From Shimia litoralis (lineage in GTDB: Bacteria > Pseudomonadota > Alphaproteobacteria > Rhodobacterales > Rhodobacteraceae), in assembly GCF_005518135.1 (NCBI RefSeq), contig NZ_SULI01000001.1, positions 124,001 through 188,000 of the forward strand: a DNA stretch of 64,000 bases. Direction: 5' to 3'. The position numbers and the translations under genes are program-made. The notes below the pieces were generated by a model. It made no database searches. It was not told the origin of the DNA and worked only from the letters and a program-made list of their open reading frames with translations. Every line of letters starts with the position of its first letter. Positions within the stretch are counted from its first letter, which is position 1. Shown here piece after piece: positions 1 to 64,000 of this stretch.

Positions 1-416
1 TTTCGGGATTGCTGCCCAAAGCGGTGATTTCAATGTACTTGTCGTTCTTTCCTGTGGTGGTTGGCATGGTCAAAGGGCTGCGCAGCCCGGATCACATGCA
101 GCTGGATCAAATGAAGACCTGGAGTGCAAGTGGGTCACAGCAGTTTTGGAAATTGCGCCTGCCGTCTTCAATGCCGTATCTGTTTACTTCGCTGAAAATT
201 GCGATGGCGGCGGCATTGGTTGGGGCCATCATTGGCGAGTTGCCAACAGGGGCCGTCGCGGGCCTTGGGGCGCGTTTGCTGGCCGGAAGCTATTATGGGC
301 AAACCATTCAAATCTGGAGTGCGCTTATCATGGCAGCGGCTTTGGCTGCATCACTTGTGGGGATCATCGGGATGATCCAAGCCGTGGTTCTTAAGCGGAT
401 GGGGATGGTGCAATGA
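1..416 (+). CDS. ABC transporter permease, 5'-truncated by the window edge
   Basis: Inner-membrane permease subunit of an ABC importer of the BPD_transp_1 family. The open frame (codons in register with base 3) runs in from outside the window, so only the C-terminal part, about 135 residues, is seen. It has the EAA-type cytoplasmic loop that contacts the ATPase (W-S-A-S-G-S...L-R-L-P at roughly residues 37-55 of the visible part), followed by two hydrophobic segments. Its stop overlaps the next permease start by 4 bp (ATGA). The pair plus the substrate-binding gene at 1296 form one importer operon. The ATPase is probably upstream, outside the window. Substrate inferred only: a pyrimidine or thiamine-precursor-like molecule, from the binding-protein family. 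Confidence 0.85.
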   Translation, partial: SGLLPKAVISMYLSFFPVVVGMVKGLRSPDHMQLDQMKTWSASGSQQFWKLRLPSSMPYLFTSLKIAMAAALVGAIIGELPTGAVAGLGARLLAGSYYGQTIQIWSALIMAAALAASLVGIIGMIQAVVLKRMGMVQ

Positions 417-1252
417 GCTGGATAATTGCAGGACTTGCCATTTGGCTATTGGGGTGGGGCGCAAATGTCTATTTGTCTGGCCTTCCCAGAACACGCACAA
501 CAGGATTGCTTGTGCCGATTATTTTCGGGGTCACGTTGATCTTGATTTGGGAATGCGTCGTCCGCGGATTCGATATTTCGCCCGTGCTGTTGCCCGCCCC
601 GTCTAAAATCGCCATCAGATTTGCGAATTCGACTGACATCCTATGGGTCGATTTTGTGCAAACCGTGCTTAAGGGGGCGCTATCCGGATATATTGTCGGG
701 TGTGGGTCTGCATTTGCGATGGCGATTTGCGTAGATCGATTTCCGTTTCTCCAGCGCGGCTTGCTGCCTGTCGGGAACTTTGTGGCGGCCCTGCCAATTA
801 TCGGTATGGCGCCCATTTTGGTGATGTGGTTCGGGTTTGATTGGCAATCCAAAGCGGCTGTTGTGGTTGTGATGGTGTTTTTCCCAATGCTCGTCAACAC
901 TGTGCAGGGGCTTCAGGCAACGGACAGTATGCAGCGCGATTTGATGCGTACCTATGCGGCCGGATATTGGAAGACGCTGTTTAAACTGCGACTGCCTGCG
1001 GCCATGCCGTTTATCTTTAACGGTCTAAAGATTGGAACAACCCTAGCGTTGATCGGCGCGATCGTGGCAGAGTTCTTTGGATCGCCCATTCGCGGCATGG
1101 GGTTTCGGATTTCAACATCAGTGGGGCAGCTTGCCTTGGATCTGGTGTGGGCCGAAATTGTCGTTGCTGCTGTGGTTGGGTCTGCATTTTATGGCGGGGT
1201 CGCGCTGTTGGAAAAAGCAGTGACCTTCTGGCACCCGTCGCAACGAGGCTGA
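413..1252 (+). CDS. ABC transporter permease (second subunit)
   Basis: A 279-residue inner-membrane permease with about six hydrophobic segments. An EAA loop lies near residues 170-200 (A-A-G-Y-W-K...L-R-L-P-A-A-M-P), the site where the ATPase subunit docks. It is homologous to the preceding partial gene, so the importer probably uses a heterodimeric pair of permeases. The ATG overlaps the upstream stop by 4 bp, which points to translational coupling. The binding-protein gene follows after 43 bp with its own ribosome site. The closest families are the taurine/nitrate/NMT1-type importers; the substrate cannot be read from the sequence. Confidence 0.88.
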   Translation: MSWIIAGLAIWLLGWGANVYLSGLPRTRTTGLLVPIIFGVTLILIWECVVRGFDISPVLLPAPSKIAIRFANSTDILWVDFVQTVLKGALSGYIVGCGSAFAMAICVDRFPFLQRGLLPVGNFVAALPIIGMAPILVMWFGFDWQSKAAVVVVMVFFPMLVNTVQGLQATDSMQRDLMRTYAAGYWKTLFKLRLPAAMPFIFNGLKIGTTLALIGAIVAEFFGSPIRGMGFRISTSVGQLALDLVWAEIVVAAVVGSAFYGGVALLEKAVTFWHPSQRG

Positions 1253-1295
1253 GCAAAAAAGATATAATAAGCACAGTTCAACAAGGAGAGAATAA

Positions 1296-2285
1296 ATGAA
1301 AACAATGATAAAAACACTGAGCGCTGCCGCGCTGGGGCTTGCCGCATCGATGGCACAAGCCGCAGACGACGTCACGCTTCAGCTTAAGTGGGTGACGCAA
1401 GCCCAGTTCGCCGGATATTATGTGGCCTTGGACAAAGGGTTCTATGCCGAGGAAGACCTGAACGTGACCATCAAGCCCGGTGGCCCTGATATTGCCCCGG
1501 CTCAGGTGATCGCGGGTGGCGGTGCTGATGTGGTTCTGGATTGGATGCCATCGGCCTTGGCGTCGCGTGAAAAAGGTCTGCCGATCGTGAATATCGCGCA
1601 ACCCTTCACGTCTTCGGGCATGATGCTCACATGTCGTAAGGATGCAGGCATTGCGTCGCCTGCTGATTTCGCCGGCAAGACGCTTGGCGTTTGGTTCTTT
1701 GGCAACGAATATCCGTTCCTAAGCTGGATGAGCAAACTGGGTCTGGCCACCGACGGGTCTGATGGCGGTGTCACGGTCCTCAAGCAGGGCTTTAACGTTG
1801 ATCCAATTCTGCAAGGGCAGGCGGCGTGTGTGTCGACGATGACATATAACGAATACTGGCAGATCATCGATGCTGGCCTGACAGCGGATGACCTTGTGGT
1901 TTTCAAATACGAAGACCAAGGCGTCGCAACACTTGAGGATGGCATGTATGTCATGGAAGAAAACCTCAAGGATCCAGCCTTTGAGGACAAAATGGTGCGC
2001 TTTGTGCGTGCGTCGATGAAGGGCTGGAAGTGGGCCGAAGCAAACCCGGATGATGCAGCAATGATCGTTCTGGACAATGATGCATCGGGCGCACAGACCG
2101 AAGAGCATCAGAAACGTATGATGGGCGAAGTGGCCAAACTGACGGCGGGCGGCAACGGCGCGCTTGATCCGGCGGCGTATGAGCGCACAGTCGGTAGCCT
2201 GATGTCTGGCGGTTCGGATCCGGTTATTTCCAAAATGCCAGAAGGCGCATGGACCCATGCCATTACAGATAAGGCTTTGAACTAA
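1296..2285 (+). CDS. ABC transporter substrate-binding protein, NMT1/THI5-like
   Basis: Periplasmic solute-binding protein of 329 residues. Residues 1-22 are a typical Sec signal peptide ending in A-Q-A before A-D-D. The mature start (L-Q-L-K-W followed by A-Q-F-A-G-Y-Y-V-A) and the segment G-F-Y-A-E-E-D-L-N-V are the family hallmarks of NMT1/THI5-like proteins, which bind thiamine-pyrimidine precursors, riboflavin or other pyrimidines. A good AAGGAG site precedes the ATG. It is the last gene of the importer operon and is followed by a strong terminator at 2312. I infer import of a pyrimidine-like compound; the exact ligand is uncertain. Confidence 0.85.
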   Translation: MKTMIKTLSAAALGLAASMAQAADDVTLQLKWVTQAQFAGYYVALDKGFYAEEDLNVTIKPGGPDIAPAQVIAGGGADVVLDWMPSALASREKGLPIVNIAQPFTSSGMMLTCRKDAGIASPADFAGKTLGVWFFGNEYPFLSWMSKLGLATDGSDGGVTVLKQGFNVDPILQGQAACVSTMTYNEYWQIIDAGLTADDLVVFKYEDQGVATLEDGMYVMEENLKDPAFEDKMVRFVRASMKGWKWAEANPDDAAMIVLDNDASGAQTEEHQKRMMGEVAKLTAGGNGALDPAAYERTVGSLMSGGSDPVISKMPEGAWTHAITDKALN

Positions 2286-2311
2286 GTCTTAAACCGCGGG
2301 GAGCGCGGATA

Positions 2312-2346
2312 GGGGCCAGAGGGAAACCTCTGGCCCCTTTGCTTTT
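2312..2346 (+). terminator. Rho-independent terminator of the ABC importer operon
   Basis: A 10-bp GC-rich stem (GGGGCCAGAG / CTCTGGCCCC) with a 6-base loop, followed by TTTGCTTTT. It lies 27 bp after the binding-protein stop. Confidence 0.85.
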
Positions 2347-2414
2347 GCAGGGGTTCACATTCCTGACGCAGGTACTATATGTGAAAAGCTGAATATGTAT
2401 GCGGAGTTGCGAAT

Positions 2415-2846
2415 ATGAGCGGTAAGAAAATCACGTGTTTTGAGTGCGCCCAAGTCAATCGCGTCCCTCAGGAAAAGCTAAGTGCCCAGCCCAAGTGCGG
2501 TACATGCGGTGCCAAGCTGTTTGCCACAAAGGTGCCAGAGATTGATTTGGCCACCCTACAAAAAGCGTCGCGCAACGATGATGTGCCCTTGATTGTTGAT
2601 TTCTGGGCTCCTTGGTGTGGTCCTTGCCGCCAGATGGCACCGCAGTTTTCGCAGGCGGCCAATGACTTGGCTGGTCAGGCACGATTGGTAAAACTCAACA
2701 CCGAAGAACACCCTCAAGCCGGTGCAAAATACCGTATTCGCGGAATTCCGACGATGGCGGCCTTTGCCAACGGCAAGGAAAAGGCGCGTCAATCAGGGGC
2801 CATGCCCGCAGCGGCCATCGTCAAGTGGGTGCGCGGCGCCCTCTAG
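2415..2846 (+). CDS. trxC: Thioredoxin 2 with N-terminal zinc finger
   Basis: Cytoplasmic thiol-disulfide reductase of 143 residues, the usual TrxC length. The N-terminal part carries a zinc-binding pair of CxxC motifs (C8/C11 and C28/C31), which separates TrxC from TrxA. The thioredoxin fold follows, with the active site W-C-G-P-C (C68, C71) and the cis-proline segment G-I-P-T-M. A monocistronic gene on the plus strand. Its stop codon (2844-2846) overlaps the stop of the convergent flavoprotein gene (2843-2845), so the two genes share the palindromic CTAG and have no intergenic space. Confidence 0.93.
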   Translation: MSGKKITCFECAQVNRVPQEKLSAQPKCGTCGAKLFATKVPEIDLATLQKASRNDDVPLIVDFWAPWCGPCRQMAPQFSQAANDLAGQARLVKLNTEEHPQAGAKYRIRGIPTMAAFANGKEKARQSGAMPAAAIVKWVRGAL

Positions 2847-3994
2847 CGCCGAAATGCGTTCAGCACATATCGGGGCAGGCGCCGCAGGACACTGCGGCCC
2901 AGCTCTGGGTATTCGACCTCGCCGGCCAAAAGGCGCATGTACTGCATACGGACGGTGCCGGATTTCCGAAAGGTGGCGACAAACGCGACCTGCCATCGTG
3001 GGGCAAAGATAATGCGCCGCAGCATACGGGCAATTTTCAAAGACTTGTGTATCGGACGCAGGCTGAATTGATATCGCGCAAGCGCAGTGTCTGCTGCGTT
3101 TTGCGCCAGCGCATCCACCGCCGCTTGGGCCGCGAGTTGACCACTTTTCATCGCCAGCGCAATGCCCTCGCCTGTAATCGGATCCACCAGCCCGGCAGCA
3201 TCCCCGGCCAAAAGCACATTTCTGCGCCCCGGTATTTTGCGAAAATCACCAAATGGAAGGTGATGCCCTTTGAAGCGCGTGGTGTCTGGGTCCAATCCAA
3301 GATCGCGCAGATACTTGGAGAAATGCGCTTTCATATCTGGGTTGGGTGCGCGCAATCCGCCAACCCCAACTGTGGTGCTGTGTTGTTTTGGAAACGACCA
3401 ACCATAGCCCCAAGCCGCCGATCCAAAATCAATCCGCAAGGGGTGTTCCAACGGATTTTGTTCGTCTGTCGAGGCTTCGATCTCAAGGCCAAACCCGATG
3501 GTCTCTGTGTCAAAGGCTTTGCCAAACAACGTGCGGGCCACCACAGAGTTCACCCCATCTGCGCCAATGATGATCTTTGCCGTCAGGCGTTCGCCGTCTC
3601 GAAATGTCACGGTGGTGTCAGAAAGTTCAGACAGTGCGCGGCCAGTGAAATCATTTACACCGGCTGCGATCGCATTTTTGTATAACGTATTGTCCAACTC
3701 CAATCGCATTGTCAGATGCAGCGGAGGGATGCCGTTAAGCACGGCCAGTTCCGTATTGTCATGCCAGAATGCGATTTGCGTGCGGGTGACAGCGCGCGAC
3801 ATGTCAAAATCGCGGCCAAAAATGTCTTGATACGTGTGGCGGCTTCTTTCGGTAAACAGGCCTCCGCATAATTTGTGTCTTGGAAATGTGGCTTTGTCGA
3901 GCAGGGCAACTGATAGTCCCTGTTGACTGGCCCAATACGCGGCGCAACTGCCTGCGGGACCAGCGCCGATCACGATTATGTCGAAAGATTGCAT
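2843..3994 (-). CDS. Geranylgeranyl reductase family FAD-dependent oxidoreductase
   Basis: A 383-residue flavoprotein. The dinucleotide-binding motif G-A-G-P-A-G sits at residues 10-15, a G-A-D-G-V-N-S motif at 144-150, and the second FAD motif (G-D-A-A-G-L-V-D-P-I-T-G-E-G) at 264-277. This order is typical of the geranylgeranyl reductase / ChlP-like family, which reduces isoprenoid double bonds. No photosynthesis genes are near, so a role on bacteriochlorophyll is not supported here; saturation of a quinone or lipid isoprenoid side chain is possible. It converges on trxC with overlapping stops. Confidence 0.8.
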   Translation of the reverse strand: MQSFDIIVIGAGPAGSCAAYWASQQGLSVALLDKATFPRHKLCGGLFTERSRHTYQDIFGRDFDMSRAVTRTQIAFWHDNTELAVLNGIPPLHLTMRLELDNTLYKNAIAAGVNDFTGRALSELSDTTVTFRDGERLTAKIIIGADGVNSVVARTLFGKAFDTETIGFGLEIEASTDEQNPLEHPLRIDFGSAAWGYGWSFPKQHSTTVGVGGLRAPNPDMKAHFSKYLRDLGLDPDTTRFKGHHLPFGDFRKIPGRRNVLLAGDAAGLVDPITGEGIALAMKSGQLAAQAAVDALAQNAADTALARYQFSLRPIHKSLKIARMLRRIIFAPRWQVAFVATFRKSGTVRMQYMRLLAGEVEYPELGRSVLRRLPRYVLNAFRR

Positions 3995-4082
3995 TGGGCC
4001 TCCGGAGTATGCGTGCTTCTACCAGCTTTCGCAGCGTTTTCCATAGGGTTAGACTGACCCAAAGTAACAAAAGGATATGGTC

Positions 4083-4472
4083 ATGACCCAAGAGATCAAA
4101 CCCGAGGGCGAAGCGACGTTGCGCACAGTGGCGATGCCGTCTGATGTGAATGTGAATGGGGACATTTTCGGCGGATGGGTTTTGGCCCAGATGGATATCG
4201 CCAGCGGCATCGTGGCCGCACAGCGTGGTCAGGGACGTGTCACCACGGTTGCCGTGGATGCCATGAAATTCATTCGACCTGTCGCGATCGGTGACATCTT
4301 GTGTGTGTGGGCGTGGGTCGAGAGAATTGGCCGCAGTTCGATGGCGATCAGGATTGAGGCTTGGGTCGTGCGTTTTAACGGGCGTGCCACGGAAAAGGTC
4401 ACCGAAGCCGTGTTCACCTATGTCGCCATTGACGAGCATGGGAACCCGCGCGCGGTCCCCAAAGAAGACTGA
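4083..4472 (+). CDS. Acyl-CoA thioesterase, YciA-like hotdog protein
   Basis: A 129-residue single-hotdog acyl-CoA thioesterase. The family signature N-V-N-G-D-I-F-G-G-W-V-L-A-Q-M-D lies at about residues 21-36, with A-V-D-A-M-K-F-I-R-P-V further on. YciA/BACH proteins hydrolyse acyl-CoA to free acid and CoA in the cytoplasm. The ATG at 4083 is chosen because the AGGA site (4072-4075) is 7 nt upstream; the in-frame ATG at 4077 lies only 1 nt from it. Monocistronic, and convergent with cspA across a terminator. Confidence 0.88.
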   Translation: MTQEIKPEGEATLRTVAMPSDVNVNGDIFGGWVLAQMDIASGIVAAQRGQGRVTTVAVDAMKFIRPVAIGDILCVWAWVERIGRSSMAIRIEAWVVRFNGRATEKVTEAVFTYVAIDEHGNPRAVPKED

Positions 4473-4491
4473 AACACAGGGTGTAGAACAC

Positions 4492-4533
4492 AAAAAAAGC
4501 CGCGGCGTGCAGATGCAGCCGCGGCTTCTAACT
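4492..4533 (-). terminator. Terminator of cspA (possibly bidirectional)
   Basis: An AAGCCGCGG / CCGCGGCTT stem. Read on the minus strand it is followed by a run of seven T residues just after cspA. On the plus strand the downstream tract is weaker (CTAACTTTT), so it may also serve the thioesterase gene. Confidence 0.8.
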
Positions 4534-4548
4534 TTTCAACGCTTAGGC

Positions 4549-4755
4549 TTATGCCAATGCGAGGTTCACAGCGGACTCACGACCGTCACGGCCTGGTTCG
4601 ATGTCGAAAGTTACTTTTTGGTTGTCAGCCAGACCTGTCAGGCCGGAACGCTCAACAGCTGAGATGTGTACAAACACGTCTTTGCTGCCGCCGTCGGGTG
4701 CGATAAAGCCAAAACCTTTAGTTGTGTTAAACCATTTTACGGTGCCAGTAGCCAT
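4549..4755 (-). CDS. cspA: Cold-shock domain protein
   Basis: A 68-residue single cold-shock domain (OB fold) protein that binds single-stranded RNA or DNA in the cytoplasm. RNP1 is visible as K-G-F-G-F-I at residues 13-18 and RNP2 as V-F-V-H-I at 27-31. An AGGAG site lies 9 nt before the ATG. Upstream is a gap of almost 400 bp with no gene, which would allow a long untranslated leader as in known cold-shock genes. Whether this copy is cold-induced or constitutive cannot be told from sequence. Confidence 0.93.
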
Positions 4756-5151
4756 ATCCGTAGTCTCCTAATAAATCTGCCCGCAGGATGCGGCAGCTCG
4801 GCGTAGTCGTCTGGATCGAAAGACTGAACGCCGTATGAAGGAGACAGTGGTCGAAATAGAAAAACGTTTGCAAAAGCGATATGGGGGGGATTGCCGGGCA
4901 TTGCAAGGTTTCTTTTGTAAAAGTCTGGCGATGACAAGGCGTCGTTGCGCGTGTGTTACCCCGAAAACGCGGCACAGTTGTGGCGTGTCGCGACCGATAT
5001 TTTCACTCTGAGCGCGTCCATTGGGGACGAAAATGTCCAAATCTAGGGGCTGAGGTTTACACAAGCCCCATATCGGTGTGATGGGGCCGCGTTTGGAAAA
5101 AATATGGCCCCGCCTGAAAAACGGGCGAGGCCATGTAAATGTTAGGCGTGA
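4756..5151. other. Intergenic stretch: cspA leader and ettA terminator
   Basis: A 396-bp gap between two minus-strand genes. The part near 5106-5132 is the ettA terminator. The rest lies upstream of cspA and presumably holds its promoter and a long 5' leader. Short open frames here (for example 4768-5064 minus) have no ribosome site and no recognisable product. I see no clear -35/-10 pair. Confidence 0.5.
5094..5134 (-). terminator. Rho-independent terminator of ettA
   Basis: On the minus strand the stem GGCCTCGCC / GGCGGGGCC (one G.T pair) is followed by ATATTTTTT. It starts 20 bp past the ettA stop. Confidence 0.82.
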
Positions 5152-6807
5152 TTAACGCACAAACTTTTTGTGCTTGATTCGCTTGGGTTCAAGGGCATCC
5201 GCACCAAGGCGGCGCTTTTTGTCTTCTTCGTAATCTTCAAAGTTTCCTTCGAACCATTCGACATGGGCGTCGCCCTCAAACGCAAGCATGTGCGTACAAA
5301 TCCGGTCGAGGAAGAAGCGGTCGTGCGAAATAACCACGGCGCAGCCTGCAAAATCGACAAGGGCGTCTTCGAGCGCGCGCAGGGTTTCAACATCAAGATC
5401 GTTGGTCGGTTCATCGAGCAGCAGCACGTTGCCACCCTCTTTGAGCAAACGCGCCATGTGCACGCGGTTGCGTTCACCACCCGACAGCAGGTTCAACGGC
5501 TTTTGCTGATCGCCACCCTTAAAGTTGAACGACGAACAATAGGCGCGAGAATTGACCTGTGCATCCCCCAGTTCGATGATTTCGGCGCCGCCTGAAATTG
5601 CCTGCCAAACGGTTTCATCGTCTTTCAGATCATCCCGGGACTGATCCACATAAGACAGCTTGACCGTATCGCCATATTCCACGGACCCCTCGTCAGGTTG
5701 TTCCTGACCAGTCAGCATTTTGAACAGAGTCGATTTCCCTGCGCCGTTGGGGCCGATTACGCCGACGATCCCACCGGGGGGCAGCGAAAACTCTAGGTTT
5801 TCGATCAACTGTTTGTCCCCATAGTGCTTGGAGATTCCGTTGACCTCGATCACCTTGGACCCAAGACGTGGACCGTTTGGAATAACGATCTGGGCGCGGC
5901 CGACTTTTTCGCGCTCGGACTGGTTGGCCATCTCGTTATAGGCGGTGATACGCGCTTTGGACTTGGCCTGACGAGCCTTGGCGCCCTGACGCATCCACTC
6001 CAATTCCCGTTCCAGTGTTTTTTGTTTGGATTTATCGTCTTTTGCTTCACGCTCCAGACGTTTGGCTTTCTGCTCCAACCATGCAGAATAGTTGCCTTCG
6101 TAGGGGATGCCCTTGCCACGGTCCAATTCAAGGATCCAGCTGGTGATGTCATCCAAGAAATACCGGTCGTGCGTGACGCAGAGGATGGTGCCCTTGTAGT
6201 CGATCAGGTGCTGTTGCAGCCATGCGATGGTTTCGGCATCCAAGTGGTTGGTCGGTTCATCAAGCAAAAGCATGTCAGGCGCTTCAAGAAGCAGTTTGCA
6301 CAGCGCGACACGGCGGGCCTCACCGCCAGACAAGTCGGCGATCTTTGCATCATCCGGTGGACAGCGCAGGGCCTCCATGGACACGTCGACCTGACTGTCC
6401 AAATCCCAGAGGTTCTCGGCGTCGATCTGGTCTTGCAGTTGGGCCATTTCGTCGGCGGTTTCGTCCGAGTAATTCATCGCAAGGTCGTTGTAGCGATCCA
6501 AGATGGCCTTTTTCGCAGCCACACCCAGCATGACGTTTTCACGCACAGACAAGGTTTCATCGAGCTTTGGTTCCTGTGGAAGATAGCCGACATTGGCTCC
6601 TTCGGCGGCCCAAGCTTCGCCTGTAAAGTCTTTGTCCAAGCCAGCCATGATTTTCATCAAGGTCGACTTACCGGAGCCGTTGACACCGACGACACCGATT
6701 TTTACGCCGGGCAGAAAGCTCAGGTGAATATTTTCAAAGCATTTTTTGCCGCCGGGGTAAGTCTTGGACACACCCTGCATGTGATAGACGTATTGGTAAG
6801 CTGCCAT
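5152..6807 (-). CDS. ettA: Energy-dependent translational throttle protein EttA (ABC-F ATPase)
   Basis: A 551-residue soluble ABC-F protein with two ATPase domains and no membrane segments. Walker A motifs are G-V-N-G-S-G-K-S-T at residues 41-49 and G-P-N-G-A-G-K-S-T in the second half. Both LSGGE signatures and D-E-P-T-N Walker B motifs are present, with a charged linker between the domains (K-R-L-E-R-E-A-K-D). EttA binds the ribosomal E site and gates the first elongation steps by ATP/ADP ratio. The start at 6807 (M-A-A-Y-Q-Y-V-Y) matches family N-termini; the frame stays open for 33 more codons upstream but that extension looks non-coding. The basic C-terminus is typical. Confidence 0.94.
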   Translation of the reverse strand: MAAYQYVYHMQGVSKTYPGGKKCFENIHLSFLPGVKIGVVGVNGSGKSTLMKIMAGLDKDFTGEAWAAEGANVGYLPQEPKLDETLSVRENVMLGVAAKKAILDRYNDLAMNYSDETADEMAQLQDQIDAENLWDLDSQVDVSMEALRCPPDDAKIADLSGGEARRVALCKLLLEAPDMLLLDEPTNHLDAETIAWLQQHLIDYKGTILCVTHDRYFLDDITSWILELDRGKGIPYEGNYSAWLEQKAKRLEREAKDDKSKQKTLERELEWMRQGAKARQAKSKARITAYNEMANQSEREKVGRAQIVIPNGPRLGSKVIEVNGISKHYGDKQLIENLEFSLPPGGIVGVIGPNGAGKSTLFKMLTGQEQPDEGSVEYGDTVKLSYVDQSRDDLKDDETVWQAISGGAEIIELGDAQVNSRAYCSSFNFKGGDQQKPLNLLSGGERNRVHMARLLKEGGNVLLLDEPTNDLDVETLRALEDALVDFAGCAVVISHDRFFLDRICTHMLAFEGDAHVEWFEGNFEDYEEDKKRRLGADALEPKRIKHKKFVR

Positions 6808-6938
6808 GGGGATCGCTCCGTGATGGGAAAAACGTGTTAGCGGGTGTGATAACGAATGGTGAGGGTGGGGGCAATCACGTCCTGCGTCATTATCAGGACG
6901 CTGCAAGGATCGCGCCGTGAAGCAAATAATTTACGCGT

Positions 6939-7469
6939 TCATTCAAAGGCTTCGATAAAGGCCTGTGTCAAACCGGGATTGTTTTCCAACAGAATGTTCT
7001 CATCGCGCAGCTTGATGGCCAACCGATGGGGGGCGTGATTGGCGGCTTCTTGCGTGGCGAGTCGCGCATGCACGACGGCTTGTTTCAGCAGAAACGCGGA
7101 CTCAGCCGCCAGCTTTTGCCCTGTTGGTGAGGCATAGAACCTTGCAATGTCGCGCAATTCGCTTGCCGAAAAATGCGAGCGGTAGAACGCTGCTTTTTGG
7201 GTGCGCATCGCAATTACAAGCTCTTCTGAGAACTCGCTAAAGAGCAGATCGAAAAATGGCTCGGGTTCGCTTATGTCGATGCCAATCCTGCCCAGCCTGC
7301 GCACGGCTTCAAACATGACGGCCCGCTTTTGATCGCTGAGCACCTGTTCCACATGCGCAATGGTGATGGTTTGCTCGACAATATACGTCACGTCGGCTTC
7401 TTTGTCGGCATAGACAGGGGTGGCGAGGGCCCAGAGGATCGCGATTTTTAGCAACAAGTGTTTTACCAC
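6939..7469 (-). CDS. DUF2059 domain protein, secreted
   Basis: A 176-residue protein with a Sec signal peptide (residues 1-21, cleavage after V-Y-A). The segment [11 protein letters not shown] followed by [13 protein letters not shown] (about residues 95-120) is the DUF2059 signature. The function of the family is unknown. The gene lies divergently from nadD with 59 bp between the starts. Monocistronic as far as can be seen. Confidence 0.82.
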
Positions 7470-7528
7470 GGGCCAGTTCCGGTTTCGCAGGTTGTTGTTT
7501 CCATCTTGCAGACAACGTAGAGGAGGAT

Positions 7529-8137
7529 ATGGGATTAATACAGAACGGATTTCGCGGATTGCGCATTGGTTTGCTTGGGGGCTCGTTTGACCCTCCGCAC
7601 CAAGGGCATGCGCATATCACACGCGAGGCGCTCAAGCGGTTCAATCTGGATCGTGTCTGGTGGTTGGTGTCGCCCGGAAACCCGTTGAAAGAGCACGGCC
7701 CTGCAGCATTAGAGCGTCGCATGACCGTGGCGCGCCAGATGATGCAGCACCCGCGGGTACACATCAGCGATTTTGAGACGCGCGCCGGAACACGCTATAC
7801 CGCGCAGACGATCGCAGCGCTCCAACAGCAGTTTCCACAGGCGCGTTTCACATGGCTGATGGGGGCCGACAATCTGGCGCAATTCCACCGATGGAAAGAC
7901 TGGCGAGACATTATGGAACGCGTCCCCGTTGGTGTGTTGGCGCGCCCTGGGGATCGGGTCGAGGCACGTACGGCACCTGCCGCGCGCATTTACCGTCACG
8001 CGCGTCTATCGGCCCGTCACAGCACGCTCTTGGGTGGGGCCGAGGCCCCCGCATGGTGTTTTGTGAACGTTCCGATGATGGACCTAAGTTCCACAGAGCT
8101 GCGCGCAACGGGGGCGTGGCAGAAAACGCAGGATTAA
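7529..8137 (+). CDS. nadD: Nicotinate-nucleotide adenylyltransferase
   Basis: A 202-residue enzyme that adenylates nicotinate mononucleotide to deamido-NAD in NAD biosynthesis. The nucleotidyltransferase motif [11 protein letters not shown] is at residues 17-27 and the C-terminal S-S-T-E-L-R motif is present (here L-S-S-T-E-L-R). An AGGAGG site ends only 2 nt before the ATG at 7529, unusually close. A slightly downstream start (TTG 7559) would remove ten non-conserved residues and cannot be excluded. Confidence 0.94.
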
Positions 8138-8168
8138 AGGTGGGGTGCGCCACTCGCGATTGCAGACG

Positions 8169-9017
8169 CTAGGTGTCGGATCGACGTGCCCGTGCGCCAA
8201 AGGTTGCCGAAGCGATGCCCGCGCCAATAATCAGAGCCAAGCCGAGCCAAGTCGTCATATCCGGAAGGTCTTGGAACAAGACCCACCCCAGCAGCGTGGC
8301 GGCAAATAGTTGAAAATACACAAATGGCGCCAGTGTGGTCGCATCAGCACGCGCATAGGCGAACAATAACAGGAAATTGCCCCCCATCGAGAACAGCGAA
8401 CTGGCCAATGTCAGGCCCGTGACCGCAAGGGTCACATCGGGAACCAGCGCCCAGGCAAACGGGGTCAGCAACAGAGCGGGAATGAACAACTGTGTGAACA
8501 GAAGGCTTGACGGACGTGCGATGGTCGAAAGCCATCGTGAGGTTGTCAAAAATGTCCCATAGAACAGCCCCGCCATGGCGGCAAACATTAAGCCGGATGA
8601 GGTCTCAAAACCGGGGCGGACCACCAAGAGCACCCCAAGAAACCCAAGCCCCATCATGATGTTTCGGAACGGGGTCACTGATTCCTTGAGCAGAAAAACA
8701 GAGAGCACATAGCTGAAAATCGGGCCAATAAAGAAAGCCGCAAACACATTTGCAATCGGGGCCGTTTGCAACGCGATCTGGATGCATGTGATCCCGCCAA
8801 GAAGCATGCAGGCCCGCAGCCAGATACGCCAGTTCCCCAATAGCCGCACAGTGTCGTGGCGCGCCAATGGCAACGCCACCAACGCACCCAGAGCAAATCG
8901 CGACCACGCAACAAACAGCGGGCTGGCGCTGTGGTCGGTTGTCAAAATTTTGCCCGCAGCATCTCCAGCAGGGATCATCGACATAGCCACAAACATGAGC
9001 ACAAAAATTTTCAACAT
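8169..9017 (-). CDS. DMT superfamily transporter (EamA family)
   Basis: About 282 residues with ten predicted transmembrane helices in two EamA repeats, as in drug/metabolite exporters. The start at 9017 (M-L-K-I-F-V-L) places the first helix at the N-terminus as usual; an upstream in-frame ATG at 9044 adds nine residues and is possible. The ribosome site is weak for both. The substrate is not predictable. The gene is convergent with nadD and divergent from dacB. Confidence 0.85.
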   Translation of the reverse strand: MLKIFVLMFVAMSMIPAGDAAGKILTTDHSASPLFVAWSRFALGALVALPLARHDTVRLLGNWRIWLRACMLLGGITCIQIALQTAPIANVFAAFFIGPIFSYVLSVFLLKESVTPFRNIMMGLGFLGVLLVVRPGFETSSGLMFAAMAGLFYGTFLTTSRWLSTIARPSSLLFTQLFIPALLLTPFAWALVPDVTLAVTGLTLASSLFSMGGNFLLLFAYARADATTLAPFVYFQLFAATLLGWVLFQDLPDMTTWLGLALIIGAGIASATFGARARRSDT

Positions 9018-9104
9018 GATGCGCCCATAACATGTTGGCGACACGGTAAAAAGTGTTGCTGAAGTGCTTGAACCGCGCCCCGCGCTGGGGGTAGGGTCTA
9101 AATT

Positions 9105-10595
9105 ATGAAAAATGGGTATTCGCGTCGCGTATTTTTGGGTGGATTTCTAGCGTCGGTGTCTTTGCCAGCATGGGCGGATGCGCCAACGCGGTCGCTGCGC
9201 CCTGTGCCAAGGCCCGGTAGTCTTGGCAAACGCGTGGTTCCGAATGCGGATGTCCTGATCCAAGGCTCTGGCCTAAGTGGTCAGGTGGCCTTTGCCGTGG
9301 CGGATTTCCAAAGTGGTCAAGTACTTGAGGGGCATCAGGCCGCAACTGGGTTGCCTCCGGCCAGTGTGACCAAAGCCTTGACCGCGATGTACGCGCTTGA
9401 CGTTTTAGGAGCCGCGCACAGATTTACCACAACTCTGGTCGGAACGGGTACCGTGTCGAATGGCGTGCTGGGGGGCGATTTGGTGCTGGTCGGCGGGGGG
9501 GATCCGACGCTTGATACCAACGCGTTGGCAGCCATGGCCGCAAAGTTGAAAAAGGCAGGTGTGCGTGAGGTCCGAGGACAGTTTCTGGTCTACGGCGGCG
9601 CGCTGCCGTCAGTGCGCACAATTGACCCCGATCAGCCGGATCACGTTAGTTACAGCCCAGCTATTTCGGGGCTCAGTCTGAATTTCAACCGTGTGCATTT
9701 CGAATGGAAGCGATCGTCCAATGGCTATGCGGTGGCGATGGATGCGCGTAGCAACAAGTATCGCCCGGCAGTTACGTCGTCCAAAATAAAGGTCAAGCCG
9801 CGCGATATGCCCGTTTATACCTATCAAAACCGTGCAAATGTGGATCAGTGGACCGTCGCACGCGGTGCGCTGGGCAAAGGCGGCGCGCGCTGGCTTCCTG
9901 TGCGCAACCCAGAACTTTATGCCGGAGACGTGTTTAAGACGCTGGCCCGGGCACATGGCATCGTCTTGAAAAAGCCCAAGAAAACCATGAACGCCCCTGC
10001 AGGTCGCCCGCTTGCCAGCCACAAGAGCGCGGCGTTGCGCGATATCTTGCGTGGGATGCTCAAGTATTCGACAAATATTACTGCGGAAATGGTTGGGATG
10101 GCGGCGACTAAGGCGCGCGGTGTGCCCGTGTCGTCGTTGGCAAGCTCTGCCAAGGCGATGAATACATGGGCCGCGCAATCTCTGGGAATGACCCATGCTG
10201 CTCTGGTGGATCACTCTGGTTTGGGCGGGGCGTCGCGTGTTCAGGCCGGGGAACTGGTCAAGGCGCTGTCCCAAGCGGCGCGGCGGGCCGAGTTGCAGCC
10301 GATTCTAAAAGATATCAAATTGCGGGATCACAAAGGGAACGTGAAGAAAAACTCGCCAGTAAAAGTTCAGGCCAAAACAGGCACCCTCAACTTTGTGAGT
10401 GGGCTGGCGGGCTATATCAAGGCGCATGATGGCACTCTTTTGGCCTTTGCGATTTTTGCTGCAGATACAAGTGCGCGCCGCGCCTTGCGTGCCGAGGATC
10501 GTGAACGCCCTAAAGGGGCGCGCACATGGAACCGCAAGGCCAAAGGATTACAGCAACGCCTGATAGAACGTTGGGATACACTCTACGGAGCCTAA
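9105..10595 (+). CDS. dacB: D-alanyl-D-alanine carboxypeptidase/endopeptidase (PBP4 type)
   Basis: A 496-residue periplasmic penicillin-binding protein of the S13 family that trims peptidoglycan cross-links. All three active-site motifs are present: S-V-T-K (S87, K90), S-T-N (322-324) and K-T-G (424-426). The N-terminus has S-R-R-V-F-L-G-G followed by a short hydrophobic stretch and A-W-A, which looks like a twin-arginine signal rather than a plain Sec signal. Family length is about 480-500. Convergent with tlpA. Confidence 0.92.
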   Translation: MKNGYSRRVFLGGFLASVSLPAWADAPTRSLRPVPRPGSLGKRVVPNADVLIQGSGLSGQVAFAVADFQSGQVLEGHQAATGLPPASVTKALTAMYALDVLGAAHRFTTTLVGTGTVSNGVLGGDLVLVGGGDPTLDTNALAAMAAKLKKAGVREVRGQFLVYGGALPSVRTIDPDQPDHVSYSPAISGLSLNFNRVHFEWKRSSNGYAVAMDARSNKYRPAVTSSKIKVKPRDMPVYTYQNRANVDQWTVARGALGKGGARWLPVRNPELYAGDVFKTLARAHGIVLKKPKKTMNAPAGRPLASHKSAALRDILRGMLKYSTNITAEMVGMAATKARGVPVSSLASSAKAMNTWAAQSLGMTHAALVDHSGLGGASRVQAGELVKALSQAARRAELQPILKDIKLRDHKGNVKKNSPVKVQAKTGTLNFVSGLAGYIKAHDGTLLAFAIFAADTSARRALRAEDRERPKGARTWNRKAKGLQQRLIERWDTLYGA

Positions 10596-10625
10596 CGCAG
10601 TGGCTCACACTCTGCGGTCAACCAT

Positions 10626-11231
10626 CTACTCGGCCTGAGGCTTGGACGTGCGAATGACGTTCTTCAAAATCGCCTTGGCATTTTCGCTGCTCCAATCCGC
10701 GTCGCCTTGCAAACGTGCGATCTCGAATCCGTTGCGATCAATCAATACCGTGACAGGCAGGCCCAAAACGGCCATATCACGCGCAACGTCTTGTTTCGGA
10801 TCGCGATACAGCGGCAGGTTCTGCACGCCGATGTCCTCAAAAAACTTCTTCATGGCGGGCACCATATTGCGCCCCGTCGCCAGCGTCACGACGTCAAAGT
10901 CGTCTCCGCCCAGTTCGGTTTGCAGCTCCGAAAGCATCGGCATTTCCTTGCGGCAGGGGGCACACCACGTGGCCCAAAAATTCAGCAAGACGATTTTGCC
11001 GCGATAATCGGCCAAAGACACTGGCGCGCCGTCTGTGACAAATGGTTTGTCAGAGGTCGCGCGCAGCTCTGGATGAAAATTCAGCTTTTTCATATCACCG
11101 CTGCGCATGGCGGCCACTTCGGTTGTGTCCAATGACCCGCCGACAGGGGCCGGATCGCGCATCACGACAAAGGCGATGCCTGCAATTGCACCCAGAGCAA
11201 GGGCCATGTAAACCAACGCGGACTTAGACAT
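10626..11231 (-). CDS. tlpA: TlpA-type thiol:disulfide interchange protein, membrane-anchored
   Basis: A 201-residue protein with one N-terminal membrane anchor (residues 5-24) and a periplasmic thioredoxin fold. The redox site is W-C-A-P-C (C90, C93) and the cis-proline segment is G-L-P-V-T-V. TlpA-like reductases maintain thiols needed for cytochrome c oxidase assembly or cytochrome c maturation. It is divergent from argH with 30 bp between the starts, so the two promoters must overlap the opposite genes' leaders or coding ends. Confidence 0.88.
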   Translation of the reverse strand: MSKSALVYMALALGAIAGIAFVVMRDPAPVGGSLDTTEVAAMRSGDMKKLNFHPELRATSDKPFVTDGAPVSLADYRGKIVLLNFWATWCAPCRKEMPMLSELQTELGGDDFDVVTLATGRNMVPAMKKFFEDIGVQNLPLYRDPKQDVARDMAVLGLPVTVLIDRNGFEIARLQGDADWSSENAKAILKNVIRTSKPQAE

Positions 11232-11261
11232 TATTTATAACCCCTCCGAAGGGCGATCCAG

Positions 11262-12653
11262 ATGACCAAAGATACCTCGAACCAGATGTGGGGCGGCCGC
11301 TTTGCCGCAGGACCGGATGCGATCATGGAGGCAATCAATGCCTCGATCGGATACGATCAACGGATGGCAGCACAGGACATTGCCGGCTCTCGGGCCCACG
11401 CAGCCATGTTGGCCAAGTCGGGCATCATCACAGATAGCGATGCCAAGGCCATTCGGGAAGGCCTGCTCACCGTCTTGTCAGAAATTGAGGGCGGTCGGTT
11501 CGAATTTTCTACAGCGCTTGAAGATATTCACATGAATGTCGAGGCGCGCCTTAAGGCGTTGATCGGCGAGCCTGCGGGGCGTTTGCACACAGGCCGCAGC
11601 CGCAATGATCAGGTTGCGACCGACTTTAAACTATGGGTTCGGGACCAACTGGATGCCGCGATGGGTGGTGTTCGGGCCCTGATGCAGGCGCTGCTGACCC
11701 AAGCAGAGGCGGGTGCAGATTGGGTGATGCCCGGTTTTACACACCTGCAAACCGCGCAACCTGTCACATGGGGCCATCACATGATGGCCTATGTCGAAAT
11801 GTTTGGTCGCGATCTGTCGCGCTTTGAAGACGCGCGCAAGCGGATGAACGAATCGCCATTGGGCGCGGCTGCGTTGGCTGGGACGTCATTCCCGATTGAT
11901 CGCCATATGACAGCCGAGGCGCTTGGTTTTGATCGGCCTGCGGCAAATTCATTGGACGCCGTGTCAGATCGTGATTTTGCGCTGGAATTTCTTGCCGCAT
12001 CGTCGATCTGTGCCATGCACCTGAGCCGCTTTGCAGAAGAATTGGTGATCTGGTCCTCAGCCCAATTCCGGTTTGTGACGCTGTCGGATCGTTTTTCCAC
12101 CGGATCGTCGATCATGCCGCAGAAAAAGAATCCCGATGCGGCGGAATTGATCCGTGCCAAGATCGGCCGGATCTTTGGGGCAAACACTGCGTTGTTGATG
12201 GTGATGAAGGGGCTGCCGCTGGCCTATTCCAAGGATATGCAGGAAGACAAAGAACAGGTCTTTGATGCGGCGGATAACCTGATGCTGGCCTTGGCCGCGA
12301 TGGAAGGCATGGTCAAGGATATGACCGCCAACCGTGAGAGCCTAGAGGCAGCGGCAGGCAGTGGTTTCTCGACGGCCACCGATTTGGCGGATTGGCTGGT
12401 GCGTGCATTGAACATGCCATTCCGCGATGCGCATCACGTGACGGGATCACTGGTCGCAATGGCTGAGTCGCGCAGCTGTGATTTGCCTGATCTGACGCTT
12501 GAGGATATGCAATCAGTACATGCTGCAATCACTGCGGATGTGTTCGAGGTCTTGGGTGTTCACAACTCGGTCGCTTCGCGCGTTTCTTTTGGTGGCACGG
12601 CGCCTGAACAGGTGCGTGCGCAGGTCGCGCGTTGGAAAGGTGTTGTCGGCTGA
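11262..12653 (+). CDS. argH: Argininosuccinate lyase
   Basis: A 463-residue cytoplasmic enzyme that splits argininosuccinate to arginine and fumarate. The superfamily signature [11 protein letters not shown] lies at about residues 281-291, and [11 protein letters not shown], another conserved block, near 109-119. The length is normal. It heads a string that runs through small lipoprotein genes to lysA. The first of these seems to start inside the argH end. Confidence 0.96.
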
Positions 12654-12808
12654 GACGGGTTGTTGGAATAATAAGTTTGGTGACATTGGCAGGCTGTGAT
12701 CCTGTAGATGTATATTACCCGCCTGCGACGCAAGCGGAGACATCGCCATCAAACGGAGTGAGCATTAGTGGCTCGGTGCGCGTTGGCGGTGTTTATAGAG
12801 CGCGATAA
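12632..12808 (+). CDS. Small lipoprotein, probable (LAGC lipobox), overlapping argH
   Basis: Up to 58 residues in the +2 frame relative to argH, overlapping its last 22 bases. A basic R-R is followed by a hydrophobic stretch and the lipobox L-A-G-C (C at bases 12695-12697), then a short P/S/G-rich tail that includes [10 protein letters not shown]. No ATG exists. TTG at 12632 is taken as start; a CTG at 12650 has a better-spaced AAAGG site and gives a more typical lipoprotein N-terminus. The tail resembles that of the lipoprotein at 13036. Called from its lipobox and position; could be a decayed copy. Confidence 0.45.
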
Positions 12809-12874
12809 ACTTACGGTCGGCCGCAGAAGGTGTTTGCGGCTCTCCGTTCGAAGTGCGGATCAGAAAGGGCAAGA

Positions 12875-13024
12875 ATGATGAAGATATTGGTTCTTATATC
12901 GGCCTTGATGGCCTTGGCGGCTTGTCAAAGCACCACGAATTCCGATTGGGAAAGTACTACGCGTGGCGGTTATAGCAAAAGCGGAATGTGCATGGGCGGC
13001 GCAAATTGCGGGTATGGCCGATAG
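12875..13024 (+). CDS. Small lipoprotein
   Basis: A 49-residue lipoprotein precursor: a basic start (M-M-K-I-L), hydrophobic core and lipobox L-A-A-C, then a 30-residue mature part with a G/S-rich, cysteine-containing tail (M-C-M-G-G-A-N-C-G-Y-G). A GAAAGGG site lies 5-8 nt before the paired ATGs. No match to a named family. It is the second of three small lipoprotein genes between argH and lysA. Confidence 0.7.
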   Translation: MMKILVLISALMALAACQSTTNSDWESTTRGGYSKSGMCMGGANCGYGR

Positions 13025-13035
13025 CGGGTGGTTTC

Positions 13036-13236
13036 ATGATGCGGATAATTATGGGCCTAGTATTGGCAGGTGCTTTGGCGGCGTGCGGTGCTGACGGCGA
13101 GCCATGGACACCAACGATGTCGACGACAATTGGGATGGGGTCTGGCGGAGTCTATACGTCAGGCAATGTAGGGGTTCACAAAGGCCCTGTCTCGATCAAC
13201 GTTGGCCGAGGATGTGGCCGCAACGGGTGTTGGTAG
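13036..13236 (+). CDS. Small lipoprotein in the argH-lysA position (LptM-like position)
   Basis: A 66-residue lipoprotein precursor with lipobox L-A-A-C followed by G-A-D-G-E-P-W-T-P. In many proteobacteria a tiny lipoprotein with a C-G-x-x-G-P motif (LptM/YifL, which helps LptD mature) lies next to lysA or dapF. The C-G-A-D-G-E-P start and the position suggest this is the Rhodobacteraceae counterpart, but the identity is inferred. The tail is rich in G, V and S with two cysteines at the end. It starts 11 bp after the previous lipoprotein stop. Confidence 0.7.
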   Translation: MMRIIMGLVLAGALAACGADGEPWTPTMSTTIGMGSGGVYTSGNVGVHKGPVSINVGRGCGRNGCW

Positions 13237-13308
13237 GTTCCAACGTTCTTTGCAACACGGGATGCGCCGTGTAACACTTGATTGGGAAACTGTTTCATAG
13301 GGATTAGA

Positions 13309-13626
13309 ATGTCAGCACTCAGAGCGGTTTACCTTGGCTTGGCGATTTGGGGTGCCGTGCATCCCATGGCGTATTTCATCCCCTGGCTTATGGACAACAA
13401 CTTTGACGTCATGGCGTTGTTTGCCGCGTGGAAGGTGTCTTTTGCGACGACGGGTCTGGTCTGGGATTTGGTGATTTCCGCTGTTGCCCTGACACTCTGG
13501 ATCGTCGCCGAAGTCGCGGTCCGCCGAAACTGGAGCAGCCTTGTCGCCATTCCGGCGACATTCCTGATCGGGGTAAGCTGCGGATTACCACTGTATCTGT
13601 TTTTGCGCTCACGCCCAGTTCGCTAG
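13309..13626 (+). CDS. DUF2834 membrane protein
   Basis: A 105-residue integral membrane protein with three hydrophobic segments. The motifs A-T-T-G-L-V-W-D-L and the A-V-R-R-N-W end of the second half match DUF2834, a family without known function. The start at 13309 has an AGGGA site about 6 nt upstream; an earlier in-frame ATG at 13282 adds nine residues and lacks one. It lies between the lipoproteins and lysA. Confidence 0.78.
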   Translation: MSALRAVYLGLAIWGAVHPMAYFIPWLMDNNFDVMALFAAWKVSFATTGLVWDLVISAVALTLWIVAEVAVRRNWSSLVAIPATFLIGVSCGLPLYLFLRSRPVR

Positions 13627-13759
13627 AGCTGTTGTATCCTGAGCGGGTCCAATTGGGGCGATGATAGGCAAATTTACTCAAGAAAGCTGATGGGCAATTG
13701 ATTGCGCGTCGCCCTCTGGCTATGAGGGGTGCGGTTTTGGATGGCAAAGGGCGCTGGGC

Positions 13760-15025
13760 ATGGATCATTTTCTTTATCGGGACGGCGCGCTTTTTGCCGA
13801 AGACGTTCCTGTCGCAGAAATTGCGGCGCAAGTTGGCACACCGTTTTATTGCTATTCCTCGGCAACTTTGACGCGTCACTTTAAACTGTTCGATGATGCG
13901 CTAAGCGGCATGCCGCATCTGGTGTGTTATGCGATGAAAGCGGCAAGCAATCAGGCGATTTTGAAAACACTTGCCGCGCTTGGGGCGGGAATGGATGTCG
14001 TGTCGGGCGGCGAATATGCCCGCGCAAAAGCCGCAGGCGTACCCGGCGAGCGTATCGTGTTTTCGGGGGTCGGCAAAACCCGCGACGAAATTCACACGGT
14101 GCTGACGGGCGGCATACGGCAATTCAACGTAGAGTCCGAACCCGAGATGGCGGTGATCAACGAGGTCGCGCTGGAACTTGGGCTTGTGGCCCCGATCACG
14201 ATTCGGGTGAACCCTGATGTGGATGCCAAGACGCATGCCAAGATTGCCACGGGCAAAGCGGAAAACAAATTCGGGATCCCGATTTCGCGCGCACGTGAAG
14301 TCTATGCGCATGCCGCGCGCCTCAAGGGGCTTAAGATTGTCGGTATTGACGTGCACATCGGCAGCCAACTTACGCAGCTTGAACCTTTTGAACAGGCCTA
14401 TCGCAAGGTCGCTGATCTGACCGAAGCGTTGCGCGCGGATGGTCATGAAATCACGCGCCTCGATCTGGGGGGCGGCTTGGGCATTCCGTATACGCGGTCA
14501 AATGATGCGCCACCGTTGCCGGTTGAGTACGGTGCCTTGGTTCAGAAAACCTTGGGGCATTTAGGGTGCGAGATCGAAATCGAACCCGGCAGATTGATCG
14601 CTGGAAACGCGGGCATTCTGGTCTCGAAAGTTATCTATGTGAAGCAAGGTGAAGATCGCGAGTTCATGATTGTCGATGCGGCGATGAATGACCTGATCCG
14701 CCCTGCGATGTACGAAGCGCACCATGATATTGTGTCTGTGATCGAGCCAGAAGCAGGGCTGGAGCAGGGGCGCTATGATATCGTGGGTCCTGTGTGCGAA
14801 ACGGGCGATACTTTTGCAAAAGAACGTGTGATGCCACCAGTTGTCGCGGGGGATTTGATCGCATTCCGCAGCGCAGGCGCATATGGCGCGGTCATGGCGA
14901 GCGAGTATAACTCGCGTCCATTGATCCCAGAGGTTTTGGTGCATGAAGATCAATTCGCGGTTATCCGCCGACGCCCGACCTTGGACGAGATGATAAATAG
15001 AGATACCATTCCAGAGTGGCTGTAG
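13760..15025 (+). CDS. lysA: Diaminopimelate decarboxylase
   Basis: A 421-residue PLP enzyme of the alanine-racemase fold that makes lysine from meso-diaminopimelate. The PLP lysine is K60 in Y-A-M-K-A. The glycine-rich phosphate loop G-G-G-L-G-I and the C-terminal C-E-T-G-D-T-F and S-E-Y-N-S-R-P motifs are present. Length and motif spacing are normal. The next gene follows after 34 bp. Confidence 0.95.
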   Translation: MDHFLYRDGALFAEDVPVAEIAAQVGTPFYCYSSATLTRHFKLFDDALSGMPHLVCYAMKAASNQAILKTLAALGAGMDVVSGGEYARAKAAGVPGERIVFSGVGKTRDEIHTVLTGGIRQFNVESEPEMAVINEVALELGLVAPITIRVNPDVDAKTHAKIATGKAENKFGIPISRAREVYAHAARLKGLKIVGIDVHIGSQLTQLEPFEQAYRKVADLTEALRADGHEITRLDLGGGLGIPYTRSNDAPPLPVEYGALVQKTLGHLGCEIEIEPGRLIAGNAGILVSKVIYVKQGEDREFMIVDAAMNDLIRPAMYEAHHDIVSVIEPEAGLEQGRYDIVGPVCETGDTFAKERVMPPVVAGDLIAFRSAGAYGAVMASEYNSRPLIPEVLVHEDQFAVIRRRPTLDEMINRDTIPEWL

Positions 15026-15059
15026 GGCACCCATGCTCTACAGGACTTTGGGATGATGT

Positions 15060-17636
15060 ATGACCAGTCCGAAACACCAGTCTGACAAAGGTATGACGCG
15101 TTTGGCGCGGGTGCTTTTGCTGACGCGTGCCGGAATGTTCGCCGAATCTGTCACCCGTGCATTTTGGCCGCTGTGGTCGTTGTGCTTTGGTGTTCTGGCG
15201 GCGCTGATGATGGGCGCACAGGATCATATCGGTCTTGAAACCCTTTGGGGGCTCGGCGTCGGCGTGATCGGTTTGGGCGGTTGGCTGATGTGGTCCGGCA
15301 TGCGCAAACTGGCGTGGCCCACCAAGAACGATGCCTTGCTACGCCTTGATGCGACATTGCCAGGGCGGCCGTTGCAGGCTCTCAGGGATCAACCCGCCAT
15401 TGGTGCTCATGATGCCGGTGCCCAAGCTGTTTGGGCCGCACATCAGACGCGCATGCGTGAAAAAGCCGCCGCCGCTGAACCCGTGCAACCAGATTTGCGG
15501 GTGGCTCGGTTGGATCCTTTTGGGCTTCGGTTTGTGGCGGTCATCGCGTTGGTTGTGGCCTTGCTGTTTGGATCTGTTGGGCAAGTCCGCAGTGTGATCG
15601 AGATGACAAGCGCAACCAAACCGGTGGCAAGTGGCCCAGCTTGGGAAGGATGGGTCGAGCCGCCGCTCTATACCGGAAAGCCTGCGCTGTATCTGAATGA
15701 TCTGCCTGCGGGGCAGGTCGTGCTGGCCCAAAACAGCCGTATTCTTGTGCGTTTGTATGGCGAGGTTGGCGCGCTGACGTTGTCGGAAACCGTTTCTGGG
15801 CGTACAGATGAAATTCCCAGTGCTGCAGAGCCGGAACAAGAGTTCGTCGTTGTTCAGTCCGGCGTGATCGTGATTGACGGGCCGAACGGGCGCCGCTGGG
15901 ATATCGAAATGACCCATGACATGCCACCGGCTGTGGCGGTGTCTGGTCAGGCCGAGGCATCCGCACGCGGGGAAATGAGCCTGCCGTTTGTGGCAGAGGA
16001 TGATTATGAGGTCATCTCCGGTGTCGCGCGGATAGGTCTTGATCTAGGCAGCTTGGATCGGCGCTACGGACTTGCTCTTGCCCCCGAGACACAAGCCGAA
16101 GTGTTGGCGCAGTTGCCCATGCCGATCGCAGGTGATCGTGCGGTATTCGAGGGCATTTTGATCGAAGATTATAGCGCGCATGTCTGGGCGCATATGCCTG
16201 TCACAATTGAATTGCGTGTGGAAGATGCGCTTGACCAAATGGGCCGCACCGAACCTGCGCCGATGCTTTTGCCGGCGCGCCGGTTCTTTGACCCTTTTGC
16301 TGCTGCGATTGTGGAAATGCGGCGTGATATCTTGTGGAATCGCAAGAATGCACCTCGTGTGGCGCAATTGATCCGTGCCATGTCGCACCGTCCGCAAGAC
16401 GGCATGTTTCCCGACAAAGCCAGCTATTTGCGGCTGCGAACAATTTTGCGACGTCTGGAAGGATACACGCCTGCGGGTCTGACGGATGCACAGCAAACTG
16501 AAATTTCCGACGCGCTTTGGGACTTGGCGCTGATGCTGGAAGAAGGCGATCTTGGTGACGCGTTTGCGCGGATGAAGCGCGCGCAGGACCGGTTGTCGGA
16601 AGCGATGAAAAATGGGGCCAGTGACGCTGAGATCGCGCAATTGATGCAAGAACTGCGCGAGGCGACACAGGATTATATGCGCGAACTTGCGCGGCGCAAC
16701 TCTGACGATGATCCCGATGGTCAAACGCAGAGCGCAGAAAATACAATGACATTGTCGCAGGATGATCTGCAACGGATGATGGACCACATTCAGGATCTCA
16801 TGGAGCAAGGCCGCATGGCCGAGGCCCAACAAGCGTTGCAAGAGTTCCAAGAGATGATGGAAAATATGCAAGTCACGCAAGGGCAAGGGGGGTCGGAGCC
16901 ATCCCCCGGAGAACAGGCCATGCAAGACCTGGCTGAGACGCTCAAGGATCAGCAAGGTCTGTCTGATCAGGCCTTTCGCGAGCTTCAGGAGCAATTCAAC
17001 CCCAATGCCAATCGCGGGCAATCTCAGGACAATGAGGGATACAGCGGCGGGCAAGGGCGCGGCGAATCCCACGACGGCACCGGACAAGGTTCAGCGGATC
17101 AAGGCGAAACTGGATCCACAGGCCCTGAGTCGGGCCAGCAACCGGGACAAGGTGCGCTGGCCGATAGACAGGAAGCGTTGCGCGAGCAATTGGAGGCGCT
17201 GGAAGGTGGTGTTCCCGGGCAGGGCACCCCAGAAGGGGATGCCGCGCGCGAAGCCTTGGGGCGGGCTGGCGATGCAATGGAAAATGCCGAGCAGGCCCTA
17301 AGAGAAAATGATCTGGCCGAGGCCATAGACCAACAGGCCCAAGCCATGGACGCGATGCGCGAGGGTATTCGCAATCTGGGGGATGCCTTGGCACAACAAC
17401 AAGGGCAGGGTGGGCAGTCCGACCCACAACAGGCGCGTCGTGGAAATGCGACAGATCCTCTGGGCCGAAGCCCCGGTGCCCGAGGTCCCGCAGGTACGCA
17501 AGACGGATTGTTGCAAGGCGAAGACGTGTACCGACAAGCGCGCCGATTGCTTGATGAAATCCGCAAACGCGCAGGGCAAAGTGACCGCCCGGTTCTCGAG
17601 CGTAATTATCTAAAACGACTACTTGATCGGTTCTAA
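15060..17636 (+). CDS. TIGR02302 (DUF4175) family membrane protein
   Basis: An 858-residue protein. Two hydrophobic segments near residues 35-80 and one near 160-180 anchor it, and a long extracytoplasmic part follows. From about residue 520 the sequence is helical and Q/M/E rich (repeated M-Q-D-L, M-E-Q-G, A-Q-Q-A-L), then G/Q/S rich up to about 820. The final 30 residues (R-K-R-A-G-Q...L-E-R-N-Y-L-K-R-L-L) are conserved in TIGR02302, an alphaproteobacterial family of unknown function. Probably co-transcribed with lysA. Confidence 0.88.
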   Translation: MTSPKHQSDKGMTRLARVLLLTRAGMFAESVTRAFWPLWSLCFGVLAALMMGAQDHIGLETLWGLGVGVIGLGGWLMWSGMRKLAWPTKNDALLRLDATLPGRPLQALRDQPAIGAHDAGAQAVWAAHQTRMREKAAAAEPVQPDLRVARLDPFGLRFVAVIALVVALLFGSVGQVRSVIEMTSATKPVASGPAWEGWVEPPLYTGKPALYLNDLPAGQVVLAQNSRILVRLYGEVGALTLSETVSGRTDEIPSAAEPEQEFVVVQSGVIVIDGPNGRRWDIEMTHDMPPAVAVSGQAEASARGEMSLPFVAEDDYEVISGVARIGLDLGSLDRRYGLALAPETQAEVLAQLPMPIAGDRAVFEGILIEDYSAHVWAHMPVTIELRVEDALDQMGRTEPAPMLLPARRFFDPFAAAIVEMRRDILWNRKNAPRVAQLIRAMSHRPQDGMFPDKASYLRLRTILRRLEGYTPAGLTDAQQTEISDALWDLALMLEEGDLGDAFARMKRAQDRLSEAMKNGASDAEIAQLMQELREATQDYMRELARRNSDDDPDGQTQSAENTMTLSQDDLQRMMDHIQDLMEQGRMAEAQQALQEFQEMMENMQVTQGQGGSEPSPGEQAMQDLAETLKDQQGLSDQAFRELQEQFNPNANRGQSQDNEGYSGGQGRGESHDGTGQGSADQGETGSTGPESGQQPGQGALADRQEALREQLEALEGGVPGQGTPEGDAAREALGRAGDAMENAEQALRENDLAEAIDQQAQAMDAMREGIRNLGDALAQQQGQGGQSDPQQARRGNATDPLGRSPGARGPAGTQDGLLQGEDVYRQARRLLDEIRKRAGQSDRPVLERNYLKRLLDRF

Positions 17637-17666
17637 TTTTGCAGCAGCGGGATAGCGCGGGTCGAC

Positions 17667-18722
17667 CTATTCGGTGCCCGTTGATGTGCCCGCCTGTTCA
17701 TTCAGCCACAGCATCATGTTCGTGACACGTGTATCCAGCCAAAGCCGCATGTCGTTCATCGTATCCATGAACTGGGTAATTTGGGGCTGATACGCCGGAA
17801 AGCGTTCTGCGAGGGCCTGATTATAGACATACGCCAGAATGACGAATGCGGCCGCAAGCAACACCAAACCGAAACCAAGTCGAAAGCCACTTTGACGGCT
17901 GCCAGAGGGTGTCCCAACCCGTGCGGCATCATCAGCATATCGCTCGTCTGTTGAGCGCAGGGTAGAGTTGATCTCTTCGATATCGGGCAGCAATTGGCGG
18001 CGGGAATCCGTGGTGTCTGTGCTTGGCGCCGTGGTCGGGACCTCGGGGGCGTCGGATGTGTCGAGGCCGCGCAGGCGGTTCATACGGGCTTGAGCTTGAA
18101 CCGCGCGACTATCGAGCACGGGCTCTGGATCGGCCAGGCCTAGGTCGGGCTGGGACTCCAGTGTATTTTCATGTGCGCGCAGCTTGGCTTCAAGAGCGGC
18201 CTCTTCGCGCAGGAGATCGGCAATTTCCGGATCAATCGTTTTGCGTTCACGTACCGGGGCGGCGGCGTCTTCTTCTAGGAGGGTGTCAAAAGCAGAAACT
18301 GTATCGACATCTTCGTCTAAGAACTGTTCTGAAATATCTTTATCGATCTCGTCGACGGGGTGATCTTCTGACGGCGCGTCAGGCGCGTGTGACATCTCGG
18401 CCTCGTCGCCGCTAGCATTCTGGGGCGCGTCAGTAACATCAAGCGAGTCTGATTCATCCTCAAAATTCATGGCGGGGGGCTGGATTTCTTCTTGGACCTC
18501 AAATTCGGGCGGCAGATCGGGGGCGTCGGCAGCGAGTTCGTCATCCCAGCTGTCATCGACACGAGGGTCGGCCGCCTGTGCCGCCTCTTCCTCAATGCTG
18601 TCGGGATGTGCCTGAAACCATGTGTGCCCACAGTTCGAGCATTGGACATCTCGCCCGCTTTGCGGGACGACCTCGTTCGGCACTTCATATTGTGCGTCGC
18701 AATTCGGGCAACTCAACCGCAT
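17667..18722 (-). CDS. Zinc-ribbon membrane protein (MJ0042-type N-terminus)
   Basis: A 351-residue protein. The N-terminal zinc ribbon has C5/C8 and C28/C31 (C-P-N-C ... C-S-N-C-G-H-T-W), as in the MJ0042 domain. A long acidic, disordered middle part is followed by one transmembrane helix at about residues 280-305 and a short C-terminal tail. The start at 18722 has an AGAGGA site. It is divergent from ftsE. Family members are common upstream of ftsE in Rhodobacteraceae, and a role in envelope sensing is a guess. Confidence 0.8.
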   Translation of the reverse strand: MRLSCPNCDAQYEVPNEVVPQSGRDVQCSNCGHTWFQAHPDSIEEEAAQAADPRVDDSWDDELAADAPDLPPEFEVQEEIQPPAMNFEDESDSLDVTDAPQNASGDEAEMSHAPDAPSEDHPVDEIDKDISEQFLDEDVDTVSAFDTLLEEDAAAPVRERKTIDPEIADLLREEAALEAKLRAHENTLESQPDLGLADPEPVLDSRAVQAQARMNRLRGLDTSDAPEVPTTAPSTDTTDSRRQLLPDIEEINSTLRSTDERYADDAARVGTPSGSRQSGFRLGFGLVLLAAAFVILAYVYNQALAERFPAYQPQITQFMDTMNDMRLWLDTRVTNMMLWLNEQAGTSTGTE

Positions 18723-18868
18723 AGTGATCCTCTGATTTCCCCAAGTCGACTTTCGTTGGGTCAGCATATGATGGAACTTTCGTTAGTGAAAGGCCAAAGC
18801 CGCGCGAGGATGGATTGAAACCGCGGCGATGCTCGGGCACAACAGGGCAACCAAAAAGGGCCAAAGAC

Positions 18869-19546
18869 GTGATCGAACTGGAAAACACAGCCTATAGCTA
18901 TGGCGGAGGCGAATTGCTGAGCGAGATTTCTCTCAAGCTTTCGCCGGGATCGTTCCACTTTTTGACGGGGCCTTCGGGATCTGGAAAAACCACTTTTCTC
19001 AAACTTTGCTATGGCGCGTTGACGGCCACGTCAGGGCAGGTCCGGCTGTTTGACCAAGATGTGCGGGATATGACACGTGATGACCATGCTATGGCGCGCC
19101 GCCGGATTGGCGTTGTCCATCAGGATTGCCAGTTTCTCGACCATATCCCGATTGCTGACAATGTGGCTCTGCCTTTATCGGTGACGGGACGAGATAGCCT
19201 AGAGCATGTGGCAGACCTCAAGGAGCTTTTGCAGTGGGTTGGTCTGGGCAATCGGGCCAGTTCGCTGCCGCCAGAATTATCTGGTGGTGAAAGACAACGC
19301 GCCGCTTTGGCGCGCGCAGTGATCATGTCGCCAGATGTCGTGCTGGCGGACGAACCTACAGGCAATGTTGATTGGGAAATGTCCCAGCGCCTTTTGCAAT
19401 TGCTGATCGAACTAAATCGGATGGGCAAGACAATCATGATCGCCACGCACGATATGAATTTGATCCGCGCCGCCAAGGCGAAAGTTCAGGCGCGTGTTCT
19501 TCGGATTGCCAATCGCAAACTTCAACTGGCCGGGGCCGACCTATGA
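18869..19546 (+). CDS. ftsE: Cell division ATP-binding protein FtsE
   Basis: A 225-residue ABC ATPase that works with FtsX at the septum to control peptidoglycan hydrolases. Walker A G-P-S-G-S-G-K-T-T is at residues 34-42, the signature L-S-G-G-E-R-Q-R and Walker B D-E-P-T-G-N-V-D follow. A GTG start at 18869 gives the family N-terminus (I-E-L-E-N); the frame is open for 18 more codons upstream but that part looks non-coding. The stop overlaps the ftsX start (ATGA). Confidence 0.92.
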   Translation: MIELENTAYSYGGGELLSEISLKLSPGSFHFLTGPSGSGKTTFLKLCYGALTATSGQVRLFDQDVRDMTRDDHAMARRRIGVVHQDCQFLDHIPIADNVALPLSVTGRDSLEHVADLKELLQWVGLGNRASSLPPELSGGERQRAALARAVIMSPDVVLADEPTGNVDWEMSQRLLQLLIELNRMGKTIMIATHDMNLIRAAKAKVQARVLRIANRKLQLAGADL

Positions 19547-20448
19547 CCGATTTTGTCAAAGCGGCGCGTGACTTCATTTCTGGCGATGCCCATGCGGATC
19601 GTGTTGTGCCGCCGTCAGGCATTACGGCACGTCTGACAACCTTTGTGTCGGGCACGATGGCATTTTTGACTGTATTTGCGCTTGCCTTGTCGTTGGCATC
19701 GGGGCGGCTGGCGACGCGTTGGGGCGATGATCTGGCGCACAGCTCGACCCTACGAATCTCGGCTCCTGCGGGCCAAGTGGCAGAGCAAACCGCCGTGGCT
19801 ATTCGTGTTTTGGAAAGCACACCGGGCATTGAAGCGGTGCGTGCCCTGTCGTCAGACGAACAGCGGGCGTTGCTTGAGCCATGGTTTGGCCCTGACTTGC
19901 CCGTCGATAGCTTGCCGATTCCACAGCTGATTGAAATTCTTGAAACAGACGACGGGTATGACGCAGCAGGATTGCGGTTGCGCTTGCAGGCCGAAGTCCC
20001 CGGCGCAATTCTCGATGATCACACGCGCTGGCGCAAACCGTTGGAACAGGCTGCTGGGCGTCTGCGCTTGTTGGGGTGGTTGGCAATTGGCTTGATTGCA
20101 GTGTCCACGGCGGCCATGATCACGCTGGCTGCGAACGCTGCCCTTGCAGCGAATGCACAAGTGATTGGGGTTTTGCGGTTGGTTGGTGCGCGTGACAGTT
20201 ACATTGCGAATGCCTTTGTGCGCCGCTTTACCCTGCGTGCCCTGACCGGAGGTGCCGTTGGCACCATTCTGGGTCTGGGGGCCGTTCTTTTGTTGCCATC
20301 GGCCCAGAGCGCAGGCGGATTTTTGACGGGCCTCGGGTTTCAAGGGGCCGGATGGGTCTGGCCGCTATTGATCCCACCCCTTGCGGGCGGTGTTGCTTAT
20401 TTTGCGACGGGCGCTGCAGCGCGTCGCACCTTGTCGGAGAGTTTGTAA
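19543..20448 (+). CDS. ftsX: Cell division permease FtsX
   Basis: A 301-residue inner-membrane protein with the FtsX layout: an N-terminal helix (about 25-50), a periplasmic domain, and three more helices from about 175 to the end. Partner of FtsE. The start is set by the ATGA overlap with ftsE. Its stop overlaps the plsC start by 1 base (TAATG), so ftsE-ftsX-plsC are translationally coupled. Confidence 0.92.
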   Translation: MTDFVKAARDFISGDAHADRVVPPSGITARLTTFVSGTMAFLTVFALALSLASGRLATRWGDDLAHSSTLRISAPAGQVAEQTAVAIRVLESTPGIEAVRALSSDEQRALLEPWFGPDLPVDSLPIPQLIEILETDDGYDAAGLRLRLQAEVPGAILDDHTRWRKPLEQAAGRLRLLGWLAIGLIAVSTAAMITLAANAALAANAQVIGVLRLVGARDSYIANAFVRRFTLRALTGGAVGTILGLGAVLLLPSAQSAGGFLTGLGFQGAGWVWPLLIPPLAGGVAYFATGAAARRTLSESL

Positions 20449-21191
20449 TGAGACATGCCGTTCAATGGGTACGTTCGTATCTTTTTGTGATTCAGATGTA
20501 CATAATGATGCCTCTTGTGGGCTTGGCGTTCGCTCCGTGGGCGTTGTTTAGCAAAGCCGGTGCGCGGGCGTGTTGTAAGACGTATTCGCGCTGGGTGTTT
20601 TGGACGGCACGCTGGATGGTTGGCATCCGCTGTGAAGTCCGCGGCACACCACCCACCGGCGAAGTTCTTGTTCCAGCCAAACACCAGTCGTTTCTGGATA
20701 TTATGATGATTTTTACAGCCATGCCGACGGCCAAGTTCATCATGAAAAAAGAAATTCTGCGCACGCCTGTGATTGGGCAATATGCCCGATTGCTGGATTG
20801 TGTCGCCGTGGATCGCGGCAAGCGCGGGGCGGCTATCGACAAAATGGTCAGCGATGTGCGCGAGGGGCGGCAAGAAGCGGGTCAGCTGATTATTTATTCC
20901 CAAGGCACACGTGTCGCGCCCGGTGTCAAAGCTGACTATAAGGTGGGCACGGGCGTGCTGTACGAACAACTTCAGCAGACGGTTGTGCCCGTTGCCACAA
21001 ATGTCGGGGTTCTTTGGCCGCGACGCGGGATGTATCGTAAACCGGGTGTGGCGGTGGTGGAATTCCTTGATCCTATCGCGCCGGGAAAACCGCGCCACGA
21101 ATTCATGGCCGAGCTCGAGCAAGTCGTCGAAGAAAGATCTGATGCGCTGATGCGCGAAGCGGGGTTTGATCCTGATGCAGTACATCACTGA
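20448..21191 (+). CDS. plsC: 1-acyl-sn-glycerol-3-phosphate acyltransferase
   Basis: A 247-residue membrane-bound acyltransferase of phospholipid synthesis that makes phosphatidate from lysophosphatidate. The catalytic H-x4-D motif is present as H79-Q-S-F-L-D84, preceded by a hydrophobic N-terminus (residues 10-33). A Y-S-Q-G-T-R block, equivalent to the usual F-P-E-G-T-R, lies at about 150. Overlaps with both neighbours place it in the ftsEX operon. Confidence 0.9.
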   Translation: MRHAVQWVRSYLFVIQMYIMMPLVGLAFAPWALFSKAGARACCKTYSRWVFWTARWMVGIRCEVRGTPPTGEVLVPAKHQSFLDIMMIFTAMPTAKFIMKKEILRTPVIGQYARLLDCVAVDRGKRGAAIDKMVSDVREGRQEAGQLIIYSQGTRVAPGVKADYKVGTGVLYEQLQQTVVPVATNVGVLWPRRGMYRKPGVAVVEFLDPIAPGKPRHEFMAELEQVVEERSDALMREAGFDPDAVHH

Positions 21192-21780
21192 TATTTCCGA
21201 ACTGGAAGACATTTATGGCACGCCTGCGCCAGCGTCCCTGCGCAAGGTTGCCGGCTATCTCACGCCGGAATATCGGCGCTGGATCATGGCATCGCGGTTT
21301 TGTGTGGTGTCAACTGTTGGGCCGGATGGCACAGACGGCAGCCCGAGGGGTGATGACGGCCCCGTGGTCCAAGCGCTGGATGACCACACGCTGGCGATGC
21401 CGGATTGGCGCGGCAACAATCGTATGGATACCCTGCGGAATATTGTTCTGGATGATCGAATTTCCCTGATGTTCATGGTGGCGGGCTCTACGAATGTGGT
21501 GCGTGTGAACGGGCGTGCACGCATTACCGCAGACGCTGACATGTGTGCGCGTTTCGAGGTAAAAGGCAAACATCCGCGCAGCGTTGTCGTCATCAAGATT
21601 ACCGAGGTCTATTTTCAATGTGCCCGCGCCATTATGCGTGCGCAGATTTGGGACGGCGAAGACCAAAGCGCGGGCTTGCCCACAGCAGGTGATATTCTGG
21701 CAGCAATGACGGATCATCAGGAAGGTGGCGCATTTTATGACGATGCATGGCAGGCACGTGCCGCAGAGACGATGTGGTAG
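21175..21780 (+). CDS. Pyridoxamine 5'-phosphate oxidase family flavoprotein
   Basis: A 201-residue protein of the split-barrel FMN-binding fold. The block F-C-V-V-S-T-V-G-P-D-G with S-P-R-G-D and L-A-M-P-D-W-R-G-N-N-R-M-D-T-L is typical of the PPOX-type flavoprotein subgroup (MSMEG_1061-like). The physiological substrate is unknown. The ATG at 21175 overlaps plsC by 17 bases, which suggests co-translation; the gene ends the operon before a bidirectional terminator. Confidence 0.82.
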   Translation: MQYITDISELEDIYGTPAPASLRKVAGYLTPEYRRWIMASRFCVVSTVGPDGTDGSPRGDDGPVVQALDDHTLAMPDWRGNNRMDTLRNIVLDDRISLMFMVAGSTNVVRVNGRARITADADMCARFEVKGKHPRSVVVIKITEVYFQCARAIMRAQIWDGEDQSAGLPTAGDILAAMTDHQEGGAFYDDAWQARAAETMW

Positions 21781-21836
21781 CCCCAGACATATGCGCACCA
21801 CGCGATAACGGCCAATCGTGCGACCCAAGTTTCAAT

Positions 21837-21868
21837 AAAAAAGGCGCCCTGAAAAGAGCGCCTTTTTT
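21837..21868. terminator. Bidirectional terminator between the ftsEX operon and lpd
   Basis: An AAAAAGGCGC / GCGCCTTTTT stem with a 10-base loop, flanked by A-runs and T-runs on either side. It serves the plus-strand ftsE-X-plsC operon and the minus-strand lpd gene, whose stop is at 21886. Confidence 0.88.
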
Positions 21869-21885
21869 CGTTGATAGGATGTTCT

Positions 21886-23283
21886 TTAGCTGTGGATTGC
21901 ACCGTCGCCACAGGCCAGAGCCGCCTCGCGGACAGCCTCGGAGTAGGTGGGGTGCGCATGGCAAGTCAATGCGATGTCTTGCGCGGATGCACCAAATTCC
22001 ATAGCCACACAGATTTCGTGGATCATGTCGCCTGCGCCGGGTCCGATGATGGAACATCCTAGAACGCGGTCGGTTTCTGCGTCCACGATCAGCTTCACAA
22101 AACCGTCGCCCTGATGCACGGCCTTGGCACGTGCGTTGCCCATGAACATGAACTTGCCAACCTTGGTCTTGCGACCTTCGGCCTTCAACGCAGCCTCGGT
22201 GGCACCCACGGTGGCAACCTCTGGGGTGGTGTAGACCACGCCGGGGATGACGCCGTAATTCACGTGGCCATGTTTGCCAGCGATCACCTCGGCAACGGCC
22301 ATGCCTTCGTCTTCGGCTTTGTGGGCCAACATCGGGCCTTCGATCACGTCACCGATGGCATAGATGCCAGCCACGTTTGTGCGCCACTGCGCATCTGTCG
22401 CGATCTGTCCGCGTTCGGTCAGCTTGACGCCTGCGGTGTCCAGACCCAGACCCTCGTAATAGGGGCGACGACCTGTTGCCACCAGAACCACGTCGGCATC
22501 CAGAGTTTCCTCTGTGTCAGGCGCTTTCTTGAGGGCGTATTTAACCTTGGCTTTGGTTTTGCTGGCGTCCACGCCGGACACCGCAGCACCCATCACAAAG
22601 GTCAGGTTCTGTTTTTCAAGGATACGTTTGAACGTCCGCTGCACGTCGGCATCCATGCCGGGGCACACGGCGTCCATGTATTCCACGACGGTGACCTCGG
22701 ACCCGAGGCGCGCATAGACCGACCCCAGTTCCAGACCGATCACGCCTGCGCCAATCACGACCATTTTCTTGGGCACTTTGGGCAGTTCAAGCGCACCGGT
22801 GGAATCCACCACGATGCCTTTGTCGTTGTCGACCTCAACACCGGGCAGGGCAGAGGGAACCGAACCAGACGCAACCACGATGTTCTTGGTCTCATAGGTG
22901 GTGTCACCGACCTTGACCTTGCCTGCGGCCTCAATGGTGCCATAGCCCTTGATCCAGTCGATCTTGTTCTTTTTGAACAGGAATTCGATGCCGCCCGTGT
23001 TTTGACCCACGACGTCGGACTTATAGGCTTTCATCTGCTTCCAATCGACCGAAGGTGATTTGCCCTTGAGGCCCATGTCAGCAAAATTATGCTCGGCTTC
23101 GTGCAGCATATGCGTGGCATGCAACAACGCCTTGGACGGGATACAGCCCACGTTCAGGCAGGTGCCGCCAAGGGTTTCACGGCCTTCTACGACTGCGGTT
23201 TTCAGGCCCAGTTGGGCACAGCGAATGGCCGACACATAGCCGCCGGGGCCTGCGCCGATGATGATGACGTCATATTGAGACAT
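21886..23283 (-). CDS. lpdA: Dihydrolipoyl dehydrogenase (E3)
   Basis: A 465-residue FAD enzyme that re-oxidises dihydrolipoyl groups of 2-oxo acid dehydrogenases using NAD. The FAD motif G-A-G-P-G-G is at residues 10-15 and the redox disulfide at C42/C47 ([11 protein letters not shown]). The catalytic H-A-H-P-T-Y-S-E is near the C-terminus. It is the last gene of the suc/odh string and most likely the E3 of the 2-oxoglutarate dehydrogenase complex. An orphan gene and a short tandem repeat separate it from odhB, so it may also have its own promoter. Confidence 0.95.
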
Positions 23284-23308
23284 GGGTCATTTTCCTTTGT
23301 TTTTCGAC

Positions 23309-23349
23309 GTCGGTATCGCGTCGGTTTAGTGTCGGTATTGCGTCGGTGT
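23309..23349. repeat. Short tandem repeat upstream of lpd
   Basis: Two 19-bp copies (17 of 19 identical) with a 22-bp period, GTCGGTATCGCGTCGGTTT and GTCGGTATTGCGTCGGTGT. Each holds two GTCGGT hexamers. It lies 26-66 bp before the lpd start codon on the minus strand. Confidence 0.7.
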
Positions 23350-23372
23350 TCATGACGCAGTCAGTTTCTTTT

Positions 23373-23843
23373 TTAACCCAACCAACCTTGCGCAGCGTCG
23401 AACACCTTGTCTGCAATTTGCGAGATTATCTCATTTTGCACAGCTTCGCCGATACGCCCGGTTGCTTGACTAAGGGCGGCTCCCAACGTGGTTTTACCTT
23501 CACCAAAAGGCTGCCCTAGGATAGCAAGTGACTTTGACGAAAGAACGTAGTCGTACGGGAAATCTGAAGTAGGGTCAGAGTGAATAAATCCGTCCGCCTT
23601 CATCCAGCCCAGCATGAGTTTCATGTAGTGAACCTTCAACTGATCGTTCTGTGCGACTTCTCCAATTGGGACTTGCCTAGAGGAACGCTTGCCATCTTTG
23701 ACTGACAGTCCAGACCCTGCGGCCAATATTTCAAAATCAGGCCACAAATCGTCGAGTTTCAGGTGGACCGCTGCGGGGAACGAGTTTTGAAGCCGAGCAA
23801 GAACGACGCCAAAGAACACCTTTGATGCTTCGACGTTTGTCAT
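23373..23843 (-). CDS. Hypothetical protein inside the odh-lpd string
   Basis: 156 residues, no family recognised. It is mostly helical, without signal peptide or membrane segments. The middle has a compact W-M-K-A-D-G-F-I-H-S-D-P segment (about 79-90) that could be the wing or helix of a winged-helix fold, but no named domain is clear. The C-terminal third is A/G/Q rich (about 115-155). It sits 119 bp after odhB and 89 bp before lpd on the same strand, a place where most relatives have nothing or another small gene. It may be cargo of transfer. Confidence 0.65.
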   Translation of the reverse strand: MTNVEASKVFFGVVLARLQNSFPAAVHLKLDDLWPDFEILAAGSGLSVKDGKRSSRQVPIGEVAQNDQLKVHYMKLMLGWMKADGFIHSDPTSDFPYDYVLSSKSLAILGQPFGEGKTTLGAALSQATGRIGEAVQNEIISQIADKVFDAAQGWLG

Positions 23844-23962
23844 TACACGCGTCCTGTGTCCGAATTCCGCGGCAGGGCCTGCCCCACCCCCATGGGGAGG
23901 GAGCTATCGCACCCACCCGGAGGTCCGAATGCCGCTCTATGTTGTGAGCGACTGGCCAAGGC

Positions 23963-25441
23963 TTACAGATCCATCAACAACCGACGGGGATCTTCCAGCG
24001 CTTCTTTGACGCGCACGAGGAAGGTCACAGCCCCTTTGCCGTCGACGATGCGGTGATCATACGACAGCGCTAGATACATCATCGGGCGGATCACAACTTG
24101 GCCATTGATCGCCATCGGACGGTCTTGGATTTTGTGCATGCCAAGGATGCCGGATTGTGGTGGGTTCAGGATCGGCGAAGACATCAACGAGCCATAGACA
24201 CCACCGTTCGAGATGGTGAACGTGCCGCCTTGCATTTCTGCCATGGACAGTTTGCCATCGCGTGCACGGCGGCCTTTTTCTGCGATCGCTTTTTCGATCT
24301 CGGCAAAGGACATTTGATCGGCGTCACGGATGACCGGCACAACCAGACCCGTGGGCGTACCCGCAGCAATGCCCATGTGCACGAATTTTTTGTACACGAT
24401 GTCGGTGCCGTCGATTTCGGCGTTCACTTCAGGCACTTCTTTGAGCGCATGACAGCAGGCTTTGGTAAAGAACGACATAAAGCCGAGGCGTGCGCCGTGC
24501 TTTTTCTCGAACTCGTCTTTGTATTGCTTACGCAGAGCCATGGTCTCGGTCATGTCCACCTCGTTATAGGTGGTCAGCATGGCGGCTGTGTTCTGGCTGT
24601 CTTTTAGACGACGCGCGATGGTTTGACGCAAACGGGTCATTTTCACACGCTCTTCGCGAGCGGCATCATCCGCAGGCACAGGCGCACGTGGTGCTGCCGC
24701 AGCAGCTGGTGCAGGTGCGGCCGCAGGGGCCAGAGCCGCCTTAAGCACGTCTTCTTTCATGATGCGGCCATCGCGACCCGATCCGGCAACGTTTGCAGCA
24801 TCAAGACCTTTTTCCGCCATCAATTTGTTGGCTGATGGGGCGTTTTCTACATCTTTGCCTGTCGATGCGGCTGCAGGTGCTGCAGCAGCAGGCGCGGCGA
24901 CAACGGCACCGGATGACGAGATGACTGCCAGCTTGGCTGTGGCATCGACTGTGCTGCCTTCAGGGGCAGTGATTTCAGCCAAAACGCCGGCTGCAGGGGC
25001 AGGGACTTCGACGGACACTTTGTCGGTTTCCAGCTCGCACAGCATTTCGTCTTGGGCAACAGCATCGCCCACGGCTTTGAACCATGTGGACACGGTGGCC
25101 TCAGTAACGCTTTCGCCCAGTGTGGGCACCATCACGTCAACGGAGTCACCACCGGCTGGGGCGGCGGCTGCAGGAGCGGCTGCGGCGGGCGCAGGGGCGG
25201 CACCTTCACCGGCAACGATGGTGGCCAGCAGCGCATCAACGCCTACTGTGTCGCCTTCGGCAGCGATAACTTCACCCATCACGCCAGCGGCAGGTGCGGG
25301 AACTTCGACGGTGACTTTGTCGGTTTCCAATTCGCACAGCATTTCGTCAACAGCGACGGCGTCTCCTGGTTTTTTGAACCAGGTGGCCACGGTGGCCTCG
25401 GTGACGCTTTCGCCAAGTGTGGGGACGCGAACTTCGGTCAT
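23963..25441 (-). CDS. odhB: Dihydrolipoyllysine succinyltransferase (E2o) with two lipoyl domains
   Basis: 492 residues. E2 core of the 2-oxoglutarate dehydrogenase complex. Two near-identical lipoyl domains come first, with the lipoylated lysines at K42 and K141 in E-L-E-T-D-K-V. A/P-rich linkers follow, then an E3-binding domain (about 205-245) and the catalytic acyltransferase domain ending in [10 protein letters not shown]. coli SucB has one lipoyl domain, so the duplication accounts for the extra length. It starts 3 bp after the odhA stop. Confidence 0.94.
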
Positions 25442-25444
25442 GGA

Positions 25445-28405
25445 TCAGTTTCCTTCGATGGTCAGCGCGGCGTTCACCAGCGCGGCTTGTTGTGCTTTGT
25501 GTTGGCTTGCAAGTCCGGTTGCCGGAGACGCCGAAGCGGCGCGCCCTGCATAGACCGGACGGGTGTGTTTTGCTTTGATGCGGGTCAGGGCCCATTCGAT
25601 ATTTGGTTCGATGAACGACCATGCCCCTTGGTTCTTGGGCTCTTCCTGACACCAGACCATTTCGGCCCCTTTAAAGCGCTCGAGCTCTTTGGTCAGGGAA
25701 TGGGCTGGGAAGGGATAGAATTGTTCGATGCGCAGCAAATACACATCGTCAATGCCACGTGTATCGCGCTCTTCAAGCAGGTCGTAATAGACTTTGCCAG
25801 AACACATCACGACACGTTTGATGTCTTTGTCTGCGACAAGCTGGGTGTCAGAGTGGCCTTTTTCTGCATCATCCCACAAGACACGGTGGAACGATGATCC
25901 GGTCACGAAATCTTCGACATTCGAGACACAAAGCTTGTGACGCAACAGAGACTTGGGCGTCATCAAGATCAGCGGCTTGCGGAAGCTGCGGTGGATTTGG
26001 CGCCGCAAGATGTGGAAATAGTTGGCCGGAGTCGAGCAATTCGCCACAATCCAGTTATCCCCGCCGCACATCTGCAAGAAGCGCTCGAGGCGTGCCGAGG
26101 AGTGCTCGGGGCCTTGGCCTTCAAAACCGTGGGGCAGCAAAACTGTCAATCCCGACATGCGCAGCCATTTGGATTCACCGGACGAGATGAATTGATCGAA
26201 CATGATCTGGGCACCGTTGGCAAAGTCGCCAAACTGGGCTTCCCAAAGGGTCAATGCATTCGGTTCTGCCAGAGAGTATCCGTATTCAAAACCAAGCACA
26301 GCGTATTCTGAAAGGGCAGAATCGATGACTTCGTATTGTGCCTGACCAGCGCGAATATTGTTGAGCGGATAATACCGTTCTTCGGTATTTTGGTTCACGA
26401 TGCCCGAATGGCGTTGGCTGAATGTGCCGCGTGTTGCGTCTTGGCCTGACAGGCGCACAGGATAGCCTTCGGTCAACAGAGAGCCAAAGGCCAGCGCTTC
26501 GGCCGTAGCCCAGTCAACACCTTTGCCGTCTTTAAACATCTTGGCTTTGCTCTCTAGCAAACGCCCAACGGTTTTGTGCATCGGAAACCCGTCTGGAACC
26601 CGTGCCAAAGATGCGCCGACTTCTTCCAGTGTTTCAGGTTTGATCGAGGTCTTGCCGCGCTGATAATCACCGTCTTCACGGTCCAGACCTGACCAGCGAC
26701 CATCGAGCCAATCGGCTTTGTTCGGCTTATAATCTTTGCCTGTTTCGAATTCATCATTCAGCTTGGCTTGGAACGCCGCCTTCATGTCTTCGATTTCGCC
26801 CTCGGGGATCAGTCCGTCGGTGACCAGACGCTCTGTGTAGAGGGACAGGGTGGTTTTGTGGCCCTTGATGTTCTTGTACATCACAGGGTTGGTAAACATC
26901 GGCTCGTCGCCTTCGTTGTGACCAAAACGGCGATAGCAGAAGATATCCAGAACCACGTCTTTGTGGAACTTTTGGCGGAATTCTGTGGCCACTTTGGCGG
27001 CGTGCACGACCGCTTCGGGATCGTCGCCGTTCACGTGGAAAATCGGAGCCTCAACCACCAGCGCGTTGTCTGTCGGATAGGGCGAGCTGCGCGAGAAATG
27101 CGGCGCGGTGGTAAACCCGATCTGGTTGTTCACAACGATATGCATCGTGCCGCCAGCTTTGTGCCCGCGCAGACCAGACAGCGCAAAACACTCTGCCACG
27201 ACGCCCTGACCGGCAAAGGCCGCATCGCCGTGCAACAGGATCGGCATCACAGATCCGCGTTCGGCATCTTTGTACTGGTCTTGTTTGGCGCGTACCTTAC
27301 CCAGAACAACCGGATTGACGGCCTCTAGGTGGGATGGATTTGCCGTCAAAGACAAGTGAACGGTGTTGCCATCAAATTCGCGATCCGAAGAGGCCCCGAG
27401 GTGATATTTCACATCCCCAGACCCGTCGACGTCCTCGGGCTTAAAGCTACCGCCTTGGAATTCGTTGAAAATCGCGCGGTACGGTTTTTGCATGACGTTG
27501 GCCAAGACCGAAAGACGGCCACGGTGCGGCATGCCGATCACGATCTCGCGCACACCAAGGTTGCCGCCCCGCTTGATGATCTGTTCCATCGCCGGGATCA
27601 GAGATTCCCCGCCGTCCAGACCAAAGCGTTTGGTGCCCATGTATTTGACGTGCAGGAATTTCTCGAAACCTTCGGCCTCGACCATCTTGTTTAGAATGGC
27701 TTTGCGGCCTTCGCGGGTGAACTGGATTTCTTTCCCCAGCCCCTCGATGCGTTCCTTGAGCCAAGAGGCCTCTTCGGGATTCGAGATGTGCATGTATTGC
27801 AGGGCAAAGGTGCCGCAATAGGTGCGTTTTACGATATCCACGATCTGGCGCATGGTGGCAATGTCCAGCCCAAGCACCTTGTCGATAAAGATCGGGCGAT
27901 CCATGTCGGCTTCGGAAAAGCCATAAGATTTTGGATCAAGCTCTGGGTGGCTGTTGGTGTCGCGCATGCCCAACGGGTCAAGGTCGGCCACCAAATGTCC
28001 GCGAATACGATAGGCACGGATCAACATCAGCGCACGGATCGAATCCAGTACGGCGCGTTTGATTTGCTCGTCAGAGACCTCGACGCCTTTGGTTGCGGCT
28101 TTGGCTTTGATTTTGTCGCCAGCGCCCTTGACCTCGGACGGTTCCGCCCATTCGCCGGTCAGCGCAGATGTCAGATCATCCTGAGGTTCCTGCGGCCAGT
28201 CGGTGCGTGCCCAGCTTGGACCCGCAGCTTCGGCTTTGACGTCCAGTTCTGCGTCGCCCAATTGGCGAAAGAACTCTTGCCAAGAGGCGTCGACGGCGTT
28301 GGGATCGTTGGCATAGCGGGCATACATTTGTTCGAGGTATTCCGCATTATGCCCCTGCATGAAAGAGGAGGCATGGAAGACGTCGTTGGAGGATTGTTCG
28401 GTCAT
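25445..28405 (-). CDS. odhA: 2-oxoglutarate dehydrogenase E1 component
   Basis: A 986-residue thiamine-diphosphate enzyme that decarboxylates 2-oxoglutarate and passes the succinyl group to the E2 lipoyl arm. The N-terminus (Y-L-E-Q-M-Y-A-R-Y-A-N-D-P) is the segment that binds the complex. G-M-P-H-R-G-R-L and the ThDP motif G-D-A-A-F-A-G-Q-G are present. Normal family length. Its start overlaps the end of the DUF805 gene by 4 bp, and odhB follows at once, so the three are one translational unit. Confidence 0.96.
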   Translation of the reverse strand: MTEQSSNDVFHASSFMQGHNAEYLEQMYARYANDPNAVDASWQEFFRQLGDAELDVKAEAAGPSWARTDWPQEPQDDLTSALTGEWAEPSEVKGAGDKIKAKAATKGVEVSDEQIKRAVLDSIRALMLIRAYRIRGHLVADLDPLGMRDTNSHPELDPKSYGFSEADMDRPIFIDKVLGLDIATMRQIVDIVKRTYCGTFALQYMHISNPEEASWLKERIEGLGKEIQFTREGRKAILNKMVEAEGFEKFLHVKYMGTKRFGLDGGESLIPAMEQIIKRGGNLGVREIVIGMPHRGRLSVLANVMQKPYRAIFNEFQGGSFKPEDVDGSGDVKYHLGASSDREFDGNTVHLSLTANPSHLEAVNPVVLGKVRAKQDQYKDAERGSVMPILLHGDAAFAGQGVVAECFALSGLRGHKAGGTMHIVVNNQIGFTTAPHFSRSSPYPTDNALVVEAPIFHVNGDDPEAVVHAAKVATEFRQKFHKDVVLDIFCYRRFGHNEGDEPMFTNPVMYKNIKGHKTTLSLYTERLVTDGLIPEGEIEDMKAAFQAKLNDEFETGKDYKPNKADWLDGRWSGLDREDGDYQRGKTSIKPETLEEVGASLARVPDGFPMHKTVGRLLESKAKMFKDGKGVDWATAEALAFGSLLTEGYPVRLSGQDATRGTFSQRHSGIVNQNTEERYYPLNNIRAGQAQYEVIDSALSEYAVLGFEYGYSLAEPNALTLWEAQFGDFANGAQIMFDQFISSGESKWLRMSGLTVLLPHGFEGQGPEHSSARLERFLQMCGGDNWIVANCSTPANYFHILRRQIHRSFRKPLILMTPKSLLRHKLCVSNVEDFVTGSSFHRVLWDDAEKGHSDTQLVADKDIKRVVMCSGKVYYDLLEERDTRGIDDVYLLRIEQFYPFPAHSLTKELERFKGAEMVWCQEEPKNQGAWSFIEPNIEWALTRIKAKHTRPVYAGRAASASPATGLASQHKAQQAALVNAALTIEGN

Positions 28406-28938
28406 GTTGTTACCTCTGCCGGGTTGGGACCGTAGTCGTTAGTGCCGGGTTGTGATGGCCGTGTCAGCCAGTAAAGAACCATAAATGGGGACAGGATCAT
28501 CAGGAAAATCGCGATCAGCGCAAGAATTCCAGTGATCGAACTGTAGAAGGGGCCGGTGCCGCCAAACAGCAGCGATGTCATACCCGCGTCAATTGCCAAC
28601 ACCGTAAGCACACCCAGTGTGATCAGGAATGGAAAGAACAGGTAGAGACCGGATCGGCCCGAGTCATGCATGCGGCGCCATCCAAGCGCCAGATGCGGAA
28701 TAAAGGTCGCCAAGGCAAAAATGGCCGCAAAGGGCCCGTCGCTTTGGGCTTGAATTGCCACGGATGTGTCGGTCGAGGTTGTTACAGAAGAGCCGAACAG
28801 GGCAAAGTCCACAACGCCCGCAATCATATTCCCCAGTAGAAGAAACAGGAAAAACCACCAGTATTCGCTTCTCGCGGCGCGGCCCGAGAAGGTAGCGTAT
28901 TTGGTAAAACCGCTTTTGATCGCCGCTCCAAACGTCAT
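28402..28938 (-). CDS. DUF805 membrane protein
   Basis: A 178-residue protein with four hydrophobic segments. The motifs G-R-A-A-R-S-E-Y-W-W-F (about 19-29) and W-R-R-M-H-D-S-G-R-S-G are the DUF805 hallmarks; function unknown. It is embedded between sucD and odhA, overlapping odhA by 4 bp (ATGA), so it is translated with the TCA enzymes. A stable hairpin separates it from sucD. Confidence 0.86.
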   Translation of the reverse strand: MTFGAAIKSGFTKYATFSGRAARSEYWWFFLFLLLGNMIAGVVDFALFGSSVTTSTDTSVAIQAQSDGPFAAIFALATFIPHLALGWRRMHDSGRSGLYLFFPFLITLGVLTVLAIDAGMTSLLFGGTGPFYSSITGILALIAIFLMILSPFMVLYWLTRPSQPGTNDYGPNPAEVTT

Positions 28939-28965
28939 CTGGATATATCCTCTCCTCCCAGAGAA

Positions 28966-28990
28966 CCCCTCCGGCGCGAACGCCGGAGGG
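28966..28990 (-). other. Intercistronic TTCG hairpin between sucD and the DUF805 gene
   Basis: On the minus strand a perfect 10-bp stem CCCTCCGGCG / CGCCGGAGGG is closed by a TTCG tetraloop. It starts 9 bp after the sucD stop and is followed by TTCTCTGGG, not a T-run, so it is more likely an mRNA-stability or processing element than a full terminator. Confidence 0.65.
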
Positions 28991-28998
28991 CATTATTC

Positions 28999-29880
28999 TT
29001 AGCCGATTGCCTTGAGTACAGCCTCGCCGAGACCAGCAGGGCTGTCAGCAACAACGATACCAGCCTCTTTCATGGCTTCGATCTTGTCTTCTGCGCCACC
29101 TTTGCCGCCAGCAACAATCGCGCCAGCGTGACCCATACGACGACCGGGAGGCGCCGTGCGGCCAGCGATAAAGCCAGCAGTTGGTTTCCAACGGCCTTTT
29201 TTACGCTCGTTGGCAAGGAATTCAGCGGCTTCTTCTTCTGCAGAGCCACCGATTTCACCAATCATGATGATCGACTGGGTCTCATCGTCGGACAGGAACA
29301 TATCAAGGATGTCGATATGCTCGGTGCCTTTGATGGGGTCGCCACCGATACCAACAGCTGTGGACTGGCCAAGGCCGATGTCAGCAGTCTGTTTCACGGC
29401 TTCGTATGTCAGGGTACCTGAACGCGACACAACACCAACCGATCCACGTTTGTGGATGTGGCCAGGCATAATGCCGATTTTACAAGCATCCGGTGTAATC
29501 ACGCCGGGGCAGTTAGGGCCGATCAGACGGCTGGAAGACCCTTCCAATGCGCGCTGTACTTTCATCATGTCCAGCACCGGAATGCCTTCGGTGATGCAGA
29601 TGATCAGCTCCATGTCCGCGTCAATTGCCTCGAGGATCGAATCCGCCGCGAAGGGGGGCGGCACATAGATCACAGAAGCGTTGGCTTCGGTTTTGGCTTT
29701 GGCTTCGTGCACCGAGTTGAAGACGGGCAGGCCATGGTGGTCATTGCCGCCTTTGCCGGGGGTCACGCCGCCAACCATTTTGGTGCCATACGCGATGGCC
29801 TGTTCAGAGTGGAAAGTGCCCTGCGAGCCGGTAAAGCCCTGACAGATTACTTTGGTGTTTTCATCAACAAGAATTGCCAT
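28999..29880 (-). CDS. sucD: Succinyl-CoA synthetase alpha subunit
   Basis: A 293-residue CoA-ligase subunit that carries the phosphohistidine. The CoA-binding N-terminus ([11 protein letters not shown]) is clear, and the active histidine lies in [10 protein letters not shown]. Cytosolic heterodimer partner of SucC. It starts 5 bp after the sucC stop. Confidence 0.96.
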
Positions 29881-29885
29881 GGGTC

Positions 29886-31082
29886 TTAACCTTTCACCGC
29901 TTTCACGATTTTTTCTGCACCGTCGGAGAGGTTGTCAGCAGCGATCACATCAACGTCGGAGTTGTTGATGATGTCTTTGCCAGCTTCCACGTTGGTACCT
30001 TCAAGACGCACAACCAGCGGAACCTGCAGGCCGACTTCTTTCACCGCAGCGACAACGCCTTCGGCGATGACGTCACAGCGCATGATGCCGCCGAAGATGT
30101 TCACAAGGATGCCTTTTACGTTGGGGTCCGATGTGATGATCTTGAACGCTTCGGTCACTTTCTCTTTGGTGGCACCGCCACCGACGTCGAGGAAGTTGGC
30201 AGGTTCAGCACCGTAAAGTTTGATGATGTCCATTGTGGCCATCGCCAGACCCGCACCGTTCACCATGCAACCGATTTCACCGTCAAGAGCGATGTAGTTC
30301 AGGTCGTATTTAGAGGCTTCCAGCTCTTTCGCGTCTTCTTCTGTCTCGTCGCGCAGTTCCGCAATATCGGGGTGACGATACATGGCGTTGCCGTCAAAGC
30401 TAACTTTGGCGTCGAGCACTTTCAGATCACCCGAACCATCGAGAACGATCAGCGGGTTGATTTCCAGCATCTCCATGTCTTTCTCGACGAAAGCACGATA
30501 GAGGTTGCCCATCAAGGCCACACATTGTTTCACTTGTGCGCCCTTAAGGCCCAGCGAGAATGCAATGCGGCGGCCGTGGAACGCTTGGTATCCAGTGGCC
30601 GGATCAACGGAGAAGGACAGGATTTTTTCAGGGGTCGACGCAGCGACCTCTTCAATGTCCATGCCGCCTTCGGTCGAGCATACAAACGAAATGCGCGATG
30701 TTTGACGATCTACCAACAATGCGAGGTAAAGTTCGTTTTCAATGTCTGACCCATCTTCGATGTAGATGCGGTTGACTTGTTTGCCAGCTGGACCGGTCTG
30801 GTGGGTCACAAGGGTGCGGCCCAACATCTTTTTGGCTTCTTCAGCGGCTTCTTCTACCGACTTGGCAAGGCGGACACCGCCTTTTTCGCCAGCATCAGCT
30901 TCCTTGAAGGAACCTTTGCCGCGTCCACCTGCGTGGATCTGCGCTTTGACAACCCAAAGAGGGCCGTCCATTTCGCCGGCTGCGGTTTTGGCATCCTCGG
31001 CCTTCAGGACAGCACGTCCTTCAGAAACCGGGGCACCGTAGGAGCGAAGCAATGCCTTCGCCTGATATTCGTGGATGTTCAT
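29886..31082 (-). CDS. sucC: Succinyl-CoA synthetase beta subunit
   Basis: 398 residues with an ATP-grasp fold and the nucleotide-binding subunit role. The start at 31082 (M-N-I-H-E-Y-Q-A-K) is the family N-terminus; the frame is open 14 codons further upstream but those residues do not look conserved. G-G-I-M-R-C-D near the C-terminus binds the substrate phosphate. The promoter region of 160 bp upstream holds a pair of palindromes (31189-31219) like those before sdhC. Confidence 0.96.
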
Positions 31083-31188
31083 GGAACTGTCCCATCTTGC
31101 TACGATTGCAGGTGGTTTTGACACAAGTTGCCCTTGCGTCTAAGCGTTTTTTTCAGGAAATCGCGTTTTTGGCCATTTTTTTTGCATT

Positions 31189-31219
31189 TGTGATCACAGC
31201 TCGAAAAAGTGTGATCACA
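31189..31219. promoter_or_regulatory. Paired palindrome upstream of sucC (candidate operator)
   Basis: Two perfect 10-bp palindromes TGTGATCACA at 31189-31198 and 31210-31219, 21 bp centre to centre (two helical turns). They lie 107-137 bp upstream of the sucC start. The same pair occurs before sdhC. The binding protein is unknown; a dimer-of-dimers regulator is inferred. Confidence 0.65.
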
Positions 31220-31242
31220 AAAAACGATACATTCAAAAGAAT

Positions 31243-32130
31243 CTATGAATTTTCACGTAGAACAAAGGCAGACAACCGATAGGCCAATCGCTTCCAAATT
31301 GGTATTTTGCGACCAGCAAACGGGTCATCACCGGCTGCAATTTTCTGGGTTGGATAGGAGTCGCAAAAGGCTGGCAAGCGCTCTGGAATCGGGTGCTTCA
31401 CGAGGGTCGCGTCGCGGTTTTGCCAAGCATTGATATGGTTCAAAAACTGTGGACCAACCAAATCTAAGGGGGTTCGGATATCGGTGTCTGCGTGGTGTTG
31501 AGGCGTGCGAATTCGAGAGCTGTGCAATACTCTTGGGGCGATTGTGCGTGTGTCCCAGCTTCGGATCAAATCGCAATCAATGATGTTGTATTGCGGCGGC
31601 AGCGTCGCAATGCGAAGGTCCGAGTCAAACAGCGTCTCTCGCAGAATGGGTTGATCGATCTTGAGTGAGCTTTGCTCGAACGCGGTTTTCCAATGGGTCA
31701 AAAACGCATCGGTTTGCGCTGACTTTTTGAGGCCGATAACACCGCTGTTATACTGTGGAAATGCCGCGGGGATTGGCTTGGTGTGACGCACCAGAGTGTG
31801 GCCGCTGATGTTCAAGCGTTGATCATGTGCCAGCGCGATGTCAAATCGATCAAGCACGTCAAATACGTCCGCAATCGAGGCAAGCACAAACAAATCGCTG
31901 TCTAGGCAAATGGTTTTGGAAAACCGTGATCGCAATAGCGCTTCGAACCGTGGCCGCGTCGTGTTCTGCGTAAGTTTATGAATTTGCGAGAAAACCGGAA
32001 AATCGCAGTCCTGATCTGTAAACAGGTCGATGTCGATATCTGGATGATGTGTGGCCACAGTGGCTGCGGCTTGTTGGGCCAGACTGGTATAGTCTGGCCC
32101 TGTCGCGGCGAAAAGAAAGCCGCGTGTCAT
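31243..32130 (-). CDS. Glycosyltransferase-like protein inserted between mdh and sucC
   Basis: A 295-residue protein with a nucleotide-diphospho-sugar transferase (GT-A-like) look. An N-terminal hydrophobic beta strand is followed by L-D-S-D-L-F-V with the metal-binding DxD at D77/D79, and a second block Y-N-S-G-V-I-G-L at about 166-173. No signal or membrane segment is clear. The acceptor is unknown. It begins 3 bp after the mdh stop, so it is probably read from the mdh promoter. It ends 160 bp before sucC. Confidence 0.68.
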   Translation of the reverse strand: MTRGFLFAATGPDYTSLAQQAAATVATHHPDIDIDLFTDQDCDFPVFSQIHKLTQNTTRPRFEALLRSRFSKTICLDSDLFVLASIADVFDVLDRFDIALAHDQRLNISGHTLVRHTKPIPAAFPQYNSGVIGLKKSAQTDAFLTHWKTAFEQSSLKIDQPILRETLFDSDLRIATLPPQYNIIDCDLIRSWDTRTIAPRVLHSSRIRTPQHHADTDIRTPLDLVGPQFLNHINAWQNRDATLVKHPIPERLPAFCDSYPTQKIAAGDDPFAGRKIPIWKRLAYRLSAFVLRENS

Positions 32131-32133
32131 GTC

Positions 32134-33135
<1,002 letters not shown>

Positions 33136-33304
33136 CTATCCATTCTGACCGAGTCACGCAAGGGTTTGCAGGCGCGGCGAAGCGATGCAGGAAGGGGAGC
33201 CGTTCAAATTTGTCCAAATAAACAAGAGCGATATGTGCCTTGCGCGAGGAGTCGCCGGTGGCTAAAAAGATAAAAACAGCACCCCAATCTAGATGGAAAA
33301 TGCA

Positions 33305-33511
33305 ATGAAACCGATCATCAAAGCCCTATTTGCACTTGTTTTGACAGGTATGACTTTGTCCGCATGCGGCAGCAGCAGCAAAACAACAAACAATGTCTCG
33401 ACCACAACGGTTGGCGAAGAATTGGCGTCTTTGGAAAAAGCCCATGCCGAAGGGTTGCTGACCGAAAAAGAATACGAAGCACAGCGCAAAAAGATCCTAA
33501 GCAAGAAGTAA
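33305..33511 (+). CDS. SHOCT-domain lipoprotein
   Basis: A 68-residue lipoprotein precursor with lipobox L-S-A-C and a polar S/T/N linker. The C-terminal half is a short SHOCT helix pair (L-E-K-A-H-A-E-G-L-L-T-E-K-E-Y-E). SHOCT domains are small oligomerisation modules. The ATG at 33305 has GGA about 9 nt upstream; an ATG four codons earlier is less likely. Divergent from mdh. Confidence 0.75.
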   Translation: MKPIIKALFALVLTGMTLSACGSSSKTTNNVSTTTVGEELASLEKAHAEGLLTEKEYEAQRKKILSKK

Positions 33512-33544
33512 GCGTCGCAGAAATGCCCACGCCTTATTTCTGCA

Positions 33545-34309
33545 GTGCGGCGCCGGATAGAATCGGTGTCGCATAGCCCGACGCTTTGGGTCGCGATGGC
33601 CGTGGCGGTTGTCTTTGCTGGCGTTTCCAAAGGCGGCTTTGGCTCGGGTGCCGCCTTTGCCAGCGCGACGTTTCTCGCGATATTTTTGCCACCAACGCAA
33701 GCGCTTGGTGTGATGCTTCCACTTTTGATGCTGATAGATGTCGCAAATCTGCGCCCGTATTGGAACAAGTGGAGCTGGCCAGACGCCAGAATTCTGATTT
33801 TAGGAGGGGTGCCGGGCGTTGTTCTGGGCGTTGCTCTGTTCCGGGTGGCCAACGATGATGTGCTGCGTTTTCTGATCGGCATATTGTCTTTGGGCTTTGT
33901 CGCGTGGCGGCTTTTGCCCAATCAAATGGCGTCGCGGGCACCATTGTCCAAACCGGCCGGCGTTGTCGCGGGCGTAATCGCCGGGTTCACCAGCTTTGTG
34001 AGCCATGCCGGTGGCCCCCCCGTCGCCGTGTACTTGCTATCGCATAATTTGCAGAAAACGACGTTTCAAGCGACCACAGTGCTGGTCTTTTGGATCATCA
34101 ATATTGCCAAGTTCGTGCCCTATGCGTTTTTGGGGGCGTTTACCGCCGAAAGTCTTTGGGCGGATTTGATCTTGGCTCCGTTCGCCCTTTTGGGCGCTTG
34201 GCTTGGGGTTAAGGCGCATTACAAAGTGTCCGAGCAGGCGTTCTTTGCTGTGACCTATGTGTTGTTGACGCTGACAGGGACCAAGCTGATTTGGGATGCG
34301 CTGGCCTAA
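33545..34309 (+). CDS. TauE/SafE family sulfite/anion permease
   Basis: A 254-residue protein with about eight hydrophobic segments. The repeated motifs G-G-F-G-S-G near the N-terminus and H-A-G-G-P-P-V-A-V-Y in the middle belong to the TauE/SafE (formerly DUF81) family, which exports sulfite or sulfonate-derived anions or takes up small organic acids. A GTG at 33545 opens the frame; a GTG at 33566 with a GGA site is equally likely. The substrate is unknown and no sulfur-metabolism genes are adjacent. Confidence 0.82.
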   Translation: MRRRIESVSHSPTLWVAMAVAVVFAGVSKGGFGSGAAFASATFLAIFLPPTQALGVMLPLLMLIDVANLRPYWNKWSWPDARILILGGVPGVVLGVALFRVANDDVLRFLIGILSLGFVAWRLLPNQMASRAPLSKPAGVVAGVIAGFTSFVSHAGGPPVAVYLLSHNLQKTTFQATTVLVFWIINIAKFVPYAFLGAFTAESLWADLILAPFALLGAWLGVKAHYKVSEQAFFAVTYVLLTLTGTKLIWDALA

Positions 34310-34344
34310 GGGGCAGTTACACGTCAGCCGCGCAAAATTTGCGA

Positions 34345-34575
34345 AAATGTGGTATAGTACCGTCGCGCGCATTGCTTTTGCGCGCCAGACGACATCCGAA
34401 ATTACCGGAGGATGATATATGAAATACAATCGGTGCGCCCCCGACCTCGTAACGAGGTGAGGGCGCCAACACCTTGGGAATTGGCGAACCTGCACCCGTG
34501 AGATGTTCGCCGATCGGAAGGTTAGGGCCGGCTTGCGAATCTTAGAACTCCGCGAGCCGGTTTGTATTTGAACAT
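34345..34575 (+). ncRNA. Candidate structured transcript with three consecutive hairpins
   Basis: An extended -10 box (TGG-TATAGT, 34350-34358) precedes about 200 bases with three stems. A: 34432-34473, about 15 bp in three blocks (GGTG/CACC, CGCCC/GGGCG, ACCTCG/CGAGGT). B: 34481-34513, 9 bp. C: 34528-34560, 10 bp, followed by TTTGTATTT like a terminator. A 13-codon ORF lies on hairpin A. It does not lead directly into a plus-strand gene. I do not recognise it as a known RNA family. The presence and boundaries of the transcript are inferred. Confidence 0.5.
34419..34460 (+). CDS. Candidate 13-residue leader peptide ORF on hairpin A
   Basis: ATG with a strong GGAGG site 7 nt upstream, 13 sense codons (M-K-Y-N-R-C-A-P-D-L-V-T-R) and TGA. 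The codons span the left and right arms of hairpin A, so a translating ribosome would open it. The peptide is not recognised and there are no runs of one amino acid as in amino-acid attenuators. Confidence 0.4.
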   Translation: MKYNRCAPDLVTR

Positions 34576-34582
34576 TCTATGA

Positions 34583-34894
34583 TCAGGCACCGTCTTCGAC
34601 AGGTGCGCGTGCCTCTGCTATTGTTTCATATGCCTGACCGGACGCGACAAGACAGGTCTGCCCATTTGTAAAGGTCACGATGATGGTCCAGGTGCCAGAC
34701 GGTGCTGCAAACACTTCGATCACGGCGTTGTCTCCGCCCAGACCAATGGCTTGGCGTGTTTCGGAAAATGTGTTGGTCAGGCGGTCGATCACACGTGGAC
34801 GCGGGGCGCAGCTTGTATTTTGTGCGGCGGCTTTTTCGGCGGCCAATACCAAAAGCCCCAATCCCATCGTGGCCTTAACAAATATGTCCTTCAT
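34583..34894 (-). CDS. Small secreted protein, unknown
   Basis: 103 residues with a Sec signal peptide (1-24, cleavage after A-A-A). The mature part has two cysteines (about residues 29 and 82) that could form a disulfide, and a short beta-rich segment (W-T-I-I-V-T-F). No family is recognised. It lies convergent to the structured-RNA locus and divergent from mcl2. Confidence 0.7.
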   Translation of the reverse strand: MKDIFVKATMGLGLLVLAAEKAAAQNTSCAPRPRVIDRLTNTFSETRQAIGLGGDNAVIEVFAAPSGTWTIIVTFTNGQTCLVASGQAYETIAEARAPVEDGA

Positions 34895-35079
34895 GGTGTC
34901 ACCTCACTGTTGTCGTCGTCTAAAACGCTCGGCTCAAGATGGGGCTAGTCTGTCGCGAAACTCTAAAAAACAGGGTTAATTACACGTTCGGTACGAATTT
35001 TCTGCATTGCGGCAATTTCCACCTTGAATTTATCGTCAAAAAATGGCCCATTCCGCGCAACTTTATTACGGAGAGATTC

Positions 35080-35934
35080 ATGGATCAGCGCGCTCGCCCT
35101 TATCGTTCGGTTCTTTACATCCCTGGCTCGAAAGAGCGGGCACTGGAAAAGGCCAAAACCCTGCCTGTAGATGCCATCATCTTTGATCTCGAAGATGCTG
35201 TGTCTGTGGATGAAAAAGAAAATGCGCGCGGTATCCTTAAGGATGCACTGGCCGCTGGTGGGTATGGCAGCCGCATGCGCATCGTGCGTATCAACGGGCT
35301 TGATACACAATGGGGCGAGGCCGACGCTAAAGCCGCCGCTGCCATGGATTGTGATGCCGTGCTGTTGCCCAAGGTCGAAAGTGCTGCCCAAGTGGACGCG
35401 TTGGCAGCCTTGGTCGGTGATAAGCCGATCTGGGCCATGATGGAAACACCGCGTGGCATGTTGAATGCCGCAGAAATTGCTGCGCATCCACAGCTGACCG
35501 GGTTTGTGATGGGCACCAATGATTTGGCAAAAGAGCTGCAGTGCCGGTTCCGTGCGGATCGCCTGCCAATGCTAACATCGCTGTCGTTGTGCCTGTTGGC
35601 GGCCAAGGCCGAAGGGATCGTCATCGTCGATGGCGTGTATAATGCGTTTAAGGACACAGAGGGTTTGAAAACCGAATGTGACCAAGGGCGTGACATGGGG
35701 ATGGATGGCAAAACGTTGATCCACCCCGCACAGGTTGATGTGGCCAACGCAGCCTTTGCCCCGACCGATGCCGAGATCGATTTGGCGCGCCGCCAGATCC
35801 AAGCTTTTGAAGAAACCGAAGCCAAGGGTGAAGGCGTGGCCGTCGTTGATGGCAAGATTGTTGAAAACCTGCACGTGGTGACGGCAAAGGAAATCCTTGC
35901 GAAAGCAGATGCAATCGCGGCGCTGGAAGGCTAA
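35080..35934 (+). CDS. mcl2: (3S)-malyl-CoA thioesterase (EMC pathway)
   Basis: 284 residues of the CitE-like CoA-ester lyase family. The start R-S-V-L-Y-I-P-G-S with I-I-F-D-L-E-D-A-V and the short length fit Mcl2, which hydrolyses (3S)-malyl-CoA to malate and CoA, rather than the longer lyase Mcl1. The C-terminal V-D-G-K-I-V-E-N-L-H is also as in Mcl2 proteins. A GGAGAG site precedes the ATG at 35080; the frame is open upstream but that part is non-coding. It lies in one unit with nnrU, DUF1737 and mch. Confidence 0.85.
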   Translation: MDQRARPYRSVLYIPGSKERALEKAKTLPVDAIIFDLEDAVSVDEKENARGILKDALAAGGYGSRMRIVRINGLDTQWGEADAKAAAAMDCDAVLLPKVESAAQVDALAALVGDKPIWAMMETPRGMLNAAEIAAHPQLTGFVMGTNDLAKELQCRFRADRLPMLTSLSLCLLAAKAEGIVIVDGVYNAFKDTEGLKTECDQGRDMGMDGKTLIHPAQVDVANAAFAPTDAEIDLARRQIQAFEETEAKGEGVAVVDGKIVENLHVVTAKEILAKADAIAALEG

Positions 35935-35966
35935 GTGTTGCCCCATAGGTCACAGGGGAGTTGATG

Positions 35967-36515
35967 ATGACACTATTGATTATTGGGGTTCTGCTTTGGG
36001 CCGGGGCCCACTTCTTTAAGCGCGTTGCGCCCGATTTGCGCGCCAGCATGGGCGACAAAGGCAAGGGCCTTGTGGCTGTGCTGCTGGTGGTCAGCATCGT
36101 GCTGATGGTTATCGGCTATCGCAGCATGGATGAGATATATGTGTGGTCTCCGCCAAGCTGGGGCATCCATCTGAACAATCTTCTGATCTTGGTTGCGATC
36201 TTCTTGATGAGCCCTGCACCCAAAAAAGGAAAATTGTTTAACTGGATGCGTCATCCGATGTTGGCAGGCTTTCGGGCGTGGGCTGCAGCACACCTCTTGG
36301 TGAACGGCGATCTGGCATCGATCATTTTGTTCGGTGGATTGTTTGCATGGGCGTTTGTTCAAACGATCGTCATCAACCGCGCGGAACCAGAGTGGGCTCC
36401 AGATGCTTCAGGCAGCATTGCCAAAGACGGCATGTTCCTTGTGGCCTCTGTTGTCTTGATGGTCGTCATCGGGCTTGTGCATGGATGGCTTGGCTATCCT
36501 GTGTTCCCAGGGTGA
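35967..36515 (+). CDS. NnrU family membrane protein
   Basis: A 182-residue membrane protein with about five hydrophobic segments. The H-P-M-L-A-G-F and W-A-A-A-H-L-L-V-N-G-D blocks place it in the NnrU family, first described near nitric-oxide reductase genes; no nor genes are here. GGGGAG lies 6 nt before the ATG at 35967. Between mcl2 and a DUF1737 gene on the same strand. Confidence 0.85.
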   Translation: MTLLIIGVLLWAGAHFFKRVAPDLRASMGDKGKGLVAVLLVVSIVLMVIGYRSMDEIYVWSPPSWGIHLNNLLILVAIFLMSPAPKKGKLFNWMRHPMLAGFRAWAAAHLLVNGDLASIILFGGLFAWAFVQTIVINRAEPEWAPDASGSIAKDGMFLVASVVLMVVIGLVHGWLGYPVFPG

Positions 36516-36516
36516 T

Positions 36517-36723
36517 ATGATGAAGCTGTATCGTTTCCTGAGCGAAGAAGACACTTCGGCATTCTGCCACAAGGTGACAGATGCGTTGAATAAAGGGTGG
36601 GAGCTCTACGGAGCTCCGACCCAGACATTTTGTCAGGCCACAGGCGTGATGCGCTGCGGTCAGGCAGTCACCAAAGAGGTCGAGGGCACATATACCCCCG
36701 ATACAAAACTAGGAGAACACTAG
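36517..36723 (+). CDS. DUF1737 protein
   Basis: A 68-residue soluble protein. The pattern L-Y-R-F-L at the start, F-C-H-K-V-T-D-A-L-N-K-G-W-E-L-Y-G-A-P in the middle, and G-Q-A-V-T-K-E-V near the end is DUF1737, a family without known function. It starts 1 bp after the nnrU stop and ends 1 bp before mch, so translation is coupled on both sides. Confidence 0.82.
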   Translation: MMKLYRFLSEEDTSAFCHKVTDALNKGWELYGAPTQTFCQATGVMRCGQAVTKEVEGTYTPDTKLGEH

Positions 36724-36724
36724 G

Positions 36725-37756
36725 ATGGCCAAGACCAATCCGGGTCGGTTTTTTGAAGACTACACATTGGGTGATGTGATCCATCACGCCGTTCCTCGCA
36801 CTGTGTCCGGGGGCGAGCGTGCTTTGTATCATGCGCTGTATCCGGCACGCCATGCGCTGTATTCGTCAGATGCGTTTGCGCAGGCAAGCGGGCTGCCAAA
36901 ATCCCCGCTGGATGACCTTGTGGCCTTTCACGTGGTGTTTGGCAAAACCGTTCCGGATGTGTCTTTGAATGCTGTTGCCAATTTGGGCTATGCCGAAGGG
37001 CGCTGGCTTAAGCCGGTGTACGAAGGTGATACGCTGCGCTCAACGAGCGAAGTGATTGGACTTAAGCAAAACTCGAATGGCAAGACGGGTGTTGTCTATG
37101 TGCGTACACGGGGCCTGAACCAGCACGACGAAACCGTGATGGAATATGTGCGCTGGGTTATGGTGCGCAAAAATGATCTGGATGCACCTGCGCCGGAAAC
37201 CGTTGTGCCCGAGCTGAGCAAAGTGATTGATCCTGCTGATTTGGTCATCCCAGAGGGGCTTGATTTCAGCAACTATGATTTCACACTTGCGGGCGAGGCG
37301 CACCGTTGGGCTGACTATGAGATCGGGGAAACCATCGACCACGTCGACGGCGTGACCTTGGAGGAAGCCGAGCACATGATGGGCACCCGCCTGTGGCAGA
37401 ACACGGCCAAGGTGCACTTTGATGCAACTTTCCGTCCGGATGGTCAGCGCCTGATCTATGGCGGCCACATTATTAGCCTTGCACGCGCGCTAAGCTTTAA
37501 TGGTCTGGCCAATGCCCAAATGATCGTTGGCCTGAACGGTGGCGCACATGCCAATCCGGCGTTCTCAGGTCTTACGGTCAAGGCGTGGTCCGAAGTCTTG
37601 GACAAGGCTGAAACAAATGTTCCCGGTGTTGGCGCGATCCGGTTGCGGTTGGTGGCCACAAAAGGTGGTGCACCATTTGAACTGCGCGCAGAGGATGGCA
37701 AATATCAGCCTGATGTGTTGCTTGATCTTGATTACTGGGCGTTGATGCCGCTGTAA
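36725..37756 (+). CDS. mch: Mesaconyl-C1-CoA hydratase (beta-methylmalyl-CoA dehydratase)
   Basis: A 343-residue double-hotdog protein of the MaoC family. The N-terminal block G-R-F-F-E-D-Y-T-L-G-D-V-I-H-H and the repeated hotdog motif (about residues 190-215 again) fit Mch, which interconverts mesaconyl-C1-CoA and beta-methylmalyl-CoA. The length matches characterised Mch. An AGGAG site lies over the end of the DUF1737 gene. A terminator follows at 37804. Confidence 0.9.
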   Translation: MAKTNPGRFFEDYTLGDVIHHAVPRTVSGGERALYHALYPARHALYSSDAFAQASGLPKSPLDDLVAFHVVFGKTVPDVSLNAVANLGYAEGRWLKPVYEGDTLRSTSEVIGLKQNSNGKTGVVYVRTRGLNQHDETVMEYVRWVMVRKNDLDAPAPETVVPELSKVIDPADLVIPEGLDFSNYDFTLAGEAHRWADYEIGETIDHVDGVTLEEAEHMMGTRLWQNTAKVHFDATFRPDGQRLIYGGHIISLARALSFNGLANAQMIVGLNGGAHANPAFSGLTVKAWSEVLDKAETNVPGVGAIRLRLVATKGGAPFELRAEDGKYQPDVLLDLDYWALMPL

Positions 37757-37803
37757 GGTACGACGTTTAGCGTTTGAAAAGGCGGCCATGCTGACCTTTA
37801 CGG

Positions 37804-37832
37804 ATCGGCCCCATCGCGGGCCGATTTTTTTT
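37804..37832 (+). terminator. Rho-independent terminator after mch
   Basis: ATCGGCCC / GGGCCGAT stem with a 5-base loop and a following run of T. It starts 48 bp past the mch stop. Confidence 0.9.
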
Positions 37833-38028
37833 GTGCGGGTGGGGGTGTCGGCCCCAGTTTGGCCCGTGGGGGAAATGATGTGTAATCTTGATGCCGCCGA
37901 CATTGTCGCGCATACTCAGGTCGATTTTACAGATTTTATGGGACAGAAAGCACTGCGTGCAGATTTGAAATCCGAAACGTGGTGATGTTGGGATTTGTCG
38001 GAGTCTGAATTTGGGATCACCAATATTT

Positions 38029-38038
38029 TGTGGTCACA
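38029..38038. promoter_or_regulatory. Variant palindrome TGTGGTCACA
   Basis: A 10-bp site with one mismatch to the TGTGATCACA palindrome, flanked by TTT and AAA. It is 253-262 bp upstream of sdhC. A possible auxiliary site of the same regulator. Confidence 0.4.
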
Positions 38039-38143
38039 AAATGACGGCAGCGAGTTCTTGGGGGGCTACAGTGGCGGTAAACGAGGGGGAATTTCCCCGA
38101 AATGAGAATCTATTTTGTTGAGTATTTTTGTAAGTTTTGCATA

Positions 38144-38173
38144 TGTGATCACGAAAAAAACACTGTGATCACA
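38144..38173. promoter_or_regulatory. Paired palindrome upstream of sdhC (candidate operator)
   Basis: TGTGATCACG at 38144-38153 and TGTGATCACA at 38164-38173, 20 bp centre to centre. They lie 118-147 bp before the sdhC start. The arrangement and spacing are like those before sucC (31189-31219). I infer a shared TCA-cycle regulator; the protein is unknown. Confidence 0.65.
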
Positions 38174-38290
38174 AAATAGAAGGAAATTTTCGAAATGCGC
38201 CAAAAAACCGCGCCTAACGCGCCGTGACAGCGGTGACAGCCCGAAAAAATACGTTACTAAAGAACCCAAGGGAAACCGAAAGGATGCAGA

Positions 38291-38674
38291 ATGGCTGATG
38301 TGAACCGGGGCAATCGCCCGCTTTCGCCGCATTTGTCGATTTATCGCCCACAACTTACGTCGGTGACATCGATTTTTGCACGTATTACCGGTGTTGCGCT
38401 CTTGGGCGCGGCAATGCTTGTTGTGTGGTGGTTCCTCGCTGCGGCATCTGGTGCGGAATACTATGACTTCGTCAACGGGTTGATGACGTCGTTTGTGGGG
38501 GACCTTGTGATGTTCGCCGCATTGTGGGCGCTGTGCTATCACTTCTTGTCCGGTCTAAGACACCTGATCTGGGATATCGGTATTGGCATGGATGTCGAGA
38601 CCGCCGAGAAAATGGGATGGGCTGTGATCTTTGGATCAATCATTTTGGCGGTTATCGTCGCCGTGATCGTGTAA
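38291..38674 (+). CDS. sdhC: Succinate dehydrogenase cytochrome b556 subunit
   Basis: A 127-residue membrane anchor with three transmembrane helices. R-P-L-S-P-H-L-S-I-Y-R near the N-terminus and the H-x2-S-G-x-R-H-L-I-W-D segment (with haem histidine candidates) are the SdhC family marks. First gene of the sdh operon. Confidence 0.93.
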   Translation: MADVNRGNRPLSPHLSIYRPQLTSVTSIFARITGVALLGAAMLVVWWFLAAASGAEYYDFVNGLMTSFVGDLVMFAALWALCYHFLSGLRHLIWDIGIGMDVETAEKMGWAVIFGSIILAVIVAVIV

Positions 38675-38686
38675 GGAGCGCTGAGT

Positions 38687-39058
38687 ATGCAATATTTAAC
38701 AGATCGCAAACGTGCGGTGCATCGCGGATCTTCACGGTCAGGAACAGAGCATTTTTGGGGACAGGCCATTTCAGCGGTCGGCCTTATGGTTTTGATGCCT
38801 CTTTTTGCACTGACCTTTGGACATGCTCTTGGCATGGGGTATGAAGAGGCGATCGCCTATTATCAGCACCCGTTTCCTGCAATTATCGCCGCTTTGACGC
38901 TGGTTATTTCAATGGTGCACTTCCGTCATGGGGTGCAGGTCGTGATCGAGGATTACTCTCGCGGGACAACCAAGAAACTGATGATCATCATCGCAACTGC
39001 AATTTCCTATACCTTGATGGCCGGCGGCTTGTACGCAATTGGCCGTATTGCGTTTTAA
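38687..39058 (+). CDS. sdhD: Succinate dehydrogenase membrane anchor SdhD
   Basis: 123 residues with three transmembrane helices. The start R-G-S-S-R-S-G-T-E-H-F-W and the V-H-F-R-H-G-V-Q-V-V-I-E-D-Y block are typical of alphaproteobacterial SdhD, which supplies a haem-ligand histidine and part of the quinone site. 12 bp after sdhC. Confidence 0.92.
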   Translation: MQYLTDRKRAVHRGSSRSGTEHFWGQAISAVGLMVLMPLFALTFGHALGMGYEEAIAYYQHPFPAIIAALTLVISMVHFRHGVQVVIEDYSRGTTKKLMIIIATAISYTLMAGGLYAIGRIAF

Positions 39059-39073
39059 GACCGGAGCGAAACA

Positions 39074-40879
39074 ATGGCTTCTTATGAATACGAAACCCAC
39101 GAATATGACGTGGTCGTAGTTGGCGCTGGTGGCGCTGGTCTGCGCGCAACGCTTGGCATGGCCGAACAGGGTCTGCGCACTGCTTGCGTCACAAAAGTTT
39201 TCCCAACGCGGTCCCACACTGTGGCAGCGCAAGGTGGTATTGCGGCATCCCTGTCCAACATGGGCCCTGACCACTGGCAGTGGCACATGTATGACACCGT
39301 AAAAGGGTCTGACTGGCTGGGTGATACCGATGCGATGGAATATCTCGCACGCGAAGCCCCCAAGGCGGTTTACGAGCTAGAGCACTATGGCGTGCCGTTC
39401 TCGCGGACGGAAGAAGGTAAAATCTACCAGCGCCCGTTCGGCGGTCACACCACCGAATTCGGTGAAGGACCTGCGGTGCAACGGACATGTGCTGCGGCTG
39501 ACCGGACAGGTCACGCAATCCTGCACACGCTGTATGGCCAGTCTCTTAAGAACAACGCAGAATTCTATGTCGAGTATTTTGCCATTGATCTGATCATGTC
39601 GGATGATGGCCAATGCCAAGGCGTGGTCTGCTGGAAACTTGATGATGGCACGATGCACGTCTTTAACGCCAAGATGGTTGTTTTGGCGACTGGTGGCTAT
39701 GGTCGTGCGTTCTTCTCGGCAACGTCTGCGCATACATGTACCGGTGACGGTGGCGGTATGGTGGCGCGTGCCGGTCTTGCATTGCAGGACATGGAGTTCG
39801 TGCAATTCCACCCAACTGGTATTTATGGGTCTGGCTGTTTGATCACAGAAGGCGCACGCGGTGAAGGCGGATATTTGACCAACTCTGAGGGCGAGCGTTT
39901 CATGGAACGCTATGCACCGCAGTACAAAGATCTTGCTCCGCGCGACTACGTGTCCCGCTCTATGACGATGGAAATTCGCGAAGGTCGCGGTGTTGGTGCC
40001 GAAGGGGATCACATTCACCTGAACCTGTCGCACTTGCCTGCCGAAGCCTTGGCAGAGCGCCTGCCGGGTATTTCGGAAAGCGCCAAGATTTTCGCTGGTG
40101 TTGACGTGACCAAGGAACCCATTCCGGTTTTGCCGACCGTGCACTATAACATGGGCGGTATTCCAACCAACTACTTCGGCGAGGTTCTGAACCCAACCGC
40201 CAAAGACAGCAACGCTGTGGTGCCTGGCTTGATGGCTGTTGGCGAAGCGGGCTGTGCGTCGGTCCACGGTGCGAACCGTTTGGGCTCCAACTCGTTGATT
40301 GACCTTGTGGTGTTTGGACGTGCAGCAGCCATCCGTGCTGGCAAAGTGGTTGATGCCGAGGCGCCAAACCCTGTGCTGAACCAAGCGTCAGTTGACGCAG
40401 CCTTTGATCGGTTTGATGGTTTGCGCCATGCTAAGGGCGGAATTCCTACGGCGGATCTGCGTCTTGAAATGCAGAAAACCATGCAGTCCGATGCAGCAGT
40501 ATTCCGTACCAATGAATCGCTGGCCGAAGGTGTTGTGAAAATGACTGCCATTGCTGCGAAGATGGATGATCTGCACGTGACAGACACATCGTTGGTCTGG
40601 AACAGCGATCTGATGGAAACTCTCGAGCTGGCCAACTTGATGCCAAATGCTCTGGCGACGATCCACGGAGCCGAGGCTCGCAAGGAAAGCCGCGGTGCGC
40701 ACGCACACGAGGATTATCCAACACGTGACGATGAGAACTGGCGCGTGCATACGATCAGCCGCGTTGATGGCAACAAGGTCGAGCTTTCGCATCGTCCGGT
40801 TGTTGTGGATCCTCTGACCACGGAAGACGAGGGCGGTATTAGCCTGAAAAAGATCGCTCCTAAAGCGCGGACGTTCTAA
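39074..40879 (+). CDS. sdhA: Succinate dehydrogenase flavoprotein subunit
   Basis: A 601-residue catalytic subunit. The FAD motif G-A-G-G-A-G is near residue 17, the covalent flavin histidine H48 is in [10 protein letters not shown], and the substrate arginine lies in [10 protein letters not shown]. The operon order sdhC-D-A is standard, but sdhB does not follow at once. Confidence 0.96.
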
Positions 40880-40923
40880 GAAAATGCCGAATTTGGCACA
40901 TAGGGCGCTTTCTCTGGCGCATA

Positions 40924-40961
40924 CTGTCGGTTCAACAGAAGCTTGCTTCTGTTTCCGGCAG
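40924..40961. other. Long hairpin between sdhA and the sulfotransferase-like gene
   Basis: An outer stem CTGTCGG/CCGGCAG (one T.G) stacked on an inner stem AACAGAAG/CTTCTGTT with a short loop, 15 bp in all. No T-run follows, so it is not a classic terminator. It could protect the sdhCDA mRNA end or mark a processing site. Confidence 0.55.
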
Positions 40962-41029
40962 GGTGCAGCTATGTGGGGGCGTGCGTATGGGCGCATGAAT
41001 GCACTCGGAAATCTGCCGAAAGGTGATCT

Positions 41030-41911
41030 ATGACGCATTTTAACTTTTTCGGTATGCAACGTAGCGGCAACCACGCGATCATCGCGTGGTTGATGAAAAA
41101 CGGCGATCCCACCGATCAGGTGTTTTTCAACAATTGCCAACCCGGGCGACGGGTCATGGGCACTTTTAGACAGATCGAGCGCGATGGACGTCGGGTGGCT
41201 GTTTGGAAGCGCAAGGATGATCCTGAAATTCAACAGGTGTTGAAGCGGTTTCCGGATTATGGCGAAACATACGTGTCGTATGAAAATACGTCGTTGTCTG
41301 GGGTCTTCAAAGAGAACTTTGTCATTGCGCCTGACATGCCCGATGCAAAGCCAGTCAACGTCTATATCTATCGCGATCTTTTGAACTGGCTGGCGTCCAC
41401 TTGGGCACGTCTTGATGATGCGAACGACAGCACAAGCATTGATGTCGTCTCTGAAGTGCTCGCGCGTGCGTCGACTTGGCGTCAAAATCTGGTTCTTATC
41501 CACGATCAGGCGTTTTTGGATACGCACAAGATCGTGCCTGTCTGTTACGACACGTGGTTTGGCGATCGCGAATACCGGAAAACGATCCTGACGCGATTGG
41601 ATGTCGAACACCGAGACGTGTCTTTGCCAGAGGTACAATCCTATGGCAAAGGATCGTCTTTCGACGGAATGTCAAAGCGTAAAGATGCTGCCGCGATGGC
41701 GGTGCACGAACGCTGGAAGGAAATGCTCGATAGCGAGAGTTTCCGACTCATACTCAAAGTCTTGCTGATGGATGCCGACATGGTGTCCAGTCTGAAGAAA
41801 TATGCTCCGGACACGCTGGACTTGATGCAACTTGAATTCAACCTTGCTTTGAACACGATGGGCAGTACGTCCCGGATTGGCGGTTCTCAGCTGGCACAGG
41901 AAGGTACCTAA
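41030..41911 (+). CDS. Sulfotransferase-like P-loop protein, inserted between sdhA and sdhB
   Basis: 293 residues. The N-terminal strand and loop [11 protein letters not shown] (6-16) resemble the PAPS 5'-phosphosulfate loop, and [12 protein letters not shown] near 112-123 resembles the 3'-phosphate site. It could thus move a sulfate group to an unknown acceptor. The AAAGG site and the ATG at 41030 are clear. It ends 1 bp before sdhB, so sdhB is translated with it. Confidence 0.62.
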
Positions 41912-41912
41912 G

Positions 41913-42692
41913 ATGGTAGAATTTGCGCTCCCTAAGAACTCAAAGATTACAACGGGAAAAACTTGGCCAAAACCCTCTGGGGCGAGCAATGTTCGCAAAT
42001 TCCAGATTTACCGCTGGAACCCTGATGATGGCAAAAATCCGCGGGTTGATACGTATTTCCTCGACATGGATACCTGCGGTCCGATGGTGCTGGACGCGCT
42101 GATCAAGATCAAAAATGAAATTGATCCGACGCTGACCTTCCGCAGATCGTGCCGCGAAGGCATTTGTGGTTCCTGTGCGATGAACATCGATGGCATCAAC
42201 ACCTTGGCCTGTATTTATGGCATGGACGAGATCAAGGGCGATGTGAAAATCTATCCGCTGCCACACATGCCTGTGGTGAAGGATCTTATTCCGGATCTAA
42301 CACATTTTTACGCGCAACACGCGTCGATCATGCCGTGGTTGGAAACCAAAACCAACCGCCCTGCAAAAGAGTGGAAGCAGTCGATCGAAGACCGCAAAAA
42401 ACTTGATGGTTTGTATGAATGTGTGATGTGCGCAAGCTGTTCGACGTCTTGCCCAAGCTATTGGTGGAACGGCGATCGCTATCTTGGACCAGCAGCGCTG
42501 TTGCATGCGTACCGTTGGATCATCGACAGCCGCGATGAAGCCACAGGCGACCGGTTGGATGAGCTGGAAGATCCGTTCAAACTTTACCGCTGCCACACGA
42601 TCATGAACTGTGCCAAAACTTGCCCCAAGGGCTTGAACCCGGCAAAAGCGATTGCAGAAATCAAGAAAATGATGGTCGAACGTACCGTCTAA
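41913..42692 (+). CDS. sdhB: Succinate dehydrogenase iron-sulfur subunit
   Basis: 259 residues with three Fe-S centres. The 2Fe-2S ligands are in [10 protein letters not shown] and the two further clusters in C-V-M-C-A-S-C and [12 protein letters not shown]. The start M-V-E-F-A-L-P follows the sulfotransferase-like stop after 1 bp. A terminator follows at 42714. Confidence 0.96.
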
Positions 42693-42713
42693 TCTGCGCC
42701 GACAAGAAATTCC

Positions 42714-42747
42714 AAAGCCCGCTTTGCATGCGCAAGGCGGGCTTTTT
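42714..42747 (+). terminator. Rho-independent terminator after sdhB
   Basis: An AAAGCCCGC / GCGGGCTTT stem followed by TTTCGTTTC; it lies 22 bp after sdhB. Confidence 0.88.
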
Positions 42748-42856
42748 CGTTTCGGTATCACCTTGGGATGTATGGAAAACTGAGTGCCTGCCGAGAGCGG
42801 ACTTGACCCGCCATGACCTTGATGTGAGGTTTGCGTGACTCGGTAAGGAAGAACAG

Positions 42857-43573
42857 ATGATCCCCGATGATTTTTCAGCAGCCATGATTCTTGCTACTTT
42901 GGCAGGCCTCTCTGTTCCTGCGGGTGGAGCATTGGCGTTGGCCGAGAAATGGGTGCCCAAATCCTATGACGAGGGCCTGCGGCATTTCCTTGTGGCCTTT
43001 GGTGGGGGCGCCTTGATTTCCGCAATTGCGTTGGTGTTGGTGCCTGAAGGCAGTGACCGCTTGCCAGCAATGTGGGCTGTGGGTCTTTTTGGTCTTGGCG
43101 GGTTGGTATTTTTGATGGTCGATCGGGCATTGGCGCGGCGTGGCAGCCATGCTGCTCAGTTTTTGGCGATGCTCCTTGACTATTTGCCCGAAGCCATGGC
43201 TTTGGGGGCGCTTCTGACCGGCGCGCTGGATGTTGCAATCTTGATGGCGGCCCTCATCGCGCTACAGAACCTGCCAGAAGGGTTCAACGCATTTCGAGAA
43301 ATGAGAGAGAGCGGAATGTCCTCTGGCCGCGTGATGGTCTTGTTTCTGTTCATGGTCCCCGTTGGACCAGCCGCCGCCGCTTTGGGGATGCTGGTGCTGG
43401 AAGGGATGCCCGAAGTCCTCGGCGCCGTGATGATGTTTTCCTCTGGGGGGATTTTGTATCTGCTGTTTCAAGACGTGGCGCCGCAGGTTCCTCTAAAGCA
43501 CAGCTGGGTCCCACCAATCGGTGCGGTCGCGGGGTTCATGTTGGGATTGGCAGGGCATTTGATGACGGGCTAA
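42857..43573 (+). CDS. ZIP family metal transporter
   Basis: 238 residues with about eight hydrophobic segments. The metal-binding motif L-Q-N-L-P-E-G-F-N-A-F in helix 5 and L-D-Y-L-P-E-A-M-A-L-G in helix 4 are ZIP signatures; the usual histidines at these positions are replaced by D or Q, so the ion selectivity may differ from ZupT. No metal-regulator site is seen upstream. Monocistronic. Confidence 0.82.
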   Translation: MIPDDFSAAMILATLAGLSVPAGGALALAEKWVPKSYDEGLRHFLVAFGGGALISAIALVLVPEGSDRLPAMWAVGLFGLGGLVFLMVDRALARRGSHAAQFLAMLLDYLPEAMALGALLTGALDVAILMAALIALQNLPEGFNAFREMRESGMSSGRVMVLFLFMVPVGPAAAALGMLVLEGMPEVLGAVMMFSSGGILYLLFQDVAPQVPLKHSWVPPIGAVAGFMLGLAGHLMTG

Positions 43574-43702
43574 TTCAGGTCTGCGTATGCGCATCCCTTG
43601 CAAATAATGCATATCGCAGATGCGTATTTTGACGATGTTCACACAAGAGAGCGCTGCTAAATACCACCCACGGGAGGAGTTCAGACACACTGGAGATACC
43701 AA

Positions 43703-43861
43703 ATGTCGAACTCGAATAATGGAACTGAAAACGTCGCAGATCGCGCATTGGAGTTTTTGGAACAGGCCTATGCCTATTACCAACAGCCCCTGCGTCCAGT
43801 TGCCAAGGCACAGGCTGACGCGGACAGCGAGACATATTACGAATATGTCAAAGCCGCATAA
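43703..43861 (+). CDS. Small tyrosine-rich protein, 52 residues
   Basis: 52 residues, no signal or membrane segment. The middle is an amphipathic helix with Y-A-Y-Y-Q-Q-P and the C-terminus is Y-Y-E-Y-V-K. A GGAG site 7-8 nt upstream of the ATG and a strong terminator 3 bp after the stop indicate a real stand-alone gene. No family known to me. Confidence 0.7.
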   Translation: MSNSNNGTENVADRALEFLEQAYAYYQQPLRPVAKAQADADSETYYEYVKAA

Positions 43862-43863
43862 CA

Positions 43864-43898
43864 AAAAGGCGCTCCGGTTGCGGGGCGCCTTTTGCTTT
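43864..43898 (+). terminator. Rho-independent terminator after the 52-residue gene
   Basis: An AAAAGGCGC / GCGCCTTTT stem with a 12-base loop followed by GCTTT. Confidence 0.8.
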
Positions 43899-43961
43899 AC
43901 GTGAGGTTTTGTTTGGCGCATCCCACTATGAACGCTAGCCTTTGTGACAGGAGGAGCGTGC

Positions 43962-45602
43962 ATGACAGATGTGATTGTGATTGGTGCAGGGCTTGCTGGC
44001 CTTGTGGCGGCATACGAAGCAGCGCAGCGCGGCCGCAGCGTCTTGTTGCTTGACCAAGAGGGAGAGCAATCCCTTGGCGGCCAAGCGTTCTGGAGCTTGG
44101 GGGGGCTGTTCATGGTGGATACCCCGGAACAGCGCCGGATGGGTATCAAAGATAGCGCTGATCTCGCGTTGTCCGATTGGATGGGCTCGGCCCAGTTTGA
44201 CCGACCCGAAGATGCCAACCCCCGCAAGGTCGCACAGGCCTATCTGGAATTTGCGGGTGGTGAAATGCGCTCGTGGCTCCAGGCCAAGGGCATGCGTTGG
44301 TTTCCCGTCGTGGGTTGGGCGGAACGTGGGGGCGAGATGGCCCATGGTCATGGCAATTCTGTGCCAAGGTTTCACGTCACGTGGGGCACTGGCCCAGGCG
44401 TTGTCGCCCCGTTCGAACGTCTGGTCCGGCAGGCAGAGGCCGAGGGAAAGATCTGCTTTGGGTTTCGCCATCGTGTCTCGAACCTGATTGTTGAAAATAA
44501 CATTGTCAAAGGTGTGGCTGGCGACATCCTGGCCGACGACCCCGCAGCGCGCGGTGTGTCCACATCTAGAGCCGTTGTCGGAGCCTTTGAGCATCGCGCC
44601 GAGGCGGTGATTGTAACCACAGGCGGTATTGGCGGCGATCACGACATGGTGCGTAAATACTGGCCCCAAGACCGGCTGGGGCCTGCGCCCAAACGTATGG
44701 TCGCGGGCGTGCCGGATTACGTCGATGGCCAAATGCAACGCGTGGCTGAAAATGCGGGTGCGGCGCTGATTAATGGGGATCGGATGTGGCATTACACCGA
44801 AGGTCTGGCAAACTGGGACCCCATTTGGCCGAACCACGGTATTCGCATTTTGCCCGGCCCATCATCGATGTGGTTCGACGCGTTGGGGGATCGGATGCAG
44901 GCACCATATCTGCCCGGGTTTGATACCCTGGGCACGTTGAAGCGCATTCTGTCGACCGGACATGAGCACAGTTGGTTCATTTTAACGCAAAAGATCATTG
45001 AAAAAGAATTTGCGCTTTCAGGATCGGAACAAAATCCTGATCTGACATCGGGAAAGTGGTCATCGGTTCTTAAGGCGCGGTTGCTTGGCAAAGGCGCACC
45101 TGCGCCCGTCGAGGCGTTCAAATCCCATGGCGAAGACTTTGTCGTGGCGGATACCCTTAAGGAACTGGTGCGCGGGATGAACCGTATCACACCAGAGGCT
45201 CCGCTGAAGCTTGACCACATCCAAAGCCAGATCGTCGCGCGAGATGCCCAGATCGATAACCCGTTTTCCAAGGACGCGCAGGTGACAGCTATTCGCGGGG
45301 CGCGGGCCTATCGTGGCGATCGCTTGATCCGCACGGCCAAACCGCATCAAATCCTGGATGCACAAAACGGGCCCTTGATTGCGGTGCGCCTGAATGTTCT
45401 GACGCGCAAATCCTTGGGCGGATTGCATACCGATGTCACGGGGCAGGTGCTGCGCGCTGACGGAACCGCGTTTCAAGGGCTGTTTGCTGCTGGAGAAGTC
45501 GCGGGATTTGGCGGCGGGGGCTATCACGGATATAACGCGCTCGAAGGCACATTTCTGGGCGGGTGCATCTTTTCGGGGCGTTGTGCGGGCCGTGCGGTTT
45601 GA
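43962..45602 (+). CDS. FAD-binding dehydrogenase, KsdD/fumarate-reductase-flavoprotein-like
   Basis: 546 residues. The FAD motif G-A-G-L-A-G is at residues 8-13 and a C-terminal FAD block (G-L-F-A-A-G-E-V-A-G-F-G-G-G-G-Y-H-G-Y-N) is clear. It belongs to the flavoprotein family that includes 3-ketosteroid dehydrogenases and fumarate reductases; the substrate is unknown. A strong GGAGGAG site precedes the ATG at 43962. Two genes follow on the same strand with short gaps. Confidence 0.82.
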   Translation: MTDVIVIGAGLAGLVAAYEAAQRGRSVLLLDQEGEQSLGGQAFWSLGGLFMVDTPEQRRMGIKDSADLALSDWMGSAQFDRPEDANPRKVAQAYLEFAGGEMRSWLQAKGMRWFPVVGWAERGGEMAHGHGNSVPRFHVTWGTGPGVVAPFERLVRQAEAEGKICFGFRHRVSNLIVENNIVKGVAGDILADDPAARGVSTSRAVVGAFEHRAEAVIVTTGGIGGDHDMVRKYWPQDRLGPAPKRMVAGVPDYVDGQMQRVAENAGAALINGDRMWHYTEGLANWDPIWPNHGIRILPGPSSMWFDALGDRMQAPYLPGFDTLGTLKRILSTGHEHSWFILTQKIIEKEFALSGSEQNPDLTSGKWSSVLKARLLGKGAPAPVEAFKSHGEDFVVADTLKELVRGMNRITPEAPLKLDHIQSQIVARDAQIDNPFSKDAQVTAIRGARAYRGDRLIRTAKPHQILDAQNGPLIAVRLNVLTRKSLGGLHTDVTGQVLRADGTAFQGLFAAGEVAGFGGGGYHGYNALEGTFLGGCIFSGRCAGRAV

Positions 45603-45634
45603 CAGTTGCGGTCAGCTAGGGCACGACAGGTCTT

Positions 45635-45832
45635 ATGCATATTCTAATTGGCCTTGTTATTGCTCTGGTGCTTGTTGCGGTTCTGTCCAACCGCAAGACG
45701 CGGAATTGTCGCTGGCGTGCGGATCGGTCCCGCAATGTGGATGATCAGCACTTTCATATCTGTATGTCATGTGGCGCGACGTGCTTGACGCAGAGCCCAA
45801 AATCACCTCAAGAATGTTTGAAAAAGCCCTGA
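45635..45832 (+). CDS. Small membrane protein with a C-x2-C pair
   Basis: 65 residues: an N-terminal transmembrane helix (1-18) and a basic cytosolic part with C-M-S-C followed by a late C-L, possibly a zinc site. No family named. It lies 32 bp after the flavoprotein gene and 15 bp before the DUF1989 gene. Confidence 0.55.
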   Translation: MHILIGLVIALVLVAVLSNRKTRNCRWRADRSRNVDDQHFHICMSCGATCLTQSPKSPQECLKKP

Positions 45833-45847
45833 CGCCGGAGTGCCGCG

Positions 45848-46690
45848 ATGATCGAACCTAAGGATGCCGATGCGCGCCGCGCAGTTGCCCCTGTGATATG
45901 CTATCCCAATGACACCTTGCCGGTGCCACCCATGGATACTTATGCGACCGCGCGCGAAACTGCGATCAAGGTGTCCGAGGTGCTTGTGCCTGTCCGAGAT
46001 GCCGCGTGTTTTCGGGTGAAAGCTGGACAGTTTTTCCGGATTTCGTCCGTTCAAGGCCCGCAGGTTGGCGATTTAAATATCTGGAATGCCAATGATCTGT
46101 CTGAACGGTTCTATTCTGGTAAATCGCGTGCGCTGCATGGAACACATCTGACGACAGGTCAAAGAATGTGGTCATCTTTCCCGTATTTGCGTCCTATGGC
46201 GACGATCACCGCTGATACGTTGGGATGGTACGGAAAAGACAGTTTTGGCGGGTCGGTCCACGATGTCATCGGAACGCGCTGTGATCCCTATACCGGGAAC
46301 TTGTTGTCCGAGGCACAATACCATTATTGTTGCCATTCGAATTTGACCCGTGCTTTGGCGGCTGAAACCGGCCTGTCGTTGCGAGATGCTGAACGCCATG
46401 TGCACGATGTGTTGAATGTCTTCATGTGTACGGGGTTTACCATGGACACAGGTCAATACTTTATGAAGGCGAGCCCCGTCCGCCCCGGTGACTATTTAGA
46501 GTTTTTCGCAGAAATTGATTTGCTGGGCGCACTGAGCGCCTGTCCGGGTGGCGATTGTTCCAGTGAACACAGTTCGGACACTGCGGCGTGTTATCCGCTT
46601 TTGGTCGAGGTGTTTGAGCCCGCAGAGGGCACGCTTGCCGGATGGGCTTCACCAGACGTGAATGCCTATGACGGGTCACACGGATTATAG
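45848..46690 (+). CDS. DUF1989 (urea carboxylase-associated) family protein
   Basis: 280 residues. Contains the DUF1989 motifs (G-D-L-N-I-W-N-A-N-D near 75-85, a C-D-P-Y block and a C-C-H-S-N-L block). Relatives next to urea carboxylase are annotated as urea carboxylase-associated proteins, but no urea genes are near here. It may act on a small amine or amide. Confidence 0.8.
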   Translation: MIEPKDADARRAVAPVICYPNDTLPVPPMDTYATARETAIKVSEVLVPVRDAACFRVKAGQFFRISSVQGPQVGDLNIWNANDLSERFYSGKSRALHGTHLTTGQRMWSSFPYLRPMATITADTLGWYGKDSFGGSVHDVIGTRCDPYTGNLLSEAQYHYCCHSNLTRALAAETGLSLRDAERHVHDVLNVFMCTGFTMDTGQYFMKASPVRPGDYLEFFAEIDLLGALSACPGGDCSSEHSSDTAACYPLLVEVFEPAEGTLAGWASPDVNAYDGSHGL

Positions 46691-46706
46691 CGGCAGTTGC
46701 CATGAA

Positions 46707-46735
46707 GAAGCACGCGCTGAAACAGAACGTGCTTC
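46707..46735. terminator. Possible terminator hairpin between convergent genes
   Basis: A perfect 8-bp stem GAAGCACG / CGTGCTTC between the DUF1989 gene (plus) and deoD (minus). No T-run follows, so only a weak call. Confidence 0.4.
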
Positions 46736-46750
46736 TATGGTGACGCATGC

Positions 46751-47455
46751 CTAGGTGAACGCAGCCGCCAAGGCGATTTCGACCATGTCGCCAAAGCTTT
46801 TCTCGCGGTCTTCAGACGGCAAGGCCGCTCCGGTCAACAAGTGATCGCTGACAGTCAACACAGCCAAGGCGCGTCTTCCGTGACGGGCCGCAAGATTATA
46901 TAGTTCAGCGGCTTCCATTTCGACGCCAAGGATGCCGTGGCGCACCATTTGTTCGTTCAGGTCGGGGCGTTCGTCGTAAAACACATCGGAGGAATAGATG
47001 CCGCCGACATGTGTGGGGGTGCCCTTGGCTTGGGCGGCATCAACAGCCGCGCGCAACAGCCCATAATCGGCACATGGCGCAAAGTTGATTTCTTTGAAGA
47101 TGCCGCTTGAGGGTGTCGACAGGCTGGTGGCAGTCATGGCGATGATGACATCGCGCACATCGACGTGCTTTTGCATGCCGCCACAGGATCCGATGCGGAT
47201 CAAGGTTTGGGCATTGTAATCGCGGATCAGCTCATTGGCGTAAATAGAAAGCGACGGCATGCCCATACCCGATCCGTGGATGGTGACGCGATTGCCTTTC
47301 CAATATCCGGTAAAGCCCAGCATACCGCGTACTTCGTTCACCAGTGTGACATCGTCGAGAAATGTCTCGGCTGCCCATTTGGCGCGATACGGGTCTCCCG
47401 GTAATAGAACGGTTTCTGCAATGTCTTCGGGCTTTGCCCCAATGTGAATAGTCAT
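46751..47455 (-). CDS. deoD: Purine-nucleoside phosphorylase (DeoD type)
   Basis: 234 residues of the hexameric NP-I family. It splits purine nucleosides with phosphate. The start [10 protein letters not shown], the G-S-C-G-G-M and the G-V-E-M-E-A-A-E-L blocks are characteristic. Third gene of a minus-strand series after BKACE and the aminotransferase, with a 111-bp gap that may hold its own promoter. Confidence 0.92.
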
Positions 47456-47566
47456 AGTTCGTGCCCCTCAAGTTGAAGGCCCAGAGTAGGACGCGGCAAA
47501 AGCGTCTTCAATCGCCGTTTTCACCTTTTTCAAGATGATAAGGCACAGGGAACGCTGGGCACTCCC

Positions 47567-48901
47567 TTAGATGTCTGACAACTCGGGGAGCGCGTGCATT
47601 GCATCGCCCAGCTTGGCGACCAATTCATCTGTTTCGGATTCGGTCAAGATGAAGGGTGGTGCGAGCAATAGATGATCGCCGTGTTTTCCATCCCGTGTGC
47701 CGCTCATTGGATAGCAAATCAGACCCGCGTCAAATGCTGCCTTCTTCAGGCGTGCCGCAATTTTGACCGAGGGATCAAAGGGGCGCTTGGTGTCGCGGTT
47801 TTCCACAAACTCCAGCCCTACGAACAGGCCGCGCCCTCGGATATCACCGATATGAGGGTGCTGGGCGAATTTGCTGTTCAACGCGCCAAATAATTGTTCC
47901 GAGCGCGCGTGCACATTGTTCAGCAGCCCCCGATTCAGGATCGCCGACACCACCGCCTTGCCCGCGGCACAGGCCACAGGGTGCCCCATATAGGTATGTC
48001 CGTGTTGAAAGAACCCGGACCCCTGGCCAAGAGTGTCATAGATGTCTTTGGAACACATCATTGCTCCGATAGGTTGATATCCAGCGCCCAACCCCTTGGC
48101 TATGCACAATATATCGGGTGACACGTCATCTGCGGTGCAGGCAAACAGATGACCCGTTCGCCCCATGCCGCACATGACTTCGTCAAGTATCAACAGCACA
48201 CCATAGGTGTCGCATATTTCGCGAACCCGCTTGAAATACCCCGGAACGGCGGGGACGACCCCCATGGTGGCGCCCACCACGGGTTCCGCAACAAACGCCA
48301 TGACCGTGTCTGGGCCCAAGCGTAGAATCTCATCCTCAAGCTCTTGTGCGACGCGCTGGCCATATTCATGCGGGGTTTCATCGTCCGAGCGACCAACATA
48401 TTCATAACATGGTGCAATATGGGTGACATCCACAAGGATGGGTTCAAACTGTGCGCGTCGCCATTGGTTCCCCCCCACGGCAAGCGCGCCAAGGGTATTG
48501 CCGTGATAACTCTGACGGCGGGCAATCAGGTGGCGCCGTTGGGGTTCGCCGTTCTCGATATGGTATTGGCGTGCCAGCTTGATCGCAGCTTCGACGGCCT
48601 CGGACCCGCCCGATACAAAATACACCCGATCCAGCCCGTCGGGGGCTTGCGAAATCAGTAAGTCAGCCAGATCTTCGGCAGGGTCGCTGGTGAAAAAACC
48701 GGTGTGTGCAAACGCCATCTGTGCGGTTTGCTCTTGAATGGCACGTATCACATCCGCATCGCCATGGCCGAGGCAAGACACTGCTGCGCCACCTGATCCA
48801 TCAAAGTAGCGCTTGCCCGTTTCGTCGGTGATATAACAGCCTTGGCTCGAGACCGCCTTGACCGGAGCAGCATTGATCTGGCGTGGAAATACGTGGCTCA
48901 T
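47567..48901 (-). CDS. Class III aminotransferase, PLP-dependent
   Basis: 444 residues of fold-type I. The PLP lysine sits in C-I-A-K-G-L-G-A-G-Y and the G-G-S-E-A-V-E-A-A-I-K-L-A-R block binds the phosphate. Members of this class act on omega-amino groups of amino acids or polyamines, or on beta-amino acids. Overlaps the BKACE gene by 4 bp, so the two act in one pathway by inference. Confidence 0.88.
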   Translation of the reverse strand: MSHVFPRQINAAPVKAVSSQGCYITDETGKRYFDGSGGAAVSCLGHGDADVIRAIQEQTAQMAFAHTGFFTSDPAEDLADLLISQAPDGLDRVYFVSGGSEAVEAAIKLARQYHIENGEPQRRHLIARRQSYHGNTLGALAVGGNQWRRAQFEPILVDVTHIAPCYEYVGRSDDETPHEYGQRVAQELEDEILRLGPDTVMAFVAEPVVGATMGVVPAVPGYFKRVREICDTYGVLLILDEVMCGMGRTGHLFACTADDVSPDILCIAKGLGAGYQPIGAMMCSKDIYDTLGQGSGFFQHGHTYMGHPVACAAGKAVVSAILNRGLLNNVHARSEQLFGALNSKFAQHPHIGDIRGRGLFVGLEFVENRDTKRPFDPSVKIAARLKKAAFDAGLICYPMSGTRDGKHGDHLLLAPPFILTESETDELVAKLGDAMHALPELSDI

Positions 48902-49680
48902 GATGTGACCTGCTTGGGGGAAAATCCTGACTTGGCGGCGCGTTCGACGAATGACGCAACAGATGCGGCATTGTCGGGCAAAATTGATCCGTCGGGGGTA
49001 AGACGGTTGTTTTCAAACCCAATGCGGGCATGCCCGCCAGCATCAAGGGCTGCCATCAGGCAATCTTGCTCGTGACGTCCAAACGCGCAGACCATCCAGT
49101 TCAGGTCGTGCCCCCCCATGGCCTTGAGAAACGGATCCAAATCCTGTGGGGTCGAGGTCAGGTCGTGGGAATACCGACCCAGAACACATAGGACACGCCG
49201 GGATTGCATCGGGATTGTGCCGGTCTCAAAGTGGTCCAGCAAGGCGACAAGATCGTGGGTGTCATAGACGATGTGTTGCATGTCGATCCCCTTGTCTGCA
49301 GCCGCATGATAGATCGCGCGCAGGTTGGCGGGATCGCGGGCAATTTCGCGTAGGGCAATGCTTGCGTCTTGTGACGGGGCCGCCTCAAGACAGGTGCGCT
49401 GGGTGGCGACATCAAAAATTCCCGCAGCCTCGGTCGAGAACTGAACGTGTATCGACGATATTGCGGCGATGTCGCGCATCAGTTGGTGATACAATGCTGC
49501 ATCCAGAGAGTGTTGCCCGCGAGCATCCCTGATGTGGGCATGCACCGCTGTGGCGCCTTCCTTGGCGCATGCCATAGCGGTGTGGGCGATCTCGCGCGTG
49601 GTCAGCGGCAGTGCCGGATGGTCCGACTGTGTCAGGCGCGCACCATTGGGGGCCACCATCAGGTCAAAGGCTGTGCTCAT
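48898..49680 (-). CDS. Beta-keto acid cleavage enzyme (BKACE, DUF849)
   Basis: 260 residues, TIM-barrel. The zinc-binding V-H-A-H-I-R-D-A-R-G motif near residue 42 is the BKACE hallmark. Family members react a beta-keto acid with acetyl-CoA to acetoacetate and a new acyl-CoA; Kce of lysine fermentation is the prototype. The start at 49680 is chosen because the extra 15 codons before it lack homology. It is the first gene of the minus unit, divergent from the RpiR regulator. Confidence 0.86.
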   Translation of the reverse strand: MSTAFDLMVAPNGARLTQSDHPALPLTTREIAHTAMACAKEGATAVHAHIRDARGQHSLDAALYHQLMRDIAAISSIHVQFSTEAAGIFDVATQRTCLEAAPSQDASIALREIARDPANLRAIYHAAADKGIDMQHIVYDTHDLVALLDHFETGTIPMQSRRVLCVLGRYSHDLTSTPQDLDPFLKAMGGHDLNWMVCAFGRHEQDCLMAALDAGGHARIGFENNRLTPDGSILPDNAASVASFVERAAKSGFSPKQVTS

Positions 49681-49764
49681 GTGAGTATTCCTGCACAAGA
49701 AAGGTGTCGACGAATGTGACTTCATCCCAAGCTGGAATTACATCTTGTGTCAATCTGTCAGAAA

Positions 49765-49780
49765 AATAACATATGTTATT
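49765..49780. promoter_or_regulatory. Perfect 16-bp palindrome in the divergent promoter
   Basis: AATAACATATGTTATT, perfectly symmetric, 84 bp upstream of the BKACE start and 23 bp before the rpiR-type start at 49803. Candidate operator for the RpiR regulator or an RNA polymerase-overlapping site. Confidence 0.6.
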
Positions 49781-49802
49781 AAATATTGTAGGACGATTCG
49801 AC

Positions 49803-50690
49803 ATGGACCCAACGCTTAGAATCAAGATCATTGCCCAGCTCAAAGATCACATGGCAGAGCTGTCACCGCAGATGCGTACGGCGGCAAAGTATATTGTGGA
49901 TCACCCATCCGATTTTGGATTGGACCCAATTCGTGACACAGCTTCCAAAGCCAAGGTGAGCACATATACCCTTGTTAATATTGCGAAAAAACTGGATTTT
50001 TCCGGGTTTGAAGATTTGCGGCGGCCGTTTCGGTCGGCCCTTATCGAAGGCGCGTCAGGGGCAGGGAATACGGATCGCTTTGACCAAGAGAGGCAACAGG
50101 GGGATCTTGGAAAAGTCTTTGCCGACTCGGCGGAAAATGCACTTTCTATCGTGAAACGTTCTTTGGATCGTCAGCAGCTGAGCCAACTTGAAGCCGTGGT
50201 TGATATGCTTATTGGGGCGCGGTCTGTGTATTTGACCGCGGTCCGGTCGAGCTATGCGGTTGCCTATTACTTCCATTATGTGGGCCGTATGGCGCTACCA
50301 TCCATGCAGCTTATTCCGCGGCATATGAACAGCGCAATTGATGATCTCAATGACGCAGAACCGGGAGATGTTTTGGTGGCAATCACGGTCACGCCGTACT
50401 CCACCGAAACGATCAAAGCTTGCGAGTACGCCAAGAAAAGAGGCCTTAAGCTCTTGCTTATCAGTGACTCGGAAATTGTGTCTCCACATTTGCAGCCAGA
50501 GCAAATGCTTGTGACGTCTGTCCTTAGCACCCATCACTTCGGGTGTTTTTCTGGCATGATGGCGGTGGTTGAGATGCTTGTGGCATTTCTGATGCACAGG
50601 GGGGGGCAGGGCGCACGGGATCGAATCGCGTCGTATGAAACCGTGCGGATCGAAAACAATGCGTATTGGGTTGCCCAAAAAAAACATTAG
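49803..50690 (+). CDS. MurR/RpiR family transcriptional regulator
   Basis: 295 residues: an N-terminal RpiR helix-turn-helix (about 1-80) and a C-terminal SIS sugar-phosphate-type domain (about 115-270). Regulators of this family repress or activate catabolic genes in response to a small metabolite. ATG 49803 has an AGGA site about 12 nt upstream; an in-frame ATG at 49773 falls inside the palindrome. It lies divergent to BKACE and just upstream of the TAXI gene. Confidence 0.87.
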   Translation: MDPTLRIKIIAQLKDHMAELSPQMRTAAKYIVDHPSDFGLDPIRDTASKAKVSTYTLVNIAKKLDFSGFEDLRRPFRSALIEGASGAGNTDRFDQERQQGDLGKVFADSAENALSIVKRSLDRQQLSQLEAVVDMLIGARSVYLTAVRSSYAVAYYFHYVGRMALPSMQLIPRHMNSAIDDLNDAEPGDVLVAITVTPYSTETIKACEYAKKRGLKLLLISDSEIVSPHLQPEQMLVTSVLSTHHFGCFSGMMAVVEMLVAFLMHRGGQGARDRIASYETVRIENNAYWVAQKKH

Positions 50691-50775
50691 TTTTTTCGTG
50701 ACATCCTTGCAAACATATTAGACGCTCTGCGGGTGGCCGGTGCCAAGAGAAGGTATCGGATTTAGGGAGAGCTCC

Positions 50776-51747
50776 ATGAAACAACTTAAGTTTATCGGTG
50801 GCGTCGTCGCCGCTGCTGCAATTGCAATTGGCGGTGCTGCAACCGCTCAAGACCAACAATTTATCTCTATCGGTACTGGTGGCGTGACCGGCGTTTACTA
50901 TCCAACCGGTGGTGCGATTTGTCGTTTGGTGAACCGCGATCGTCGCGAGCACGGCATCCGCTGCGCTGTCGAGTCGACCGGTGGTTCGGTGTATAACATC
51001 AACACAATCAAAGCTGGCGAACTGGAATTTGGTGTGGCCCAATCTGATTGGCAATACCACGCGTACAATGGCACATCCAAGTTTGCTGATAACCCATTCC
51101 CCGAAGTTCGGGCGATGTTCTCGGTCCATCCTGAACCGTTCACGCTCATCGTGCGCGCAGACAGCGGCATCGCGTCGTTCGAAGATCTGGCTGGCAAGCG
51201 TGTAAACGTTGGCAACCCGGGATCAGGTCAGCGCGCCACGATGGAAGTCGTGATGGATGCCTATGGCATGAACATGGACAGCTTTGCACTTGCGACCGAA
51301 TACAAAGGGTCCGAGATGGCAAAACAGATCTGCGACGATAATATCGACGCCATGATTTATACCATTGGTCACCCGGCTGCGGCGATCAAAGAAGCCACAA
51401 CCACGTGTGACGTGAAACTTGTGTCTGTTGCTGGCGAGGCCATCGACAAGCTGATTGCGGACAACCCGTATTACCGTACAGCGGTTATTCCGGGCGGCAT
51501 GTATGCTGGGTCTGATGAAGACACCACCACCTTTGGTGTGGGCGCAACCTTTGTGACCTCAGCAAATGTCCCAGAAGAAGTGGCGTATATCGTTGCCAAG
51601 GCCGTCCTGTCCAATCTGGATGATTTCCGCGGTCTGCACCCTGCCTTTGCAAACCTCGATGGCGCTCAGATGATCAGCGATGGTTTGTCTGCTCCGCTGC
51701 ACCCCGGTGCAGAGCGGGCCTACAAAGAACTGGGTCTGATGCAATAA
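50776..51747 (+). CDS. TAXI family TRAP transporter solute-binding protein
   Basis: 323 residues with a Sec signal peptide (about 1-24, ending in A-T-A). The start of the mature part (I-S-I-G-T-G-G-V-T-G-V-Y-Y-P-T-G-G) is the TAXI signature. Periplasmic receptor for the TRAP permease gene 91 bp downstream. Ligands of TAXI proteins known include glutamate, but here it is unknown. Confidence 0.9.
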   Translation: MKQLKFIGGVVAAAAIAIGGAATAQDQQFISIGTGGVTGVYYPTGGAICRLVNRDRREHGIRCAVESTGGSVYNINTIKAGELEFGVAQSDWQYHAYNGTSKFADNPFPEVRAMFSVHPEPFTLIVRADSGIASFEDLAGKRVNVGNPGSGQRATMEVVMDAYGMNMDSFALATEYKGSEMAKQICDDNIDAMIYTIGHPAAAIKEATTTCDVKLVSVAGEAIDKLIADNPYYRTAVIPGGMYAGSDEDTTTFGVGATFVTSANVPEEVAYIVAKAVLSNLDDFRGLHPAFANLDGAQMISDGLSAPLHPGAERAYKELGLMQ

Positions 51748-51838
51748 GAGCATCGTAAGATGTCTTGAAAATACCAACGCCTGCGTGTCTGTTTTGATGC
51801 GCTGGCGTTTTTCTCACACATAGACGGGGGGCTATGGA

Positions 51839-54463
51839 ATGAACGAGGCAGCAACCAGAAGCGCAGAAGATATGGTCGCTGAGGCGGATACCGGCGCGCG
51901 TAACGCCGGTGAATTCGCATCGCGGCTTATCTTTGGATTGTGCATCGCATGGTCGATTTTCCAACTTTACATCGCATCAAAACTTCCGGGTGTCTTGGCG
52001 CAAGCCACCGGTATCAGCATGATGGCAAACATCGTTGCGCAAGCGCGATATGTGCATCTTGCCTTTGCGATCGTTTTGGCAACGCTGGCATTCCCGATGT
52101 TTGGGCATCGCAACCGTATTCCCCTGTATGATTGGGCGCTCGTTGCGCTTGGGACATCGGCCTGTTTGTATCTCATCGTGTTTAGATTCGAGATCGCAGA
52201 CCGCCCCGGCCTTTGGACAACAACAGATGTTGTGATGTCAGCGATTGGCATGACCGTCCTGATGATCGCAGTGTTTCGCTCGCTTGGATTGCCGCTTGTC
52301 ATTATCGGATCCATGTTCCTCGCACTTGCATTCTTTGGCGGGTACTCTGAATGGGTTGGCAGCATCACCAACTATGGCGGGGCATCCTTTAGCAAGGCCA
52401 TGGGGCACTATTGGATGCAGACCGAAGGCGTCTTTGGGGTCGCTTTGGGTGTGTCCACATCTATGATCTTTTTGTTTGTGCTGTTCGGCGCATTGCTTGA
52501 AAAAGCAGGCGGCGGCAACTGGTTCATCAAAGTCGCAATTTCCATGTTGGGCGCCCTGCGTGGCGGGCCAGCAAAGGCTGCCGTTCTGTCGTCTATGATG
52601 ACTGGCATGATTTCAGGGTCCTCGATTGCCAACACGGTGACGACGGGGACGTTTACGATCCCGTTGATGAAACGCATTGGGTTTTCACCTGAAAAGGCCG
52701 GCGCCGTAGAGGTCGCGTCGTCGACGAATGGCCAATTGACGCCACCTGTGATGGGGGCCGCGGCCTTTTTGATGGTGGAATACGTCAACATTCCCTACAT
52801 CGAAGTCGTAAAACACGCGTTTCTGCCTGCGGTGATCTCATACATCGCGCTGCTGTACATCGTGCATCTTGAAAGCCTGAAAATGGGTTTGCAGGGCCTG
52901 AAAAAGCCCGGGCGTCATATTGGCGTTTTGATGATCCTGATCCTGATGATCACCGGCTTTCTGGGGATGGCGGTCATTACGTTTCTTGTGATCGGATTTC
53001 GCGCCATGCTCGAGCCGATGATGCCAGGGGCAACGGTCTATCCTGCGCTTGTATTGCTGGCCGCCGCGTATCTTGGGTTGCTGTATGTTGCCGCCAAATA
53101 TCCGGATATCGAGGTTGACGATCCGAATGCCAAGGCCGTGACAGCACCACGGTTGACACCCACATTCCTTGGGGGTGCCTATTTCGCGCTACCGATCTTT
53201 GTGTTGGTGTGGAACTTGATGGTGCGCACAGAACATCTTGACCGTTTGTCACCCGCGCTCTCTGCGTTTTGGGCAACTGTGACGATGATCCTTGTTGCGG
53301 TGACACATCGGCCGATCAAAGCGATTTTCCGTGGGGAATCTGATCTGGCAAACCAGATGCTTGCCGGACTGAAAGAATTTGTCGCGGGCCTTGAAGGTGG
53401 CGCGCGCAACATGATCGGAATTGGTGTCGCCACGGGTGCAGCGGGCATCATTGTCGGGACAATTTCCCTGACTGGGGCGCATCAGATCATCGGCCAAGTG
53501 ATCGAAGTCATCTCTGGTGGCAACTTGATCATTTTGTTGATTTTGGTTGCGGTCTTGTCTCTGGTTTTGGGAATGGGGCTGCCGACGACTGCAAACTATA
53601 TCGTTGTCTCGTCGCTTATGGCGCCAGTCATCGTGTCGGTGGGCGCGCAATCCGGTCTGATCGTTCCGTTGATCGCGGTCCATATGTTTGTGTTCTATTT
53701 CGGCATTCTGGCGGATGATACTCCGCCGGTGGGGCTTGCAGCTTATGCTGCGGCTGCGATCTCGCGCGGGGACCCCATCAAAACCGGTTTGATTGGCTTT
53801 AGCTATGACATCCGAACTGCGCTGTTGCCGTTTATGTTCATTTTCAACACAGATCTTCTGTTGATTGATGTTGGTCCGCTAAAGGCGATCATGGTGTTCT
53901 TTATTTCCTTGATTGCGATGTTGGTGTTCGCTGCGGTGACCCAAGGATATTTCATTGCCAAAACCCGTAAATGGGAAGCGGCGGTGATGATGGTCGTTGT
54001 GTTCATGTTGTTCCGTCCCGACTTTTTCTTGGATCAATGGCAGGACAAATACACTCACTATACGGGTCCTGCTGCTTTGACCGCCTTGGAAGAACTGCCT
54101 GTCGGATCATCGGCACGGTTGCGCATCTCGGCACCTGATTTTGACACCGGCATTGTCGGGGCCACCACGGTGACCTTTAGCCCCGATGCAGAAGGCAGCA
54201 GCGAAGAGCGATTGCGCGCTGCTGGACTGACGGTGATTGAAAACAACGGCCTTTTGACGTTGGAAGAACCTTTCCCCGGCACGCCGTACTTTGAAACCCT
54301 CGCAAATGACTATGATTTTTACGGGGATGAACCGGCACAAATCGCATCTGTTGCTGTTGAAAATGAACGCATGGCCAAAGAGCTCTTCTTTATCCCTGCT
54401 TTGCTTTTGCTGTTGATGATTGTCGCTATTCAGCGACCACGTGCAACGCAACCTGCATTCTAA
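51839..54463 (+). CDS. TRAP transporter fused permease (4TM/12TM) with DUF3394 tail
   Basis: 874 residues. The small (DctQ-like) and large (DctM-like) subunits are fused: about four helices in the first 180 residues, then twelve or more. The block S-G-S-S-I-A-N-T-V-T-T-G-T-F-T-I-P is the DctM substrate motif. The C-terminal ~170 residues form a soluble domain and a last helix (DUF3394). Forms an importer with the TAXI protein. Confidence 0.92.
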   Translation: MNEAATRSAEDMVAEADTGARNAGEFASRLIFGLCIAWSIFQLYIASKLPGVLAQATGISMMANIVAQARYVHLAFAIVLATLAFPMFGHRNRIPLYDWALVALGTSACLYLIVFRFEIADRPGLWTTTDVVMSAIGMTVLMIAVFRSLGLPLVIIGSMFLALAFFGGYSEWVGSITNYGGASFSKAMGHYWMQTEGVFGVALGVSTSMIFLFVLFGALLEKAGGGNWFIKVAISMLGALRGGPAKAAVLSSMMTGMISGSSIANTVTTGTFTIPLMKRIGFSPEKAGAVEVASSTNGQLTPPVMGAAAFLMVEYVNIPYIEVVKHAFLPAVISYIALLYIVHLESLKMGLQGLKKPGRHIGVLMILILMITGFLGMAVITFLVIGFRAMLEPMMPGATVYPALVLLAAAYLGLLYVAAKYPDIEVDDPNAKAVTAPRLTPTFLGGAYFALPIFVLVWNLMVRTEHLDRLSPALSAFWATVTMILVAVTHRPIKAIFRGESDLANQMLAGLKEFVAGLEGGARNMIGIGVATGAAGIIVGTISLTGAHQIIGQVIEVISGGNLIILLILVAVLSLVLGMGLPTTANYIVVSSLMAPVIVSVGAQSGLIVPLIAVHMFVFYFGILADDTPPVGLAAYAAAAISRGDPIKTGLIGFSYDIRTALLPFMFIFNTDLLLIDVGPLKAIMVFFISLIAMLVFAAVTQGYFIAKTRKWEAAVMMVVVFMLFRPDFFLDQWQDKYTHYTGPAALTALEELPVGSSARLRISAPDFDTGIVGATTVTFSPDAEGSSEERLRAAGLTVIENNGLLTLEEPFPGTPYFETLANDYDFYGDEPAQIASVAVENERMAKELFFIPALLLLLMIVAIQRPRATQPAF

Positions 54464-54474
54464 GGAGATCTGAG

Positions 54475-54894
54475 ATGTTTAAGAAAATTCTGGTGCCTGT
54501 GGATGTGTCTGTCGAGGGTGACACGCGCAAGCTTCTTCAAAAGACCAAAACACTCACACAGGGGTGGGACTGTGAAATTCATGTTCTGACCGTCATCCCG
54601 AATGTGGGCATGCCAATCGTTGGGTCCTATTTCGATGAAGATGTGGTTGATGAAGGACGCAAGGCGGTGATCGAGACGCTTGCCCAAGCGCTCGAGTCAG
54701 AAGGCCTAGCGGCCAAGCAGCATGTCTTGTCCGGAACTGTGTACGATCGTGTGATTGGTTTGGCGTCCAAGCTTGAGGCTGACCTTATTGTGATTGGGGC
54801 GCATCAGCCTGAACTGCGGGATTATCTGCTGGGTTCAAATGCGGCCCGTGTGGTGCGCCATTCCAACCGGTCGGTTCTTGTAATTCGGGACTGA
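54475..54894 (+). CDS. Universal stress protein UspA family
   Basis: 139 residues with the USP fold. The ATP-binding segment is near the C-terminus (I-G-A-H-Q...L-L-G-S-N-A-A-R-V-V-R) with Q in place of the usual second glycine. It follows the TRAP permease after 11 bp and is probably part of the same operon; USP proteins fused or linked with TRAP transporters are known in other bacteria (TeaD in Halomonas). Confidence 0.87.
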   Translation: MFKKILVPVDVSVEGDTRKLLQKTKTLTQGWDCEIHVLTVIPNVGMPIVGSYFDEDVVDEGRKAVIETLAQALESEGLAAKQHVLSGTVYDRVIGLASKLEADLIVIGAHQPELRDYLLGSNAARVVRHSNRSVLVIRD

Positions 54895-54941
54895 ACTCCA
54901 GATCGCAACCGGTGGATGAGTTGCGCAGAGCATGAAAACAC

Positions 54942-54970
54942 AAAAGCCCTGACATACTGTCAGGGCTTTT
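54942..54970. terminator. Bidirectional terminator between usp and ecm
   Basis: A 12-bp stem AAAAGCCCTGAC / GTCAGGGCTTTT with a 5-base loop between the convergent units. Confidence 0.9.
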
Positions 54971-54999
54971 GTCGTTTGAATTTGAACAGATATGCGAGG

Positions 55000-56967
55000 T
55001 TATTGTGCGGCCACCGACTTGGGTTCGACCAATGTCACAACATCCATCATGATGGTGTTCAGTTCGAAATCTTTTGGCGTGTAAACCCGTGCCACACCCA
55101 TTGCCAACAGACGTTCGGCATCGTCATCAGGAATGATACCACCGACGATCACAGGTGTGTCACCAAGGCCAGCAGCACGCATTTGCGCCATCAAATCTTC
55201 GACCAGAGGAATATGCGACCCTGATAGAATGGACAGGCCGACAACATGGGCCTCGTTGTCTTGAGCACTGGCGACGATCTCTTCGGGTGTCAGGCGGATG
55301 CCTTCATATTCAATGTCCATACCGCAATCGCGGGCCCGGAATGCGATTTGCTCTGCACCGTTGGAATGCCCGTCCAAACCGGGTTTGCCAATGATGAACT
55401 TAAGGCGGCGGCCAAGCTTGTCGCTGACGGTGTCTACGGCGTTGCGGATTTCATCCAGACCTTCGGTCTTGTTTGATTGCGAGGCAGATACACCTGTCGG
55501 GCCGCGATACTCGCCGTGAACCGCGCGCATTTGTGCAGCCCATTCACCTGTGGTGACGCCTGCTTTGGCGGCGGCGATGGATGGCGGAACCACGTTGTCG
55601 CCGTTTGCCGCAGCGGCACGCAGATCAGCTAGGGCTTTTTCGACAGCGGCCTGATCGCGGTTGTCGCGCCACTCTTGCAGGCGCGTGATCTGTTGTTGCT
55701 CTACAGCTGGGTCGACGACCATGATGCCACCATCGCCGGTCATCAGCGGTGAAGGCTCGCCTTGCTGCCATTTGTTCACACCCACCACCACGGTTTCGCC
55801 CGCTTCGATGCGGTTCAAACGGTCGGCGTTTGATTCCACCAGACGTGACTTCATGTAATCAATGGCCCCGATGGCACCGCCCATACCGTCCAATGTGGAC
55901 AGCTCATGACGCGCGCCGTCTTTCAGCGCCTGAACCTTACGGTCGACCGCAGGGTTGCCGTCAAACAGATCTTCATATTCCAGCAAATCGGTTTCATAGG
56001 CCATGATCTGTTGCATCCGCATGGACCATTGTTGGTCCCACGGACGAGGCAGGCCAAGGGCTTCGTTCCACGCAGGCAACTGAACCGCGCGTGCACGTGC
56101 ATTCTTGGACAGCGTGACCGCGAGCATCTCGATCAAAATCCGGTAGACGTTGTTTTCAGGCTGTTGCTCGGTGAGCCCCAATGAGTTCACCTGAACACCA
56201 TACCGGAAGCGGCGGTGCTTTGGATCGGTGACCCCATAGCGTTCTAGACAAATCTCGTCCCACAGTTCGACAAAGGCGCGCATTTTGCACATCTCGGTTA
56301 CGAACCGGATTCCCGCGTTCACAAAGAACGAAATTCGGGCGACCATAGGGCCAAAATCTTCGGCGGGAACACGTGGTTTCAAAGCATCGAGTACAGCAAT
56401 TGCGGTCGCAAGGGCAAAGGCCAGCTCTTGCTCGGGTGTCGCACCAGCTTCTTGCAGGTGATAGGAACACACGTTCATCGGGTTCCATTTAGGCACGTTT
56501 GTATAACAATACTCGGCCACATCCGCGATCATCTTCAGCGATGGTTTGGGCGGGCAGATATATGTACCCCGGCTTAGGTATTCCTTGATCAGATCGTTCT
56601 GAACGGTGCCCTGAAGCTTGGAAATATCCGCACCCTGTTCTTCGGCGGCTGCGATATAGAGCGATAGCAACCAAGGCGCCGTGGCGTTGATGGTCATCGA
56701 CGTGTTCATCTGATCGAGCGGAATTTGGTCAAACAGTGTGCGCATGTCCCCAAGATGGCAGACAGGTACACCCACTTTGCCGACTTCGCCGCGCGACAGG
56801 ATGTGGTCGCTGTCATATCCGGTTTGCGTTGGCAGATCGAAGGCAACTGAAAGGCCGGTTTGACCCTTGGCAAGGTTGTCGCGGTAAAGCTGGTTTGACG
56901 CTTGCGCGGTCGAGTGACCCGCATACGTCCGGATGAGCCAGGGGCGGTCTTTTTGCTGTTGCGACAT
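55000..56967 (-). CDS. ecm: Ethylmalonyl-CoA mutase
   Basis: 655 residues, B12-dependent. The N-terminal P-W-L-I-R-T-Y-A-G-H-S is near that of MeaA-type mutases and the C-terminal cobalamin site G-L-D-G-H-S-N-G (D-x-H-x2-G) with G-S-H-I-P and G-G-I-I-P is complete. It converts ethylmalonyl-CoA to methylsuccinyl-CoA in the EMC pathway. The start 56967 has an AGGA site; the 14 codons upstream are not conserved. Confidence 0.93.
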   Translation of the reverse strand: MSQQQKDRPWLIRTYAGHSTAQASNQLYRDNLAKGQTGLSVAFDLPTQTGYDSDHILSRGEVGKVGVPVCHLGDMRTLFDQIPLDQMNTSMTINATAPWLLSLYIAAAEEQGADISKLQGTVQNDLIKEYLSRGTYICPPKPSLKMIADVAEYCYTNVPKWNPMNVCSYHLQEAGATPEQELAFALATAIAVLDALKPRVPAEDFGPMVARISFFVNAGIRFVTEMCKMRAFVELWDEICLERYGVTDPKHRRFRYGVQVNSLGLTEQQPENNVYRILIEMLAVTLSKNARARAVQLPAWNEALGLPRPWDQQWSMRMQQIMAYETDLLEYEDLFDGNPAVDRKVQALKDGARHELSTLDGMGGAIGAIDYMKSRLVESNADRLNRIEAGETVVVGVNKWQQGEPSPLMTGDGGIMVVDPAVEQQQITRLQEWRDNRDQAAVEKALADLRAAAANGDNVVPPSIAAAKAGVTTGEWAAQMRAVHGEYRGPTGVSASQSNKTEGLDEIRNAVDTVSDKLGRRLKFIIGKPGLDGHSNGAEQIAFRARDCGMDIEYEGIRLTPEEIVASAQDNEAHVVGLSILSGSHIPLVEDLMAQMRAAGLGDTPVIVGGIIPDDDAERLLAMGVARVYTPKDFELNTIMMDVVTLVEPKSVAAQ

Positions 56968-57066
56968 GGGGTGTCCTCGTGAATCAACTTGGCAATTTTG
57001 TTGCGCCAAAACGTAGTCGTACGTAATATTAGATGCAAGCGAATTCGCTGCATCGCGGCATTTACC

Positions 57067-57657
57067 CTAGTTTTTGACGGTAAACTGCATGGCTGTACTG
57101 GTTTTAAACCCAAATATATGACGCAGCAGGCCGATGTGCGTTGTCCCCAGCGCGACAAAACCCTCCCGCTCATAAAGTGCTCTTGCGCGGGGGTTCACGT
57201 CAATCACATCCAAACGGACGGACCCAAGGCCTCTCTGCAGGGCCTCTGTCTTGACTGCATCCAGCAGGGCGGTGCCAACCCCAAGCCCGCGTGCGTCAGC
57301 CGATACGAATATGCCATCCATCACCAATGTGTCCTGCATCAGGTCGCGCTCCAGTATGCTGAGAACAGGTGCCCGCCACAAAGCCCCGAGCCACCCATAG
57401 GCCGCAGCAAGGTCTTGCATGCTCGCGCCGGTCAACGCGCCCTGCGCTGTTTTGAAACCCGCCATGCCCAGCAGCTGGCCGTCAGGTCCTTGGGCCGAGA
57501 TAGCAAACTGAGGTTTCAGGATAGAGCGAAAGAACGTCTGCGCTTTGTCATCCGGCCCCATGATCTTGCCCAGCTTTTCCGAAAATGCTTGCCAGTAGAG
57601 GGCCGCAGCCATGTCGCGATGGGCTTCTGTAAAACCTGATTGAATTGTAAATTGCAT
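57067..57657 (-). CDS. GNAT family N-acetyltransferase
   Basis: 196 residues. The acetyl-CoA pyrophosphate loop is V-S-A-D-A-R-G-L-G-V-G-T-A-L-L (R-G-L-G-V-G), with the next block N-P-R-A-R-A-L-Y-E-R-E-G-F at the C-terminal part. Acceptor unknown. It lies upstream of ecm on the same strand, with a 99-bp gap, and divergent from the PlsB-like gene. Confidence 0.85.
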   Translation of the reverse strand: MQFTIQSGFTEAHRDMAAALYWQAFSEKLGKIMGPDDKAQTFFRSILKPQFAISAQGPDGQLLGMAGFKTAQGALTGASMQDLAAAYGWLGALWRAPVLSILERDLMQDTLVMDGIFVSADARGLGVGTALLDAVKTEALQRGLGSVRLDVIDVNPRARALYEREGFVALGTTHIGLLRHIFGFKTSTAMQFTVKN

Positions 57658-57729
57658 CTGGGCTCTCGAAATGTCGATTTTCCTCAATTAATATATTTAC
57701 CCTGACGCCTGTGACTGCAAGGGTTTGGC

Positions 57730-59088
57730 ATGACGTCTAGTGTCGAAGTCCCATTGTGGCTGTTCCTTTTGATTTTGCTGTTTGCAGCTGTGACGGCCGC
57801 AAGCCATTTTCTATTTCCATCGGTGCGCTGGTTCTTCCGTCGTCGTATGGAACGGGCAGTTGCCCGTTTGAACCAGCGTCTGGAACGGCCGATCGAACCG
57901 TTTAAGCTGGCCCGGCGGCACGACATGATACAACAGTTAATATACCATCCCGATGTGACGCGGGCGATTGTAGAACACGCCAAAGCTGAGGGCATTCCAG
58001 AGAATGTCGCATTTCAAGAGGCCAAGTCATACGCGCGGGAAATCGTGCCATCCTTTAGCGCCTCGGCCTACTTCGGGTTTGCAATTCGTTTGGCGCGATT
58101 CCTCAGTCGGGCGCTGTATCGGGTTCGATTGGCCCACTTTGATGCCGACACGCTTCAGAATGTGTCCAAGGATGCCACAGTGGTTTTTGTGATGAACCAC
58201 AAATCCAATATGGATTATGTGCTGGTGACATATCTTGCCGCCGAGCGTTCGGCATTGGCGTATGCGGTTGGCGAATGGGCGCGTGTTTGGCCATTATCGC
58301 GTCTGATCAAGGCAATGGGCGCCTATTTTATTCGCCGCAAATCACGAAATGCGCTCTATCGTAAGGTGCTGGCGCGATATGTGCGGCTGGCCACCGATGG
58401 TGGTGTGACGCAAGCCATGTTCCCCGAAGGCGGGCTGTCACTTGATGGGGCTCCGCAAGAGGCCAAGCTTGGGTTGTTGAAATACATCACCGACGGGTTT
58501 GATCCAGAGGTGCGGGATGTCGTGTTTGTGCCCGTGGCCCTGAATTATGATCGTGTGCTCGAGGATCGCATTCTTCTTAAGGCGCTTGAGGGTGGCGGGC
58601 GACGCTTTCATGCGAAGATCAGCGTTGTCTCAGGGTTTTTCATGAAACAGCTTTGGCTGCGGATGCGCGGCAAGTATCACAAATTTGGCTATGCTGCGGT
58701 CAGCTTTGGGCACCCGCTCTCACTTGGTGAATTCGGGTCCAACCGCGAGGGTGATATTACGGAATCCCTGTCCCAAGAGTTGATGCACCGCATTGAAGCG
58801 GTGATGCCCGTGGTGCCGGTCCCCATGGTGGCCTATATTATACGGAAGGCGCAGGGTCCTGTGTCGCGCGCCGCCATCGAGCAGGCATATGCCAAACTTA
58901 TCGGAACACTCGCTGCACCGCACGTGCATCTGCCTCGCGGTGATCTGTCATATGCTTCAGAAGTTGGAATACGGACACTGCTTGAGAGAAAAATGATTCT
59001 CAAAAAGTCAGGGCAATACGTGTCAAACCCGGATCAAGCGACGGCATTAGCGTTCTATGCCAACTCAATCGCCCATTTGTTTGGCTAA
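57730..59088 (+). CDS. PlsB-like glycerol-3-phosphate acyltransferase
   Basis: 452 residues. An N-terminal membrane helix (about 8-27) and the acyltransferase motifs N-H-K-S-N-M-D (H-x4-D) near 156-162 and F-P-E-G-G near 232 belong to the PlsB family, which acylates glycerol 3-phosphate in the first step of phospholipid synthesis. Shorter than E. coli PlsB (about 800). Located between ecm and ccr, divergent from the GNAT gene. Confidence 0.82.
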   Translation: MTSSVEVPLWLFLLILLFAAVTAASHFLFPSVRWFFRRRMERAVARLNQRLERPIEPFKLARRHDMIQQLIYHPDVTRAIVEHAKAEGIPENVAFQEAKSYAREIVPSFSASAYFGFAIRLARFLSRALYRVRLAHFDADTLQNVSKDATVVFVMNHKSNMDYVLVTYLAAERSALAYAVGEWARVWPLSRLIKAMGAYFIRRKSRNALYRKVLARYVRLATDGGVTQAMFPEGGLSLDGAPQEAKLGLLKYITDGFDPEVRDVVFVPVALNYDRVLEDRILLKALEGGGRRFHAKISVVSGFFMKQLWLRMRGKYHKFGYAAVSFGHPLSLGEFGSNREGDITESLSQELMHRIEAVMPVVPVPMVAYIIRKAQGPVSRAAIEQAYAKLIGTLAAPHVHLPRGDLSYASEVGIRTLLERKMILKKSGQYVSNPDQATALAFYANSIAHLFG

Positions 59089-59241
59089 CCGTGCAGGTGC
59101 AGCAAGAATTTCTGCAGTTGCGGGGTTATAAAATTACAAAATCAATCCAAGTGTGGTTGCAATGTTACTCGGCTGGGGATATTTCAGCTAAAGAAACCGC
59201 GATTCTGCGTCGCGGCATGAGTTTAACTTCAGGAGAGTAAG

Positions 59242-60528
59242 ATGGCTCTGGACACTGAAATCGGCATTGCGGCCTATGATGCACCCGAAAAAGACCTGTA
59301 TGAAGTTGGAGAAATGCCTCCGATGGGTTTTGTTCCACCAAAGATGTATGCGTGGGCTATTCGCCGCGAACGTCACGGAGAGCCTGACAAGTCTTTCCAA
59401 GTAGAGGTCGTGGACACCCCCAAACTGGACAGCCATGAAGTTCTGGTATTGGTGATGGCCGCTGGCGTGAACTATAACGGCGTATGGGCCGGCCTTGGCG
59501 TTCCAATCTCTCCCTTTGATGGGCACAACGCAGATTACCATATCGCAGGCTCTGATGCGTCCGGCATCGTTTGGGCGGTGGGCGATAAGGTGAAAACTTG
59601 GAAAGTGGGTGACGAAGTTGTCATTCACTGTAACCAAGACGACGGTGATGACGAAGAATGTAACGGTGGCGATCCGATGTTCTCGCCGTCGCAGCGTATC
59701 TGGGGTTATGAAACACCTGACGGATCGTTCGCACAGTTTACACGCGTTCAAGCGCAACAGCTTTTGCCACGTCCCAAGCACCTGACTTGGGAAGAGTCGG
59801 CTTGCTATACTCTGACATTGGCGACCGCTTACCGTATGTTGTTTGGCCACGCGCCTCACGAACTTAAGCCAGGTCAAAACGTCTTGGTTTGGGGCGCATC
59901 GGGCGGTCTGGGATCTTTTGCCATCCAGTTGATCAATGCTGCTGGTGCCAACGCGATTGGCGTGATTTCCGATGAAGACAAACGTGAATTCGTGATGTCT
60001 CTGGGGGCCAAAGGTGTTCTGAACCGGAAAGATTTTAAATGCTGGGGTCAGCTTCCAACAGTGAACACGCCCGAGTACGCAGAATGGTTCAAAGAAACCC
60101 GCAAGTTCGGCAAGGCCATCTGGGATATCACCGGCAAGGGCAACAACGTCGACATGGTGTTTGAACACCCGGGCGAAGCCACATTCCCTGTCTCTACCTT
60201 TGTCTGCAAAAAAGGCGGCATGGTTGTGATCTGTGCAGGGACATCCGGATTTAACTGTACGTTTGACGTGCGGTATATGTGGATGCACCAAAAGCGTCTT
60301 CAAGGATCGCACTTTGCGCACCTGAAGCAAGCCGCGTCTGCCAACCGCATGATGGTTGAGCGTCGCATCGACCCTTGCATGTCAGAAGTGTTCCCATGGG
60401 CCGAGATTCCTGATGCGCACGTGAAAATGATGCGCAACGAGCACAAGCCAGGCAACATGTCTGTTTTGGTTCAGGCTCCTAAAACCGGTCTGCGTACGCT
60501 GGAAGACGTGCTTGAAGCCGGAAAATAA
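59242..60528 (+). CDS. ccr: Crotonyl-CoA carboxylase/reductase
   Basis: 428 residues of the zinc-less medium-chain reductase family. The NADPH site is V-W-G-A-S-G-G-L-G-S-F near 210, with G-S-D-A-S-G-I-V in the N-terminal part. It carboxylates and reduces crotonyl-CoA to (2S)-ethylmalonyl-CoA, the key step of the EMC pathway. A terminator follows at 60579. Confidence 0.95.
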   Translation: MALDTEIGIAAYDAPEKDLYEVGEMPPMGFVPPKMYAWAIRRERHGEPDKSFQVEVVDTPKLDSHEVLVLVMAAGVNYNGVWAGLGVPISPFDGHNADYHIAGSDASGIVWAVGDKVKTWKVGDEVVIHCNQDDGDDEECNGGDPMFSPSQRIWGYETPDGSFAQFTRVQAQQLLPRPKHLTWEESACYTLTLATAYRMLFGHAPHELKPGQNVLVWGASGGLGSFAIQLINAAGANAIGVISDEDKREFVMSLGAKGVLNRKDFKCWGQLPTVNTPEYAEWFKETRKFGKAIWDITGKGNNVDMVFEHPGEATFPVSTFVCKKGGMVVICAGTSGFNCTFDVRYMWMHQKRLQGSHFAHLKQAASANRMMVERRIDPCMSEVFPWAEIPDAHVKMMRNEHKPGNMSVLVQAPKTGLRTLEDVLEAGK

Positions 60529-60578
60529 ATAAAATTTCGCCCTGGGGTGAACGCCCCAAAGGTGAAAATTCGATCATA

Positions 60579-60613
60579 TCCGCCCGCGAATCAGTTGTGA
60601 TGTCGCGGGCGGA
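60579..60613 (+). terminator. Rho-independent terminator after ccr
   Basis: An 11-bp GC-rich stem (TCCGCCCGCGA / TCGCGGGCGGA) followed by TTTCGTTT. Confidence 0.85.
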
Positions 60614-60731
60614 TTTCGTTTGCGCTCTAGGGCTTTCCAACAATCAATGACTTAGCGGATCGGCCCCTCGCTATTTTGGGGGAGGGGGAATAGGTGAATA
60701 TGACCAATAATTCACTCGTGCTATGCTTGTA

Positions 60732-60746
60732 TTAACCTTTCATTAA
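60732..60746. promoter_or_regulatory. CtrA-like site (TTAA-N7-TTAA)
   Basis: A full match to the alphaproteobacterial CtrA consensus TTAA-N7-TTAA, 23 bp before the small gene at 60769. Two 7-of-8 variants are found near luxI. CtrA control is inferred. Confidence 0.5.
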
Positions 60747-60768
60747 CCACTGAAAACGAGAGTTAATC

Positions 60769-60984
60769 ATGAAGAACGACTGGATACTCGACGTGCTTGC
60801 AGATCTGCGTAATTTTGCGCATGCAAACGGTTTGGATGCTCTGGCGGCGCAACTTGAAGATACTAAACTGGTTGCGACTGCCGAGATCACGTCGATAGCG
60901 GAAAGGTCTGGCACAGCGCCATACGCAGATGAAACAAAGACGGGAAGCTATTCTGGAGGAGCTCGAACAAGCGCAAGAGCTTGA
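60769..60984 (+). CDS. Small protein overlapping luxR
   Basis: 71 residues. The first 40 residues (W-I-L-D-V-L-A-D-L-R-N-F-A-H-A-N-G-L then L-A-A-Q-L-E-D-T) form an amphipathic helical unit that I remember from genes before luxR in other Rhodobacteraceae; the rest is low in structure. The last 56 bases overlap the luxR start in another frame, so translation is likely coupled. Function unknown. Confidence 0.65.
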   Translation: MKNDWILDVLADLRNFAHANGLDALAAQLEDTKLVATAEITSIAERSGTAPYADETKTGSYSGGARTSARA

Positions 60985-61642
60985 CGCCCTTCAGGACATT
61001 ATTGCGGCGCTCAGGGACCATTTTGGCGTTGACCATATGGTGTACCATTGGGTGAGTGCCGCGGGGGATCAATATGGATGTGGCACGTATTCTGACGAGT
61101 GGGTGCAACGGTATCTGGAAAAACAGTACATTCGCGTTGATCCGGTAATTGTTGGGTGTTTTCAAAGATTTCATCCTGTTGACTGGAAGCGTTTGGATTG
61201 GGCCAACAAGGCGGCCCGCAGCTTTCAGTCAGAAGCCATTTCCTATGGCATCGGCAATCAGGGGTTTACGGTCCCCATACGCGGCCCGCACGGGCAGTTC
61301 GCCCTATTTACAGCAAGTCATCATTGCACTGACGATGTTTGGTCTGAATTCACCGAGGGGAACCGGCGCGATCTGATTTTGATCGCGCATGAATTCAATC
61401 GCAAAGCGCTGGAGTTTGAACCCGGCCGGCAACCCGAGCATTCCCGCGCGTTATCACCCAGAGAAGTTGATGCCATAACATTGATCGCAATGGGGTATAG
61501 CCGCGCGCAAGTGGCCAATTCTCTCTCGATTTCCGAGCATACTCTCCGAGTGTATATTGAATCTGCCAGATCCAAACTTGGGGCTCTGAATACAACCCAT
61601 GCGGTAGCTAGAGCCATGAGTAGGGGGTTAATTGTGGTCTAA
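60929..61642 (+). CDS. luxR: LuxR family quorum-sensing regulator
   Basis: 237 residues: an autoinducer-binding domain (about 20-165) and a LuxR helix-turn-helix (about 175-233). The key residues of acyl-HSL receptors are present in W-V-Q-R-Y...D-P (the W57/Y61/D70/P71 set). It should bind an acyl-homoserine lactone made by LuxI downstream. Its start lies inside the preceding small gene. Confidence 0.9.
   Translation: MKQRREAILEELEQAQELDALQDIIAALRDHFGVDHMVYHWVSAAGDQYGCGTYSDEWVQRYLEKQYIRVDPVIVGCFQRFHPVDWKRLDWANKAARSFQSEAISYGIGNQGFTVPIRGPHGQFALFTASHHCTDDVWSEFTEGNRRDLILIAHEFNRKALEFEPGRQPEHSRALSPREVDAITLIAMGYSRAQVANSLSISEHTLRVYIESARSKLGALNTTHAVARAMSRGLIVV
61628..61642. promoter_or_regulatory. 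CtrA-like variant site at the luxR stop
   Basis: TTAA-N7-CTAA, 7 of 8 to the CtrA consensus, 92 bp before the luxI start. Confidence 0.3.
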
Positions 61643-61667
61643 AACGTGAACATTTGCGTACGCTGCA

Positions 61668-61682
61668 TTAGTTTATGGTTAA
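61668..61682. promoter_or_regulatory. CtrA-like variant site upstream of luxI
   Basis: TTAG-N7-TTAA, 7 of 8 to the CtrA consensus, 52 bp before the luxI start codon. Confidence 0.38.
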
Positions 61683-61733
61683 TTCTTTGCCTCTAGCCCT
61701 GTTCCCAGCTCGTCAATGGGAAGGGATTGCAAA

Positions 61734-62375
61734 ATGCTCCGCTATATCTATGGGAATGATCTTCACAACTATCCGAAACTTGAACGCACGATGTTTCTGG
61801 ACAGAGCAGACCAATTCAAAACGCGCCTTGGTTGGGATGTGCATGTCGACGAAAACGGTGAAGAGCGTGATGAATATGACGCCTTGAATCCGCTCTATGT
61901 GATTTGGGAAAAACCCGATGGTACGCATGGTGGTTCGATGCGTTTGTTGCCGACCACCGGCCCCTGCATGGTTAATGACCACTTCTTGAACCTGACCGAC
62001 GGCGTTCGGATTTCCAGCCATCTCATTTGGGAATGCACTCGGTTTTGCCTGTCGCGGGACACGGAACCACGCACGGCGGCGGCTCTGATGCTGGCAGGCG
62101 GAGAAGTGATGTGCGGGTTTGGTGTTAAGCACTATGTTGGTGTGTTTGACGCGCGCATGGTGCGGATTTATCGCATGATCGGCTCCTCTCCCGAAGTTCT
62201 GGGGTCCGAAGGCACCGGGCGTAACAAGATCAGCGTCGGCCTTTGGGAATTCACCCAAGAGGCACGCGCTGCGGTGGCAGAGCGTGCGGGGCTGCCATTG
62301 GAGACATCACGCATGTGGTTCGAGCTGGCCTTTGGGCACAGTCCTCAAGATCTCGCTGCTCAAAAGATTGCGTGA
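61734..62375 (+). CDS. luxI: Acyl-homoserine-lactone synthase
   Basis: 213 residues. The family residues are present: R/F/W of R...F-K-T-R-L-G-W in the N-terminal part, D-E-Y-D, G-S-M-R-L-L-P and the E/R pair in W-E-C-T-R-F. It joins S-adenosylmethionine with an acyl-ACP to give the signal. An AAGGGA site precedes the ATG at 61734; the in-frame ATG at 61716 is less likely. Confidence 0.93.
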   Translation: MLRYIYGNDLHNYPKLERTMFLDRADQFKTRLGWDVHVDENGEERDEYDALNPLYVIWEKPDGTHGGSMRLLPTTGPCMVNDHFLNLTDGVRISSHLIWECTRFCLSRDTEPRTAAALMLAGGEVMCGFGVKHYVGVFDARMVRIYRMIGSSPEVLGSEGTGRNKISVGLWEFTQEARAAVAERAGLPLETSRMWFELAFGHSPQDLAAQKIA

Positions 62376-62428
62376 CAAAATGCCAAGCATAACTGGCGCT
62401 CGTCATGGGCCGACTGTAGGGTCGCCCC

Positions 62429-63949
62429 ATGACAGATACGCTGACTCTTTCGCATGATCAGGCCGAGGCCTTTGACAACATCTCGGACATCCTGCGGGAG
62501 GCCGGTGTTGACTTAAACGACACGCTGTTGACGCCTCCGAAAGGAACCAAGTCAGCCGTCGGCGCAGTTCTTGGAAAAGCGGGTTCCGGCAAAACGCTGC
62601 TGTTGGCTGAACTTGTCAAAGCACTGGAAGCGGCTGGGGTGGATGTGGTCTCGGGTGATTACGAGGGCAAGCCACGTAAAGACCGGCGAACCTTGGCAAT
62701 TTTGGCGCCCACGAACAAAGCCGCGAGTGTTTTGCGCATGCGCGGGGTGCCTGCTACCACCATCCACCGGATTATCTATAGTCCGGTATATGACCCTGAG
62801 TATGAGCGCATCGCCGAATGGCTGGCAGGTAACGGCGACAAACCCGAGATCGAAGGCCTGAGCGAAGAAGCCTTGAACAGGGCTTTGCAGTTTTATCAAC
62901 TTCACAAGTCTATTCCTGGAGCATTGGCGGCAGCAGGTTTAAGGGGGTCGGACTTTATCACCGGCTGGAAGAGGCGGGACGAGCCGCTGGACATCGGGTT
63001 TGTGGATGAAGCATCCATGCTGGATGATCGTCAGTTTGATGATCTGAAAGAGATTTTCCCGACACTATTATTGTTCGGTGACCCCGCACAGTTGGCGCCC
63101 GTGAATCAATCCGGGGCGATGGTCTTTGAGAAACTTCCAGAATCGGCCATACATTCCCTGAGCCGTGTCCATAGGCAAAAGGCAGACAACCCGATTTTGG
63201 ACTTGGCGCACGCGTTGGCCGATCCACAGTTAGAGTTTCAAGATTTCGAACGGATGATCGAAGAAAAGTCCCGCATAGACGATCGCGTCGTTTTTGCGCA
63301 GCGCGTCGAAGTCGATTTTATGGCGCGGTCTCCGGTTTTGGTTTGGAGAAACGCAACCCGAATTCGGCTGATCAATGCGTTTCGCCGCGTCCATGATGCC
63401 CCTGCCGATATGTTGCTTGAGGGAGAGCCACTGATTTGTGATGGCATCGAACTTCCGTTAAAGCATCGCAAAAAGCGGCTGGACCTTGAGGCGCGGGGGC
63501 TGATCAAAGGCGCGCAAGTTGTCTATCTTGGGCCTGGTCGCAAACCGGGGTTTTCGCGTTTGCACGTGATGGGCGCAGAAGACCCGCAAGTGTCTGCGGC
63601 CTCGATTGTGAAAATCGAAATGCCGGATGAAGAAGAGCCCTTTATCCCATATGCGGCGCGCATGGGGGCGGCATTCCTGCATGGGGCGGCCGTCACCATT
63701 CACAAATCTCAGGGATCGCAGTGGGAGCAGGTACAGGTGTTTGCACCGGATTTGTTTGTGGCCGCGCGCATGGGGCGCGTCGAGGCAGGACAACCGCTGT
63801 GGAAACGTTTGGCATATGTCGCCATTACGCGTGCCCAAGAGCGGCTATATTGGGTGGTGCGCAATTCTCTGTCGCGGCCAAGCGGTCCTTTACGGGTTGA
63901 TGATCTCAAACCGGCACCTGCCACCCTCACTTTGGAGAGCCAAGAATGA
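62429..63949 (+). CDS. RecD-like ATP-dependent DNA helicase
   Basis: 506 residues, superfamily 1. Walker A G-K-A-G-S-G-K-T is at 49-56, Walker B I-G-F-V-D-E-A-S, motif III G-D-P-A-Q-L-A-P-V, motif V T-I-H-K-S-Q-G-S-Q-W and motif VI Y-V-A-I-T-R-A-Q-E-R. No RecB/RecC genes nearby, so it acts alone or with unknown partners. Overlaps the next gene by 4 bp (ATGA). Confidence 0.88.
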   Translation: MTDTLTLSHDQAEAFDNISDILREAGVDLNDTLLTPPKGTKSAVGAVLGKAGSGKTLLLAELVKALEAAGVDVVSGDYEGKPRKDRRTLAILAPTNKAASVLRMRGVPATTIHRIIYSPVYDPEYERIAEWLAGNGDKPEIEGLSEEALNRALQFYQLHKSIPGALAAAGLRGSDFITGWKRRDEPLDIGFVDEASMLDDRQFDDLKEIFPTLLLFGDPAQLAPVNQSGAMVFEKLPESAIHSLSRVHRQKADNPILDLAHALADPQLEFQDFERMIEEKSRIDDRVVFAQRVEVDFMARSPVLVWRNATRIRLINAFRRVHDAPADMLLEGEPLICDGIELPLKHRKKRLDLEARGLIKGAQVVYLGPGRKPGFSRLHVMGAEDPQVSAASIVKIEMPDEEEPFIPYAARMGAAFLHGAAVTIHKSQGSQWEQVQVFAPDLFVAARMGRVEAGQPLWKRLAYVAITRAQERLYWVVRNSLSRPSGPLRVDDLKPAPATLTLESQE

Positions 63950-64000
63950 AAAGCATCATCATTACCGGGGCGAGCTCGGGAATTGGTCGGGCGACGGCCG
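63946..64000 (+). CDS. Short-chain dehydrogenase/reductase, truncated by the window edge
   Basis: Only the first 18 codons are in the window. They contain I-I-I-T-G-A-S-S-G-I-G-R, the NAD(P)-binding T-G-x3-G-x-G motif of the SDR family. Its ATG overlaps the helicase stop (ATGA). Substrate unknown. Confidence 0.85.
   Translation, partial: MKSIIITGASSGIGRATA

What the first reader, a model, noticed from the sequence alone, without database searches (positions are those of the whole stretch)
34345..34575. Undescribed three-hairpin locus with a 13-codon ORF and its own terminator
Between the TauE/SafE gene and a minus-strand small gene there are about 200 bases with an extended -10 box (TGG-TATAGT), a strong Shine-Dalgarno, a 13-codon ORF lying fully on the first hairpin, a second 9-bp hairpin and a third 10-bp hairpin with TTTGTATTT. 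Nothing on the plus strand follows directly; mcl2 starts 505 bp later. The layout fits a dual-function small RNA or a leader-type regulator whose folding depends on translation. I do not recognise a known RNA family.
Basis: partly seen in the sequence, partly recalled or inferred. Interest (0 to 1): 0.72.

Follow-up and report, generated by a model that had tools for sequence, protein, structure and literature searches.

The report
Orphan small-RNA-like unit between convergent genes
A stretch of about 270 bases between two bacterial genes carries the signals of a tiny gene (promoter, ribosome site, 13-codon reading frame, folded RNA and terminator), but no relative examined has it, so it is probably a local newcomer whose use is unproven.

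Summary
The features are mostly as described: extended -10 box 34350-34358 (no -35), GGAGG 34407-34411, 13-codon ORF 34419-34460, hairpins at 34435-34466, 34472-34521 and 34528-34560, the last with a credible terminator tail. I add a 5' hairpin (34365-34385) and a 14-of-16 inverted repeat centred on the -10 box. Promoter followed by SD-ATG at this spacing occurs in 0 of 2000 shuffles. It is the only such pair in the 64-kb window; none occurs in 350 kb of relatives' loci. A real short transcription unit is more likely than not.

No homologue was found: no Rfam match, single copy, no convincing DNA match in about 800 other alphaproteobacterial genomes, no convincing covariance-model match in 409. 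At the same junction 49 relatives' loci lack it; in the 14 closest by TauE (67% or more) the spacer is 146 bp or less. It looks like a gain in this lineage, so covariation and ORF conservation cannot be tested. The attenuator reading is disfavoured: no plus-strand gene follows closely, and the terminator hairpin forms with or without a modelled ribosome. Best reading: an orphan ~205-nt RNA unit that may also end TauE transcripts. Mildly interesting.

The parts
34310..34582 (.). 273-bp spacer between the TauE stop and the stop of the convergent 103-aa gene; absent or replaced by other sequence in relatives
34322..34391 (.). imperfect inverted repeat, arms 34322-34337 and 34376-34391 (14 of 16 complementary), centred on the -10 box
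   Evidence: 0 of 300 shuffles have such a repeat
34350..34358 (+). extended -10 promoter box TGG-TATAGT, no -35 seen; start site inferred at about 34364-34366
   Evidence: not listed by the sigma-70 scan
34365..34385 (+). 5' hairpin, 7-bp perfect stem
34407..34411 (+). Shine-Dalgarno GGAGG, 7 nt before ATG
34419..34460 (+). 13-codon ORF MKYNRCAPDLVTR plus TGA; translation not shown
34435..34466 (+). first hairpin (6 + 6 bp); holds codons 6-13 and the stop
34472..34521 (+). second hairpin (outer 4 bp, inner 9 bp)
34528..34569 (+). third hairpin (10 bp, -17.7 kcal/mol) and T-rich tail: intrinsic-terminator-like
34422..34569 (+). possible closing stem AAATACAA (34422-34429) / TTGTATTT (34562-34569) around the three hairpins; weak evidence

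Best explanation
A lineage-restricted (orphan) short transcription unit gained between the convergent genes TauE and the 103-aa gene. Inferred working: an extended -10 promoter starts an RNA at about 34365; the RNA begins with a protective 5' hairpin, carries a ribosome site and a 13-codon ORF, and ends at about 34569 at the third hairpin, giving about 205 nt. The third hairpin may also stop read-through from TauE into the antisense of the 103-aa gene, which would give the insert an immediate use as an insulator. Whether the RNA or the peptide does anything else is not shown. Shown: sequence signals, fold stability above shuffles, absence at this junction in the relatives examined. Inferred: transcription, translation, termination, gain rather than multiple loss.
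For: Composite extended -10 then GGAGG-(5-9)-ATG 30-120 nt downstream: 0 of 2000 shuffles, 1 in the 64-kb window against 0.046 expected by density. With the same rule, 0 composites in 80 relatives' loci (350 kb) and 2 in 43 viral loci (356 kb), both in front of long ORFs (266 and 819 aa); one of these two, L100, had been fetched by a pattern holding its SD-ATG. Only the window's case also has a terminator-like hairpin within 260 nt. Third hairpin -17.7 kcal/mol with tail score 3.42, in the range of the other 20 candidates in the window. Fold z -4.4. Insert absent at the same junction in 49 relatives' loci, 9 of which have the two stop codons overlapping.
Against: No homologue, so no covariation and no ORF conservation. 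The composite rule was set after seeing the site. No -35 box; the sigma-70 scan misses it. Fold stability after GC correction is not unique in the window, and the antisense strand folds nearly as well. SD mostly paired in the isolated fold (unpaired probability 0.09-0.35). No expression data.
Confidence: 0.5

Rival explanations
1. Only a structured spacer with a terminator: the insert works as the 3' end of TauE (and perhaps of the convergent gene); -10, SD and mini-ORF are coincidence.
For: The genes converge; at the same junction several relatives carry other hairpin or terminator-like sequences (L066, L075, L081, L147, read by eye). Third hairpin is terminator-like. Hairpins fold on both strands, and model R1 matches its own antisense strand weakly (17.2 bits, E 0.0082).
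Against: Promoter, SD-ATG and terminator in order are rare. Most relatives have a much shorter spacer (38 of 49 loci at 100 bp or less).
Confidence: 0.3
2. Remnant of a larger foreign gene or mobile element whose body has decayed, leaving promoter, ribosome site and hairpins.
For: Presence at one junction in one genome only; a 29-codon frame from ATG 34412 overlaps the mini-ORF (read).
Against: Single copy; no terminal repeats or target duplication seen by eye; no match of six typed reading frames in Pfam, no credible tblastn match in plasmids for the two tested, no blastn match in plasmids or phages at 1e-5.
Confidence: 0.15
3. Leader-type attenuator: translation of the 13 codons decides whether the RNA ends at the third hairpin.
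For: SD, short ORF and terminator in the right order; a ribosome modelled on the ORF dissolves the closing stem, and at the stop also the first hairpin.
Against: The terminator hairpin stays in all three folds; the next plus-strand gene (mcl2) starts 505 bp on, beyond a convergent gene; no runs of a regulatory codon in the ORF.
Confidence: 0.03

Closest known systems
Dual-function small RNAs (SgrS type; recalled, no paper read)
   Same: Short independent transcript, short ORF with SD, terminator hairpin (here by sequence signals only)
   Different: No target, no Hfq site tested, no conservation of RNA or peptide found; the ORF is only 13 codons and runs into the first hairpin
Intergenic sRNAs reported by RNA-seq in roseobacters (Ruegeria pomeroyi, PMC4809877: start of the abstract in the listing and one passage seen)
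   Same: Intergenic unit in the same bacterial family
   Different: No expression evidence here; no homologue found; whether the R. pomeroyi set holds anything alike was not checked
Intrinsic terminators between convergent genes
   Same: GC-rich hairpin with T-rich tail at a convergent junction
   Different: Insert is 273 bp with promoter, SD and ORF; only the plus-strand terminator passes the stricter scan
Peptide-leader attenuators (trp leader type; recalled)
   Same: Short ORF overlapping a hairpin before a terminator
   Different: No near gene downstream in the same direction; terminator not exclusive with another fold

Membership tests
any Rfam family | covariance-model match at the gathering score | tested here: not met
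   0 matches in the window; the one match at E up to 10 is ArcZ, 11.2 bits against a cut-off of 66, minus strand, E 8.3
conserved structured RNA | homologues with compensatory changes | tested here: inconclusive
   no homologue found to count; next best R1 hit E 0.0122 per genome among 394 genomes, chance level; R1 is a single-sequence model and one search used stricter filters
dual-function sRNA | independent transcript | not testable with these tools
   promoter and terminator signals only
dual-function sRNA | translated ORF with conserved peptide | tested here: inconclusive
   SD-ATG present; no homologous locus found to test conservation; translation not testable
dual-function sRNA | base-pairing target or regulatory function | not tested
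   no target search was made; the whole genome was not available as a file
peptide-leader attenuator | regulated gene closely downstream on the same strand | tested here: not met
   convergent gene 34583-34894, then mcl2 with ATG read at 35080
peptide-leader attenuator | terminator exclusive with an antiterminator set by the ribosome | tested here: not met
   third hairpin forms in all three folds (free, ribosome at start, ribosome at stop)
intrinsic terminator | stable GC-rich hairpin directly followed by a T-rich tail | tested here: met
   34528-34560, -17.7 kcal/mol, tail TTTGTATTT, score 3.42; the T-run is interrupted and the loop is 13 nt, so the scan (loop up to 8) does not list it
dispersed repeat / REP / MITE | several copies in the genome | tested here: not met
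   one full copy; the nine other matches cover 15-26 query bases at E of 1.58 or more

The most novel reading that the evidence does not exclude
A newly born dual-function RNA gene: a complete ~205-nt unit gained as one piece between two nearly touching stop codons, with its promoter at the centre of a 70-bp dyad and an RNA whose four-armed fold is opened by ribosomes on a 13-codon ORF.
Probability: 0.08. Interest if true: 0.5.

Novelty: new member of a known kind. Interest (0 to 1): 0.27.

Why it matters
If transcribed, it is a clean example of how a small RNA or micro-gene may appear: the empty site (overlapping or nearly touching stop codons) is seen in related genomes and the filled site holds promoter, ribosome site, ORF and terminator together. 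If not transcribed, it is one more structured filler at a convergent junction and of little wider interest.

Tried and rejected
Rejected: Rfam membership; tRNA or tmRNA; dispersed repeat; plasmid or phage origin by blastn and by exact 16-21-mers in viral contigs (43 loci came back, their blastn matches are 16-22 nt, and R1 has no match at E up to 10); protein remnant (the single tblastn hit is in a citrate synthase gene at E 0.2). The 39-bp match in one genome (that of L056, an uncultured Shimia) lies inside a 791-aa ORF that reads to me like an RND efflux gene, and I take it for chance. A 21-base exact match in one class-level genome (E 7e-4 per genome) was not followed up. An nhmmer match to L049 (18.6 bits; alignment) lies in an intergenic hairpin element that I recall from Rhodobacteraceae genomes. 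L049 had been preselected from 394 genomes, so its E-value of 0.00039 for 1.4 Mb corresponds to about 0.4-0.5 for all of them by my estimate; a pattern for that element is absent from the own genome at up to 2 mismatches.

A first terminator scan missed the third hairpin because it tried even lengths only; corrected. Limits of the searches: searches scored at most 2 candidates per genome after the first look; one search used stricter filters with 7 per genome; one search has no positive control.

Full report
What is there. The spacer between the stop of TauE (34309) and the stop of the convergent 103-aa gene (34583) is 273 bp. On the plus strand it holds, in order: an extended -10 box TGG-TATAGT (34350-34358) without a -35 hexamer; a 7-bp hairpin right at the expected RNA start (34365-34385); GGAGG (34407-34411), 7 nt before ATG 34419; a 13-codon ORF to 34460; three hairpins (34435-34466, 34472-34521, 34528-34560); and TTTGTATTT. 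The ORF overlaps the first hairpin with codons 6-13 and the stop, not with its whole length. An 8-bp repeat could close the three hairpins into a four-armed fold, with mean pairing probability 0.83 in the isolated 148-nt piece; it does not form if the RNA runs on to 34700, and such repeats occur in 18.7% of shuffles.

More than chance? The fold is more stable than 200 of 200 shuffles on either strand (z -4.4 and -3.75). Against the rest of the window it is high but not unique: of 863 plus-strand windows 4 are at least as stable, and 6 are more extreme after GC correction. Two 9-bp hairpins in 273 bp are not rare (24 of 300 shuffles have two or more). An extended -10 alone is in 8% of shuffles and GGAGG-ATG alone in 3%. 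What is rare is the order of signals: extended -10, then SD-ATG 30-120 nt on, in 0 of 2000 shuffles. Scanned with the same rule, the window has 1 against 0.046 expected; 80 loci of relatives (350,161 bases; a few loci overlap) have 0 against 0.17 expected; 43 viral loci (356,218 bases) have 2 against 0.97 expected, both in front of long ORFs, one of them in a locus that had been fetched by its SD-ATG. Only the window's case has a terminator-like hairpin within 260 nt. The rule was made after seeing the site, so these numbers overstate the case somewhat. A 14-of-16 inverted repeat with arms 34322-34337 and 34376-34391, centred on the -10 box, is absent from 300 shuffles; its meaning is open (operator, or a hairpin in TauE read-through RNA).

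Is it conserved? No relative was found to hold it. DNA search: own genome only among 394 family genomes, one per genus; own genome plus one 21-base match among 385 class genomes (of which 5, the own one included, were also); only a 39-bp chance match in 16 genomes reached through the TauE scan; none in 25 genomes of the genus of L053, a Shimia (which has no positive control and repeats 7 genomes). That is 807 other genomes by handle; unnamed ones may repeat named ones. Single-sequence covariance model R1: own genome at 1.1e-52; 12 other family genomes at E up to 0.5, the best 0.0122, where several such are expected from 394 searches; none at E up to 1 in the 16 genomes, where every candidate was scored; none at E up to 10 in 31 syntenic loci; and in 29 further loci around the 103-aa gene only one match, L168 at E 1.5.

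The junction in relatives. Of 73 loci given to, 55 had both neighbours (18 were dropped for lack of one); two of the 55 are the window's own locus and four repeat a genome, which leaves 49. The spacer is 100 bp or less in 38 of 49, and 9 of 49 have the two stop codons overlapping by 4 bp, among them Shimia haliotis (L053), a Pseudopelagicola MAG (L060) and Shimia aestuarii (L065). In all 14 loci with TauE identity of 67% or more the spacer is 146 bp or less. The 11 longer spacers (101-833 bp) show no match to the insert by R1 or by the DNA searches; they include L170 at 66% TauE identity with 527 bp, and L017 (833 bp), which rests on a 26% match and may be no true neighbour. The window's spacer is thus most simply a gain in its lineage, though loss in the others is not excluded. 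Other relatives have other structured sequence here, by eye plain terminators in L066, L075, L081 and L147.

How it may work. The third hairpin is a plausible terminator: -17.7 kcal/mol, tail score 3.42, one of 21 such candidates on both strands of the window. That scan finds none on the minus strand of the insert; one search lists one weak minus-strand site at 34446-34428. With bases held open for a ribosome at the start, the closing stem goes and the three hairpins remain, the first one shortened; with a ribosome at the stop, the first hairpin and closing stem go and the middle refolds; the terminator hairpin stays in every case. Translation would change the shape of the RNA but not its end. 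Together with the lack of a near plus-strand gene downstream this speaks against an attenuator. I therefore commit to an orphan short transcription unit whose terminator may also insulate the convergent genes (0.5), against a mere structured spacer (0.3), a decayed remnant (0.15) and an attenuator (0.03).

Novelty. No match to any Rfam family. As a kind it is ordinary: a lineage-specific candidate small RNA. Two paper searches were made: the first gave six papers, of which the Ruegeria pomeroyi sRNA study (PMC4809877) was looked at in one passage only; the second gave none. I make no claim about what is or is not in print beyond these.

Noticed in passing
34583-34894 (-): 103-aa gene with what I read as a signal-peptide-like start, matched at E 1e-10 or better in 146 of 293 genomes, own included, but with no Pfam or NCBIfam family at E 0.001; a widespread unnamed alphaproteobacterial family.
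   Followed up: partly
34322-34391: Imperfect dyad (14 of 16) centred on the extended -10 box; 0 of 300 shuffles have one like it.
   Followed up: partly
L148, L160, L049, L052: Intergenic hairpin element with a CCCCGRGRTATTT-like core seen in relatives, by eye twice at this same convergent junction in reverse orientation (L148, L160); not found in the own genome by one pattern. I recall it as common in Rhodobacteraceae.
   Followed up: partly
about 4530-4770 (-) and 4773-5151: A cold-shock-like protein frame (my reading of the sequence, no family search) lies on the minus strand, with a long structured stretch upstream; the plus-strand window starting at 5033 is the strongest GC-corrected fold of 863.
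   Followed up: no
L076, spacer between TauE and the 103-aa gene: Repeated CTTCGAAG palindromes (GACCCTTCGAAGGGTC, AACTCTTCGAAGAGTT) in a 272-bp spacer at the same junction.
   Followed up: no
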